Source: a virus
DNA: 38,050 nucleotides
Virus record (IMG/VR): IMGVR_UViG_3300048833_000709
Span: 1-38,050 of that record
Direction: 5' to 3' (one strand)
Part shown: piece by piece, positions 1 to 38,050 of the stretch
How positions within the stretch are numbered: position 1 is the first letter of the stretch
How the letters are laid out: each line of letters opens with the position of its first letter
The notes under the pieces: model-generated
Database searches by the model: none
Told to the model about the DNA's origin: nothing
Seen by the model: the letters and a program-made list of their open reading frames with translations, nothing else
Made by a program: the position numbers and the translations under genes

Positions 1-279
1 TCAGTGGATGGCCGCGTCGGGCGGTCGTCGCTGCCGGCACCGGGGGCAATCGCACGTCGGCGATCCGCCGGTCGCGCCGCGGATGACGTCCCGGAGCGCC
101 ATCGCCACCATCGGCAGCGCCTTTAAGATGTCCCGGCCGTGCCGGCCGTTCGTGTCGCACCGCGCGATCGTGCTGTCGGTCAGGCTCATCACGAGGATGA
201 ACCCGGCGTCCTCGCCTACGGCGTCACGCACCGCCGCCATGGCCGCGGCCATCTTCGCCTCGTCGTCAGCGTCGGACAT
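1..279 (-). CDS. small hypothetical phage protein with C-terminal Cys cluster
   Basis: A 92-residue protein with no family that I recognise. The N-terminal half is acidic and alanine-rich. The C-terminus carries a CDCPRCR cluster that could hold a metal with another ligand, although only three cysteines lie together. The ATG has a GAGGA-type ribosome-binding site just upstream, inside the end of the integrase gene, and the two genes overlap by 14 bases, so it is the last visible gene of the leftward operon. The window edge coincides with its stop codon, so the gene looks complete. The product may be a small regulator or an accessory of the integration module, but nothing in the sequence decides this. 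Confidence 0.6.
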   Translation of the reverse strand: MSDADDEAKMAAAMAAVRDAVGEDAGFILVMSLTDSTIARCDTNGRHGRDILKALPMVAMALRDVIRGATGGSPTCDCPRCRQRRPPDAAIH

Positions 280-1453
280 CGTCGTCCTCCGCGGTCAGCA
301 GGTCGGCCGGCGGGCTGATCGCGGCGACCACGCGGGCGGCGATCGCGTCGTGAGCGGGCATGTACGTCGCCTCGAGCCGCGGGTCGGTGGCGGCCGCGTT
401 GCCGAGCACCTGGCCGACGCTGTCCTTGTCCGCGCCGCCCAGGCGGGCGAGGTGCCCGAAGGTGCGGCGCAGGTCGCGGAACTGCAGGTCGGCCACGCCG
501 GGCTGCTGCTTCGCGGCCGCGGCGCGCAAGGCTGCGAATCGCTTGCGGAACGTGTCGGAGCGCCACGGCGCGCCTTCCGGGCCCAGCAGCATCGGCCCCG
601 GGCCGTCGCCGCGCTCGGCCGCCCAGCGGCGCAGCAGGCCGTCGGCGACCGGGTGCAGAGAGATCCTGCCCCAGTTCTGCTTCTTCGACCGGATCAGCTC
701 CCACCAGCCGGGCTGCGCGAACTCCTCGGGCGCGGCCTTGAGGATGTCGGCCTGGCGCTGCGCGGTCAGGGCGGCCAGCGCGATCGCCGCCGCCATGGCG
801 GTCTCGCGCCGTCGCAGGGCCGTGCGCAGCAGGGCCCCGAGCTCCTCCCAGCTGGCGACCCGGCTGCGCGGCGGCGTCTTGAGGGCGCGTCGGCGCTTGC
901 CGTCGAGGCGCAGGCAGGGGTTCGCGTCCTCGGGGATCCAGCCCAGCTCCTCGGCGTGGCTCAGCAGCAGCGAGAGCTTGCGCACCATCGCCTTCGCCGC
1001 GAAGGCGCCGCCGCCGCGCGTCTGCCACGGCCGCGCGCCGCGCAGCACCTCGGAGCGCCAGGCGCGCACCGCCGCCTTGTCGAGCGCGACGACGGGCTTG
1101 TCGCCGAAGTCGCGCTCGATCGCGGCGAAGGCCTTCGCGTAGTCCTCGCGCGTGGCGGGGCGCAGCTCGGCCCAGTGGTCGTCGGCCCGGTAGCTGCGAA
1201 TCAGCGCGGCGACCGTGCGGCCGCCGTCGACGCGGGCGACGCGCGGCGGCGCGCCGTCGCGGACCGCGGCCGCCGCCATGGCGTTCAGCTCCTCGGCCCG
1301 TCGGACGCCGCGGGTGGTGGCGTCGATGTCCTCGGCCTGGAACCCGAGCGGACGCGCGGCCGCCGGCGGCTCCCACCACACGCGCCAGCTGCGGTCGGCG
1401 CGCTGGCGCTGGCGCACGCCGGCGGGCGGCGACTTGAGGGGCGGGCGGCTCAT
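266..1453 (-). CDS. int: tyrosine-family site-specific integrase
   Basis: Phage integrase of 395 residues that would join phage and host attachment sites through a covalent 3'-phosphotyrosine intermediate. The catalytic pocket is readable in the C-terminal half: Arg233 in TAQRQADIL, Lys257/258 in RSKKQNW, the second box FRDLRRT (Arg326 and Arg329, with Arg where many relatives have the first His), Asn352 in LGNA where His is usual, and the nucleophile Tyr364 in EATYMP. The N-terminal part (about 75-185) fits a SAM-like core-binding domain. The ATG at 1453 is chosen because it forms an ATGA overlap with the upstream stop; the open frame runs further upstream but with out-of-frame-like composition. 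It is the next-to-last gene of the left operon, below an excisionase-like gene, the usual arrangement for coordinated excision. Confidence 0.93.
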   Translation of the reverse strand: MSRPPLKSPPAGVRQRQRADRSWRVWWEPPAAARPLGFQAEDIDATTRGVRRAEELNAMAAAAVRDGAPPRVARVDGGRTVAALIRSYRADDHWAELRPATREDYAKAFAAIERDFGDKPVVALDKAAVRAWRSEVLRGARPWQTRGGGAFAAKAMVRKLSLLLSHAEELGWIPEDANPCLRLDGKRRRALKTPPRSRVASWEELGALLRTALRRRETAMAAAIALAALTAQRQADILKAAPEEFAQPGWWELIRSKKQNWGRISLHPVADGLLRRWAAERGDGPGPMLLGPEGAPWRSDTFRKRFAALRAAAAKQQPGVADLQFRDLRRTFGHLARLGGADKDSVGQVLGNAAATDPRLEATYMPAHDAIAARVVAAISPPADLLTAEDDDVRR

Positions 1454-1749
1454 GCCGTGGCCCCTGCGATCACCGCTCGCTTCCGCGCGGCGATGATCCA
1501 GTTGGTGATCGCGCCCTCGGCGCCGCCGGTGCTGGTCGCCGCGACGCCGCCGATGCGGCAGCGCCAGCGCCACGACGCGTCGGCCGTCAGCGCGCCGCCG
1601 GCCTGCTCGACCGCGCCCTGCAGGAAGGCGTTGCGGCGATCGCGCTGCGCGCGGATGTCGAGGTGGTGCGCCTCGTCATGGCGCTGCACGTGCGGCGCCT
1701 TCAGCCGCGCGGCCTCCAGCGCGTCGGCGATCGCGAGAAGGTCGCTCAT
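1450..1749 (-). CDS. hypothetical protein in int operon
   Basis: A 99-residue protein of unknown function, rich in Ala, Arg and His, with no membrane segment. The central part (KAPHVQRHDEAHHLDIRAQRDRR) looks charged and helical. The C-terminal part has WRWRCRIGG followed by a short Ala/Gly/Thr-rich stretch. The start at 1749 is set by an ATGA overlap with the gene above; its stop in turn overlaps the integrase start in the same way. Translation is therefore probably coupled to integrase production, which suggests but does not prove a role in integration or excision. No paralogue is seen in the window. Confidence 0.65.
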   Translation of the reverse strand: MSDLLAIADALEAARLKAPHVQRHDEAHHLDIRAQRDRRNAFLQGAVEQAGGALTADASWRWRCRIGGVAATSTGGAEGAITNWIIAARKRAVIAGATA

Positions 1750-2597
1750 GCCGCACCTGCCCGGCAACCGGCGCAGTGCGTCGGCTGCGCGCTCAGCTTC
1801 AGCTCGCGCTGCGCGCGCGCCGCGTTGAACTGGGTCTTGCACCGCAGGCAGGCCACGAACCCGTCGGGCAGCGGCGCGGGCCCGCCGGTCGGGATCGGCA
1901 GCTTCGGCGGCTGCGCGCGCGTCGGCGGCAGCGCCTCATCCATCACAGGCCGGTCGCCCATGACGGCGCCGGCGTCCTGGTCGACGCGGGCCCGGCGCGA
2001 CCAGTGGCCGCGCAGGCGGTGCATGTTCAGGCCGAGATCGTCGGCGACGACGGCGAGCTTCTCGCCGGCCTCGAGCCGCCGCATCGCTTCGCCGTCCGGC
2101 GCGTAGGGGTCGGCCGGGGCGGCGGCGACGGGCGGCGCGACCCCCGCGGCCTGCGTCGCTGGGGCTTCGGCCGCAGCGACGGGATCCTCAGGCGGGCAAC
2201 CGGCGCACCAGCTGCCGTCGATGATCGGGTCGCCGCAGCGGTCGCAGAGTTCGCCCTCTCTCGAGGCGCGCGCTTCGGCCGCCAACGCTTCGGCCGCCAC
2301 CGCCTCGGCCGTTTCAAGCGGCGTGAGACCGCGGCGCTCGGCCTCGGCTTCCAGTTCGGCGCCTTCCGCAGCCGTCACGGCGTGCATCATGATGGCGGAA
2401 CTCACGCCCATCCCGGCGCCGCGGCCGCCGGTGAGCCAGAGAGCGTAGCGCTGATCAACGGCGTCGCGTTTTGCCCGTCGCCAGTCGGCGTAGGCCTCGG
2501 CGTCGTCGCGCTCGACGAAGGTCGCGACCTTGCAGCGGTGCACGGCCACGACGTCGGCGCCGCCGTCCGCGTTGGGTTCAACGAGGAAATCCATCAT
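1746..2597 (-). CDS. zinc-ribbon-containing hypothetical protein
   Basis: A 283-residue protein with two separate cysteine knuckle regions: CDRCGDPIIDGSWCAGC in the middle (C..C and C..C, a treble-clef or zinc-ribbon pattern) and CLRCKTQFN with a later HCAGC at the C-terminus. Between them lie an Ala/Pro-rich linker and a short helix-turn-helix-like stretch (GEKLAVVADDLGLNMHRLRGHW, residues about 180-200) of the kind found in homeodomain-like DNA-binding helices. The N-terminus (about 1-60) is a compact segment that may be its own domain. Start and stop both sit in ATGA overlaps with neighbours. A DNA-binding or nucleoprotein role in the early-left operon is plausible; the exact function is unknown. 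Confidence 0.7.
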   Translation of the reverse strand: MMDFLVEPNADGGADVVAVHRCKVATFVERDDAEAYADWRRAKRDAVDQRYALWLTGGRGAGMGVSSAIMMHAVTAAEGAELEAEAERRGLTPLETAEAVAAEALAAEARASREGELCDRCGDPIIDGSWCAGCPPEDPVAAAEAPATQAAGVAPPVAAAPADPYAPDGEAMRRLEAGEKLAVVADDLGLNMHRLRGHWSRRARVDQDAGAVMGDRPVMDEALPPTRAQPPKLPIPTGGPAPLPDGFVACLRCKTQFNAARAQRELKLSAQPTHCAGCRAGAA

Positions 2598-2818
2598 GCG
2601 ACGTCTCCGGACTGGGGCGCGGCGGCCTGGGGTTCGTCCAGGCGGCGCAGCGCGGCTTCGAAGGGCAGCAGCTCGGTCGCGCCCTCAGCGCGCACGAGGT
2701 AGCCGGCGGTGGTGACGGCGAGGACGCGCGCGACGAACTGTCGGCCGGGCCCGGGCTGGAACACCGCGTCGTCGCCGGCGACGGGCCGCGCCGGCAGCGT
2801 GAAGACCCGGGCGGTCAT
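2594..2818 (-). CDS. small SH3-like barrel hypothetical protein
   Basis: A 74-residue protein. Residues about 15-55 alternate short beta-like stretches (AVFQPGPGRQFVARVLAV, then TAGYLVRAEG, then TELLPFEAALRRL), a pattern typical of small SH3 or Tudor-like barrels in phage early operons. The gene at 4891 has a similar layout, without enough identity for me to call them paralogues. The start at 2818 is chosen from the ATGA overlap with the gene above, and its stop overlaps the start of the zinc-ribbon gene below. Function unknown; the context is the left operon leading to int. Confidence 0.65.
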   Translation of the reverse strand: MTARVFTLPARPVAGDDAVFQPGPGRQFVARVLAVTTAGYLVRAEGATELLPFEAALRRLDEPQAAAPQSGDVA

Positions 2819-3102
2819 GCGCAGGCCTGCAGGGCCATGGCGCGCGCGAAGGCCACGTCGTTGGGCGCGAGCCGCGCACGGCCGAGCGCGACGCCCTCGG
2901 CCGCCAGGCGCGACACGGCGTCGATCCAGCCGTCGACGGCGGCCGCGCGCCACAGGGGCGTGCGGCCGCTGCTCCAGGGCATCGGCAGGGGGAAGCCGTC
3001 CTCCTCGAGCGCGCGTCGGCGGCGGCGGAAGGCGGCCGCGTCGCGCAGGCCCAGCCGCGCGGCGACGTCGCCGGCCGGGATGAACACGGGCGCGGCGCTC
3101 AT
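2815..3102 (-). CDS. excisionase-like winged-HTH DNA-binding protein
   Basis: A 95-residue protein beginning with FIPAGDVAARLGLRDAAAFRRRRRAL, a MerR/AlpA-type helix-turn-helix in which a helix leading to the turn is followed by a strongly basic recognition helix. The GFPLPMPWSSGRTPLWRAAAVDGWI part that follows matches the wing and the RW..DVD.W signature of phage excisionase or AlpA-like regulators (family knowledge). Such proteins bend attachment-site DNA to favour excision or activate int. It sits four genes above the integrase in a chain of ATGA overlaps, consistent with that role. It could instead be a general transcription regulator; the architecture is fairly sure, the excision role is inferred. 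Confidence 0.72.
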   Translation of the reverse strand: MSAAPVFIPAGDVAARLGLRDAAAFRRRRRALEEDGFPLPMPWSSGRTPLWRAAAVDGWIDAVSRLAAEGVALGRARLAPNDVAFARAMALQACA

Positions 3103-3350
3103 CGCCCGATCTCGGGCAGGCGGGCGCCGAAGACCTTGCGCCAGGCGGCGTCGCTGGCGTGTTCGATCAGCGCGGCGTGGGTGGCCAGCGTGTCGCCGAC
3201 GAGGGCGGCGAGCCTGCCGTCGGTTCCGCGCACATGGGCGGCGTTGTGCAGCTGGGCGGACCGGACGCGCAGGTCGCGCGCCTGAGCCAGCAGGGCCTCG
3301 CGCAGTTCGACGGCGGCGGGGTCAGGCGAGGAAAGGGATGATCGCGGCAT
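3099..3350 (-). CDS. first gene of left operon, hypothetical
   Basis: An 83-residue protein, mostly alpha-helical by composition (repeated Ala, Leu, Arg and His), with no membrane segment and no recognisable domain. The ATG at 3350 follows a strong GGAGG ribosome-binding site in the 52-base gap below the repressor gene. That gap also holds a convincing promoter with an operator, so this is probably the first gene of the regulated leftward transcript. Its stop overlaps the next start (ATGA). Function unknown. Confidence 0.65.
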   Translation of the reverse strand: MPRSSLSSPDPAAVELREALLAQARDLRVRSAQLHNAAHVRGTDGRLAALVGDTLATHAALIEHASDAAWRKVFGARLPEIGR

Positions 3351-3377
3351 GAAACACCTCCGGAAATCGGTGGTATT

Positions 3378-3406
3378 TCGATAAACGGTAAAATCGGTAA
3401 AATCAA
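3378..3406 (-). promoter_or_regulatory. left-operon promoter with embedded tandem operator
   Basis: Read on the minus strand, TTGATT (3406-3401) and TATCGA (3383-3378) are separated by exactly 17 bases, a sigma70-like spacing. The spacer is filled by two tandem copies of the same 9-mer, which on the plus strand read CGGTAAAAT CGGTAAAAT (3386-3403). A repressor bound here would cover the spacer and block the excisionase/integrase operon. The -35 box overlaps the repressor's stop codon. The motif recurs at 4082-4099 and 12225-12242. Binding by the 3403-4008 repressor is inference. Confidence 0.65.
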
Positions 3407-4008
3407 TCCGGTTGTCGGTCGCGCCGCAGCGCGACCATCACGCCGCGGATCATCACGCGCTCGCCGTCGACGAACAGCGGGGCCTCGGCCTCGAGCGACG
3501 GGCGCAGCAGGTAGGGCGGACGGTAGAGGCGCAGCAACATGACGGCTGCGTCCCGGCCCCAGTCCTGCAGGCAGGCCAGCACCACGTCGCCGCCGCGGGG
3601 CGCCAGCCCGGCGTCGACGACAAGCCGGTCGCCCGCCAGGACGCCCGCCGCGCGCATGTCGTCGGACCGCGCGGTCCATAGGCTCTGCCCCGGCCCTTGA
3701 GGGCCGACCGCGAAGACTTTCTCATGCGCTGCAACGTCATGGACCTGCGCGACGTCGCCGGCCGGCAGGCCGGGCGGCGGGGGCGCGACGGCCTCGGCCA
3801 CCGAGATCGACAGCCCGGCGCGGCGCAGGACCTCGGCCAGCGGCACGCCCAGGATCGTCGCCAGCTGCTGCGCCTGCGGCAGCTTCAACGGCTGCGCGCC
3901 GGAGTAGATCCGCTGCAGGAACGTCGGCGACCGCTTCATCAGCCGGCACGCCTGCGACATCGAGACGCCCGCCTGATCGTGCGCCGCCCGGAACCATTCG
4001 CCGTCCAT
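3403..4008 (-). CDS. prophage repressor: HTH plus S24/LexA-like domain
   Basis: A 201-residue CI-type repressor. Residues about 10-65 form an XRE-like helix-turn-helix (VSMSQACRLMKRSPTFLQRIY and then the QQLATILGVPLAEVL helix). The C-terminal half follows the UmuD/LexA/S24 pattern, with SDDM around Ser115, then AGDRLVVD, PRGGDVVLA and a final MIRGVMVALRR. The region where the catalytic Lys normally sits (VKRL in relatives) reads VMLLRL here, with no Lys, so self-cleavage may be impaired. A possible Ala-Gly cleavage site is at 83-84. The start at 4008 has an AAGGAGG site 10 bases upstream. The gene is divergent from the Cro-like gene, with operator copies between them and another just past its 3' end. 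Confidence 0.85.
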   Translation of the reverse strand: MDGEWFRAAHDQAGVSMSQACRLMKRSPTFLQRIYSGAQPLKLPQAQQLATILGVPLAEVLRRAGLSISVAEAVAPPPPGLPAGDVAQVHDVAAHEKVFAVGPQGPGQSLWTARSDDMRAAGVLAGDRLVVDAGLAPRGGDVVLACLQDWGRDAAVMLLRLYRPPYLLRPSLEAEAPLFVDGERVMIRGVMVALRRDRQPD

Positions 4009-4060
4009 GCCGTTCGATCCTCCTTGCGTTGCGAGGTATCGAATATGGGGCCTCACGCCG

Positions 4061-4099
4061 TTCGGTCCGAAAACCGAAATACGGTAAAAACGGTATTGC
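4061..4099. promoter_or_regulatory. repressor/Cro operator and divergent promoter region
   Basis: The 123-base gap between the repressor and Cro-like starts contains CGGTAAAAA CGGTATTGC (4082-4099), a near copy of the tandem 9-mer at the left promoter, together with flanking ACCGAAA and TTCGGT elements. Candidate boxes exist in both directions: rightward TTCGGT (4061) and TAAAAA (4085) with 18 bases between; leftward, on the minus strand, TTCGGA and CATATT with 18 bases between. Both would be affected by protein bound at the repeats. The boxes are only partial matches, so the operator is better supported than the exact promoters. Confidence 0.5.
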
Positions 4100-4131
4100 C
4101 CGGACAGCAGATGCTGTGTAGCGGTAGGGCC

Positions 4132-4380
4132 ATGCAGATCCATGTCGACTTCCGCGCCGTGCTGCTGATCGCCTTCGGCTCCTGGTCGAAGGTCGCGACG
4201 GCGGCCGGCGTCAACACCACCGGCACCCCCAGCAAGTGGACGCACGGGGTGCCGAGCCAGATCGTCCCGCGCCTGATGGCGCATCCCTCGCGGCCCGGCT
4301 GGCTGACCGAGGACATGCTGTCGGACGGCGCGGTCGTGACCATCGAGGGCGTCGGCCGTCGGCCGATGGCCGCCGAGTGA
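4132..4380 (+). CDS. small Cro-like regulator
   Basis: An 82-residue protein transcribed away from the repressor. The segment AVLLIAFGSWSKVATAAGVN followed by SKWTHGVPSQIVPRLMAHP fits a compact helix-turn-helix: a first helix, a turn around AAGV, and a recognition helix containing Ser/Lys/Trp as in YdaS/Cro-like phage regulators. Position and size match a Cro partner that would turn down the repressor during lytic growth. The start at 4132 is uncertain; an ATG 21 bases upstream is also in frame and neither has a strong ribosome-binding site. The stop overlaps the next gene's GTG start (GTGA), implying coupled translation. Confidence 0.65.
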   Translation: MQIHVDFRAVLLIAFGSWSKVATAAGVNTTGTPSKWTHGVPSQIVPRLMAHPSRPGWLTEDMLSDGAVVTIEGVGRRPMAAE

Positions 4381-4757
4381 CCCCGCAGCGCCTGCGGTGG
4401 GGGCTGGTCTGCGCGCTGAGCGCCGCCGCCCTGACGCCGTCGTGGAGCGAGCGGTTCCCGATCGCGATCAGCCGCCTGCGGTCGATGCGGGTGCTGGCGC
4501 GGGGGATCACCTCGCCCAACGATCTGCCCCTGCACGCGCTGGCCGACGAGTTGATCGACGCCGGCGCGCCGACGGAGGCCGAGCGCCGGCGCGAGCGGCG
4601 CGCAACCAGCGTCGACCGGCTGGGCCGCGCGCAGCGCCTGGCCGTCGAGCATCTGGCGGAGCTGATGGCCGTGCAGGCCCAGTCGGTCGAGGACGCCGCC
4701 GCCGGCGCCGAGGACGCCGCCGCACGAAACATCGCAGAGACCGGGGCCGCCGCATGA
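4377..4757 (+). CDS. hypothetical early protein, GTG start
   Basis: A 126-residue protein starting at a GTG that overlaps the stop of the Cro-like gene. The N-terminal part (about 1-60) contains RWGLVCALSAAALTPSWSERFPIAI and RSMRVLARGI. The second half is a charged helical stretch ending in an Ala-rich tail (VEDAAAGAEDAAARN). It is neither clearly membrane-spanning nor a recognised DNA-binding fold. It lies where lambdoid phages keep a CII- or O-like regulator, but no motif supports that assignment. A terminator-like hairpin follows at 4849, so this may be the last gene transcribed before a checkpoint. Confidence 0.6.
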   Translation: MTPQRLRWGLVCALSAAALTPSWSERFPIAISRLRSMRVLARGITSPNDLPLHALADELIDAGAPTEAERRRERRATSVDRLGRAQRLAVEHLAELMAVQAQSVEDAAAGAEDAAARNIAETGAAA

Positions 4758-4894
4758 CGGCCGCCCCCATGAGCCGTCGTGGCCGGAGATCGACGCCCTC
4801 GTGTCGTCCGGCCGGCGGGCGCCCGCATCGGGCGTTTCCTCCCACCCTCCCCGGCGGCCGCGTCCGCCGGGGCCTTTTCCCGGAGGGGCGATGA
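4754..4894 (+). CDS. possible 46-aa coupled ORF (doubtful)
   Basis: A 46-residue frame whose ATG overlaps the preceding stop and whose TGA overlaps the following ATG, both as ATGA. Its composition is arginine/proline/glycine-rich and looks like out-of-frame reading, and it spans the terminator-like hairpin at 4849-4872. Another frame here contains a more protein-like stretch (PSWPEIDALVSSG) but has no start codon, so this could be the remnant of a degraded gene. The double coupling is the only argument in its favour. Confidence 0.22.
   Translation: MTAAPMSRRGRRSTPSCRPAGGRPHRAFPPTLPGGRVRRGLFPEGR
4849..4880 (+). terminator. intrinsic-terminator-like hairpin before replication genes
   Basis: A perfect 9-base stem, CCCCGGCGG (4849-4857) with CCGCCGGGG (4864-4872), has a 6-base loop and is followed by CCTTTTCC. 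The U-run is short but the stem is very stable. It lies between the Cro-like/4377 genes and the replication genes starting at 4891, the position of an early termination site comparable in logic to lambda tR1. No antiterminator gene is recognised nearby. Confidence 0.55.
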
Positions 4895-5133
4895 GCACGC
4901 TGCTGGCCGCCGCGGTGACGCGGCTGAACGAGGCGCGGGACACCGTCGCGCACATCCTGCTGATCGACTACCCGGTGGGCGAGACCGTCCGCTGGCGCTG
5001 GCGCGACCGGATCCACGAGGGCGTGGTGACCGGCCACCTTGGCGGGCGGCTGGTGGCGCGCCGCACCGAGACCGGCGCGATCGCCACGATCGACGCCGCG
5101 GACGTGGCGGCGGGCGATGGCCCGCTCGGGTGA
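4891..5133 (+). CDS. small SH3/Tudor-like hypothetical protein
   Basis: An 80-residue protein starting after a strong GGAGGGG site. Residues 1-25 form a helix (LLAAAVTRLNEARDTVAHIL). Residues about 28-72 alternate beta-like stretches (GETVRWRWRDRIHEGVVTG, then GGRLVARRTETGAIATIDA), a pattern resembling SH3 or Tudor-like barrels seen in small phage replication accessories. Its stop lies inside the next gene, whose ATG at 5117 overlaps by 17 bases, so the two are probably translated together. A nucleic-acid or protein-docking role in replication is possible but inferred only from position. Confidence 0.65.
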   Translation: MSTLLAAAVTRLNEARDTVAHILLIDYPVGETVRWRWRDRIHEGVVTGHLGGRLVARRTETGAIATIDAADVAAGDGPLG

Positions 5134-6256
5134 TCTGGTCGACGTCGGCGAGCTCGCGCGGATGCTGCGCGATCAGGCCGAGGCCGTCGCGCGGCGCTAC
5201 TGCAGCGCGACGGGCGCCTACGTCGCCAACGGCCACCTCTACGCGCTGAGCCCCGGCCGGCCCGATCGCAACGTCGGCAGCTTCTACGTCACGCTGCGCG
5301 GGCCCCACATGGGACGCTGGCGGGACGAACGCACCAAGCAGCAGGGCGACATGCTGGACCTGATCCAGATGGCGCTGAACTGCGACCGCGTCGGCGCGAT
5401 CCGCGAGGCGCGGTCGTTCCTCGGCCTCGAGGCGCGCGACCCCGGCGCGGGCGCGCGCCTGCAGGCCCGCCGGCGCGAGCAGGAGGCCGCCGCCGCCGAG
5501 CGCCGCGACGACGAGGCCGAGGCGGCGCGCCGCCGCGAGGGCCGCGCCCGGCGCATCTGGATGATGGAGGCGGCGGAGCTGCGCGCCGGCGACCCGGTCG
5601 ACAGCTACCTGCGCGGCCGGGGCATCGACCTGGCCGAGCTGCCGTGGCGGCCGCGGGCGATCCGCCATCATCCCGCGCTGCCGTACCGCGACGTCGACCC
5701 CGAGACCGGCGAGGTGCTCGAGGGGCGCGCGCCGGCGATGGTGACGGCGGTCACGGCCGCAGACGGGCGCATGGTCGCGGTGCACCGCGTCTGGCTGGAG
5801 GAGCGCGGCGGCCGCTGGGGCAAGCTGTCGATCCCGAAGCCCAAGAAGGTGCTGGGCCGGTTCCAGGCGGCGGCCGCCCGCGTCTGGCGCGGCGCGCTGC
5901 CCGGCGGCCGCCCCGGGCCCCGGCTGGGCGAGCTGCCGCCCGGGTCGGCGCTGGTGCTGTGCGAGGGCGTCGAGGACGCGCTGGCCATCGCGCTGCTGCG
6001 CCCCGACCTGCGGGTGCTGGCCGCGCTGACGCTGGGCAACATGGCCGAGGTCGCGCTGCCCGCCGCCATCGAGCAGGTGACGATCGCGGCGGACAACGAC
6101 GAGCACCCGCAGGCGCGTGACGCGCTGTCCGCGGCGGTGCGCGCCCATCGCGCGGCCGGCCGGATCGTCCGGCTGAACCGCAGCCGGGTGGGCAAGGACT
6201 TCGCCGACGCGGTGCTGGCCGCCCGCGCGTCGGGCGAGTGGGAGGGCGCGGCGTGA
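5117..6256 (+). CDS. Toprim-domain primase-like protein
   Basis: A 379-residue replication protein. The C-terminal half holds a Toprim domain: LVLCEGVEDALAIALL with the acidic Glu283, a middle beta strand (RVLAALTLGNM), and VTIAADND with Asp326 and Asp328, the metal-binding set used for primer synthesis or phosphotransfer. Residues about 160-260 match the DUF7146-like segment common before Toprim in alphaproteobacterial phages. The N-terminal region (GSFYVTLRGPHMGRWRDE, GDMLDLIQMAL) resembles the part that normally follows a CHC2 zinc finger, but the cysteine knuckle itself is missing. Residues 110-155 are a charged coiled-coil-like stretch. The partner helicase is two genes downstream, so primase and helicase appear split compared with P4 alpha-type fusions. 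Confidence 0.85.
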   Translation: MARSGDLVDVGELARMLRDQAEAVARRYCSATGAYVANGHLYALSPGRPDRNVGSFYVTLRGPHMGRWRDERTKQQGDMLDLIQMALNCDRVGAIREARSFLGLEARDPGAGARLQARRREQEAAAAERRDDEAEAARRREGRARRIWMMEAAELRAGDPVDSYLRGRGIDLAELPWRPRAIRHHPALPYRDVDPETGEVLEGRAPAMVTAVTAADGRMVAVHRVWLEERGGRWGKLSIPKPKKVLGRFQAAAARVWRGALPGGRPGPRLGELPPGSALVLCEGVEDALAIALLRPDLRVLAALTLGNMAEVALPAAIEQVTIAADNDEHPQARDALSAAVRAHRAAGRIVRLNRSRVGKDFADAVLAARASGEWEGAA

Positions 6257-6771
6257 GCACGGCCGCGTCGATCCTCGCCGTCCTGGGCGCGGCGCTGATC
6301 GTGGCGCTGCTGGCCGCGGCCATCGCGCTGGGGCGCGCCTGGCGGGGTCTGGCCGCCGTGAGGCCCCTGCCGATCCCGCCGCCGGGACCCGTGCGCGAGG
6401 CGCAGCGCCTGGCGGCCGACGTCGCGGCGCGGGTCCGGGCGGAACGCCGGGCGCGCACGTTCGAGACCGCCATCGACCGCGCGCGCGGCGCGCCCGGCGC
6501 CGCCGACTTCCTGCTGGCGTCCAGCGCGCTGGCGACGGCGCGGCGCGACATCCTCGAGGACGAGCTGCGCGCCGTGATCGCGGTGTGCGGCGGGCTGCGG
6601 CAGGGCTGGCGGCCCGGCGAGGCGCAGCGCCTGCAGCTGTCGGAGGAGACGCTGGCCGCGTTGATGTGGGTGGTCGCGGCCGACCCGCGCATCGAGCGCA
6701 TCCGCATCGCCGAAACGCCCGAGGCCCGCCGCCTGATCGCGGCGATCAAGATCCTGAAGGACATCGCATGA
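6253..6771 (+). CDS. membrane-anchored protein in replication operon
   Basis: A 172-residue protein with a GTG start in a GTGA overlap with the primase gene. Residues 4-30 (AASILAVLGAALIVALLAAAIAL) form one clear transmembrane helix, followed by a Pro-rich linker (RPLPIPPPGPV) and a cytoplasmic, helical, Arg-rich domain. The C-terminal part (LSEETLAALMWVVAADPRIERIRIAETPEARRLIAAIKIL) is well-formed but I do not recognise a family. Its ATGA overlap with the helicase gene suggests it acts with replication, perhaps by tethering the replisome to the membrane; that is inference. Confidence 0.6.
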   Translation: MSTAASILAVLGAALIVALLAAAIALGRAWRGLAAVRPLPIPPPGPVREAQRLAADVAARVRAERRARTFETAIDRARGAPGAADFLLASSALATARRDILEDELRAVIAVCGGLRQGWRPGEAQRLQLSEETLAALMWVVAADPRIERIRIAETPEARRLIAAIKILKDIA

Positions 6772-8576
6772 GCATCAGGCGCGCCGCCGCCCAGAGCTTC
6801 GACGACGCGCCCGTGGCCGGATCGCCCGGCGACGGCGACGACGGCGGCGAGGGCGGCGCGGCGCTGAACGGCGACGCGGTGTTCCCCGGCTGCCCGGTCA
6901 CGCCGCTGGGCTACGACGGCGACGTGTATTTCTACCTCGACATCGCCGACCAGTTGCGGGCCGTGGACAACCACAGCCGCGAGAAGATCGCCAGCCTGTT
7001 CGGCGGCAAGACCGACATCCTGCGCGACCCCTTCCCCCAGTACGGCAAGGCGACCGACGACGAGGGCAAGCCGAAAGTCATCGGCTGGAAGCAGGACAGC
7101 TGCCGCGACGCGCTGATGCGGGCGTGCCTGGAGCGCGGCAAGTGGAGCGCCATGGCCCGGGTGCGCGGCGTGGGGGCGTGGCCGGCGGAGGACGACGGCC
7201 GCCCGCCGATCCTGCATTGCGGCGACGTGGTGATCGTCGAGGGCGAGGCGCTGCGCCCCGGCATGATCGGCGAGCGGGTCTATCCCGCCGGGGTGAAGCA
7301 GCCGCGGCCCTGGCCGTCGCCGGTGCGCGGGCCGGGCGGTCCGGGCGAGGAGCTGCTGCGCACGCTGCGCACCTGGGCGCTGTCGCGCGGCGAGGCCGAC
7401 GCGAAGCTGCTGCTGGGCTGGGTCTGCTGCGCGATGTTCGGCGGCGCGCTGGACTGGCGCCCGATGATCTGGATCACGGGCGGCGCCGGATCGGGCAAGT
7501 CGATGATGGACAAGCTGCTGGCCGCGGTGCTGGGCGGCGAGACGGCGGTGGTGCAATCCAGCGACGCGAGCGAACCCGCGATCCGCCAGGCGCTGGGGCT
7601 GGCCAGCCTGCCGGTGCTGCTCGACGAGCTCGAGAGCGAAGCCGAGGGCGCGCGGGCGAAGGCGGTGATCAAGCTGGCGCGCCAGGCGGCGAGCCAGGGC
7701 GTGATCCTGCGCGGGTCGGCCGACAACAAGACGGTCAGCGAGTTCAAGGCGCAGAGCTGCTTCAAGTTCAGCTCGATCCTGATCCCCAGCATGGGCGACC
7801 AGGACACCAGCCGGTTGTGCGTGGTCGAGCTGCGGCCGCTGCCGCGCGACGCGGTGGCGCCGCGGATCGACCGGCGCAGCTGGGGGCTGGTCGGCCGGCG
7901 GCTGCGGCGGCGGATCCTCGACGAGTGGTCGCGGTGGGAGACGACCCTGCAGCGCTACCGCGCCGCGCTGGCCCGCGCCGGGCACGAGGCGCGCGGCTGC
8001 GACCAGTTCGGCGCGCTGCTGGCCATGGCGGACATGGCGCTGATGGAAGGCGAGCCGGACGCCGACAGCGTGGAGGCCGCCATCGTCGACATCACGGCCG
8101 ACCGCATCGCCCAGCGCAGCGACAAGCACGCCGACTGGGAGCGCTGCCTGCGGTTCCTGGGCACCCAGACCACCACCCGCCATATCGGCGGCGCCTACGT
8201 GACGCTGGCCGAGCTGGTGGCGGCCGCGGCCGACATGACCGACGGCGATCCGCTGGGCCCGCGCGAGGCCAACCGCGAGCTGGGGCGCTACGGGCTGCGC
8301 GTGATGGGCCGGCGCAAGACCGCGACGCTGATGATCGCCAACACCCACGACGGTCTGCGGCGGCTGTTCGCGCACAGCAAGTGGGCGACCGAGCCGTCGC
8401 AGACCGGCGTGTGGTCGCAGGACGTGCGGCGCACGCCGGGGGCGAAGGCGAGCAGCAGCGCCAACAGCTTCGGCGGGGTGCCGAGCCGCAGCTGGGTGAT
8501 CCCGCTGGAGGCGTTCATCGGCGACGAGGAGCCGGAGCCGGCGGCGGCGGACCGCGACGTGGTGTGGGAGGGCTAG
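6768..8576 (+). CDS. phage replicative helicase (SF3/P4-like ATPase)
   Basis: A 602-residue ATPase. The Walker A loop GGAGSGKS spans residues 238-245, followed by a hydrophobic strand ending in LLDELE (Asp286 and Glu287, Walker B) and later sensor-like Asn/Arg positions (SADNKTVSEFK, about 325). The order matches the D5/P4-type superfamily 3 helicases found in phage replication modules. The N-terminal part (about 35-200) contains YDGDVYFYLDIADQLR and RDALMRACLERGKW and is typical of phage 'DUF927/primase-helicase' companions. The C-terminal domain (about 440-560) may be a winged helix for origin DNA. It is the last gene of the replication operon and starts at an ATGA overlap. No DNA polymerase is present, so host polymerase III would be recruited. 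Confidence 0.85.
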   Translation: MSIRRAAAQSFDDAPVAGSPGDGDDGGEGGAALNGDAVFPGCPVTPLGYDGDVYFYLDIADQLRAVDNHSREKIASLFGGKTDILRDPFPQYGKATDDEGKPKVIGWKQDSCRDALMRACLERGKWSAMARVRGVGAWPAEDDGRPPILHCGDVVIVEGEALRPGMIGERVYPAGVKQPRPWPSPVRGPGGPGEELLRTLRTWALSRGEADAKLLLGWVCCAMFGGALDWRPMIWITGGAGSGKSMMDKLLAAVLGGETAVVQSSDASEPAIRQALGLASLPVLLDELESEAEGARAKAVIKLARQAASQGVILRGSADNKTVSEFKAQSCFKFSSILIPSMGDQDTSRLCVVELRPLPRDAVAPRIDRRSWGLVGRRLRRRILDEWSRWETTLQRYRAALARAGHEARGCDQFGALLAMADMALMEGEPDADSVEAAIVDITADRIAQRSDKHADWERCLRFLGTQTTTRHIGGAYVTLAELVAAAADMTDGDPLGPREANRELGRYGLRVMGRRKTATLMIANTHDGLRRLFAHSKWATEPSQTGVWSQDVRRTPGAKASSSANSFGGVPSRSWVIPLEAFIGDEEPEPAAADRDVVWEG

Positions 8577-8948
8577 CCGATTCGCTTAGCCCTCTTTGCA
8601 GGGGGCGGGTCGATCCCCCATGATCGCTGCACGTGAGTCGGCGACCGCCATGCCCCTTGTCGCCGCAATTCGCGCGTCGCTATCGATTGACGGGCAGTAA
8701 GCTGATTCTCTGTTCGTTCGCCTAGGGAATGTGGTCGCGGGTCGGTCAAGCCCCAAATCTTCCAAGGACTTCCGTTGGCGCCATTGACCTGCGCCCGGCA
8801 GATACAAAGAATGAGGACGCCGCCCCGTTTCGAGGGCGGCGTCCTGATCGACCAGAGGTCAGTTCGTTGTGTGCAGCGGGAGTCTTACAAGGTTGGGACG
8901 CACCGTCAACGAATTCCCCAAGGTCGGTCCTATTTCAAGGAGCCCGAC
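8577..8948 (+). other. non-coding gap with strong hairpin at 8814-8845
   Basis: These 372 bases downstream of the helicase have lower GC than the genes around them and no convincing reading frame. The clear structure is a perfect 12-base inverted repeat, AGGACGCCGCCC (8814-8825) and GGGCGGCGTCCT (8834-8845), with an 8-base loop. No U-run follows, so it is not a classic terminator; it could be an attenuator, an RNA processing site or a small RNA. A short GGGGG/CCCCC pair near 8599-8618 is weaker. The end of the gap holds an AAGGAG site for the next gene. Confidence 0.5.
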
Positions 8949-9143
8949 TTGACGGAACAGCAAGCTTTCAGCGCGCTGCGCTCGATCTTCATTCACGTGC
9001 GTCCGTCGCGCTGCGATCCGGGCACGCTGATCGGCTTCAGGCCGGACTGCCAGCCACGGTCGCTGCCTCATCCCGGTGAGATGAGTCCGGGTCAGCGCAT
9101 CGAGCTGATCGCCGACCTGAAGGCCGAGTTTCTGGGCGACTAG
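8949..9143 (+). CDS. small hypothetical protein, TTG start
   Basis: A 64-residue protein with a TTG start at 8949, supported by AAGGAG six bases upstream; no in-frame ATG gives a better fit. The sequence (ALRSIFIHVRPSRCDPGTLIGF, then RIELIADLKAEFLGD) has the balanced composition of a real small protein: a beta-rich first half and a helical end. I do not recognise a family. It is convergent with the HicB-like gene and the two stop codons share a CTAG, leaving no room between them. It lies in a lower-GC accessory segment and may be a moron gene. Confidence 0.55.
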   Translation: MTEQQAFSALRSIFIHVRPSRCDPGTLIGFRPDCQPRSLPHPGEMSPGQRIELIADLKAEFLGD

Positions 9144-9394
9144 GCGGCCGTCTCGGCCGCCTCGAACGTCGCCACCAGCGTGCATCCCTTCGCACCGTCG
9201 TCGTCGGCGCGGCGCACCTGCGCGGGGGTGCCGCGTAGGTCGAGCAGTTCGGCCACGATGCAGGGCAGCACCGCGTTCAGCGCCTCGACCGTCGGCTTGG
9301 CGATCATCAGCTCGGGGATGTCGGCGCAGCGGGCGTAGATCAGACCGGCGTCCGACCGCCGGAACGTGATCTCGAAGCAGGTTTCGTGAGCCAT
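9140..9394 (-). CDS. HicB/DUF1902-like small protein
   Basis: An 84-residue protein whose core (CFEITFRRSDAGLIYARCADIPELMIAKPTVEAL, then VLPCIVAELLDLRG) follows the DUF1902 or HicB-like partial RNase H fold: strand, G-containing turn, strand with a conserved P.L, and a long helix. Such proteins often pair with a HicA mRNA interferase as antitoxins, but no HicA-like gene is next to it, so it may be an orphan antitoxin or an independent regulator. The start at 9394 is chosen for the GGGGGAG site just upstream; longer versions have no ribosome-binding site. Confidence 0.62.
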   Translation of the reverse strand: MAHETCFEITFRRSDAGLIYARCADIPELMIAKPTVEALNAVLPCIVAELLDLRGTPAQVRRADDDGAKGCTLVATFEAAETAA

Positions 9395-9541
9395 GGTTCT
9401 CCCCCTGGTTCGCCCGTTCGCACCTTTTCGGCGTCGCTGATTAACGGGCGGTTTCGTTCGCGCCTGAGCGAAACATACGTCGAATTCTCGCGGCGCCCAT
9501 ACCGTGCTGCGCCGCACCCGACAAGTCCGGCCGCCGCCGGA

Positions 9542-9940
9542 TCAGCCCGCGCACCAGTCCGGCTTGGGGTCGCCGGCGTCGTAGCCCCAGGGCGCGATCC
9601 AGCCGCGGGCGGCGATCGCTGCGCTGAGCCGTTCGCCGGCGGACACGAGGACGGGGTCCGAGACGCTGCGGCCGTGGGCGTCGTGGTACACGTGGCCGGC
9701 CCAGCGGACGCGGGCGCCGTCGAAGGCGGCCTTGGCGGCGGCCGTCCACGCCTGGCCAAGGGCGGCCTCGGCCGGGCAGCGGGCGCAGCGGGGGCAGGCG
9801 CCGGGCGTGCGCTCGAGGTCGGTCTCGGGCGCGTCCCAGCCGTGCAGGCGGAATTCCACCACGCGGCCGTCGTCGCAGAGGATCCGGCCGCTGTCGGGGT
9901 CGGAGAGGAGCAGGGCGCCGATGCAGACAGCCGCGATCAA
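9542..9940 (-). CDS. SNase-like (thermonuclease-family) protein
   Basis: A 132-residue protein with the staphylococcal nuclease signature VVEFRLHGWDAPET (Arg31, Asp36, Glu39 as metal and catalytic positions), followed by YHDAHGRSVSDPVLV, which matches the D..GR.l..v...G stretch of the OB-fold nuclease. The N-terminus IAAVCIGALLL is hydrophobic and could export the protein or anchor it. Three cysteines at 49, 52 and 55 (ACPRCARCP) suggest an inserted metal site. The start is a TTG at 9940 without a strong ribosome-binding site, and the frame stays open to about 10000, so a longer N-terminus is possible. The exact catalytic competence is not shown. Confidence 0.65.
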   Translation of the reverse strand: MIAAVCIGALLLSDPDSGRILCDDGRVVEFRLHGWDAPETDLERTPGACPRCARCPAEAALGQAWTAAAKAAFDGARVRWAGHVYHDAHGRSVSDPVLVSAGERLSAAIAARGWIAPWGYDAGDPKPDWCAG

Positions 9941-10213
9941 CGGTCTATCCAGAAAAAGCGAAAGCCGACGGCCAATGTCGCGGCGCCGTCGGGTCCGCTA
10001 CACTCGGCCTGATGAAGCGACCTTGATGGGCCCAACTCCCTGACAATGCGGGAAAATCGATTCATTATGAAGTTTCAGCGCTTTATGAGGCGGACTGGTT
10101 GACCATTGTGAGCGTAGGAGTATTTTACGACGAGGGGCGCGACACGGTGAAACTCGCGGCCGTAGCCTGTTCGCAGGTGCAATGTGGGGAGATGCGAGAC
10201 CCCACCGCCCCGA

Positions 10214-10669
10214 TCACGCCACCGCCTCGATCGGCGCATGGTTGCGGAGAAACCGGCCTGATCGGTGTTTCCGGCCCAGCGTCGCCCGCATGAAAAACGT
10301 TCTCACCATGATGCCGTTCGACTCTCGGTCGCGCCTGGCGGCAACGAAAAAGCATCTCGGCGACAGTCGAGGGTTGGAGTAGGTGAAAACAAGATCGGTG
10401 TCGGGGTTCCTGTCCTGCAGGATCGCGCCGGCTGCGATCACTGTCGGCAGATGTCGAAAGAGTGCGAAGTCCAGCGCCTTCGAGAACCGCGCCTTCTGAG
10501 TCGTCCCGCGCGTCAAAAAGACGCCGGCGCAGCGCCAACCGAGAGCCGCTCGCACGTGGTGCGGGATCTCGCCCACGCGCAGCGGTTCGGTGCGGCCGCC
10601 GTTGTAGAGGGTGAACAGATCGAACTCGTCGCATACAGGCATCAGCAACCCCATCGATGGAGGCCACAT
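10214..10669 (-). CDS. hypothetical protein, possible BECR-fold nuclease-like
   Basis: A 151-residue protein in the accessory cassette. After a start at ATG 10669 (an ATG at 10654 is also possible) it reads VGEIPHHVRAALGW, LDFALFRHLPTVIAAGAIL, TDLVFTYSNPR, RCFFVAARRD and IMVRTFFMRATLG. The order helix with His, helix plus LP.vI..G.i, strand, strand, strand ending in a VRT motif is reminiscent of phage barnase/EndoU/ColE5-RelE-like (BECR fold) domains. That is fold-pattern reasoning, not a firm match. The GC content is lower than that of the structural genes and there is no partner gene. The gene faces the terminator at 10779. Alternatives are an unrelated endonuclease or a host-takeover protein. 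Confidence 0.5.
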   Translation of the reverse strand: MWPPSMGLLMPVCDEFDLFTLYNGGRTEPLRVGEIPHHVRAALGWRCAGVFLTRGTTQKARFSKALDFALFRHLPTVIAAGAILQDRNPDTDLVFTYSNPRLSPRCFFVAARRDRESNGIMVRTFFMRATLGRKHRSGRFLRNHAPIEAVA

Positions 10670-10778
10670 TCCCGCCTGCGTCGCTGACCTGCCCCTGATC
10701 GGGCTTGTGGTTCTCGGCCAGTCGCGCTATACGCCGTCATGTGAAGAGCCGGCGCGGAAACGTGTCGCTCCTACTGTA

Positions 10779-10809
10779 AAGCCGGCGTAACAGCGCCGGC
10801 TTTTCTTTT
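10779..10809. terminator. intrinsic terminator, stem 9 bp, T-run on plus strand
   Basis: AAGCCGGCG (10779-10787) pairs perfectly with CGCCGGCTT (10794-10802) around a 6-base loop and is followed on the plus strand by TTCTTTT, a classic intrinsic terminator. On the minus strand the U-run is only TTTAC, weaker but possibly functional. The nearest transcription that needs stopping is the leftward antirepressor operon ending at 10905, so a bidirectional role is likely; no plus-strand gene ends close by. Confidence 0.65.
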
Positions 10810-10904
10810 CAGACCCATCGCATAGCACGTGTCGGCTGCACCCGCTAGGGATGCAACCGGTGGCCGCCCACGCTGCGCCGCTGGCAGCGCGGCGTGGGCG
10901 AAGG

Positions 10905-11147
10905 TCAAGCCTGCGCGGCGGCGTCGAGGCCGGCGGCGAGGCGGTTCTCGTAGTCGGTCCAGCGGTCCTCGAGCTCGGCGAGGCGGCGCAGCGCCGCGTC
11001 CTCGTCGGCCAGGGCCGTCGACAGGCGGCGGCGCAGGTCGCGGCGGTCGGCCAGCAGGGCGTCGACGGCGGCCGCCAGGTGCTCGGCCACGGCGGCGGGG
11101 ATGCGGTCGGCGGGGCGCTCGGCGGCGGGGGTCTGAGGGTCGCGCAT
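10905..11147 (-). CDS. small helical protein after antirepressor
   Basis: An 80-residue protein, almost entirely helical and charged (PAAVAEHLAAAVDALLADRRDLRRRL, then DEDAALRRLAELEDRWTDYENRL), likely a coiled coil. It begins four bases after the antirepressor stop and is the last gene before the 10779 terminator, so the two are cotranscribed and both subject to C4 control. Function unknown; as a downstream partner of an antirepressor it could modulate that protein, but this is inference. Confidence 0.6.
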   Translation of the reverse strand: MRDPQTPAAERPADRIPAAVAEHLAAAVDALLADRRDLRRRLSTALADEDAALRRLAELEDRWTDYENRLAAGLDAAAQA

Positions 11148-11151
11148 GGCG

Positions 11152-11883
11152 TCAGGCCTCCGGCAGGGCGGCGGGGGCCGAGACCGGCGCGACGTGGGCG
11201 GCCACGGCGCGCAGGCGGGTGGTCAGGTCCTCGATCGCGGCCTGTTCCACGGCCAGGCGGGCGAGGTTGAAGGCCGCGGCCGTGCGCAGGTCGATGCGGG
11301 GGCCGTCGCCTTCGTCCAGCGCCATGCGGCGCAGGATGGCGTCGCGCGAGGCCTCGGCCGAGGCGAGCTGGGCCGAGAGCTGGCGCAGGGCCGCGGCGGC
11401 GGCGCCGGGGTCGCGCATCGAGAAGCGCTCGCTGTCGGAGCGCAGGTCGGGCTTGTCGAGGTAGAGGGCGCGGGCGATGCGGGCGGTGACGGCGTCGCGG
11501 CCGCGGCCGGGGTCGCGCAGCTGGGCGAGCTCGGCCTCGATCAGGTCCAGCGCCCAGGCGCGGAAGGCCCGCGCCCGCGGCGTGCGCGCCAGCATCGCCA
11601 CCAGGTGCGCGCCGCGGAGGGAGAACACGCGGACGTCGAGAAGCCGGTTTCCGACAGATGCGGGGTCAATCTGACCCCGCATCTCCCCGTAAGCGGTCGG
11701 CAACTTGACGATGGTGCTCATCGAATCGGTGAACTCGTCCGCGTTGCGGGCGTAGAGGCGGTTCACGTGGCGCTGGTCGTCGTAGCCCAGCGCGCTGGCC
11801 ACGTCGCCGGCGGTGAACCACGGCTGGCCGCCGCGGTCGATCACGGCCAGTTCCACATCCTCGAACTTCATCAGGTTGGTCAT
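11152..11883 (-). CDS. ant: BRO-family antirepressor
   Basis: A 243-residue protein. The N-terminal BRO-N domain (residues about 1-105) shows FEDVELAVIDRGGQPWFTAGDVASALGY, a central YARNADEFTD, and the RVFSLRGAHLVAMLARTPRARAF.AWALDLIE stretch typical of phage antirepressors. Such proteins bind or titrate the CI repressor and trigger lytic growth. The C-terminal half is helical and charged (RQLSAQLASAEASRDAILRRM), with no KilA-C-type signature that I can name. The start at 11883 has AAGGTGCAC just upstream, the very sequence targeted by the C4 RNA, so translation is probably repressed in the lysogen. The 80-residue gene follows four bases later. Confidence 0.82.
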   Translation of the reverse strand: MTNLMKFEDVELAVIDRGGQPWFTAGDVASALGYDDQRHVNRLYARNADEFTDSMSTIVKLPTAYGEMRGQIDPASVGNRLLDVRVFSLRGAHLVAMLARTPRARAFRAWALDLIEAELAQLRDPGRGRDAVTARIARALYLDKPDLRSDSERFSMRDPGAAAAALRQLSAQLASAEASRDAILRRMALDEGDGPRIDLRTAAAFNLARLAVEQAAIEDLTTRLRAVAAHVAPVSAPAALPEA

Positions 11884-11930
11884 TGCGTGCACCTTTGGGT
11901 TAGCCGCCCCGCCCCGCTTCCAAACGGGGT

Positions 11931-12005
11931 GGGCCGGACGACAGCAGGTTGGAAGACCGCAGGTGCACCACGGCAGGCCCGAAAGCCTCCCACTGCGCCC
12001 GACCC
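11931..12005 (-). ncRNA. c4: C4-type antisense RNA controlling the antirepressor
   Basis: Read on the minus strand, a closing stem pairs GGGTCGGGC (12005-11997) with GTCCGGCCC (11939-11931), nine pairs including G-U. Inside, one hairpin exposes GGTGCACC (11969-11962) in its loop and another exposes CTTCCA (11955-11950). Both recur complementarily at the antirepressor: TTGGAAG at 11924-11918 and GGTGCAC at 11893-11887, the latter overlapping the ribosome-binding region of the start at 11883. This two-site a'/b' against a/b layout is that of P1/P7/N15 C4 RNA (established knowledge). The RNA would be cut from the same transcript and block antirepressor translation. Confidence 0.82.
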
Positions 12006-12102
12006 ATAGAGACGCCCGCCGCTCAGTGTGAGCGCGGGCGCGTCGGACGCGCACCGTATCGGGCTTCCAATCCCGGACTCGCCTTTTTCGCGAGACGCTG
12101 GA

Positions 12103-12131
12103 ATCATGCCGCCGAACAGGGCGCGCCGCAA
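12103..12131 (-). promoter_or_regulatory. candidate promoter for the C4/antirepressor transcript
   Basis: On the minus strand TTGCGG (12131-12126) and CATGAT (12108-12103) are 17 bases apart, a partial match to sigma70 boxes. It lies about 100 bases before the C4 RNA, as expected if c4 and ant share one transcript. A 'TTTTTCGGTAAG' half-operator lies just upstream (12149-12160), and an 8-base inverted repeat (12169-12208) lies further up. The boxes are weak, so the exact position is tentative. Confidence 0.4.
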
Positions 12132-12224
12132 GCCAATGTAGCGATTCGTTTTTCGGTAAGCGAGGGCGCAACATCTTGAGGGCGGCGCGCCGCGGGCGCG
12201 AGATGTTGGGCGGGAGGCGGCATT

Positions 12225-12242
12225 GGTTTACCGAATTTACCG
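12225..12242. promoter_or_regulatory. tandem repressor operator before 12243 gene
   Basis: GGTTTACCG AATTTACCG on the plus strand is the reverse complement of CGGTAAATT CGGTAAACC, the same two-copy 9-mer as at the left-operon promoter (3386-3403) and the repressor/Cro gap (4082-4099). It abuts the GTG start of the 12243 gene and lies between it and the antirepressor transcript, so it could control either direction. I could not find a good -10 box at the expected distance on the plus strand. Confidence 0.55.
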
Positions 12243-12860
12243 GTGAGCGGGCCGGAAAGCCAGTTCCCAACCGGATATCCTGCGAACCCATTCGCGGAGC
12301 CGAACTGCGAAGACATCGCCAAGGCCTACGACATGTCCGTCTGGTCGGACGGATACTGGCGCGGCGTGAAGGAAATGATGCGGCGCCAGGAGGAGGCCGG
12401 GACGCGCCAGAAGTGGCGCGGCGAGCTTCGGTCGGTCGACTTCATCGCCGGACACGAACGCGGGTTGGCGGAAGGCAGGCGCACGGCCGAGCCAGCGCCG
12501 GCGCGCCAACGCAGCGAAGAAGCTGCCGAGGCGCAGCTGCAGCGCGACATGGGTGGCGCGATGGCGCTGTGGTCGCTGCGCAAAAACGCCAGCCTCACGC
12601 GGCTGGGCCGGCTGTGGTTGTGGTTCATCGCATGGACCGGTGGAACCGTATGGGCGACGGCCGCTGTCCTTACGGGGATGATCTACACGCATGGCGAGCG
12701 CATGGCCGAACGGACGTTCCCGGGCATGTTGGCTCTCGGCGCGATCCTCGGCGTCGTTGCAGCTAGCACGGCGTGGCGGGTGACGCGGGGCGTGGTCGAA
12801 ACCGCTGATGATCGAGCGGCAAAGAAAAGGATGCGACCTTTCCAAGAAAAGACGAAGTAA
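12243..12860 (+). CDS. two-helix membrane protein, unknown
   Basis: A 205-residue protein with a soluble N-terminal region of about 120 residues (DIAKAYDMSVWSDGYWRGVKE, and a charged Glu/Ala/Gln part) followed by two transmembrane helices, about 122-150 (LWLWFIAWTGGTVWATAAVLTGMIY) and 160-182 (MLALGAILGVVAASTAW), and a basic tail. No family is recognised. The GTG at 12243 overlaps the operator edge and lacks a ribosome-binding site; ATG 12333 with an AAGG upstream is an alternative. The operator links it to lysogeny control. A superinfection-exclusion or other lysogenic-conversion role is possible, with no direct proof. Confidence 0.5.
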   Translation: MSGPESQFPTGYPANPFAEPNCEDIAKAYDMSVWSDGYWRGVKEMMRRQEEAGTRQKWRGELRSVDFIAGHERGLAEGRRTAEPAPARQRSEEAAEAQLQRDMGGAMALWSLRKNASLTRLGRLWLWFIAWTGGTVWATAAVLTGMIYTHGERMAERTFPGMLALGAILGVVAASTAWRVTRGVVETADDRAAKKRMRPFQEKTK

Positions 12861-13430
12861 ATCTCCCCACCCCATGACGGCCCATGGCGTCGCGCGCAGC
12901 GCGGCCGCTTCGACGCCGCGGGCAGGGTTTCGCCCTGGCCCCGGACCCCGGCGGCGGCGGCCGAGGCGTCGCGCGCCCCGCACCCCGCGGGGCGGCGCGA
13001 CACGCTGGGCCTTGCCCCCGACCCGTCGGGGGTCCATCATGGCGTTGCGGGCCTGCTGCGCGGGTCCGGGGCGAAAAGCTCAACGGCGTTGAGGTGGCGT
13101 TGAGGTTTTCGTTGCGGTGAAAGCGCCGTGATATCAGGCGCTTGGGCGATTTCACGACAACTCGACGGCCAAACGCGCGCTCACGTGTGAGAAGCGTGGT
13201 TTCTCCGTTCCTCGCGCGCGCGCGCGAGATTGTCCGTCGTACTGTCGTGAAACGCGATAGAGGATTGATAGATAAGGGCTTTCGGCGCAACGAAATCTCA
13301 ACGGCGTCTCGACGGGCGTTGCGAAAGCCGGTCAAGCCGTTGAGCCCGCACGGGGTTCAGCCGTCGAGGCCGCTCGGCCGGCCGGGCGCAAGTGGTTGAT
13401 CGGGATAAAGAATGTCGCCAGAACTGGCGC
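12861..13430 (+). other. repeat-rich non-coding tract before terminase
   Basis: These 570 bases hold no convincing gene but many symmetrical elements: a GC stem-loop at 12974-12994, CCCCCGAC/GTCGGGGG at 13015-13032, the palindrome CTCAACG-G-CGTTGAG at 13079-13093, tandem GGCGTTGAGGT copies (13085-13106), AAGCGCC/GGCGCTT (13121-13143), an 18-base CG-alternating palindrome (13211-13228), and a wide-spaced TTTCACGACA/TGTCGTGAAA pair (13150-13159, 13243-13252). GC falls in the second half. Lying just upstream of the terminase genes, it is a good place for a packaging (cos or pac) signal and a late promoter, though neither can be pinned down. Confidence 0.45.
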
Positions 13431-14093
13431 ATGAGCGGCGAGCGGTCCGAGTGGGCGAAGGCGGCGCGCGATGCGGCGGAGGCGATCGAGCGGTCGCGGG
13501 GCGTCGCGGCGCAGCTGGGGCTGTTCGGCGATCCGCAGCCGCAGGGCGAGCCGGAGGGCGAGGCGCGGCGCGGGCCGGGACGGCCGAAGGGCAGCCGCAA
13601 CGCGGGCAAGCTGGGGCTGGCCGAGTGGATGGCGGCGCACGGGTGGCGCGCGCCGGGGCACGCGGTGGCGCTGGCGGCGGGGCTGGCCGAGGACGGCGAC
13701 GGGCTGGAGGTCGCGTTCCGGCGGGCGTGCTGGCTGCGGGCCAGCGCCATCGAGGCGGTCGCGGCCGAGGGCGTCGACGTCCAGGCGGCGGCGCGGCTGA
13801 TCGGCGACGTGATGGCGCTGACCATGGCCATCTGGCGCGAGCAGAACGCGGCCGCGGCGCAGCTGCTGCCCTACACGCTGGCGAAGCTGAGCCCGCTGGA
13901 CGCGCCGAAGGAGGGCGCCGTGCGGCCGCGGATCGGCATCGCGCCGCCCTCGGCCGCGGTCGCGGCGGGTCGGTCGGAGCGGCTGCTGGGGCCAGCGCAG
14001 TGGCGCGCGAAGATGCAGCAGGATCAAGGGGTTGGCGACGACGCGCCGGCGGGTTCGGACGAGGGCGGCTCGGACGATGGCGCAAGTGATTGA
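13431..14093 (+). CDS. putative terminase small subunit
   Basis: A 220-residue protein directly upstream of the large terminase gene. Residues about 45-60 carry RRGPGRPKGSRN, an AT-hook-like basic motif followed by the helical LGLAEWMAAHG segment, as found in several small terminases and other phage DNA-binding proteins. The C-terminal part has QQDQGVGDDAPAGSDEGG, an acidic disordered tail. Small terminases select packaging sites and hand DNA to TerL, which fits the position next to the repeat-rich tract. The start is uncertain (GTG 13392 is also open) because neither has a clear ribosome-binding site. The call rests on position and motif style. Confidence 0.55.
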   Translation: MSGERSEWAKAARDAAEAIERSRGVAAQLGLFGDPQPQGEPEGEARRGPGRPKGSRNAGKLGLAEWMAAHGWRAPGHAVALAAGLAEDGDGLEVAFRRACWLRASAIEAVAAEGVDVQAAARLIGDVMALTMAIWREQNAAAAQLLPYTLAKLSPLDAPKEGAVRPRIGIAPPSAAVAAGRSERLLGPAQWRAKMQQDQGVGDDAPAGSDEGGSDDGASD

Positions 14094-14324
14094 TGCGGTT
14101 GGCGTTTTCGGGCGCGTCCCGGTGATCGTCTGTCACCGCGACGCACCCCCCCGGCCTTCGCGCGCGCGGGTCGGCCGGCGCCGCGATGCCGGGGGGGCGG
14201 TCCGCGCCGTTGACGTTCCGCCCCCCCTTCCGACCCCGTGCAGGCCCGGGCCGAAGGCGGGCGGTCGGGTCGGGGGAAAACGCGAAACCGGGGCGGCTCG
14301 ACCGGGGTGGGGGGAGGCGCGGCC

Positions 14325-16043
14325 GTGAGCGGGTTCTGGGCGGGGGCCGACGACTGGGCGGCGCGGGCGGGCGAGGCGGCGCTCGATCTCGACGCGACGG
14401 GGCCCGAGGCCGCCGCGCCGCTGTTCACCGAGCTCTGGTCCCCGCCCGGGCCGGTCGCCGAGGCCTTCTACTGGTCCGACGACACCCTGGCGGCCTGCCG
14501 CGGTCCGGTGGGCTCTGGCAAGACCCGCACGCACATGGCGAGCCGGCTGCGCCGCGCGCAGAACGCGCCGGCCAGCGTGGTCGACGGCCGGCGGCGCTAC
14601 AAGGTCACCTTCGCGCGGGCCACGTACCGGCAGCTCTGGCAGACCACCATCCCGTCCTGGTTCGAGGTGATGCCCCGGCGCTGGGGAAAGTGGGCGGGCG
14701 GCCGGGGCGACCCCGTGACCCACGCGGTCGAGCTCGAGGACGAGTTCGGCGTGATCGAGTTCACGGCCGAGTTCCTGGCGTTCGGCGAGGCGCCGTCGGA
14801 AATCACCGCGAACATGCGCGGCGTGCAGACCACGGACCTGAGTCTCGAGGAGGCCGACACCATCGACGCCACGGTGATCGCGGTCGGCATCGGCCGCATC
14901 GACCGCTACCCGGCCAAGGAGCATTTCCGGGGGCTGCCGCCGGAGATCGCCAGCTACGGCCAGCTGAGCGCCACCTACAACGCCTGCGAGGAGGAGAACC
15001 CGATCGTCGGGCTGTTCGAGCCCGAGCTGGCGCCGGACGCGCGGCTGACCGTGATGCGCCAGCGCCTCGAGGCCGAGCAGGCCGAGGCCTTCGCGCGAGG
15101 CGAGCTGGCCAAGCCCTTCCGCATCGCGATGTTCCGCCAGCCGGGCGGGCGCGACGCGGGCGCGGAGAACCTGCAGAACCTGGCCAAGGGCTACTACGCC
15201 GCGCAGGTGGCCACGATGACGGCCATGGGGCGCAGCGACGAGATCACCCGGCTGGTGGACAACCGCCTGGGCTTCGTGCGCGCGGGCGACCCGGTCTTCG
15301 CCAACGAGTTCAACCCGCGCATCCACGTGGCCGACGCGCCCTTCGAGCCCGAGCCGGGCGAGCGGCTGATCCTGGGCTTCGACCAGGGCTTCTTCGGCGC
15401 GGGGCTGGTGCTGACCTTCCGCCGGCCGTTCCAGTGGCGGGTTCACGCCGAGTTCTGCGCGCCCGACCGGCTGTTCGCCGAGGAGTTCGCGGCGCGGTTC
15501 CGGGCGGAGATCCTCGAGGAGCTGTTCCCCCGGCACACGGCCGCCGAGGCCTGGGGCGACATGGCGGGCGACAAGGAGACCGCCGAGGCCACGGAGAACC
15601 TGACGTGGAACCACATCGTCGGGACCGCGCTCGACGTCGGGATCGCCGGGCAGACCGAGGGCAACAACCGCATCGCGCCGCGCCTGCGGGCGATCCGCGC
15701 CGCGCTCGACTGGCTGCACCTGGGGACGCCGGGGCTGCTGATCCACCCGCGCTGCCGCGGGCTGATCCGGGGCTTCGCCGCGCGCTACGTCTGGGGCGAG
15801 GAGCTGGACCAGGCGGGCAACAAGACGACGAAGCCCAAGAAGCGCGGCGTGCGCGAGGCCGACCTGATGGACGCGCTGGCGCACGCGCTTCTGAGCCGGG
15901 CGACCCCGCAGGGGCTGACGCCGGTCAGCACGGCGGCCGGAAAGGCGGCCGCGCGGGCCGAATCCCTGCGCGGGCACAATGGCGGGCCGCCGCTGGAGAC
16001 GCCGCCGGCCGGGCGGTGGGACCCGTTCGCCCTGTGGAATTGA
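14325..16043 (+). CDS. terL: terminase large subunit
   Basis: A 572-residue packaging motor and nuclease. The ATPase has a Walker A loop GPVGSGKT (Lys66), with the following RRLRRAQ and KVTFARATYRQLWQTTIP as the strand and Q motif. The nuclease domain is readable from the RNase-H-like Asp353 in LGFDQGF, the Asp412 region (WGDMAGD) and the late acidic pair Asp513/Asp516 in EADLMDAL. The start GTG at 14325 follows GGGGAGG by eight bases; longer frames upstream look spurious. The 231 GC-rich bases before it contain runs of C and no gene. The protein would cut concatemers and pump DNA into the prohead through the portal at 16919. Confidence 0.92.
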   Translation: MSGFWAGADDWAARAGEAALDLDATGPEAAAPLFTELWSPPGPVAEAFYWSDDTLAACRGPVGSGKTRTHMASRLRRAQNAPASVVDGRRRYKVTFARATYRQLWQTTIPSWFEVMPRRWGKWAGGRGDPVTHAVELEDEFGVIEFTAEFLAFGEAPSEITANMRGVQTTDLSLEEADTIDATVIAVGIGRIDRYPAKEHFRGLPPEIASYGQLSATYNACEEENPIVGLFEPELAPDARLTVMRQRLEAEQAEAFARGELAKPFRIAMFRQPGGRDAGAENLQNLAKGYYAAQVATMTAMGRSDEITRLVDNRLGFVRAGDPVFANEFNPRIHVADAPFEPEPGERLILGFDQGFFGAGLVLTFRRPFQWRVHAEFCAPDRLFAEEFAARFRAEILEELFPRHTAAEAWGDMAGDKETAEATENLTWNHIVGTALDVGIAGQTEGNNRIAPRLRAIRAALDWLHLGTPGLLIHPRCRGLIRGFAARYVWGEELDQAGNKTTKPKKRGVREADLMDALAHALLSRATPQGLTPVSTAAGKAAARAESLRGHNGGPPLETPPAGRWDPFALWN

Positions 16044-16055
16044 CTGGCGCATTGA

Positions 16056-16080
16056 CCGAAAATCGGTAAAGTCGGCGCCC
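16056..16080. promoter_or_regulatory. degenerate operator-like element after terL
   Basis: ACCGAAAATCGGTAAAGTCGG contains one good copy of the 9-mer CGGTAAAGT (16064-16072) followed by a poor second copy (CGGCGCC), and an ACCGA/TCGGT inverted pair. It lies in the 184-base gap between terL and the next structural gene, upstream of a GGAGG site for the 16228 gene. It could be a weak late operator or chance; the second half is poor. Confidence 0.3.
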
Positions 16081-16227
16081 AACCGCAACGACGGCGAGCG
16101 CCATGCCGCACCCCGATCACCCTGTGGGCGCATTCGTGCCTAACTGCGCGTCCGATCAAATTCGGGCGGTTTTCAGATCAAATACGCATCGCATTCTTCC
16201 CGGCGGTTTCAACCGGAGGGCTTTGCG

Positions 16228-16746
16228 ATGACGGCGTTCGGAGGATGGTGCTCGGCGGCGATCCTGTCGGTGTGCGTGGGGATGCGCGCGGCCGACCGGC
16301 GCGAGGTGTTCGCGACGCGGGCGGACGAGGACCCGCACGGGGTGTTCGCGGACCTGTATGCGATGAAGGCCTCCTGCCTGTCGCTGGAGGTGATCTACGC
16401 CCGCGACGGGCTGGGGCCGGCGGTGGGGTTCTTCGGGGTGTTCCTGCGCTCGCCCGGCGTGGGGAGCGCGGTGATGCTGGCGACGCCGCAGCTGCGCCCG
16501 ATGCAGGCCCGCGCGGTGGCGCGGCGCGTCCGGCGGCGGATCATCCCGGAGATGGTCGGGCTGGGGCTGCGGCGGGTCGATTGCCAGTGCCTCGAGACCC
16601 ACGAGGAGGCGCAGGCCTTCCTGCGCTGGTGCGGGGCGCGGCGCGGCGACCTGCGCGAGGGCGTCGGCAAGCACGGCGAGTGTTTCCGGGAGTTCCGGTG
16701 GCTGGCGCGGGAATGGCGCGCGAAGGGAGGCGAACCATGTGCGTGA
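16228..16746 (+). CDS. gp13-like internal virion protein / GNAT-like fold
   Basis: A 172-residue protein whose plan resembles the T7 gp13 family: R.AD..EVFATRADEDPHGVFADLYAM, a middle AMLATPQLRPMQARAVARRVRRRIIPE helix, and a C-terminal GKHGECFREFRW, comparable to the DGQF.LF end of gp13. Gp13-like proteins adopt a GNAT-like fold and are needed for assembly of the internal core. The start at 16228 has a strong GGAGG site seven bases upstream. A 42-residue frame just before it (16103-16231) ends in ATGA with this start and may be chance. It lies between terL and the portal, a common place for gp13 in related podoviruses. Confidence 0.65.
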   Translation: MTAFGGWCSAAILSVCVGMRAADRREVFATRADEDPHGVFADLYAMKASCLSLEVIYARDGLGPAVGFFGVFLRSPGVGSAVMLATPQLRPMQARAVARRVRRRIIPEMVGLGLRRVDCQCLETHEEAQAFLRWCGARRGDLREGVGKHGECFREFRWLAREWRAKGGEPCA

Positions 16747-16919
16747 TGCCAAAGACCCCGAAGATGGAGCCGGTCGCGGCGCCGATCCTCGCCGCGCCGT
16801 CGGACGCGGCGCGCCGCAGCGCCAGCGTCGAGACGCGGCTGAGGCGCTCGCGCGCCGGGGCCGCCGCCGACGTGCTGACCAGCCCCGAGGGGCTGGCCAC
16901 GACGTTCGGGGGCGCGTGA
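16737..16919 (+). CDS. small structural-type protein
   Basis: A 60-residue protein starting with MCVMPKTPKMEPV and containing RRSRAGAAADVLTSPEGLATTFG. It fits the short 'MC..PK.P' proteins found next to the portal in many podoviruses, which have a cysteine near the start, a Pro-rich middle and an R.G..TVLTG-like tail. A GGGAGG site lies six bases before the ATG, and the ATG overlaps the end of the gp13-like gene by ten bases. Its stop overlaps the portal start by one base (TGATG). The exact role is unknown; a tail-assembly protein like T7 gp7.3 is possible. Confidence 0.55.
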   Translation: MCVMPKTPKMEPVAAPILAAPSDAARRSASVETRLRRSRAGAAADVLTSPEGLATTFGGA

Positions 16920-18589
16920 TGGCGCTTGACGCCGCGCCGCCGCCGCGGGGCGGCGACACGCTGAAGGACGAGGTCGCCGAAGCCGTCGTGCGGCGGTGGG
17001 ACGAGCTGAGCCGCGAGAAGGCGTTGTATCATGGCGAGTGGGAGACCATCGCCACGCTGCTGATGACCAACCGCAAGGCGTTCAGCAGCGGCGGGCAGCC
17101 GGGGCAGTGGCAGCACCGCGGCGTCTTCGACAGCAGCCCGGTGATCGCGCGGAACAACCTGGCGGCGGGGCTCTACGGCACCGCCACCAACCCGGCCAAC
17201 CGCTGGCTGGTGATGGAGACGCCCGACGAGGACCTGAACGGCTGGCACGCGGTCAAGGCGTGGCTCGACGTGGTGAACCGGCGCATCCTGGCGAGCTTCC
17301 GCGCGTCGACCAGCAACTTCTACGACAGCGTCATGCCGCTCTACGGCGACATCGTCGCCTTCGGCACGGCCGTCCAGTACGACGAGCCGATCGAGGACGA
17401 GGGCCGCATCCTCGACAAGACCATGCCGCTGTCCGAAGTGGCGATCGCCGTCAGCGACGCGGGCGAGCTGACCGAGATGATCCGGCGCTTCACGCTGAAG
17501 CCGGCCGACGCGGCGCGGCGCTACGGCCAGCGGCTGCCGCAGAAGATCCTCGATCTGGCGGAGAAGGGCGACCAGACGCCCCAGCAGTTCTTCTTCGCGC
17601 TGTCGCTGTCGGACGACTATGCGCCCGGCGGCGCCTTCCGCCGCGGCATGAAGGTGGTCGCGCGGACGGTCTGCGCCGAGGGCCCGCGGGTGGTGCGCGA
17701 GGGCGGCTACTACGAGATGCCGGCCTACGCGCCGCGCTGGGACGTGGACGCGGGCGAGACCTGGGGGCGCGGGCAGGGCTATTTCGCGCTGCCGACCGTG
17801 CGGATGCTGAACCTGTCGGCCGAAGCGAACATCCGGGCGGCGCAGTGGCACGCCGACCCGGTCAACCTGGTCCCGGATCAGAACGCCCTGCGCAAGGAGT
17901 TCCGCTTCCAGCCCGGCGCGACGCTTTACGGCGGCATGTCCATGGGCGGCCGGCCGCTGGTCGGACGGCTTGACGGTCCGCGCGGGCTGCCGTTCGGCAT
18001 CGAGCAGCAGCAGGACTTCCGCGAGCAGGTGAAGGAGTTCTTCGGGTTCAGCCTGCTGACGGTGACCAACCGCAGCGGGATGACGACGGCCGAGTTCCTC
18101 GAGCGGCAGGCGGACCGATTGCGCCTGATGGCGCCGTTCCTCGGCCGCATCCAGTCCGAGTACCTGACGCGCAAGGCGGCGAGGCGCTTCGCGATCCTGT
18201 GGCGCGCGGGCCAGATCCCGCCGCCGCCGCCCGATCTGCAGGGCAAGCCGCTGGACGTGCGCTATGTCAGCGCCGCGGCGATGGCGCAGCGGAGCACCGA
18301 GGCGGCCGCGACCGCCAACCTGATCCAGAACCTGTCGCCGCTGATGGGCGTCGATCCGCGCTACGCCATGCGGCTGGACCCCGACGGGGTGGCCGAGACG
18401 CTGGCCGACGGCTTCGGCGCGCCGGCGCGGGCGCTGCGGAGCCGCGAGCAGGCCGACGCGCTGGAGCGGGCGGCGGCGGAGCAGCAGCAGGCGATGGCGA
18501 TGGCGCAGATGGCGCCGGGGCTGGCCGGCGCGGCGCGCGACATGGCGGCGGCGGGGGCCGAAACCGCAGGGCAGGGGGCGCGGCGGTGA
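16919..18589 (+). CDS. head-tail connector (portal) protein, T7 gp8-like
   Basis: A 556-residue podovirus portal. Readable features are the N-terminal helix (DEVAEAVVRRWDEL), GQWQHRGVFDSSPVIARNNLAAGLYGTATNPANRWL (the start of the clip/wing domain), QYDEPIEDEG, RGMKVVARTV, GGYYEMPAYAPRWDVDAGETWGRG (GRG conserved in this family) and a Gln-rich C-terminal crown (EQQQAMAMAQM). The dodecameric ring would dock TerL during packaging and the tail tube afterwards. The start at 16919 overlaps the previous stop by one base, and the stop overlaps the next GTG start (GTGA). Length is typical for T7-like portals. Confidence 0.88.
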   Translation: MALDAAPPPRGGDTLKDEVAEAVVRRWDELSREKALYHGEWETIATLLMTNRKAFSSGGQPGQWQHRGVFDSSPVIARNNLAAGLYGTATNPANRWLVMETPDEDLNGWHAVKAWLDVVNRRILASFRASTSNFYDSVMPLYGDIVAFGTAVQYDEPIEDEGRILDKTMPLSEVAIAVSDAGELTEMIRRFTLKPADAARRYGQRLPQKILDLAEKGDQTPQQFFFALSLSDDYAPGGAFRRGMKVVARTVCAEGPRVVREGGYYEMPAYAPRWDVDAGETWGRGQGYFALPTVRMLNLSAEANIRAAQWHADPVNLVPDQNALRKEFRFQPGATLYGGMSMGGRPLVGRLDGPRGLPFGIEQQQDFREQVKEFFGFSLLTVTNRSGMTTAEFLERQADRLRLMAPFLGRIQSEYLTRKAARRFAILWRAGQIPPPPPDLQGKPLDVRYVSAAAMAQRSTEAAATANLIQNLSPLMGVDPRYAMRLDPDGVAETLADGFGAPARALRSREQADALERAAAEQQQAMAMAQMAPGLAGAARDMAAAGAETAGQGARR

Positions 18590-18771
18590 GCGGACTGATC
18601 ACGATGGCCCGTGAGATGTCGGCGCGCGTCCAGCAGGACGTCGACGAGGAGGGCTGCGGCGCGGCGTGGGGCGCTATGATGGCGACCCTCGACCCGCGCG
18701 AGCGGCTGGCGTTGGCCGGCCATGTCGAGTTTCGCGTCAAGTGCGCGCGTGCGGACGGGGCGCGCCCATGA
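18586..18771 (+). CDS. small hypothetical protein between portal and scaffold
   Basis: A 61-residue protein with a GTG start overlapping the portal stop. It reads MSGLITMAREMSARVQQDVDEEGCGAA, then LDPRERLALAGHVEFRVKCA: two helices with a charged turn. No family is recognised. It is coupled by ATGA to the Lar-like gene, forming a small accessory trio inside the structural operon. Such small genes may be morons inserted between portal and scaffold. Confidence 0.5.
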   Translation: MSGLITMAREMSARVQQDVDEEGCGAAWGAMMATLDPRERLALAGHVEFRVKCARADGARP

Positions 18772-18974
18772 GCGCCGCCTGCCCGTGGTGCGGGCGCCAG
18801 GCGCTGGTTTACAGCGACCCCGGCGACGGGCTCGACCGGCCGCCGGTCGCCGTCGCGCGCTGCCCGAAGCGCTGCATGGGCGCGGCGGCGACGGCGCTTG
18901 CGACGGACGCGACGCCGGCCGCGCTGGCGGCGGCCGAGGCGCAGGCGCTGGGCAAGTGGGAGCGGCGGGCGTGA
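18768..18974 (+). CDS. Lar-like zinc-ribbon protein
   Basis: A 68-residue protein with Cys5 and Cys8 (CPWCG) and Cys32 and Cys36 (CPKRC), ending in ALGKWERRA. The plan, a CP.CG knuckle, a strand with V.C, a second knuckle and a C-terminal A...WN.R-type end, matches the Lar (restriction alleviation) family, which in Rac prophage reduces type I restriction (family knowledge). The second knuckle has one residue more than usual between its cysteines. It would be an anti-restriction factor made late, which is unusual, or it may have another role. Coupled on both sides by ATGA/GTGA overlaps. Confidence 0.52.
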   Translation: MSAACPWCGRQALVYSDPGDGLDRPPVAVARCPKRCMGAAATALATDATPAALAAAEAQALGKWERRA

Positions 18975-19324
18975 ACCTGCATCGCGTCGCCGCGATCATC
19001 GGGCTGGCGCGCGCGGTCGGTCCGGGGCCGGCGGGCCGCGTCTGCGCGCAGTGGCGGGCGGCGCTGGCCGGGCGGCCGGAGCTGGCGCGCGACCTGATGC
19101 AGCTTGGGTTCCTGCTGGACGACGACGTGACCGACCGGGACGGGCGGCCGACGCCGCTGCCGGCAGACGAGCTGCAGTTCCGGGCGGGCGCCCGGGCGCT
19201 GGCGCGCGCGATCTTCGCGCGGGCCGGCGTGACCTCGGAAGAACTGATGGAGGCGGTGAGCCATGCGGAACAGGATGATCTTCTCGCCGGGCTGGTGGAC
19301 CCTGCTGAGGGCCCCGGACGGTGA
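18971..19324 (+). CDS. small hypothetical protein, third of portal-scaffold trio
   Basis: A 117-residue protein with a GTG start in an overlap with the previous stop. It is mostly helical (VAAIIGLARAVGPG, VCAQWRAALAGRPELARDLMQLGFLL, ELQFRAGARALARAIFARAGVTSEELMEAVSH). No family recognised. Its last 62 bases are shared in another frame with the start of the scaffold gene (ATG 19263), a sizeable overlap. The Glu/Ala-rich end makes a binding role possible; nothing decides. Confidence 0.55.
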   Translation: MNLHRVAAIIGLARAVGPGPAGRVCAQWRAALAGRPELARDLMQLGFLLDDDVTDRDGRPTPLPADELQFRAGARALARAIFARAGVTSEELMEAVSHAEQDDLLAGLVDPAEGPGR

Positions 19325-20354
19325 GGGGGCAGGAGGCGGCGCTGCTGGCGGGGCTGGCGCTGACGGCGCTGGCGGGGCCGCCGGAGGCGCTGCGGGCGGC
19401 GTCGGCGGCGGTGCTGCTGGCGGCGGCGCTGCTGCTGGCGTGGGCGGCGGCGCTTCTGGCGATCCGGGCGGCGCAGGCGCTGCGAAGCCGTGGCTCGAGA
19501 CCATCACGCTCGACCCGGCGCTGAAGACCGTCATCGTCAACAACGGCTTCCACAAGCGGCGCGGCGACGACGGCCAGCCGCGCGACGCGACGCTGGAGGA
19601 GGCGCTCGCCTCGACCACGCAGGCCTATGACAGCGCCCAGCGGCGGCTGGGGGTAAACCCGGCGGAGCTGCTGCGCGGGCCGGCCGAGGGGCAGTCGGTG
19701 GCCGACTGGATGAAGAAGCACGGCGACGTGTTCGGCGTGCCCGAGAAGCCCGGCGACTACGGCGTCGAGCTGCCGACGCTGCCCGAAGGCGTGACCATCG
19801 ACCAGGCGTTCCTCGACGAGGCGCTGGCCGAGCTGCACGCCGAAGGCGCGCCGAAGGCGGTGGTTCAGAAGGCGGTGGCGCTCTACGCCAAAAAGATCGG
19901 GTCGATGCTCGAGCAGGCGAGCGGCGAGGCGACGGCGGCGCGGCAGGCGATGATGGGCGAGCTGGCGCGCGACTGGGGCGCGCAGACCGAGGCGCGCACG
20001 GCGCTCGCGAGCCGCGCGTTCCAGCACTTCGCCGAAAAGGCGGGCCTCGACGGCGAGGCGGCCTCCGGGCTGGCGAAGGCGTTCGCACGCGACGCGGGCG
20101 ACGCGCGGGCCATCCGGTTCTTCGCCGCGATCGGCGAGGCGATGGGCGAGGAGCGCATGCCCGGCGGCGGCGCGCCCGGCGGCTTCGGGGGCGCGATGAC
20201 GCCGGTGGAGGCGCAGGCGCGCATGGCGACCATCAAGGCGCCGGACGGGGACTACGCCCGGGCCGCCGCCGTCGGCGACCAGAAGAAGATGCAGGAGCTG
20301 ACGGCCGAGATCGCGCGGCTGGCGCAGATCATCGCGCCGCCGAAGGGGCGCTAG
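19263..20354 (+). CDS. capsid scaffolding protein
   Basis: A 363-residue protein lying between portal and capsid. The N-terminus MRNRMIFSPGWWTLLRAPDG is followed by a long Gly/Ala-rich low-complexity linker (about 20-75), then a helical body (LEEALASTTQAYDSAQRRLGV, DWMKKHGDVFGVPEKPGDY, PKAVVQKAVALYAKKIGSML) and a Lys/Arg-rich C-terminus, which in scaffolds contacts the capsid. Place, length and helical character fit a T7 gp9-like scaffold that shapes the prohead and is then lost. The start at 19263 sits inside the preceding gene. The low-complexity linker also encodes a hydrophobic frame (19321-19524). Confidence 0.72.
   Translation: MRNRMIFSPGWWTLLRAPDGEGAGGGAAGGAGADGAGGAAGGAAGGVGGGAAGGGAAAGVGGGASGDPGGAGAAKPWLETITLDPALKTVIVNNGFHKRRGDDGQPRDATLEEALASTTQAYDSAQRRLGVNPAELLRGPAEGQSVADWMKKHGDVFGVPEKPGDYGVELPTLPEGVTIDQAFLDEALAELHAEGAPKAVVQKAVALYAKKIGSMLEQASGEATAARQAMMGELARDWGAQTEARTALASRAFQHFAEKAGLDGEAASGLAKAFARDAGDARAIRFFAAIGEAMGEERMPGGGAPGGFGGAMTPVEAQARMATIKAPDGDYARAAAVGDQKKMQELTAEIARLAQIIAPPKGR
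19321..19524 (+). CDS. nested hydrophobic ORF in scaffold linker, possible holin (doubtful)
   Basis: A 67-residue frame inside the scaffold's Gly/Ala linker, starting at a GTG that overlaps the stop of the 18971 gene (GTGA). It has two hydrophobic stretches, about 6-19 (AALLAGLALTALAG) and 27-48 (SAAVLLAAALLLAWAAALLAIR), and a basic tail, which is the shape of a small class II holin. No other holin is visible. But a GGC/GCG-rich linker read in another frame naturally gives Leu/Ala, so this may be only a shadow. The GTGA junction is weak evidence. Confidence 0.25.
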   Translation: MRGQEAALLAGLALTALAGPPEALRAASAAVLLAAALLLAWAAALLAIRAAQALRSRGSRPSRSTRR

Positions 20355-20528
20355 AGGATCCCGAGCGAAAGAACCACTCGCGAACCCGCCGATCAGGCCG
20401 AGGAAATGAAGGCCCCGGCGGGGCGGTTCGAGTAGGCGGCGCTTCCCCGCATGCGGAAGCTGCAACGACGCAGGGGGGTCGCGACAGGCCGGAGAGACGG
20501 CCACCATTCATCCCGCAGGAGAACCGCC

Positions 20529-20756
20529 ATGCCGATGGTAGAGAGCCAGTCTGACGACCGCACTGCAAACAACGCCGTCCGCCATCAGTATCGCGTGCTC
20601 AGCGATGCAGAGAAGGCGCAGATGGTCGAGCTTAAGGACCTCGCTGCCGCCTTCATCGCCGCCTGCGACCGCATCGGCCAGTCTCGCGAGTTGTCGTTGG
20701 CCAAGACGAACGCCGAGCAGGCCGTGATGTGGGCGGTCAAGCACGTGACCGCATGA
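20529..20756 (+). CDS. acb2: Acb2-like anti-CBASS (cyclic-nucleotide sponge) protein
   Basis: A 75-residue protein with a strong AGGAG site upstream. RHQYRVLSDAEKAQMVELKDLAAAFIAACDRIGQSRELSLAKTNAEQAVMWAVKHVT, in outline, follows the Acb2/Tad1 hairpin family: a short N-terminal arm with RxYR.L (Tyr21), a long helix with M..K, a loop with SREL, and a second helix with AKT...A.MW..KH. Members sequester the cyclic di- or trinucleotides that CBASS or Thoeris make to signal infection (established knowledge). Exact binding residues are not shown here. It sits between scaffold and capsid in its own gap of lower GC, as a moron would. Confidence 0.75.
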   Translation: MPMVESQSDDRTANNAVRHQYRVLSDAEKAQMVELKDLAAAFIAACDRIGQSRELSLAKTNAEQAVMWAVKHVTA

Positions 20757-20779
20757 TTGAAGCCCACCTGCTTTACCGC

Positions 20780-20809
20780 TTGCCTGATCGAAATTCGGTC
20801 ATGTAGGAT
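20780..20809 (+). promoter_or_regulatory. candidate promoter upstream of capsid gene
   Basis: TTGCCT (20780-20785) and TAGGAT (20804-20809) are 18 bases apart in the gap between the Acb2-like and capsid genes. The -35 and -10 fit partly. TTTACCG and TTCGGT half-sites like those of the repressor operators flank it. It may give extra capsid transcripts or be fortuitous. Confidence 0.4.
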
Positions 20810-20910
20810 CGCGGCCGCCGGGGAGGCCCTGACGGGTTCCGGCGACCGCGGCGACAGGGCCGCCGTCTAAGCCGCGTGAAGGCCAGGTCGGGTCCGGCGC
20901 CTGCCGGGGA

Positions 20911-20941
20911 GTCCTCCGAGAAACCCGTTTCTCAGGAGGAC
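20911..20941 (+). promoter_or_regulatory. hairpin that hides the capsid ribosome-binding site
   Basis: GTCCTCCGAGAAA (20911-20923) pairs with TTTCTCAGGAGGAC (20928-20941) through a 4-base loop, with one bulged A. The AGGAGG that serves the capsid ATG at 20950 lies in the right arm, so the stem would close the ribosome-binding site. There is no U-run after it, so translational control or RNase III-type processing fits better than termination. Confidence 0.6.
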
Positions 20942-20949
20942 AGGCCGCG

Positions 20950-21870
20950 ATGGCCATCGAACAGCTGGTCGAACAGCACCACATCATCACCTTCCAGGCG
21001 AACGTCGAGCTGGCCCTGCAGCGCATGGGTCCGAAGCTTCGGCCGTTCGTCGATTTCCAGCCCTGCCAGGGCGAGCAGTCGGCGCTGATCCGCCTGTTCG
21101 ACCCCGTCAAGTCGCAGCGCCGCACCGGGCGCAAGCCGGAGAACGTCGACAACCGCGCCGGCCGCCGCCGCCGCTGGCTGCTGTTCCAGGACCCGGTCGA
21201 GAGCGGCGAGTACATCGACGAGCTCGACATCTGGCGGCAGGCCATGGACCCCACGTCGGACCTGATCCGCGTGCACACCATGGCGGTCGGCCGCGACATC
21301 GACGAGATCATCGTCGAGGGCCTGACCGGCGAGGCCTATGAGGGCAAGCTGACGCCGACGGCCGTTCCGCTGCCGTCCACCCAGAAGGTCGGCATCCAGG
21401 TGGGCAGCTCGCCGGCGGCCGACACCGGCATGAACATCAAGAAGCTCCGCGAGGCGCGGAAGATCTTCGAGAAGAACGAGGTCGACCTCGACCGCGAGGA
21501 GCTGTTCGTCGGCATGTCGGCCGACGAGCACGACGCGCTGTTCGACTTCGTGGAGGCCACGTCGGCCGACTACCAGAGCTGGGACGCGAGCCAGCGCCCG
21601 GTGTTCCGGGACGGCAAGCTGATGCGGTTCATGGGCTTCAACATCGTCCGCTTCCAGGGCTGGAAGACGAACGCCGCCGGGAGCATCCGCTACTGCCCCG
21701 CCTGGGTGAAGCGGTCGGTCAAGCTGGGCGTCTGGCAGGACATCCGCGCGCGGATGTGGAACGACTCGAGCCGCCAGAACACCCCCGTCTTCAACATCGA
21801 CTTCGTCGGCGACTGCCGCCGGACCCAGGAGGGTCTGGTGGTCGAGATCGCCTGCAAGATCCCGGCGTAA
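20950..21870 (+). CDS. major capsid protein
   Basis: A 306-residue protein downstream of the scaffold, matching the phage capsid family common in Rhodobacter-type podoviruses (HK97-like fold expected). Characteristic pieces are VEQHHIITFQANVELALQRMGPKLRPFVDFQ, then RRRRWLLFQDPVESGEYIDELD (after a basic loop), VHTMAVGRDIDEIIVEGL, LREARKIFEKNEV and MSADEHDALFDFVEATS. No N-terminal delta-domain is evident, consistent with a separate scaffold. Translation may be controlled by the hairpin at 20911. It would build the icosahedral shell around the scaffold and portal. Confidence 0.82.
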   Translation: MAIEQLVEQHHIITFQANVELALQRMGPKLRPFVDFQPCQGEQSALIRLFDPVKSQRRTGRKPENVDNRAGRRRRWLLFQDPVESGEYIDELDIWRQAMDPTSDLIRVHTMAVGRDIDEIIVEGLTGEAYEGKLTPTAVPLPSTQKVGIQVGSSPAADTGMNIKKLREARKIFEKNEVDLDREELFVGMSADEHDALFDFVEATSADYQSWDASQRPVFRDGKLMRFMGFNIVRFQGWKTNAAGSIRYCPAWVKRSVKLGVWQDIRARMWNDSSRQNTPVFNIDFVGDCRRTQEGLVVEIACKIPA

Positions 21871-21882
21871 GGAGCGCGATCC

Positions 21883-22368
21883 ATGCCCATCGTGGACGTC
21901 AAGTCCGACGCGGTCGACCAGGGCGCTGGCGCGCTCAAGGAGCCCGTCGATCCGATCCGCTGCCGCGCGCTGCTGCGCGCGGCCTGCGGGACCGTCGCCA
22001 ACGCCTCGACCGACAGCAACGGCTCGGTCTATCGGCTGGCCACCATCCCGAGCCGCGCGATCCTGCGGCCGGAGACCCAGCTCGACCTGACGGGCTGGGG
22101 CTACGCCGCCGCCACGCTCGGCGTCGCGCGCGAGCGGGGCGCGGTGCTGACCGCCAACGGCCTGGCCGGGACCATCACCATCGGCGCGCTCGCGGGCGCG
22201 CTGACCACGCCGGTCGCCAAGTTCGGCCTGAAGTGGGGCAAGCCGCTGTGGGAGTCCTGCGGCCTGGCGGCCGATCCGGGCGGCAACCTCGACGTCGTCA
22301 TCACCACGGCGGCGAACGCGACCGGCGCCGGGGTCGCGAAGTTCGACTTCGTCTGGCAGATCGACTGA
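21883..22368 (+). CDS. head-associated protein after capsid
   Basis: A 161-residue protein starting 12 bases after the capsid gene with an AAGGAG site. It is beta-rich: GSVYRLATIPSRAILRPETQLDLTGWGYAAATLGV, then AVLTANGLAGTITIGALAG. Its place between capsid and tail tube A, and its size, suggest a minor head or decoration protein as in other podoviruses. No recognised family. It is not a T7 10B-type frameshift product because it has its own start. Confidence 0.6.
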   Translation: MPIVDVKSDAVDQGAGALKEPVDPIRCRALLRAACGTVANASTDSNGSVYRLATIPSRAILRPETQLDLTGWGYAAATLGVARERGAVLTANGLAGTITIGALAGALTTPVAKFGLKWGKPLWESCGLAADPGGNLDVVITTAANATGAGVAKFDFVWQID

Positions 22369-22375
22369 GGGCGCC

Positions 22376-22981
22376 GTGGCCGCGCCCGCCTTCTCGGCCG
22401 TCGCCGTCTGCAACCGCGCCTTCGCCGCGATCGAGCATCGCGGCTTCGAGGACTTCGCGGACGGCAGTCAGGAAGGGCAGGACGCGGCCCTGCACTGGGA
22501 TGCGGCGCGGCGGTTCGTGCTGACCGCCGCGCCGTGGAGCTTCGCGACGGCCTTCGGGCGGGCCGACGGCGCGATCGACGCGCCCGCGCCGGCCGCCACG
22601 CCCTTCGTCGTGGTCCTGGCGCCGGACTGCCTGTTCTTCCGTGGCGTCGACCTGAGCTGCCCGCATCGCGCGGTCCCGTTCGGCGACCGGCTGCTGCGCA
22701 CCGACGTCGCCCCGCCCTTCACCTACGAGTACACCGCCGACGTCACGGACCTGTTCGCGCTGTCGCCGGGGTGCGTGGAGGCGCTGGTCTTCTACCTCGC
22801 GCATCTGCTGGCCCCGGCCTACACCCGCGCCCAGGGGCGCGCGCGGCAGATGCTGGACCGCTACCAGCTGGCCGTCGCCGAGGCCGCGGCGATCGACGCG
22901 CGGCAGGGGCCGGCCGCCGACCACCGGCCGGCCTCGGCCGCGCGCGGCTGGTGGGGCGATCTGGGGATGACGCCGCCGTGA
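22376..22981 (+). CDS. tail tubular protein A (T7 gp11-like)
   Basis: A 201-residue protein with a GTG start at 22376. The conserved CNRAFAAIEHRGFEDFADGSQEGQDAALHWDAARRFVLTAAPWSFAT stretch (residues about 11-58) is the signature of gp11, the adaptor that links portal and nozzle (CNRAL..IG, FADGS.EA, and APWSFA in the family). The middle YEYTADVTDLFALSPGCVEALVFYLAHLL is the usual helix bundle. Its stop overlaps the GTG start of gp12-like (GTGA), as is typical. Confidence 0.88.
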   Translation: MAAPAFSAVAVCNRAFAAIEHRGFEDFADGSQEGQDAALHWDAARRFVLTAAPWSFATAFGRADGAIDAPAPAATPFVVVLAPDCLFFRGVDLSCPHRAVPFGDRLLRTDVAPPFTYEYTADVTDLFALSPGCVEALVFYLAHLLAPAYTRAQGRARQMLDRYQLAVAEAAAIDARQGPAADHRPASAARGWWGDLGMTPP

Positions 22982-25206
22982 CGCGGCTGTCGCCCCAGCA
23001 GGCCGCCTTCGCGTCGGGCGAGATTTCGCCGCTGCTCTACGGCCGGCCGGACTACGTGCGCTATCGCTCCGGCCTGCGGCGCTGCCGCGGGTTCCTGCCG
23101 TTGCCCGAGGGCGTGGCGACGCGGCTGCCCGGCACGCGCCATGTCGGCCGGGTGAAGGGCGACGGGCCGGTCGCGCTGCTCGACTTCGTGTTCCGCGACG
23201 ACGACAGCTACACGCTGGAGTTCACGCCGGGCGTGATGCGCGTCTGGCGGCAGGGCGCGCCGGTGATGGACGGGGCGGCGCCCTACGAGCTGGTCACACC
23301 CTACGACGCGGCGTCGCTGCCGCTGCTGCAGACGGTGCAGTCCGCCGACCGGGTCTATCTGGTCGACGGCCGCCGCGCGCCGCAGCGGCTGAGCCGGGTC
23401 GATCACGACGACTGGAGCATCGAGCCGACGCCCTTCAAGGACGGGCCGTTCGGCGCGGAGAACGACGACGAGGCGCGGACGGTGCGCGCGTCGGCGGCGA
23501 CGGGCGCGGTCACGCTGACCGGCGTCGGCGGCCCGTTCGCCGGGTTGCAGGCCGGGGTGTTCCTGCGGCTGGACGCTGTCGGGCAGGCGCAGGTTCCCAC
23601 CTGGACCGGGAACGCGGCCATCAGCGTCGGGCAGTCCATGGCCTACGACGGGCGGGTCTATCGCGTGGTCGGCTTCGACGCTGGCGGGACGACGACGGGG
23701 CCGAACCCGCCGACGCACGCCGAGGGCGACGTGCTGACCAGCAGGGGCGGGCCGGTGTGGCGGTTCGTCCATGCGGGCTTCGGCGTCGTGCGGCTGACCG
23801 CCGTGACCGACGCCAACACGGCGGCCGGCACGGTGACGCGGGAGCTGCCGGCCGACGTGGTCGCGGGGCCGACGCACCGCTGGTCGCCGCCGGCCTGGTC
23901 GGACGCGCTGGGCTGGCCGCGCGCCATCGGCGAGCACGACCAGCGGGTGATCTACGCCGGCGCGTCCGGCGCGCCGCGCACCGTCTGGGCCTCGCGCGTC
24001 GGCGACCCGCTGGCGATGGACCGGGGCGTCGACACGGACGAGGGCTTCAGCTTCAACATCGCCGCCGACCGCCGGCGGCTGAACCCGATTCGCTGGCTGG
24101 AGACCGGCGCCAGCGGGCTGCACATCGCCACCGCCGGCGGCCATGTGACCGCCCGGCCGAGCGACGCCGGCGTGACCATCGGCCCGACCACCACCGACTT
24201 CAAGCGCGGCCGCGGCGGCGCGGCGCCGATCCTGCCGGCCGTGATCGACGACGAGCCGGTGTTCGTCGCCGCCAGCCGGCGTCGGCTGCGGGGCCTCGGC
24301 TACGCCATCCAGGACGACCGCGTCCGAGCCGACGAGATCACCCAGAACGCCCGCCACCTGCTGACGCCCGGCGTCGCGCAGATCGCCTGGCAGGAGGAGC
24401 CGTGGCGCGTGCTGTGGATGCGGATGGACGACGGCGGGCTGGTCGGCATGACGCTCTACCCCGACCAGCAGGTCTTCGCGATGCATCGGGACGAGATGGC
24501 CGGCGGCGTCGTGCGCTCGATCGCGGTCAAGCCCACCGACGACGGCGCGGCGGAGGAGCTGTGGCTGGCCGTCGAGCGCGTGATCGGCGGCGAGACGCGC
24601 GTCCTGATGGAGGTGATGGCCCCGGTGTTCTTCGAGGCGGACCTCGACGATCCCGACCCCCTCGACGCCTGGCACCTGTGCGCGGCCGTCCGCTACGCCG
24701 GGCCCGAGACCGCCACGATCACGGGCCTGGGCCATCTGGAGGGCGCGGCCGTCGTCGCCTGGAGCGACCAGGGCGCGCAGGCCGGCGTCGTCGAGGCCGG
24801 CGCGCTGGCGCTGGAGCGCCCCGTCACGCGGGCCATCGTCGGCCTTGATCCGTCGCCGACGCAGTCGCTGCGCACCCTGCCGCTGACGCCGCAGGGGCCG
24901 CGCGGCGGACAGGACGGGCTGCCGCGGGTGGTGCGCGAAGTGGGCGCCCGCCTGCTGCACACCGCGGGCGGGACCATGCGGGCCATCGCGATCGACGACG
25001 CCGGCGTCGAGACCCCCGGCCCGGACAAGCAGCTCGGCCGGCGCGGGCCGGATCCGTTCGCGCGCATCCACATGGCCAGCGGCGTCGTCACGGTGAAGCC
25101 GACCGCCGGGTGGGGCGCCGACGTCGAGCTGGAGATCCGCCCCGCGCCCGGCGCGCCGCTGACGGTGGTGGGGCTGACGCCCTCCGTCTCGACGGAGGAC
25201 GAGTGA
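22978..25206 (+). CDS. tail tubular protein B (T7 gp12-like nozzle)
   Basis: A 742-residue nozzle protein. The N-terminus RLSPQQAAFASGEISPLLYGRPDYVRYRSGLRRCRGFLPLPEGVATRLPGT is the family signature: GE.SP.L.GR.D...Y..G.....n..p..G...R.GT. The remainder alternates beta-rich modules, with DHDQRVIYAGASG.PRTVWASRVGD in the centre, which is also conserved. It would form the tail tube end through which DNA and internal proteins leave. GTG start in an overlap with gp11-like. Length is typical. Confidence 0.9.
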   Translation: MTRLSPQQAAFASGEISPLLYGRPDYVRYRSGLRRCRGFLPLPEGVATRLPGTRHVGRVKGDGPVALLDFVFRDDDSYTLEFTPGVMRVWRQGAPVMDGAAPYELVTPYDAASLPLLQTVQSADRVYLVDGRRAPQRLSRVDHDDWSIEPTPFKDGPFGAENDDEARTVRASAATGAVTLTGVGGPFAGLQAGVFLRLDAVGQAQVPTWTGNAAISVGQSMAYDGRVYRVVGFDAGGTTTGPNPPTHAEGDVLTSRGGPVWRFVHAGFGVVRLTAVTDANTAAGTVTRELPADVVAGPTHRWSPPAWSDALGWPRAIGEHDQRVIYAGASGAPRTVWASRVGDPLAMDRGVDTDEGFSFNIAADRRRLNPIRWLETGASGLHIATAGGHVTARPSDAGVTIGPTTTDFKRGRGGAAPILPAVIDDEPVFVAASRRRLRGLGYAIQDDRVRADEITQNARHLLTPGVAQIAWQEEPWRVLWMRMDDGGLVGMTLYPDQQVFAMHRDEMAGGVVRSIAVKPTDDGAAEELWLAVERVIGGETRVLMEVMAPVFFEADLDDPDPLDAWHLCAAVRYAGPETATITGLGHLEGAAVVAWSDQGAQAGVVEAGALALERPVTRAIVGLDPSPTQSLRTLPLTPQGPRGGQDGLPRVVREVGARLLHTAGGTMRAIAIDDAGVETPGPDKQLGRRGPDPFARIHMASGVVTVKPTAGWGADVELEIRPAPGAPLTVVGLTPSVSTEDE

Positions 25207-25671
25207 ATGTGCAACCTGATGACGGCCGCCACGATCGGCGCGACGGCGCTTTCCGCCGGCGGCCAGATCGTCGGCGGCATCCAGAGCCGCAGCATCGCCG
25301 CCGCCAACGCGCGCGCCCTTCGGGCGCAGGCGACGCGCGAGGCGGAGCTGGGCGCCGTGCGCGAAAGCCAGGTGCGCCGCGAGTACCGCCAGAAGGCCGG
25401 GCTGCAGCGCGCGCAGATCGCGGCGTCGGGCGTCACCCTCGACAGCCTGACGTCGCTCGACCTGGGCGCGGACCTTGCGACGCAGGGCTTTCTCGACGCG
25501 CAGTCCGCGCGCCTCGACAGCCAGGGCCGCCAGACGCAGCTGCGCAACTCGGCCCGGCTGGCGCGGGCCGAGGGCGCGGCCGACCTGATGCGCGGCGTCA
25601 CGGGCGCCGCCGCCGGCGTGCTGACCGCCGCGCCGAAGCTGTGGCCGGGGCTGGCCGGAGACGGCCCATGA
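25207..25671 (+). CDS. internal virion protein, T7 gp14-like
   Basis: A 154-residue protein starting with MCNLMTAATIGATALSAGGQIVGG, a Cys-containing hydrophobic segment as in gp14-type ejection proteins that insert in the outer membrane, then an Ala/Arg-rich helical part (REAELGAVRESQVRREY, and ARLDSQGRQTQLRNSARLARAEGAADL). It starts right after gp12-like and overlaps gp15-like by ATGA. The order 14-15-16 matches the T7 internal core set, although sequences have diverged. Confidence 0.72.
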   Translation: MCNLMTAATIGATALSAGGQIVGGIQSRSIAAANARALRAQATREAELGAVRESQVRREYRQKAGLQRAQIAASGVTLDSLTSLDLGADLATQGFLDAQSARLDSQGRQTQLRNSARLARAEGAADLMRGVTGAAAGVLTAAPKLWPGLAGDGP

Positions 25672-27719
25672 TCATCGTCCCGAACGCTCGCATCGCGCCG
25701 GTCGAGCAGGCGCAGCCGCAGGCCGATCCGCGCAGGTTCAACGTGGGCGACGCGGCCGCGACCATCGGCGCGGCGGCGGCCGACGCCTTCAGCCGCATCG
25801 ACGATCAGAACGTGGCGGCGGAGCTGCGCGAGGCGCGCGTCGCCGCCGCCGAGCGCCTCGGGGCCGAGCGGCTGGGCTTCGACCAGGCCGCCGACTGGAC
25901 CGGCCTGTCGGCGCGGTGGGAGGAGACGTCCTCGGCCATCGGCCGCCAGATCGGCGAAGGGCTGTCGCCGCGGGCGCGCGCGGCCTTCGACCTGTCGTTC
26001 CGCGAGCTGCGCAGCCCGCACACGCTGGCGCTGCAGGAGCGCGAGTTCGTCCTGCGCCGCGGGCATGAGCGCGCGCGGCTGACCACCGGCCTCGAGCGGC
26101 TGACCGCCGCCGCGGCCGGCGCCGCCGATCCGGGCGCCGCCGCCGCCGTGGCCGACCAGACCGCCGACACCATCGAGGAGGCGCGCGCCGCCGGCTGGGT
26201 CAGCGCCGAGGAGGCCGCGGAGCTGCTGAGCCGCGCCGGCGCGCGCACCGCCAACGCGCTGGCGCTGCGGCTGATGCGCGAGGACCCGAACGCGCTCGAC
26301 GCCCGGCTGGCGGCCGGCGACTTCGACGCGCTGGGGCCCGAGACGGTCGAGCGCTACCGCTCGAGCGCGCAGGCGGCCGTCGCGCAGGACGCCGAGCGCG
26401 CCGCCCAGCGCCAGCAGCAGGCGCAGCGCGAGGCGCAGCTGACGCTGGCCCGCGACGTGGAGGCGGCGGTCGGGCAGCTGGAGGCGGGCCTTACGCCCGA
26501 GGACCTCGAGCCGCTGCTGACGCGGGCGCAGGGCACGCCGGAGGGCCGCAGGCTCGAAACCGCCGTCGCCGCGACGCGCGCGGTCGACGGCGTGTTCGGG
26601 GTGATGAGCCCCGCGCGGCAGGCCGAGGCGCTGCAGACCTTCCGGTCGCGCCCGTCGCAGCCCGGAGACGAGGAGGTGGTCGCCGCGATGGAGCGGCTGC
26701 ACGCCGCGACCATCGAGAGCGTCGCCGCCGACCCGCTGGGCCACGTGGCGCGGCGCGGGATCGTCGACGTGGCGCCGGTCGACCTGTCGGACCCGGCGTC
26801 GGTCGCCGCGCGCGTCGCCACGGCCGAGGCGGTGGCGACCGGCTGGGCGCAGGGCCAGCCGGTGCGCTACTTCACCGACGACGAGCGCCGCCAGTACGCG
26901 GCGCGGCTGCGCGACGCCGGTCCCGAGGACCAGCTGGCGCTGGCGGTCGCGATGGTCGACGGCTTCGGCGGTCGTGCGCCGGACGCGCTGGGCGAGCTGG
27001 GGCTCGACAATCCCGCCTTCGGCTACGCGGGCAGCCTGGTGGCGCTGACCGGCGACGACGCGGCGGCGCGGTCGATTCTGGCCGGCCAGCGGTTGCTCGA
27101 CCAGAAGCAGGGCGCCAAGCCCAAGGCGGCGCTGCGCGACGGCGTGATCGCCGAGCTGGTCGCGGATGTGACCGCGGGGTCGGACGAGATGCGGCGGCTG
27201 GCGTTGCTGGCGGCCGACGCGCATTTCGCCGACGTCGGCGCGCGCGTCGATCCGACCGACGAGGAGGCCGTGCGCGAGGCCTACGCCGACAGCGTGCAGG
27301 CGGCCTTCGGCGGCGTGCGCCGCGGCGGGCGGCTGTTCGGGGGCGTGCAGCCGGTGAACGATCGTCCGACGATCCTGCCGGCCAGCCTGACCGGCGACGC
27401 GGCCGAGCGGATGCTGGGCGCGGCCACGGCGGCGCAGCTGGCGGCGGCGTCCCTGGGCGGCGCGCCGACGTGGGGCGACGGCCGCCCCGTCCGTTCGGCG
27501 AGCGACCTTGTGCTGATCTACGAGGGCGGGGGATCGTATTTGCTGGCGCGGGAAACCAGCGACGGGCTCGCCGTTCTGTCCGACGCGACGGCGCCAGACG
27601 GTCGTTTCCGGCTAGATCTTGCACGTTTGGCGCGCGCCGTCGGCGTCCAGTCGACCCTCTACGATCGTACCGGCCGCGCCGTCATGGACGCCGCCGCGAC
27701 GCTGGGGCCCGCGCCATGA
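25668..27719 (+). CDS. internal virion protein, T7 gp15-like
   Basis: A 683-residue protein, mostly helical, with long Ala/Arg/Glu stretches (REARVAAAERLGAERLGFDQAADW, QQQAQREAQLTLARDVEAAVGQLE). Size and place between gp14-like and the transglycosylase-bearing gp16-like gene support an ejected core protein that forms part of the periplasmic conduit. No enzymatic motif seen. The C-terminal region (SASDLVLIYEGGGSYLLARE) is beta-like. Starts at ATGA with gp14-like, ends at ATGA with the polyvalent ejection gene. Confidence 0.7.
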   Translation: MIIVPNARIAPVEQAQPQADPRRFNVGDAAATIGAAAADAFSRIDDQNVAAELREARVAAAERLGAERLGFDQAADWTGLSARWEETSSAIGRQIGEGLSPRARAAFDLSFRELRSPHTLALQEREFVLRRGHERARLTTGLERLTAAAAGAADPGAAAAVADQTADTIEEARAAGWVSAEEAAELLSRAGARTANALALRLMREDPNALDARLAAGDFDALGPETVERYRSSAQAAVAQDAERAAQRQQQAQREAQLTLARDVEAAVGQLEAGLTPEDLEPLLTRAQGTPEGRRLETAVAATRAVDGVFGVMSPARQAEALQTFRSRPSQPGDEEVVAAMERLHAATIESVAADPLGHVARRGIVDVAPVDLSDPASVAARVATAEAVATGWAQGQPVRYFTDDERRQYAARLRDAGPEDQLALAVAMVDGFGGRAPDALGELGLDNPAFGYAGSLVALTGDDAAARSILAGQRLLDQKQGAKPKAALRDGVIAELVADVTAGSDEMRRLALLAADAHFADVGARVDPTDEEAVREAYADSVQAAFGGVRRGGRLFGGVQPVNDRPTILPASLTGDAAERMLGAATAAQLAAASLGGAPTWGDGRPVRSASDLVLIYEGGGSYLLARETSDGLAVLSDATAPDGRFRLDLARLARAVGVQSTLYDRTGRAVMDAAATLGPAP

Positions 27720-30700
27720 GCGGCCTTTTCGCTCGCGATGACGGTGTCGCCGCCCGGTATCAGGTGGCGGACGGGCCTCGGCCCGGCGGTGGAGAGTTGT
27801 TTGCGGCGAACTTCACCGACGCGCAGATTCGCGGGGACGCCAACGCGCAGACCTATCGCCGCCGAAAGGAATTGCTCGAAGCTCTGGCTGATCGGCTTGG
27901 CCCTGAAGGCTCGAGGTATCGACAAGCGTTCGACCGATCTGCCGTGCTTCCCGAGCGGGATGTCGAAGCGCTGATGACCGCGGTGCGATCCGCTGCGGAA
28001 CGCGATCCATCCAAGTGGGCGGATGCGCCGCTGACGCGACAGGCCGCCTTCGACAAGGTCGCCAAGCAGCTGCGCGCGGAGATCGACGCCGCGCAGCTGG
28101 TCATGGGGCGGCAAACGGGGCTGGCCGACGCTGCCGTGTCATTTGCGGGTCAGATCGCGGGGACGGCTGCGGACTTGCCAAACGTCATCATGTCGCTCCC
28201 GGGCTTCGCCGCGAAGTCTTTCGGGCGCATGGTCCTCTACGAAGCCGGCCTGGGAGCCGGTGCAGAAGCCATCGCGCTGCCCCGTATCGCTGCGGTGGAA
28301 AAACAGCTGGGGCTGGAGCCCACCGATCCCTTCATGCAGATCGGAGCCGGCGCGGTCTTCGGCGCGGCGCTTCCTATAGCGGGGCGCGGCGCAAGGGTCG
28401 CGTGGCGTGGCGCAGCCGCGGTCTCGAACTCTGATCTGCTGGCGGCCGCCCGCGCCCGCGTCGCGCGGCTGCGGCCCGTGGAGCGCGCGGCCGCGGCGCG
28501 GCTGGAGGACGACGCCGCCGCCCGCGCCAACGCGCCGGGCGAGGATCAGGACGCCGACGTCGCGCGGCTCGACCGCGCGGCCGAGGCGGCGGCGCAGGGG
28601 CGGCCAGAGCTGATCCCGGAGACGGCCCCGCGGGCGGACGCGCTGGCGCCGGGCGCGCCGCGGCGCGTGTCGCTGGAAGATCGCATCATCGGCGTCGAGA
28701 GCGGGGGGCGGGCGGACGCGGCCAACCCGAACTCGAGCGCGCTGGGGGCGGGGCAGTTCATCGCCGGCACGTGGCTGGAGATGCTGCGCAAGCACCGGCC
28801 CGAGCTGCTGGAGGGGCGCTCCGAGGCCGAGGCGCTGGCGCTGCGCACCGACCCCGATCTGAGCCGCCAGATGACCGCCGCCTACGCGCGCGACAACCGC
28901 GCCTGGCTGGGCGAGCAGGGCCTGCCGATCCACGACGGGGCGGTCTATCTGGCGCACTTCGCCGGGCCGGCGGGCGCGGCCCGCGCGCTGCGCGCCGCGG
29001 CCGACGCGCCGATCCGCGACGTGATGTCGGATGCGGAAATCGCGGCCAACCGGGCGATCCGGTTCAACGGCAAGAGCTTCGAGCAGTTCACCGCCGGCGA
29101 CCTGATCGGCTGGGCGAAGTCGAAGATGGGGATCGCCGACGCGGCCATCGGCGATCTGCCCGCGGCGACGCGCGCGCAGTATCCCGCCGACGAGGTTCTG
29201 ACCGACGCGGGCGCCTTCCAGTACAAGAGCGGGGGCGACGCCGAGGGCGTGACCGCGCGGCTGCTGTTCGAGCGCGAGTGGGACCCGGTCGCGGGCAGCG
29301 GCCTGACGTTCTTCGAGGCGCTGGACGGGCGCGTCTTCGTCGCCGACGGCCACCAGCGGTCTGGCCTCGCGCGCCGGCTGATGGCCGCTGGCCACGCGCC
29401 GATCACGCTGGACGGCTTCGTCTATCGCGAGGCGGACGGGTGGACGCGCCCGCAGGTCCGCGCCATGGCGGCGCTGACGAACATCCGCGCGCTGACCGGC
29501 ACCGCCACCGACGCCGCCAAGGTGATGCGCGACTTCCCCGAACTGGGCGAGCGCATCGCCCGCGGCCCGGAGTTCGTGCGCCGCGCCGACGCGCTGGCGC
29601 GGCTGGCCCCCGAGACATTCGAGGCCGTCGTCAACGAGGTGATCCCCGAGAACCTCGGCGCCGTCATCGGCCGCGTCGCGCCGGGCGACGAGCGGCTGCA
29701 GCGCGCCATCCTGAAGGCGTTCCGCCAGCTGGAGCCGGCCAACGAGCTGGAGGCCGACCTGATGGCGCGCGACGTCCGGCGCCTCGGCCTCGAGCGCGAG
29801 ACCGAGGGCGCGCAGATGTCGCTGTTCGGCGACGACTTCGACTTCGGGGCCAGCCCGATCGGCGAGCGCGCCCGGGTGCTCGACCAGACCGTCAAGGAGC
29901 TGAAGCGCGACAAGGCCGTCTTCGAGCGGCTGACGCGCGAGGCCGACCGCATCGAGCAGGAGGGCAACCGCCTTGCGCGCACCCAGAACGAACGCCGCGC
30001 CGCCCAGCAGCAGCGCATCCTCGAGGCCGTCCTCATCGCGTCCGACGAGCCCGGACCCGTCCGCGACGCTCTCGACGCCGCCGCCCGCACCGCCCGCGCC
30101 AAGTCCGTCGCCGCCGGCGCCCGCGAGTTCGCCGAGGCTGTCCGAGCGGGAATTGACAGCGGTGTTGTCGGCCGTGCGTTCGATCGAGCTGCAGTCCGCC
30201 GCGCTGAAGCTCCGCTTGGCGATGGCCCGGGCGAAGGCGCCGCCCGCGCCGCCCTCGGCGACCCCGAGCCCCCGGCGCTGAGCGAGGCGGGCGAGATCCC
30301 GCCCGGCCTGTTCGACGACCCGGCCGGACCCGAGGCGCGCGCTGCGACGGTGGCGCTGGAGGAGGACCTGCTGGCGCAGGCCGCGCCGGCGCCCGCCCGA
30401 GAGGCCGCGACGGGATTGCGCGACGTTGTCCGCAAGGCCGGTGAGCCCGGAGACCACCCGCGCGCCTTCGTGCGCGTCGGCGCGGTGACGGACGGCTTCG
30501 TGCGCGTGGTGCAGGACGAGGCGGGCATCGACCTGAGCGGCTACCAGCATTCGGTCGACGTGTACGGCGTGCGGCACATCCTGTCGGAGCACGGCGACCC
30601 GGCCGCCGAGCGCAGCCGCGGCCAGGTCGCGATCACCGAAGCCGACATCGCTGAAATTCCGCAGACGCTGGCGGCGGCGACCCACGCCGTCGTCGGGTTG

Positions 30701-31195
30701 CAGAGCCGTCGCGGCCAGCCGGTTATCGGACTGATCGCGCGGCGAGGCGATGGATCGATCGTCTATGTCGAGGAGGTGCGCACGAAGCGCCGCACCCTCG
30801 CTGCGATTACGATGTGGAAGTACCCCGCAGAGGCCAATGCCGAGAGCGTCCTCTCAGCCCTGCGCCGAAACGTCCGCGACGGCCGCGGGGATGGTGTGAA
30901 GGTAGTCGAACTCAGCCCTGACGCCAAGCCGATCGACGCGCCGGACGCCCCCGACGAATTCGCCGCGTCGCGCGACGCGCTCGAGCGCGACCTGGTCGGC
31001 GAAGACGCGGTCAGCGGCAAGTACGGCCGGCTGCTGTTCGACGCTCTGGACGAGCCGACGCGCGCGCAGCCGGTCAACCTGTCCGAGGCTGAGGGCGGCG
31101 ATCTGCGGGCGCTGGGCGAGATCGTGCAGGAGCTCGACGACGAGCTGCGCGCGCTCGACGCCATGGACGCCTGCCGGATCGGGGGCGAGCGATGA
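27716..31195 (+). CDS. polyvalent ejection protein: SLT, ParB-like and PBECR nuclease domains
   Basis: A 1159-residue virion ejection protein. Residues 1-230 are an N-terminal region with hydrophobic stretches (VSFAGQIAGTAADL, GAGAVFGAALPIAG). Residues about 322-430 are an SLT transglycosylase domain: GVESGG with catalytic Glu328, then NPNSSALGAGQF. Residues about 490-610 are a ParB-like domain of polyvalent type (EWDP, VADGHQRSGLA, ALTNIRALTGTATDAAKVM). A coiled coil follows (about 720-770). Residues about 945-1045 read VRHILSEHGD, GQVAITEADIAEIPQ, YVEEVRTKRRTLAAITMWKY, which match the phage barnase/EndoU/ColE5-RelE-like (PBECR) nuclease pattern: conserved His954, Arg and late Thr1032. GC is lower near both ends, a sign of recombination. 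Confidence 0.8.
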   Translation: MSGLFARDDGVAARYQVADGPRPGGGELFAANFTDAQIRGDANAQTYRRRKELLEALADRLGPEGSRYRQAFDRSAVLPERDVEALMTAVRSAAERDPSKWADAPLTRQAAFDKVAKQLRAEIDAAQLVMGRQTGLADAAVSFAGQIAGTAADLPNVIMSLPGFAAKSFGRMVLYEAGLGAGAEAIALPRIAAVEKQLGLEPTDPFMQIGAGAVFGAALPIAGRGARVAWRGAAAVSNSDLLAAARARVARLRPVERAAAARLEDDAAARANAPGEDQDADVARLDRAAEAAAQGRPELIPETAPRADALAPGAPRRVSLEDRIIGVESGGRADAANPNSSALGAGQFIAGTWLEMLRKHRPELLEGRSEAEALALRTDPDLSRQMTAAYARDNRAWLGEQGLPIHDGAVYLAHFAGPAGAARALRAAADAPIRDVMSDAEIAANRAIRFNGKSFEQFTAGDLIGWAKSKMGIADAAIGDLPAATRAQYPADEVLTDAGAFQYKSGGDAEGVTARLLFEREWDPVAGSGLTFFEALDGRVFVADGHQRSGLARRLMAAGHAPITLDGFVYREADGWTRPQVRAMAALTNIRALTGTATDAAKVMRDFPELGERIARGPEFVRRADALARLAPETFEAVVNEVIPENLGAVIGRVAPGDERLQRAILKAFRQLEPANELEADLMARDVRRLGLERETEGAQMSLFGDDFDFGASPIGERARVLDQTVKELKRDKAVFERLTREADRIEQEGNRLARTQNERRAAQQQRILEAVLIASDEPGPVRDALDAAARTARAKSVAAGAREFAEAVRAGIDSGVVGRAFDRAAVRRAEAPLGDGPGEGAARAALGDPEPPALSEAGEIPPGLFDDPAGPEARAATVALEEDLLAQAAPAPAREAATGLRDVVRKAGEPGDHPRAFVRVGAVTDGFVRVVQDEAGIDLSGYQHSVDVYGVRHILSEHGDPAAERSRGQVAITEADIAEIPQTLAAATHAVVGLQSRRGQPVIGLIARRGDGSIVYVEEVRTKRRTLAAITMWKYPAEANAESVLSALRRNVRDGRGDGVKVVELSPDAKPIDAPDAPDEFAASRDALERDLVGEDAVSGKYGRLLFDALDEPTRAQPVNLSEAEGGDLRALGEIVQELDDELRALDAMDACRIGGER

Positions 31196-31443
31196 CGGCC
31201 GTCTTCCGCAGCCTGTTCGACATGACGCCCGTCTGGGTCGAGGCGCAGCCCGAGCGGCGCGATGAGCTGGCCGTCCACCTGCGCCAGGGCGCGGCGGTGA
31301 AGGTGGTCTGGTTCTTCTTCGGCGTGCGGGACATCGACCGGCTGGCGCTGGCCGAGGCCCCTGTCGGCCTGCCGATCGCGGTGCAGCTGCCGCTGTTCGT
31401 CGCGCGCGACGCGGGCTGGGCTTTTCAGGAGGTCAGCCCATGA
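31192..31443 (+). CDS. small protein between nuclease-bearing protein and gp16-like
   Basis: An 83-residue protein, ATGA-coupled at both ends. FRSLFDMTPVWVEAQPERRDELAVHLRQGAAVKVVWFFFGVRDIDRL is a compact alpha/beta layout; no family recognised. The acidic and aromatic content and the location right after a gene for a nuclease-like domain make an immunity-type or chaperone role possible, but this is inference. It could equally be a small structural protein. Confidence 0.55.
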   Translation: MTAVFRSLFDMTPVWVEAQPERRDELAVHLRQGAAVKVVWFFFGVRDIDRLALAEAPVGLPIAVQLPLFVARDAGWAFQEVSP

Positions 31444-33926
31444 GCCTGTTCGACTGCATCGAGCGCGCGATCGGCGGCGGCGAGATGCCGGTCGAGCCCG
31501 GCCGCCGGCTGCAGGAGCTGGTGCGCCGGCTGGAGGCCGAGTACGCCCACATGGGGCCGGACGCCGCGGCGGCGCAGGCGGCGGCCGACGCGAAGAAGGT
31601 GTTCCGCGAGGAGACGCTGGCGCGCCGGCGCGCGGTGCTGGGGACGATCAAGGCCCAACGCGACATCGCGCGGGCCATGGCCGAGTACCGCGACATCACC
31701 GGCGGCCCGGACCGCAGCGGGGCGCTGCCGGCGCTGCTCGAGTACGACCAGGCGGCGACCTTCATGAGCGTGCGCGGCGTGCGCGAGAGCCTGCGCGGGC
31801 GCTATCACCGGATCGTCGCCGACGTGCTGGTCAAGCATCAGAAGGACATGACCGGCGCGATCCGCAACCGCGCCGATCTGCCGGTGCTGGTGCGCGAGCT
31901 GATGGGCGAGAACACCGGGAACGCGAACGCGCGCGAGCTGGCCGAGGCCGTCACCCGCGCGTTCGAGACCGCGCGGCGCGACTTCAACGCCGCGGGCGGG
32001 CACATCGGCAAGCTGCAGGACTTCGGCCTGCCGCACCGGCATGACGCGCAGCGCATCCGGCGCCGGGGTTTCGACGCCTGGGCGGACGAGATCATGCCCC
32101 GGCTGGACTGGGAGCGGATCCCCGATCACCGCAGCGGCCGGTCCATGACGGCGTCCAGCCAGCCGCGGCGGCGCGAGTTCCTGCGCGAGATCTACGACAC
32201 CATCACCACCTACGGCTGGACCAAGCGCGAGCCGTCCGGGCAGCGCGTCGGACAGGCGCTCTACAACCGGCGGGCCGATCACCGCGTGCTGCACTTCCGC
32301 AGCGCTGACGACTGGCTGGCCTACGACGAGCGGTTCGGGACCGGCGACCCGTTCACCTCGATCATGTCGCATCTCGACCACATGGCGCTCGACACCGCGA
32401 TGATGCGCGTGCTGGGGCCGAACCCGCGCGCGGGCCTCGAGTTCGCAATCCAGACGCTGGAGAAGGCCGCGGCGACGGACCCCTGGGCGAAGGACGCCGC
32501 CGACCGCGTGCGGTCCCGCGCGCAGATCGCGCGCACCATGATGGGCCACCTGACGGGCGAGGTGAACCGCGGCGGCGATCCGTTCTGGGCGAACTTCATG
32601 GCCGGGACGCGCAACTACATCGTGGCCTCCCGGCTGGGCGGCGCGTTCCTGTCGTCGCTGGGCGACGTGCAGTTCGGCGGGCAGGCGGCGCGGCACGTCG
32701 GCATGGGCGTCTTCGCGCCGATGCAGCGGCAGATGCGCCTGATGGCCAGCCAGGGCGCGCGGCAGGAGGCGCTGACGCTGGGCGTTGTCGCCGACGCGGC
32801 CGCGGACGCCGGCGTGATGATGCAGCGTCTGCTGGGCGGCGAGATCACCGGACCGGAGGTGACGCGCCGGCTGGCCGACTTCACCCTGCGCATGAGCTTC
32901 CTGACCCAGTGGACCGAGGTAGGGCGGCACGCCTTCCAGCTCGAGATGTTCGCCCAGTTCGCCGCGCAGGCGTCGAAGTCGTGGGACCATCTCGACGAGC
33001 CGTTCCGCCGCCTGGTGCTGCAGGCGCGCGGATTCAGCCCGGCCGACTGGGACGCGATCCGCGCGACGCCGCTGCACCGCACGCCTGACGGCGGGCTGTT
33101 CCTGCTGCCCGACGACATCCGCTTCCGCGATGACATCGACCCCGAGTACGCCGACGGGCTGTCGCTGCGGCTGGGCGCCGTCGTGCAGGAGCAGACCGAG
33201 TTCGCCGTGCCGAGCTACAGCCTGCGCGGCCGGGCCAACATCGTCGGCGAGACGCGCGCTGGCAGCTTCGTCGGCGAACTCGCGCGGTCCGGCGCGGCCT
33301 TCAAGGGCTTCGCCGTCACCCTGTTCGTGAACAACATCCGCCGCGTCGCGCTGGCCGACGGCCGCGATCCGCGATGGGTGCGCATCATCGCCTTCGGCGC
33401 CCTGACCACCTTCGCCGGCGCGGTCGCCGTGAACATGAAGGAAATCGGCAAGGGCCGCGATCCGCAGGACATGACGACGCCCGAGTTCTGGGGCCGCGCC
33501 ATGGCGCAGGGCGGCGGCCTGGGGATCTTCGGCGACTTCATCGGCATGTCGGCGCAGAACCGCTTCGGCGACAGCTTCGGAACCACGCTGGCTGGGCCTG
33601 CCGTGGGCCTCGCCAACGACGTCGGCCGGCTGACCATCGGCAACCTCTCGCAGTTCGTGCAGGGCGAGGACACCGACTTCGGCCGCGACCTGACGCGCTT
33701 CCTGCGCTTCAACGCGCCCGGCGCGAACGTCTGGTGGTGGAGCCAGGCGTATCAGCGCGGCGTGATGGACTACGTCCAGCGCGCGCTCGACCCCGAGGCC
33801 GAGGAGGCCTGGCGCCGCGCCGAGCGGACCCGCCTGCGCGACTTCGGCAACCCCGCCTACTGGCCTCCGGGCGCGCCGCTGCCGCGCCGGGCGCCCGACC
33901 TTTCCGCAGCGGCAGGAGGTTCCTGA
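31440..33926 (+). CDS. large internal virion protein (gp16-like, non-enzymatic)
   Basis: An 828-residue protein. The N-terminal part is helical (VFREETLARRRAVLGTIKAQRDIARAM), the centre has HRHDAQRIRRRGFDAWADEIMPRLD, FRSADDWLAYDERFGTGDPFTSIMSHLDHMALDTAMM and NFMAGTRNYIVASRLGGAFLSSLGD, and the C-terminus has a hydrophobic segment (IIAFGALTTFAGAVAVNM) and GVMDYVQRALDPEAEEAWRRAERTRLRDFGNP. This order is typical of the C-terminal part of long internal core proteins in podoviruses. The transglycosylase domain that T7 gp16 carries sits instead in the previous gene, so the gp16 role appears split over two proteins. Confidence 0.72.
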   Translation: MSLFDCIERAIGGGEMPVEPGRRLQELVRRLEAEYAHMGPDAAAAQAAADAKKVFREETLARRRAVLGTIKAQRDIARAMAEYRDITGGPDRSGALPALLEYDQAATFMSVRGVRESLRGRYHRIVADVLVKHQKDMTGAIRNRADLPVLVRELMGENTGNANARELAEAVTRAFETARRDFNAAGGHIGKLQDFGLPHRHDAQRIRRRGFDAWADEIMPRLDWERIPDHRSGRSMTASSQPRRREFLREIYDTITTYGWTKREPSGQRVGQALYNRRADHRVLHFRSADDWLAYDERFGTGDPFTSIMSHLDHMALDTAMMRVLGPNPRAGLEFAIQTLEKAAATDPWAKDAADRVRSRAQIARTMMGHLTGEVNRGGDPFWANFMAGTRNYIVASRLGGAFLSSLGDVQFGGQAARHVGMGVFAPMQRQMRLMASQGARQEALTLGVVADAAADAGVMMQRLLGGEITGPEVTRRLADFTLRMSFLTQWTEVGRHAFQLEMFAQFAAQASKSWDHLDEPFRRLVLQARGFSPADWDAIRATPLHRTPDGGLFLLPDDIRFRDDIDPEYADGLSLRLGAVVQEQTEFAVPSYSLRGRANIVGETRAGSFVGELARSGAAFKGFAVTLFVNNIRRVALADGRDPRWVRIIAFGALTTFAGAVAVNMKEIGKGRDPQDMTTPEFWGRAMAQGGGLGIFGDFIGMSAQNRFGDSFGTTLAGPAVGLANDVGRLTIGNLSQFVQGEDTDFGRDLTRFLRFNAPGANVWWWSQAYQRGVMDYVQRALDPEAEEAWRRAERTRLRDFGNPAYWPPGAPLPRRAPDLSAAAGGS

Positions 33927-34246
33927 TGGCCCTTCACATCGTGCTGACCGGCGTGCGCGCGAAGTCGGACCAGGGCGCGGTCGTGCCGGCCGTGCGCGGC
34001 TGGCCGGCCGAGTTCCTGACGCACGCCGTCGGGGCCAGCGCGCGCGTCCAGAAGGACGGCCAGCCCTGGGTGACGCCGGTCGACGGCATGGCGTATCTGC
34101 TGGCCGACGAGGACTGCTGGCTCCGCTGGGCGCCCGCGACCGATCCGACCGCCGCGGCCGCTGGCGCGGCCTGGCCGCTGACGGCCGGCCAGGCGCTGGT
34201 GATGAGCTTCGACGCCGGCCAGGGCCTGACGGTCGCCGCGCGATGA
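33926..34246 (+). CDS. small tail-associated hypothetical protein
   Basis: A 106-residue protein with GGAGG just before ATG 33926, which overlaps the previous stop by one base. It is beta-rich: HIVLTGVRAKSDQGAVVPAVRGW, VTPVDGMAYLLADEDCWLRW, GQALVMSFDAGQGLTVA. Similar short beta proteins precede fibre genes in related phages; no family name can be given with confidence. It ends at an ATGA overlap with the fibre gene. Confidence 0.6.
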   Translation: MALHIVLTGVRAKSDQGAVVPAVRGWPAEFLTHAVGASARVQKDGQPWVTPVDGMAYLLADEDCWLRWAPATDPTAAAAGAAWPLTAGQALVMSFDAGQGLTVAAR

Positions 34247-35199
34247 CGGTTCCCATCGAGCCCATCGAGCTGATCGTCCTGAACCCCGCGCAGGGCGGGG
34301 CCTATCCGTTCACGTTCCGCTGGCTGGGCGGGACGGGGCTGGCGCTGACGCTGTTCAACGCCGCGGGCGGGACCGAGCTGCCGCTGGCCGCCGGCGCCGA
34401 CTGGAGCGCGTCGCCCGCGGCCGGCGGGACCGGCGGGGTGGTGACGCTGCTGGCCGACCCGACCGGCTTCGACCGGCTGCGCGTGCGCCGCCGCACCCCC
34501 GTCGCGCAGGAGTTCGAGGCCCCGCCGACCGCGGCCGCGTTCGAGGCCGCGCTCGACCGCGTGGCCATGGCGCAGCAGGAGCGCGAGGGCGACATCCTCG
34601 ACGCCGTGCGCCAGGTGCTGACCCTCGACGGCGGCGTGGTCGAGACCAACCCCGTGCCCGCCATCAACGCCGAGGTCGCGGCGGGATCGGCCGGCGCGCT
34701 CGCCTCGGTCCGCGCGCTGGCCGCCGCGGCGCTGGCCGCCGACGCCGCCGCCGCCGCCGCGCAGGCCGACGCCGACGCCGCCGAGGCCGTGCTGGCCCTC
34801 CACGGGACGCGGCTGACGGCGCTGGAGGGCCGGCTGCGGCCGCTGTTCTGGCGCAGCGCGACCCTCGACATCGTCGCGGGCGGCCCGATCGCGGTGGCGC
34901 ACCCGCTGGGCGTGACGCCGGACTTCGTGGGCGCCGAGCTGGTCTGCATCTCAGCCGACGCAGGGACCGGCCACGCGGCTGGCGCCGTGCTGCGGATCGC
35001 CCCGGGCGCGGTCGGCACCGCGACGCTGGACGGCTACGGCTTCACGGTCGATGCGACCAGCGCGCAGGTCACGGGCCGGTTCGGCATCGCGCCCGCCGTG
35101 TTCTACGTCAACAAGATCGTCGCCCCGAACCTCGGCCAGGCTCAGGCCATCGACCCCACCCGGTGGCGGCTGCGCCTCGTGCTGGCGGCGTTCGCATGA
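34243..35199 (+). CDS. tail fibre protein (T7 gp17 N-terminal type)
   Basis: A 318-residue protein. Residues 1-110 resemble the gp17 N-terminal tail-attachment domain: YPFTFRWLGGTGLALTLFN, GGVVTLLADPTGFDRLRVRRRTPVAQEFEAPPTAAAFEAALDRVAMAQQE, with the conserved RRRT..... F. Residues 150-200 are an Ala/Asp-rich coiled coil (AALAADAAAAAAQADADAAE). Residues about 210-318 form a beta-rich end (DIVAGGPIAVAHPLGVTPDFVGAELVC, FYVNKIVAPN). It could attach the larger tailspike encoded after it. Confidence 0.78.
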   Translation: MTVPIEPIELIVLNPAQGGAYPFTFRWLGGTGLALTLFNAAGGTELPLAAGADWSASPAAGGTGGVVTLLADPTGFDRLRVRRRTPVAQEFEAPPTAAAFEAALDRVAMAQQEREGDILDAVRQVLTLDGGVVETNPVPAINAEVAAGSAGALASVRALAAAALAADAAAAAAQADADAAEAVLALHGTRLTALEGRLRPLFWRSATLDIVAGGPIAVAHPLGVTPDFVGAELVCISADAGTGHAAGAVLRIAPGAVGTATLDGYGFTVDATSAQVTGRFGIAPAVFYVNKIVAPNLGQAQAIDPTRWRLRLVLAAFA

Positions 35200-35633
35200 C
35201 GCACTACCGCACCGCCGCCGGGGCCTACCTGGGCGCCTTTGTGGGCGTGGCCCCGCCCGAGGGCGCCATCGAGTGCCCGCCCCCGCGCGACGCGCGCGCC
35301 GTGTGGACCGGCCAGGGCTGGGCCGACCCGCCGCCGCCGCCCGTCACCGACACGCCCCTGACCGCGGCGCAGTGGGGCTACGCGCTGGACTGGTTCGAGC
35401 TGCGCGCGCCGATCGAGGGGTTCGCCGCGCAGCTTGAGCCCGTCGCGCGGCGCGAGGCGCTGGTGTTCCGCGCCCGCGCGCTGGCGGGCCGCAGCTTCGC
35501 GTTCGGCGACGTGCTGGCGCTGATCGCGGCCTATCGCGACGCGCCGGGGTTCCCGGCCGCGCTGGATCTGACCGAGGCGCAGCTGGCGGCGATGTGGGCC
35601 GCGGTGCTGGCCGACATGCCGGGAGAGGGCTGA
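35196..35633 (+). CDS. fibre-associated / tail-fibre-assembly-like protein
   Basis: A 145-residue protein between fibre and spike genes. The first half (HYRTAAGAYLGAFVGVAPPEGAIECPPPRDARAVWTGQGW) resembles the tail fibre assembly proteins of several phages, with a GAY.g.f.g..P..g..e.p.PPd.....W.gq.W layout. The second half is helical (ARREALVFRARALAGRSFAFGDVLALIAAYRD). Coupled on both sides by ATGA/TGATG. Confidence 0.6.
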   Translation: MTHYRTAAGAYLGAFVGVAPPEGAIECPPPRDARAVWTGQGWADPPPPPVTDTPLTAAQWGYALDWFELRAPIEGFAAQLEPVARREALVFRARALAGRSFAFGDVLALIAAYRDAPGFPAALDLTEAQLAAMWAAVLADMPGEG

Positions 35634-38050
35634 TGCTGTTTCTGGATGGAGGCGCCGGCGCCGGCGCGGCGCGCGCGCAGGTCGCCGCCGATCTGGACGC
35701 CGGGACGTTCGCGGTGACGGCCGTGCGCGGCGCGGACTTCGCCGGCGCGATCCGCTGGCGGCTGGCGCGCGGCGGCGTCCCCGGCGCCTGGGTGGCGGTC
35801 GACCCCTACGTGCTGGGCGCGCCCGTCAGCATCGCGGCCTACACGCCCGCCCCGGCCGAGGGCGACGTGCTGGAGGTCGAGGCCGACACGACGACGGCCG
35901 CCTCGCGCGTGCTGGCGCTGCCGCCGATCGCGCCCACCGTGACGGTCGCGCTGATGCGCGGCGCGACGCCGGCCGAGACGATCGAGCAGGGCGAGACGGT
36001 CGGCATCCCCGGCTCTGGCGCCGACGTGGAGATCGTCGCGACCATCGCCGCCGCCGGGCGGCCCGCGCTGACGAGCGGCGACCTGACCCTGGGCCTGACG
36101 ATGGACGGCGAGAGCGTCGGCCTGACGTATCTCGCCAGCTCGCTCGGCCACACGCTGCGCGGGACGGCGAGCTGGGCGCATACGAGCGGCGCGGGCTTCG
36201 CGCTGTCAGACCCGGCCGGCGTGATCGCCGCGGAGCCGGCCGAGCCGCCGCCGCCCGATCCTGTGGCGGCGGTGCTGACGCAGATGAGCGTCATCTCGCA
36301 CGGCCAAGCGAACGTCGGCGCGACCACGGCCGTAAACGTGCCGCTGGGCTACGCGCCCCAGCCGGGCGACGTGGCCGTGCTGGCCGTGGTCGGCTACAAT
36401 GCGGGCATCGGCGCGTCGCCCGACGTGTCGGTGACGACGCCGGGGACGATGTTCACCGTGCAGACGCATCGGTCGGCAGGCCGGCGCGACGTGCCGAGCA
36501 CCGCGAGCTACTGGACCACCCTCGTCGTCCTGACCTTCGGCGAGACCATGACCGGCAGCGTCGCCGAGCTGCGTGTGAACGCCAACCTCACGCTTGAGCA
36601 GGTGGCGATCGTTGGCGCGGCCTATCGCCCGTCCGAGGCGCTTGCGCTCGCGCCCGTCACCGATCGCCTGTCGGCCAGCGTCGTGGCGGCGTCGTCGTCG
36701 CTGGCCGTCACGCTGGGCGGCGGCGATACGCTGGCCGTCGCCGCGCTGGGTATCGCACAGTCGGGCCTTGTCGTGACGGGCGCGACGCCCTTGGTCACGC
36801 GCGACGCGCGACCGGACAGCGCGAGCATCTTCCCGCTGACCTTCGCGACCTATCAGGCGAGCGTCGGCCAAGTCGAGCGCCCTGTGACCGTCACTGCGAC
36901 CGAGGAGCTGGGCGGGGCCAACGAGTCGCTCATGCTGATCGCGGTGCGGCTCGCGGGCGTGAACAGCCAGCGGCCCGAAACGCCCGACGCCTACACGCCC
37001 GACCAGCTGCGCACCGTGCTGAACGCGGCGACGCCGGGGCAGGTCATCAAGCTGTCGGGCGGCGCGTGGGGGACGACGAACCTGACCGGGTATTCGTTCG
37101 CGGCGCCGGGCGTGACGATCCAGGCGGCTGATCCCAGCAATCCGCCCGTGTTCTACCGGCTGGAGCTGCGGAACTGCGCCGGCTTCACCATCCGCACGTC
37201 GCGCGGCCAGCGCGCGACCGGCGTGACCACGACCTATGCGCTGTTCGACTTCGACGACTGTTCGCGGATCGTGGTCGAGGACTGCTATTTCCAAGGCAAG
37301 GACGAGCTGAAATCGTTCGACGGCGCGCCGCCCGTCCTCGCGACCGTCGACATGCCGATCTACGTGGAGGGCGGCAGCGACATCACGATCCGCGACAACG
37401 AGATGTTCTACAGCGAACGCGGCATGACGCTCAGCAACATCGACGGCTTCGTGGTTGAGAGGAACAAAATCCACGACTACGTGGAGGACGGCATATCCTG
37501 CGCGTTCTGCCAAAACGGCGCCATCCGCGACAACGTCATCTACAACCCGCGGCGGGTGCCCGGCGGGCACCCCGACATGATCCAGGTGCAGACGCCGAGC
37601 AACATCACGATCGAGCGGAACTGGTGCGTGCAGGGCACCCGGACGACGACGCAAGGGATCTTCACCGGCCTGCGCGACGATGGCGTGTTCAGCGCCGGCG
37701 GGCCGCCTGACCTCATCGTCCGCAACAATGTCGTCAGCGGCAATCAGGTCAACATGCTGCGGCTCGCCCAGCAGCTTCGCGCCTCGACCGTGGAGCGGAA
37801 CACCGTGATCCGAGGCGCGATCCCTAACACCTTCACCGAAATCCACGCGAATGTTCAGGGGGCCTCGATCATCGCGGACAACTGGTCGGAGGGGCTGACG
37901 GGTTCCGGCGGGACGCGGACGGGCAACGTGACCTTCGACCCGCTGGCCTTCACATGGCCGGCCTACCCGACAAAGGCGTTCATCGCGAGCATCCAGCCGG
38001 CCGGCGTGGGCGCCGAGCTGTCGCTGCTGCCCGACCCGCCGTGGTCCTGA
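35633..38050 (+). CDS. tailspike with right-handed beta-helix
   Basis: An 805-residue protein. The N-terminal 450 residues are beta-rich modules (GWYNAGI-type loops are not visible, but VAVDPYVLGAPVSIAAYTPAPAEGDVLEVEAD and Ser/Thr-rich strands are). From about 450 on, TPDQLRTVLNAATPGQVIKLSGG begins a parallel beta-helix, with rungs IVVEDCYF, ITIRDNEMF, FVVERNKIHDY, GAIRDNVIYN, ITIERNWCV, LIVRNNVVSGN and STVERNTVI. Such folds bind or cut bacterial surface glycans; catalytic residues cannot be placed. The last 600 bases have a lower GC, consistent with receptor-binding exchange. The gene ends exactly at the window edge. Confidence 0.82.
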   Translation: MLFLDGGAGAGAARAQVAADLDAGTFAVTAVRGADFAGAIRWRLARGGVPGAWVAVDPYVLGAPVSIAAYTPAPAEGDVLEVEADTTTAASRVLALPPIAPTVTVALMRGATPAETIEQGETVGIPGSGADVEIVATIAAAGRPALTSGDLTLGLTMDGESVGLTYLASSLGHTLRGTASWAHTSGAGFALSDPAGVIAAEPAEPPPPDPVAAVLTQMSVISHGQANVGATTAVNVPLGYAPQPGDVAVLAVVGYNAGIGASPDVSVTTPGTMFTVQTHRSAGRRDVPSTASYWTTLVVLTFGETMTGSVAELRVNANLTLEQVAIVGAAYRPSEALALAPVTDRLSASVVAASSSLAVTLGGGDTLAVAALGIAQSGLVVTGATPLVTRDARPDSASIFPLTFATYQASVGQVERPVTVTATEELGGANESLMLIAVRLAGVNSQRPETPDAYTPDQLRTVLNAATPGQVIKLSGGAWGTTNLTGYSFAAPGVTIQAADPSNPPVFYRLELRNCAGFTIRTSRGQRATGVTTTYALFDFDDCSRIVVEDCYFQGKDELKSFDGAPPVLATVDMPIYVEGGSDITIRDNEMFYSERGMTLSNIDGFVVERNKIHDYVEDGISCAFCQNGAIRDNVIYNPRRVPGGHPDMIQVQTPSNITIERNWCVQGTRTTTQGIFTGLRDDGVFSAGGPPDLIVRNNVVSGNQVNMLRLAQQLRASTVERNTVIRGAIPNTFTEIHANVQGASIIADNWSEGLTGSGGTRTGNVTFDPLAFTWPAYPTKAFIASIQPAGVGAELSLLPDPPWS

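Follow-up and report, generated by a model that had tools for sequence, protein, structure and literature searches.

A C4 antisense RNA beside a Bro-N antirepressor gene in a podovirus-like genome, and a possible attenuator in the conserved C4 leader

A member of the C4 antisense RNA family is encoded on the minus strand of a 38,050-base IMG/VR virus record with a G+C content of 73% (IMGVR_UViG_3300048833_000709, positions 1 to 38,050; hereafter the window), upstream of an antirepressor gene with an N-terminal Bro-N domain (ant), and two of its stretches, a' and b', are complementary beyond chance to sites at the start of that gene. The locus is very probably a C4 antisense RNA operon that silences ant. 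As a single case, the C4 RNA of the window is an ordinary member of a known family, and what it adds is an antirepressor, predicted to be under C4 control, in a podovirus distant from the phages known so far. Moreover, a concrete role for the upstream sites a1 and b1, which are termed 'putative' in the P1 record, is suggested by about 100 C4 leaders when these are compared. Combined with the presence of a C4 RNA in the Gifsy-1 IsrK locus, these observations offer a testable model of how such prophages keep an antirepressor off. The interest of the case lies mainly in its conserved leader.

The Rfam covariance model RF01695 gave a full-length match at 12011-11925 that scored 49.5 bits, just 4.5 bits more than the gathering score of 45, with E = 1e-6 for the window. 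This search had been set beforehand as a refutation test by the initial annotation, in which a C4 antisense RNA at the antirepressor was proposed, and the match lies above the curated threshold. The minimum free energy fold of the same segment takes the three-stem shape of C4 at -44.8 kcal/mol, with a z of -2.7 relative to dinucleotide shuffles. The centroid fold also has three stems, with b' (GUGCACCU, 11961-11968) in the loop region of hairpin 2 and a' (CUUCCAA, 11949-11955) unpaired in the three-way junction; both stretches had initially been placed in hairpin loops, which is correct for b' and incorrect for a'. The mature C4 is predicted at about 12005-11928, from an alignment with the 77-nt C4 of P1, the ends of which were taken from the P1 record. 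Matches to the Rfam families PreQ1-III and M23 were rejected as being at chance level.

The ant gene (11152-11883, minus strand, 243 aa) starts about 40 nt downstream of C4 on the shared strand and its reading frame is open and in frame; the product matches PF02498 above the cut-off as well as PHROG anti-repressor families (best 5e-30). The a2 site (UUGGAAG, 11923-11917) is contained in the hairpin CCCCG-UUUGGAAG-CGGGG (11912-11929), and b2 (AGGUGCAC, 11894-11887) overlaps the ant Shine-Dalgarno sequence AAAGG (11896-11892). All seven positions of a' (11955-11949) pair with a2 (7/7, duplex -8.3 kcal/mol) and all eight of b' (11968-11961) with b2 (8/8, -14.7 kcal/mol). The match of both stretches to the ribosome-binding region of the antirepressor, already noticed in the initial annotation, is therefore upheld, with a b pair of 8 bp that is one longer than had been counted. 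Dinucleotide shuffles of the downstream leader contained a2 in 1.7% of cases and a2 together with b2 at a suitable spacing in 0.018%; when the C4 of the window was set against foreign targets, at least 7 nt were paired for a in 2/102 and at least 8 nt for b in 0/102. On the minus strand, UUGGAAG has only three occurrences in the entire window, a1 and a2 among them. A long ORF (12291-11152), which is in frame with ant and passes through C4, was rejected as a coding extension of ant because the Bro-N domain starts after 11883, where a good Shine-Dalgarno sequence lies. The ORF at 12131-11880, considered as an icd-like leader peptide, had no family match.

A second pair of sites, missed in the initial annotation together with the leader hairpins, is located upstream of C4. 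The a1 site (UUGGAAG, 12070-12064), an exact complement of a', is found in the loop of the hairpin CGGG-AUUGGAAG-CCCG (12060-12075), and b1 (GGUGCGC, 12049-12055) pairs 7/7 with the GUGCACC of b', including one G-U pair (-13.8 kcal/mol). The two sites are separated by 8 nt, a spacing shared with other leaders, and their combination appeared in 0.005% of dinucleotide shuffles. A first leader hairpin, CUCGC-N7-GCGAG (12078-12094), recognised from the sequence and a constrained fold, occupies a position common to other leaders. Further upstream, a weak promoter-like site (12103-12131) with -35 TTGCGG (12131-12126), a 17-nt spacer and -10 CATGAT (12108-12103) was read from the sequence at the place occupied by TTGAC(A)-17-TATA(A)T in other C4 leaders; a strict consensus promoter scan reported nothing for the C4 leader of the window. 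The leader also scored below the curated thresholds of c4-a1b1 (RF03163; 14.1 vs 46.7 bits) and isrK (RF01394; 20.3 vs 50 bits). For the a loops, a YUNR U-turn was also considered; it fits 65 of 100 a1 sites, but is not claimed as a feature because this count has no null model.

C4 was found above cut-off in 60 of the 398 sampled Pseudomonadota genomes, several of them with many copies, and also in P1, P7, N15, Gifsy-1, Aaphi23 and APSE-1. The single 3.7-Mb genome of Arsenophonus nasoniae DSM 15247 (G026, loci L041-L064) has 17 C4 matches, and several other sampled genomes have at least 10 each. The set used for comparison consists of 103 collected C4 loci, the counts of which are not independent because the loci are related to one another. 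Since the a and b target sites are not part of the Rfam model, they provide an independent test of the mechanism. Mean complementarity to own versus swapped targets was 6.3 vs 4.4 nt (a) and 7.4 vs 4.7 nt (b) downstream, and 6.7 vs 5.1 (a1) and 7.2 vs 5.2 (b1) upstream, a control that is conservative because the swaps include related loci.

The order a1-b1-C4-a2-b2 of the window is the layout of P1 and P7 and recurs in N15, APSE-1 and Aaphi23; a likeness to the immI regions of P1, P7 and N15 had been drawn in the initial annotation. In N15, APSE-1 and Aaphi23, C4 is likewise flanked by a and b sites upstream and downstream, and in the latter two it stands beside a Bro-N antirepressor related to that of the window; their sequences are diverged, and the window C4 scores lower (49.5 vs 58-79 bits, with 71.3 bits for APSE-1). 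APSE-1 is a podovirus and thus a precedent for the occurrence of C4 in temperate podoviruses, which is therefore no novelty of the window. The resemblance to immI (c4-icd-ant) of P1 and P7 extends to the C4 fold, a1/b1 upstream, a2/b2 downstream, b2 at the ribosome-binding site and an antirepressor that would be cotranscribed with C4. On the other hand, P1 possesses icd, whereas the window is without it and has b2 at the start of ant itself; the a and b sequences are different, the structural genes are podoviral, and the promoter and the U tract are weak. In the P1 record, a1 and b1 are annotated as putative sites for C4, and translational repression is assigned to a2 and b2.

Following the C4 repression mechanism of P1 as summarised in PMC5320573, a single minus-strand transcript would contain the leader with a1 and b1, C4, a2, b2 and ant. 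RNase P probably excises C4 from this transcript, as in P1, and the pairing of a' and b' with a2 and b2 would cover the ant Shine-Dalgarno sequence, with the consequence that no antirepressor would be made in the lysogen. With the antirepressor off, the prophage repressor would stay active and induction would be prevented; C4 would likewise silence the ant message of any related phage that enters the cell.

A second and less certain arm concerns the leader. In the window, an antiterminator-like hairpin that uses bases of b1 (12035-12056, minus strand, -14.2 kcal/mol) and a terminator-like hairpin (12006-12040, minus strand; core arms CGCCCGC / GCGGGCG at 12040-12013) followed by UCUCUAU are mutually exclusive on folding; a terminator scan did not report the latter hairpin, the U tract of which is weak. 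The same arrangement is found in many C4 leaders, where the last bases of b1 start a stem between strands 1 and 2, and strand 2 doubles as the 5' arm of a hairpin that precedes a U run. Under conservative criteria, 33 of 54 distinct terminator-bearing leaders had an exclusive stem with 4 or more Watson-Crick pairs, against 7.8 expected from shuffling of the segment before the terminator. Because b1 belongs to the antiterminator-like stem, C4 pairing at a1/b1 would favour the terminator-like hairpin; folding of the window leader with a1 and b1 kept unpaired, to mimic bound C4, gives this hairpin. Unconstrained folding of the complete leader at equilibrium likewise yields the terminator-like hairpin at its end, and therefore the switch would have to act during transcription, before strand 3 is made. 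These folds suggest that C4 may limit the transcription of its own operon via the conserved upstream leader. That the leader of the C4 family is an antisense-RNA attenuator, in which C4 at a1/b1 would cause termination before C4, the terminated leader would titrate C4 as a sponge and C4 would thus set its own level, is a tentative proposal that we consider quite possible, if short of probable. If true, it would unite the logic of P1 immI, Gifsy-1 IsrK and P4 CI.

In Gifsy-1 (NC_010392, 34316-34131), isrK has a C4 match of 69 bits directly after it, which makes IsrK-anrP a C4 locus, and by position and size we take the match to be STnc1160. Gifsy-1 shares the a1-b1-C4-a2-b2 layout, with IsrK as the leader and the sites read by eye from the sequence. 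This link is absent from the Gifsy-1 paper, in which C4 is unmentioned; there, Hershko-Shalev et al. raised the possibility that STnc1160 works at the IsrK terminator in the manner of P4 CI, although they note that a co-expression experiment does not fit this simply (PMC4825925). The CI RNA of satellite phage P4, with seqA and seqC, is described as a processed antisense RNA that acts on transcription termination (PMC4825925), and by this description it resembles the C4 locus in having complementary sites in its own transcript, one upstream and one downstream, with the difference that it controls replication genes and not an antirepressor.

The Gifsy-1 locus also supports a different order of events, in which a short terminated a1/b1 RNA would bind the C4 segment in trans and free a2 and b2, making the locus mainly an activator switch of ant and less a silencer. 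Short IsrK is reported to activate anrP translation in trans (PMC4825925), the succession of isrK, C4 and antirepressor gene places C4 where the processed STnc1160 is described, and the leader of the window has the matching order and a sub-threshold isrK match. The documented arm in P1 is, however, the opposite one, with C4 as a repressor, and with a terminator as weak as that of the window, short leader RNA may fail to build up. We regard this activator reading as rather unlikely for the window; it is compatible with silencing by C4, in that the leader could be a C4 sponge.

Two further explanations would deprive the locus of a function. The C4 RNA and its target sites could be unused relics in a degenerate prophage, as a C4 score near the threshold, a weak promoter and U tract, and a record that may be a fragment would allow; against this, the four target sites are still complementary to the window C4 despite sequences unlike those of other phages, and ant is open and in frame, so that we hold decay to be improbable. 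Still further from the data is a chance resemblance without any antisense RNA, for which it can be said that stable hairpins are common at 73% G+C and that the fold of a longer 152-nt stretch is unexceptional (z -0.7). The E value from a curated covariance model, the shuffle frequencies of the target pairs (5e-5 and 1.8e-4) and the right gene, strand and distance leave hardly any room for it, and silencing of ant by C4 is the reading retained here.

The phage itself was described in the initial annotation as T7-like, which is accurate for the capsid and tail genes only. A head-tail connector, a major head protein and tail tubular-type proteins were identified with PHROG and Pfam, including a match of the T7-type connector to PF12236 and matches to tail and tail tubular PHROG families. 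The connector has its nearest counterparts in Pelagibacter phages such as HTVC010P (about 28-30% identity). Searches of viral contigs gave no close relatives with the major head protein as the query and only distant ones, about 25-32% identical, with the connector. A T7-type RNA polymerase was found neither among the PHROG and Pfam matches of the main ORFs nor by a PF00940 search of the record, a weak negative that does not establish its absence, as the control genomes were likewise without signal. The window further contains an integrase gene (266-1573, minus strand) and primase-like genes. The S24 repressor of the initial annotation stands as a candidate, a gene at 3403-4284 (minus strand) with weak matches in both the HTH and the S24 parts (HTH_31 1e-5, S24 0.003, UmuD-like PHROG 6e-8); with an HTH that begins only around residue 99, the true start is probably internal to this ORF.

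A TTTACCGAA-like motif occurs 8 times in the window when up to one mismatch is allowed, against 0.6 expected. The matches lie at 3377-3401, 4080-4088, 12152-12160, 12227-12242 and 16052-16070. Most of them are clustered between genes, close to the repressor candidate, at either side of the gap between the C4 leader and a divergent ORF at 12243, and before 16228. These motifs are candidate operators of the prophage repressor, and may be compared with the C1 operator at the c4 promoter given in the P1 record. Upstream of the C4 leader there is also an inverted repeat, CAACATCT-N24-AGATGTTG (12169-12208), a pattern present in 0/100 shuffles. Finally, among the virion genes, an ORF encoding 1241 aa (27470-31195, plus strand) has a match to a PBECR3 nuclease-like domain (1.4e-13) close to the C-terminal end of its product.

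Follow-up and report, generated by a model that had tools for sequence, protein, structure and literature searches.

The stretch of DNA analyzed here (the window, 38,050 nt in full) is of viral origin and contains a head operon with portal, scaffold and major capsid genes (Table 1). Between the scaffold and the capsid gene, where the original prediction had placed an Acb2-like gene, 75 codons encode the protein MPMVESQSDDRTANNAVRHQYRVLSDAEKAQMVELKDLAAAFIAACDRIGQSRELSLAKTNAEQAVMWAVKHVTA, and all of the elements on which that assignment was built (Tyr21, SREL, AKT and MWAVKH) are present in the translation. The gene, here called acb2, has its own ribosome-binding site, as also predicted. The scaffold gene occupies the position of pelagiphage capsid assembly genes, and the major capsid protein has tblastn matches to the capsid proteins of pelagiphages and phiVC8.

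Table 1. Coordinates of acb2 and of neighboring features in the window.
Feature	Position	Strand	Evidence
Portal / head-tail adaptor gene, same operon	16739..18589	+	phrog_332, E=5.3e-102
Scaffold / capsid assembly gene, upstream neighbor	19263..20354	+	phrog_3742, E=1.3e-21; phrog_458 (protease), E=3.6e-10
Shine-Dalgarno AGGAG	20517..20521	+	7 nt 5' of acb2 ATG; read from sequence
acb2-like gene, 75 aa	20529..20756	+	PF24729, predicted helices, purifying selection
Structured leader of the capsid gene, following acb2, 193 nt	20757..20949	+	RNA fold z = -2.52
Major capsid gene, downstream neighbor	20950..21870	+	phrog_3437, E=5e-56

The open reading frame is a real gene. Comparison with its nearest relative gave a pN of 0.079 and a pS of 0.39 (dN/dS ~0.15), and thus the protein is kept by selection. 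The frame is also open from position 20451, which would give a form of 101 aa; however, relatives align starting around residues 1-4 of the shorter, 75-aa protein. The protein consists of a conserved N-terminal block (residues 1-20) followed by the hairpin domain (residues 21-74). The lower GC content noted originally was confirmed, at 62.7% for acb2 and 68.4% for both flanking gaps compared to 73.4% for the window. This is weak evidence of a foreign origin, given that the capsid gene is also lowish (67.2%) and that the GC3 of acb2 is 83%.

Family Membership, Predicted Fold and Binding Residues

The proposed membership in the Acb2/Tad1 hairpin family is firmly supported. Residues 21-74 match Pfam family PF24729 (Acb2/Tad1, hairpin domain) with 67.8 bits (cut-off 27, E=9.8e-19), as do all 50 of 50 aligned relatives above the cut-off. 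A PDB search with the single sequence returned chance matches only, whereas a profile of the relatives ranked PaP2 Acb2 first (E=4e-4), followed by Acb2 homolog 43, T4 Vs.4 and Tad1. In hhalign comparisons the E-values were 8.5e-8 to PaP2 p26 and 2e-6 to T4 Vs.4, and searches of NCBIfam and PADLOC gave no match for the protein. The gene is a genuine but ordinary further member of the known Acb2 family, and a close search recovered relatives from 103 IMG/VR stretches and 18 bacterial genomes. The hairpin also matches the C-terminal end (positions 208-282 of 289 profile positions, E=4.9e-05) of phrog_717, a long phage family of unknown function, which suggests that the hairpin forms the terminal domain of some longer proteins. 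In addition, the hairpin tip is ~8-20 residues longer in some relatives (L064, L070, L072, L074-L076, L084, L098, L099, L101 and L102), in most of which R replaces W68.

The AlphaFold model of a single chain comprises a short helix (residues 9-18) and two long antiparallel helices (26-49 and 53-74), with no strands. Its mean pLDDT is 85.8, with values above 90 in the hairpin and of only 55-58 in the first 20 residues. In a comparison of the model with the PDB, PaP2 Acb2 and T4 Vs.4 ranked first, with weak E-values. The top Foldseek matches in the PDB were Acb2 chains (8h2j, 8h2x), with probabilities of 0.97-0.99 and E-values of only 0.4-0.6, and the VIA Z values of 6.2-6.5 fall within the range of unrelated helical hairpins and are not decisive. 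The fold is predicted to be Acb2-like, in agreement with the hairpin pattern noted originally.

A close counterpart is the Acb2 of the Pseudomonas phages PaP2/PaMx33 (p26; PDB 8h2j, 8h2x, 8ixz). Both proteins have the spacing Y-R-x-L-S-x-x-E-x-x-x-M-x-x-x-K (Y21/Y11, K36/K26), the same helix order, and the pairs R53/R67 and T60/T74. The product described here is 18 residues shorter, lacks ~24 residues at the hairpin tip and has 10 additional residues with a conserved motif before the tyrosine. With T4 Vs.4 (Acb2; PDB 7uq2) it shares Y8, K23-D24 and an A-K-T68 ... MWA motif, whereas the T4 protein has F82 in the place of T74, no arginine matching R53 and a longer hairpin. Acb2 homolog 43 (PDB 9ptq, 76 aa), whose structure was solved with six chains, is a similarly short hairpin with the REKSVFKTKLEEA motif in common, although the match is confined to profile positions 37-69.

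Y21, K36 and T60 align with Y8, K23 and T68 of T4 Acb2 and with Y11, K26 and T74 of PaP2 Acb2, in which K26 contacts the ligand. The distance from the tyrosine to the lysine is 15 residues in all three proteins. Y21 and K36 do not vary among 47 relatives, in which T60 shows a conservation of at least 90%. In T4 Acb2, Y8A disrupts the binding of cyclic dinucleotides, with F82 stacking on the ligand (PMC12657218), and T68M reduces nucleotide affinity (PMC12657230). The T74 found here in place of this stacking residue is also invariant in the relatives.

The sole unusual feature is the N-terminal block S-x-S-D-x-R-T-x-N-N-x-x-R-H-x-Y-R, which is conserved as strongly as the hairpin residues (R11, N14, N15, R18 and H19 are invariant in the 47 relatives). 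The 20 N-terminal residues have no counterpart in PaP2 or T4 Acb2, and the block might alter ligand choice. The protein could be a sponge that has retained the fold but now binds a different signal, such as an unusual cyclic dinucleotide or other nucleotide messenger, with the N-terminal block reading the ligand. Two protomers contribute their N- and C-terminal parts to the known pocket (PMC10419184), which would fit such a role, as would the replacement of F82 by T74. On the other hand, the known binding tyrosine, lysine and threonine are all kept, and conservation by itself does not demonstrate a new ligand; we consider a shifted signal unlikely.

Even less probable is a Tad1-like anti-Thoeris sponge that binds gcADPR, a ligand class that the original prediction had left open as a possible addition. 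The hairpin Pfam family also covers Tad1 (PDB 7uav, 8kbe, 8smd), the second-helix hairpin motif is common to both proteins, and SRE..A.T...E..MW aligns with Tad1 residues 87-109. However, Tad1 has an N-terminal antiparallel beta sheet before its two helices that is part of the gcADPR-binding architecture (PMC12043709). This sheet is absent from the product described here, which has only 75 aa and no strands in its model, and a Thoeris role is therefore not expected.

Genomic Context, Mobility and Expression

As a single query, the capsid protein found no IMG/VR relatives, and the portal protein was used in its place as the query for related phages. Most of these portal relatives have no gene between scaffold and capsid, where there is only a short leader. 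Those junctions selected as gene-free (51 portal-relative loci, some near-identical) measure 47-241 nt, with a median of 170, and about a dozen others of at least 400 nt carry other small ORFs. In L103 and L108, the slot holds small ORFs that do not encode Acb2. The capsid gene of the window starts 193 nt after the end of acb2, a distance similar to the gene-free junction lengths, and thus acb2 appears to have entered downstream of the scaffold gene and to have left the capsid leader intact.

The relatives of acb2 occur in diverse contexts. For example, the gene lies between the head-tail adaptor and stopper genes in Sinorhizobium phage Aussie, upstream of exonuclease and recT genes in a Manatee Spring podovirus, and after a run of same-strand genes in Dunaliella viridis virus SI2. 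Portal, head, head protease, terminase, endolysin and HNH families are among the neighbors at 52 loci upstream and 60 loci downstream. The closest relatives (L005-L011, 83-89% identical) have none of the tested window proteins in their available flanks, and acb2 therefore behaves as a mobile moron. It is both an additional gene at a junction that is empty in relatives and one that is present in unrelated neighborhoods, in agreement with the original reading. L083, by contrast, has acb2 in the same scaffold-capsid slot; its capsid protein is only ~23% identical, and its Acb2 (59%) has one of the lowest similarities among the 80 matches listed. Given this low similarity, the common slot may be old or may have been reached twice. 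As a separate observation, in the portal relative L186, a related podovirus, a gene for a PaP2-type Acb2 (L186:5730-6005; PF24729, 62.4 bits) immediately precedes the portal gene and represents another Acb2 lineage within this group of phages. The known genes are placed differently again, with PaP2 p26 among replication genes on the strand opposite to the virion genes and T4 Vs.4 among the vs/regB genes.

That acb2 lies in the head operon both in the window and in L083, and that many relatives are near head genes, could also be explained if the product were a small head protein with a structural or assembly function, from which the position between the scaffold and capsid genes would follow. 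The gene-free junctions of most portal relatives, the unrelated flanks of the closest acb2 relatives and the occurrence of others near recT or endolysin genes make this highly improbable.

We did not find a sigma-70-like promoter in positions 19200-22000 with a scan limited to the sigma-70 consensus; the best score in the scaffold-capsid gap of the window was 8/12 (p=0.57, same consensus). Promoter and terminator scans of the plus strand around acb2 likewise gave nothing recognizable. Across the junctions of the window and its relatives, sites scoring at least 10/12 were present in 15 of 48, compared to 2.2 expected from shuffles, and most of them begin within ~25 nt of the scaffold stop. Several relatives (e.g., L140, L127, L157 and L142) have a sigma-70-like promoter (TTGACA, 16-18 nt, TATACT or TATAAT) directly after this stop, and the phiVC8 record includes a predicted promoter and terminator in the scaffold-capsid gap. 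No such site is recognizable in the GC-rich window, so that we infer, rather than observe, any capsid-level late transcription of acb2, and the own promoter suggested originally was not found.

Two RNA features were observed in passing. A predicted hairpin at 20911-20941 (+) with ~13 pairs (GUCCUCCGAGAAACCCGUUUCUCAGGAGGAC) contains AGGAGG, at which ribosomes would bind for the capsid gene, and could restrain or time capsid translation. An Rfam search around acb2 gave nothing meaningful, while elsewhere in the window, at 11925-12011 (-), there is a full-length match to RF01695 (C4 antisense RNA; 49.5 bits, gathering score 45, E=1e-6). In temperate phages that are P1/P7/N15-like, antirepressors are regulated by RNAs of this class, and thus this phage may be temperate.

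Proposed Function

The product of acb2 is quite probably an Acb2-type sponge for cyclic oligonucleotides that is encoded by a moron and, by analogy with PaP2 and T4 Acb2, would be hexameric, and it is likely to act on CBASS signals as originally suggested. Each 75-residue protomer would comprise a short helix at the N-terminus and a hairpin of two helices. In an assembly of six, the pockets formed between them would bind the cyclic di- and/or trinucleotides that CBASS cyclases produce. CBASS effectors would then be starved of their signal, which would not be degraded. The moron would have inserted after the scaffold gene and ahead of the capsid leader, and its transcription together with the late head genes is probable. 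Counting against this reading are the Foldseek E-values of 0.4-0.6, the VIA Z of ~6, the change from F82 to T74 and the extra, low-confidence N-terminus. For CD-NTase (SMODS), the count above the cut-off was 6 in the 18 genomes with relatives, a figure that lacks a baseline and is uninformative on function.

We have little expectation that the relatives, which in bacterial genomes are mostly from alphaproteobacteria, form a distinct Acb2 subfamily whose invariant N-terminal block (R11, N14, N15, R18 and H19) leads it to recognize a nucleotide signal other than that of known Acb2, with transcription of the capsid gene giving the high copy number that a sponge needs here.

As a probable Acb2-type sponge, the protein extends a group of experimentally known proteins to a large and mostly unannotated set of phages and prophages (the 103 IMG/VR stretches and 18 bacterial genomes), and it represents a compact 75-aa form of Acb2 with a conserved N-terminus. 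The location of the gene next to that of the capsid protein points to a simple route to the bulk production of a stoichiometric inhibitor.

What the first reader, a model, noticed from the sequence alone, without database searches (positions are those of the whole stretch)
27716..31195. Ejected polyvalent protein that carries a possible RNA-targeting toxin domain
One gene combines an SLT domain (Glu328), a ParB-like polyvalent domain (VADGHQRSGLA) and a C-terminal PBECR-type domain (His954, EH, late T.W). Since T7 gp16-like proteins are injected, this would deliver a host-attacking or anti-defence nuclease with the DNA. Polyvalent proteins are known; its exact use here, a SLT-ParB-PBECR chain in a temperate podovirus ejection protein, looks worth testing. 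Domain assignment is by pattern, not by search.
Basis: partly seen in the sequence, partly recalled or inferred. Interest (0 to 1): 0.82.

Follow-up and report, generated by a model that had tools for sequence, protein, structure and literature searches.

The report
Phage ejection protein with swappable toxin
A short-tailed temperate phage carries, in a protein probably injected with its DNA, a predicted RNA-cutting domain, and in about a hundred related phage proteins that same spot is empty or holds other toxin-like enzymes, so the protein looks like a delivery scaffold with an exchangeable payload.

Summary
The 1159-aa gene (27716-31195) has an SLT lysozyme domain (Glu328), a ParB-fold core with an invariant DGHQR motif, and a C-terminal PBECR3 domain (Pfam E=1.2e-13) that keeps His954 and Thr1032. 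An AlphaFold model of PBECR3 (pLDDT 87) matches RelE/HigB-type toxins at the top of the PDB list, though each match is weak (E 0.02-0.2). The gene sits in a T7-like internal-virion-protein cassette of a phage with an integrase.

The wider result came from comparison. The N-term/ParB/helical core belongs to a family, sampled here as 99 distinct cores, mostly from Alphaproteobacteria and uncultured phages. About a third have nothing after the core. The others carry an insert there: a Tas1-like (p)ppApp-synthetase domain (23), zeta toxin (17), PBECR1 (2), ART-like or others. Most inserts that could be tested precede a conserved C-terminal tail. The window is the only PBECR3 case found. Labels change at least 35 times on the core tree, so payloads are exchanged.

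All domain types were already known in injected polyvalent or MuF proteins. I did not find this scaffold with an exchangeable slot in the literature searched. RNase activity, injection and target are inferred.

The parts
27716..31195 (+). Ejection-type polyvalent protein, 1159 aa (P0001)
   Evidence: ORF, ATGA overlap with upstream gene, domain hits
28079..28615 (+). Conserved N-terminal region with hydrophobic, glycine/alanine-rich stretch (about residues 122-300), matched in 66 ORFs of the loci searched; possible membrane/channel segment (inferred)
   Evidence: profile match
28697..29131 (+). SLT / lytic transglycosylase domain, residues 328-472, catalytic Glu328
   Evidence: phrog_4067; phiKZ gp144 structures E=7e-18
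29183..29635 (+). ParB-fold domain, residues 490-640, with invariant DGHQR motif
   Evidence: 28-sequence alignment; model and ParB/Noc fold hits
29636..30163 (+). Helical part of the conserved core, residues 641-816; together with the end of the ParB domain it spans the HTH region of ParB/Noc in the fold match
   Evidence: model, ~207-column alignments to Noc/ParB
29813..29827 (+). QMSLF loop motif (residues 700-704), resembles a bacterial sliding-clamp binding motif (by eye)
   Evidence: Q..[LM]FG in 41 of 55 relatives; in a lower-confidence loop of the model
30506..30829 (+). PBECR3 (BECR-fold predicted RNase) domain, residues 931-1038, the payload
   Evidence: Pfam PF18812 E=1.2e-13; model pLDDT 87, RelE/HigB fold hits
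30575..30592 (+). His954 to His959 (HILSEH) of the PBECR active-site helix
   Evidence: conserved columns H31/H36
30809..30811 (+). Thr1032, late S/T of the PBECR active site
   Evidence: S/T in nearly all relatives
31067..31183 (+). Candidate conserved C-terminal tail following the payload
   Evidence: weak in this member (E=0.16 at the right place) but significant in 14/14 zeta, 18/22 Tas1-like and 2/2 PBECR1 members
31192..31443 (+). 83-aa orphan gene overlapping the stop of P0001 (ATGA); candidate immunity protein, unproven
   Evidence: coding-type GC3 0.94; no homologue in the loci fetched up to then
25207..25671 (+). gp14-like internal virion protein
   Evidence: phrog_418 E=6e-26
25668..27719 (+). 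gp15-like virion protein
   Evidence: phrog_992 E=2.5e-22; syntenic in relatives
31440..33926 (+). Virion structural protein downstream
   Evidence: phrog_684 E=9e-158
266..1573 (-). Integrase (supports temperate lifestyle)
   Evidence: phrog_1 E=7e-29

Best explanation
The gene encodes an ejection protein of a temperate short-tailed phage that works as a modular delivery scaffold. The N-terminal part and SLT domain help the protein cross membrane and cell wall; the ParB-fold/helical core sits on the entering DNA on the cytoplasmic side; the PBECR3 domain, placed in a slot between this core and the C-terminal end, is carried into the host cytoplasm and cuts RNA at the start of infection, to shut down host functions or a host defence. 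Shown by sequence: domains, catalytic residues, gene order, family with an exchangeable slot. Supported by model: BECR and ParB folds. Inferred: packaging, injection, RNase activity, target.
For: PBECR3 Pfam hit with intact His954/His959/Thr1032 and a confident model whose top fold hits are RelE/HigB-type toxins. SLT. Internal-virion-protein cassette before and after the gene, same order in dozens of relatives. In 99 distinct cores the slot is empty (30) or holds a Tas1-like synthetase (23; profile to Tas1 E=3e-24), zeta toxin (17), PBECR1 (2), ART-like or others; most inserts precede a C-terminal tail shared with payload-free members. The fillings recur as toxins elsewhere and change at least 35 times on the core tree. 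The sister protein, from an Oceaniglobus genome, lacks the payload. Iyer et al. 2017 (PMC5512222) predict PBECRs to be injected RNases.
Against: No virion proteomics or injection assay. PBECR3 fold hits are individually weak (best E=0.017, TM about 0.3-0.4). PBECR3 on this scaffold is a single case. No sequence homology to T7 gp16 was shown. Iyer et al. note that the PBECR of Mu MuF is inactive, so this clade can lose catalysis.
Confidence: 0.62

Rival explanations
1. PBECR3 as a counter-defence RNase: it removes a defence RNA (such as CRISPR RNA or a defence-induced RNA) in the first minutes rather than attacking the host in general.
For: Proposed for PBECRs by Iyer et al. 2017; early delivery and rapid exchange of payloads fit an arms race.
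Against: The other fillings of the slot (zeta toxin, Tas1-like synthetase) are known to act on cell-wall precursors and nucleotide pools, which points to a general hit on the host; no PADLOC hit in this gene or three others tested.
Confidence: 0.22
2. Polymorphic toxin with immunity: the payload harms unprotected recipients and lysogens are protected by a downstream immunity gene, as for MuF toxins.
For: The phage carries an integrase; an 83-aa gene overlaps the stop codon, like the small ORFs after MuF toxin genes in Jamet et al. 2017.
Against: Most relatives with zeta or Tas1-like payloads have no room for a gene before the next virion gene; the 83-aa protein has no homologue in the loci searched; a phage that kills the cell it enters gains little.
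Confidence: 0.12
3. PBECR3 here is a non-catalytic RNA- or protein-binding module with a structural role in the virion.
For: Iyer et al. describe the PBECR of Mu MuF as inactive.
Against: All named active-site residues are kept, and the sister protein and about a third of the family do without any payload, so it is not needed for assembly.
Confidence: 0.15

Closest known systems
Polyvalent proteins (Iyer et al. 2017, PMC5512222), including jhp1044-like Helicobacter proteins with PBECR and DdrB-like ParB
   Same: Large multidomain virion-context protein with lysozyme, ParB and PBECR domains, predicted to be injected
   Different: The ParB core here is not matched by the Pfam ddrB-ParB model or by profile comparison with one ddrB-ParB member; one compact scaffold with fixed order and one exchangeable payload slot; no metallopeptidase hit in Pfam
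MuF polymorphic toxins (Jamet et al. 2017, PMC5576092; Apk2, PMC12226406)
   Same: Conserved phage virion-associated part with short and long forms, the long forms carrying C-terminal toxin domains of the same kinds (nuclease, RelA-like, ART)
   Different: Scaffold is a gp16-position ejection protein, not MuF; payload lies before a conserved tail in most tested members; no gene fits between most payload proteins and the next virion gene
T7 gp16 ejection protein (PMC8954989)
   Same: Third of three consecutive internal virion proteins and carries an SLT domain
   Different: SLT is internal, not N-terminal; ParB-fold core and PBECR3 are additional; no sequence homology shown
ParB/Noc/Spo0J chromosome partition proteins
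   Same: Predicted fold over about 207 columns including the HTH region
   Different: No detectable profile similarity to ten chromosomal ParBs; DGHQR in place of GERRxRA; CTP binding untested

Membership tests
PBECR3 (PF18812) | Pfam match above gathering score | tested here: met
   51.4 bits against 30, E=1.2e-13
PBECR3 (PF18812) | Active-site His in N-terminal helix and late S/T | tested here: met
   His954 in predicted helix 26-36 of the model, Thr1032 in the last long strand
[quoted passage not shown]
   model helices then strands 65-73, 79-87, 90-99, 104-114; RelE/HigB fold hits, each weak
PBECR3 (PF18812) | RNase activity | not testable with these tools
   needs an assay
SLT lytic transglycosylase | Sequence similarity to lytic transglycosylases with catalytic Glu | tested here: met
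   phrog_4067 E=1.2e-22; gp144 structures E=7e-18
DdrB-like ParB (PF18763) | Pfam or profile match | tested here: not met
   no PF18763 hit for the protein or its 28-member ParB alignment; profile comparison with one ddrB-ParB member negative
ParB/Srx-type fold | ParB-like predicted structure | tested here: met
   first 23 PDB hits are ParB/Noc/Spo0J, prob 0.96-1.00, TM-target up to 0.53, best E=1.9e-3
Canonical ParB | Detectable sequence-profile similarity | tested here: not met
   hhalign probability 0.3 per cent against ten chromosomal ParBs
Canonical ParB | CTP binding and hydrolysis | not testable with these tools
   needs an assay
T7-like ejection proteins | Position in gp14-gp15-gp16 gene order | tested here: met
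   phrog_418, phrog_992 upstream, same in relatives
T7-like ejection proteins | Presence in virion and ejection into the cell | not testable with these tools
   needs virion proteomics
MuF polymorphic toxins | MuF domain | tested here: not met
   no PF04233 hit
Polymorphic toxins | Conserved delivery part with diverse toxin domains in one position | tested here: met
Polymorphic toxins | Adjacent immunity gene | tested here: inconclusive
   83-aa orphan gene here; no room for one in most payload-bearing relatives

The most novel reading that the evidence does not exclude
Ejection proteins of this family are DNA-entry machines built on a CTP-dependent ParB-type DNA clamp: the ParB-fold core closes on the entering genome and helps pull or hold it, its QxxLF loop engages the host replication sliding clamp, and an exchangeable effector is delivered from the same polypeptide.
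Probability: 0.12. Interest if true: 0.88.

Novelty: new variant of a known kind. Interest (0 to 1): 0.62.

Why it matters
It suggests that short-tailed phages of Alphaproteobacteria and others use a common ejection protein as a carrier for interchangeable toxin-like enzymes, parallel to MuF toxins but on different hardware. It gives a natural comparison: related scaffolds with no payload, a Tas1-like synthetase, a zeta toxin or a PBECR domain, some in genomes of cultured bacteria. It also places a ParB-fold core in a DNA-ejection protein, a module not mentioned in the ejection-protein review consulted.

Tried and rejected
Search of IMG/VR with the whole protein gave no relative; alignments were needed. 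Pfam's weak acetyltransferase and DUF2064 hits were treated as chance. The PBECR3 profile found no PDB sequence match, so the fold was used. hhalign of the core against chromosomal ParB and ddrB-ParB was negative, so I do not call it a DdrB-ParB or a true ParB. I expected a downstream immunity gene in payload-bearing relatives; the gap survey did not support it. A profile of C-terminal ends did not score this protein's own tail above its shuffles, and the profile from payload-free members gave only E=0.16, so the tail claim rests on the family. PBECR3 was sought and not found in ten genomes bearing the scaffold; no control genome rang, so this is weak. PADLOC gave nothing. Literature searches for this scaffold-payload arrangement found no description; most subscription journals are not covered.

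Full report
1. The observation. The gene at 27716-31195 is a 1159-residue ORF whose start overlaps the stop of the gene before it (ATGA) and whose codon-position GC is typical for the genome. Pfam finds PBECR3 at residues 931-1038, E=1.2e-13, well over the curated cut-off. PHROGs find a transglycosylase at 324-460 and a long match to a protein of unknown function over 457-827.

2. Setting. Upstream are a tail protein (phrog_376), a phrog_418 internal virion protein and a phrog_992 head protein; downstream, after a small gene, a phrog_684 virion structural protein. Further upstream are a head-to-tail connector (Pfam PF12236) and a capsid protein, and on the minus strand an integrase and an antirepressor gene. 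The record is a 38-kb virus contig. The gene order matches the internal virion proteins of T7-like phages (the review PMC8954989 describes gp14, gp15 and gp16 with the transglycosylase in gp16). I did not show sequence homology to gp16.

3. Folds. An AlphaFold model of the PBECR3 region from 12 sequences has pLDDT 87 and the expected helices followed by four strands. The first 18 PDB fold hits are all RelE-, HigB- or other toxin-antitoxin structures, plus HP0892 of Helicobacter pylori (RelE-like, own knowledge), with E between 0.017 and 0.18. Each is weak, but their agreement is not what a random fold would give. The conserved His and Ser/Thr positions hold in relatives. A model of the ParB-helical core from 55 sequences has pLDDT 94; the first 23 PDB hits are Noc, ParB or Spo0J, over about 150-220 columns that include the region of their HTH domain. 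Sequence profiles do not link it to chromosomal ParB or to one ddrB-ParB member, and Pfam ddrB-ParB does not hit. It is therefore ParB by predicted fold, with an invariant D-G-H-R motif in 28 relatives (DGHQR in nearly all).

4. A family with an exchangeable slot. One alignment-based scan of IMG/VR and one of GTDB genomes gave about 130 proteins with the same core, and a further scan added more. In over 60 loci the core protein is followed, nearly without gaps, by the phrog_684-like gene, usually with a gp15-like gene directly before it. After removing close copies, 99 cores remain: 30 have a short tail with no payload; 23 carry a domain whose profile matches P. aeruginosa Tas1 at E=3e-24 and (p)ppGpp synthetases; 17 a zeta-toxin domain (Pfam E down to 1.4e-22); 5 a JAB-like domain judged by eye; 2 PBECR1 above the Pfam cut-off (Aureimonas); 2 ART-like by eye with at most sub-threshold Pfam support; 1 PBECR3 (the window); 19 other or unassigned. 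A profile of the last 50 residues of payload-free members finds the same tail at the C-terminus of 14 of 14 zeta, 18 of 22 Tas1-like and 2 of 2 PBECR1 proteins, so in those the payload sits inside, between core and tail. In the window the tail match is weak (E=0.16) though in the right place.

5. Exchange. On a tree of the 99 cores, payload labels need at least 35 changes where 8 is the minimum for nine labels; zeta and Tas1-like each need at least 6 changes even if only well-supported branches count. The window's sister (53-54% identity, full support) is a payload-free protein in an Oceaniglobus trochenteri genome; the alignment of the two ends at about residue 893, just before the PBECR3 region. 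The SLT position also varies: it is inside this gene in the window and in sphingomonad relatives, and in the upstream gene in some others; the sister has a different, lysozyme-like insert there (by eye). One relative, L193, has N-SLT-ParB-helical-Tas1-like, the same layout as the window with another payload.

6. Mechanism. The simplest account is a delivery scaffold: SLT for the cell wall, ParB-fold core on DNA, payload into the cytoplasm. PBECR domains are predicted RNases (Iyer et al. 2017). Tas1 makes (p)ppApp and zeta toxins phosphorylate cell-wall precursors (established knowledge). That different activities occupy one slot argues for a general early attack on the host, or for a set of answers to different defences; I cannot separate these. 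A MuF-like toxin-immunity logic is less likely because most payload-bearing genes have no gene between them and the next virion gene; the window's own 83-aa gene is the exception worth testing.

7. Known or new. Polyvalent proteins with lysozyme, ParB and PBECR, and MuF toxins with nuclease, RelA-like and ART payloads, are published (PMC5512222, PMC5576092, PMC12226406). I found no account of this ejection-protein scaffold with alternating payloads in the papers searched, which exclude most subscription journals. I rate it a new variant of a known kind.

8. Limits. Everything is from sequence and predicted structure. Sampling by conserved motifs favours close relatives, so the absence of a second PBECR3 example is not strong evidence of rarity. 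ART and JAB assignments are partly by eye. The tree used a quick search without bootstraps. The payload-free class includes a few proteins cut by a contig end.

Noticed in passing
window 29813-29827; relatives in alignment A10: A QxxLFG loop motif (QMSLF here) is kept in 41 of 55 cores and looks like a sliding-clamp binding motif; it lies in a loop of the model.
   Followed up: partly
window 31192-31443: Orphan 83-aa gene overlapping the stop of the polyvalent gene; no homologue in the loci searched; candidate immunity protein.
   Followed up: partly
L015, L024, L034 and others: Zeta-toxin kinase domains with intact P-loop fused to the same ejection protein in phage contigs.
   Followed up: yes
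L010, L013, L018, L111, L115, L193 and others: Tas1-like (p)ppApp-synthetase domains in the same slot, with invariant Asp and Glu columns that look like the synthetase metal-binding residues.
   Followed up: yes
L092 3766-7260 and 7227-12308: An InPase-DarA_N-PBECR3 polyvalent gene lies directly upstream of a ParB-core gene that also carries an N6 methylase domain.
   Followed up: no
L022, L037, L047, L067: The SLT domain sits in the upstream gp15-like gene instead of the ParB-core gene, so the cell-wall hydrolase moves between neighbouring virion genes.
   Followed up: no
window 14238-16043: Large ORF at the usual terminase position with no Pfam or PHROG hit at E<=0.001; reading frame not settled.
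   Followed up: no
[quoted passage not shown] no Pfam hit.
   Followed up: no
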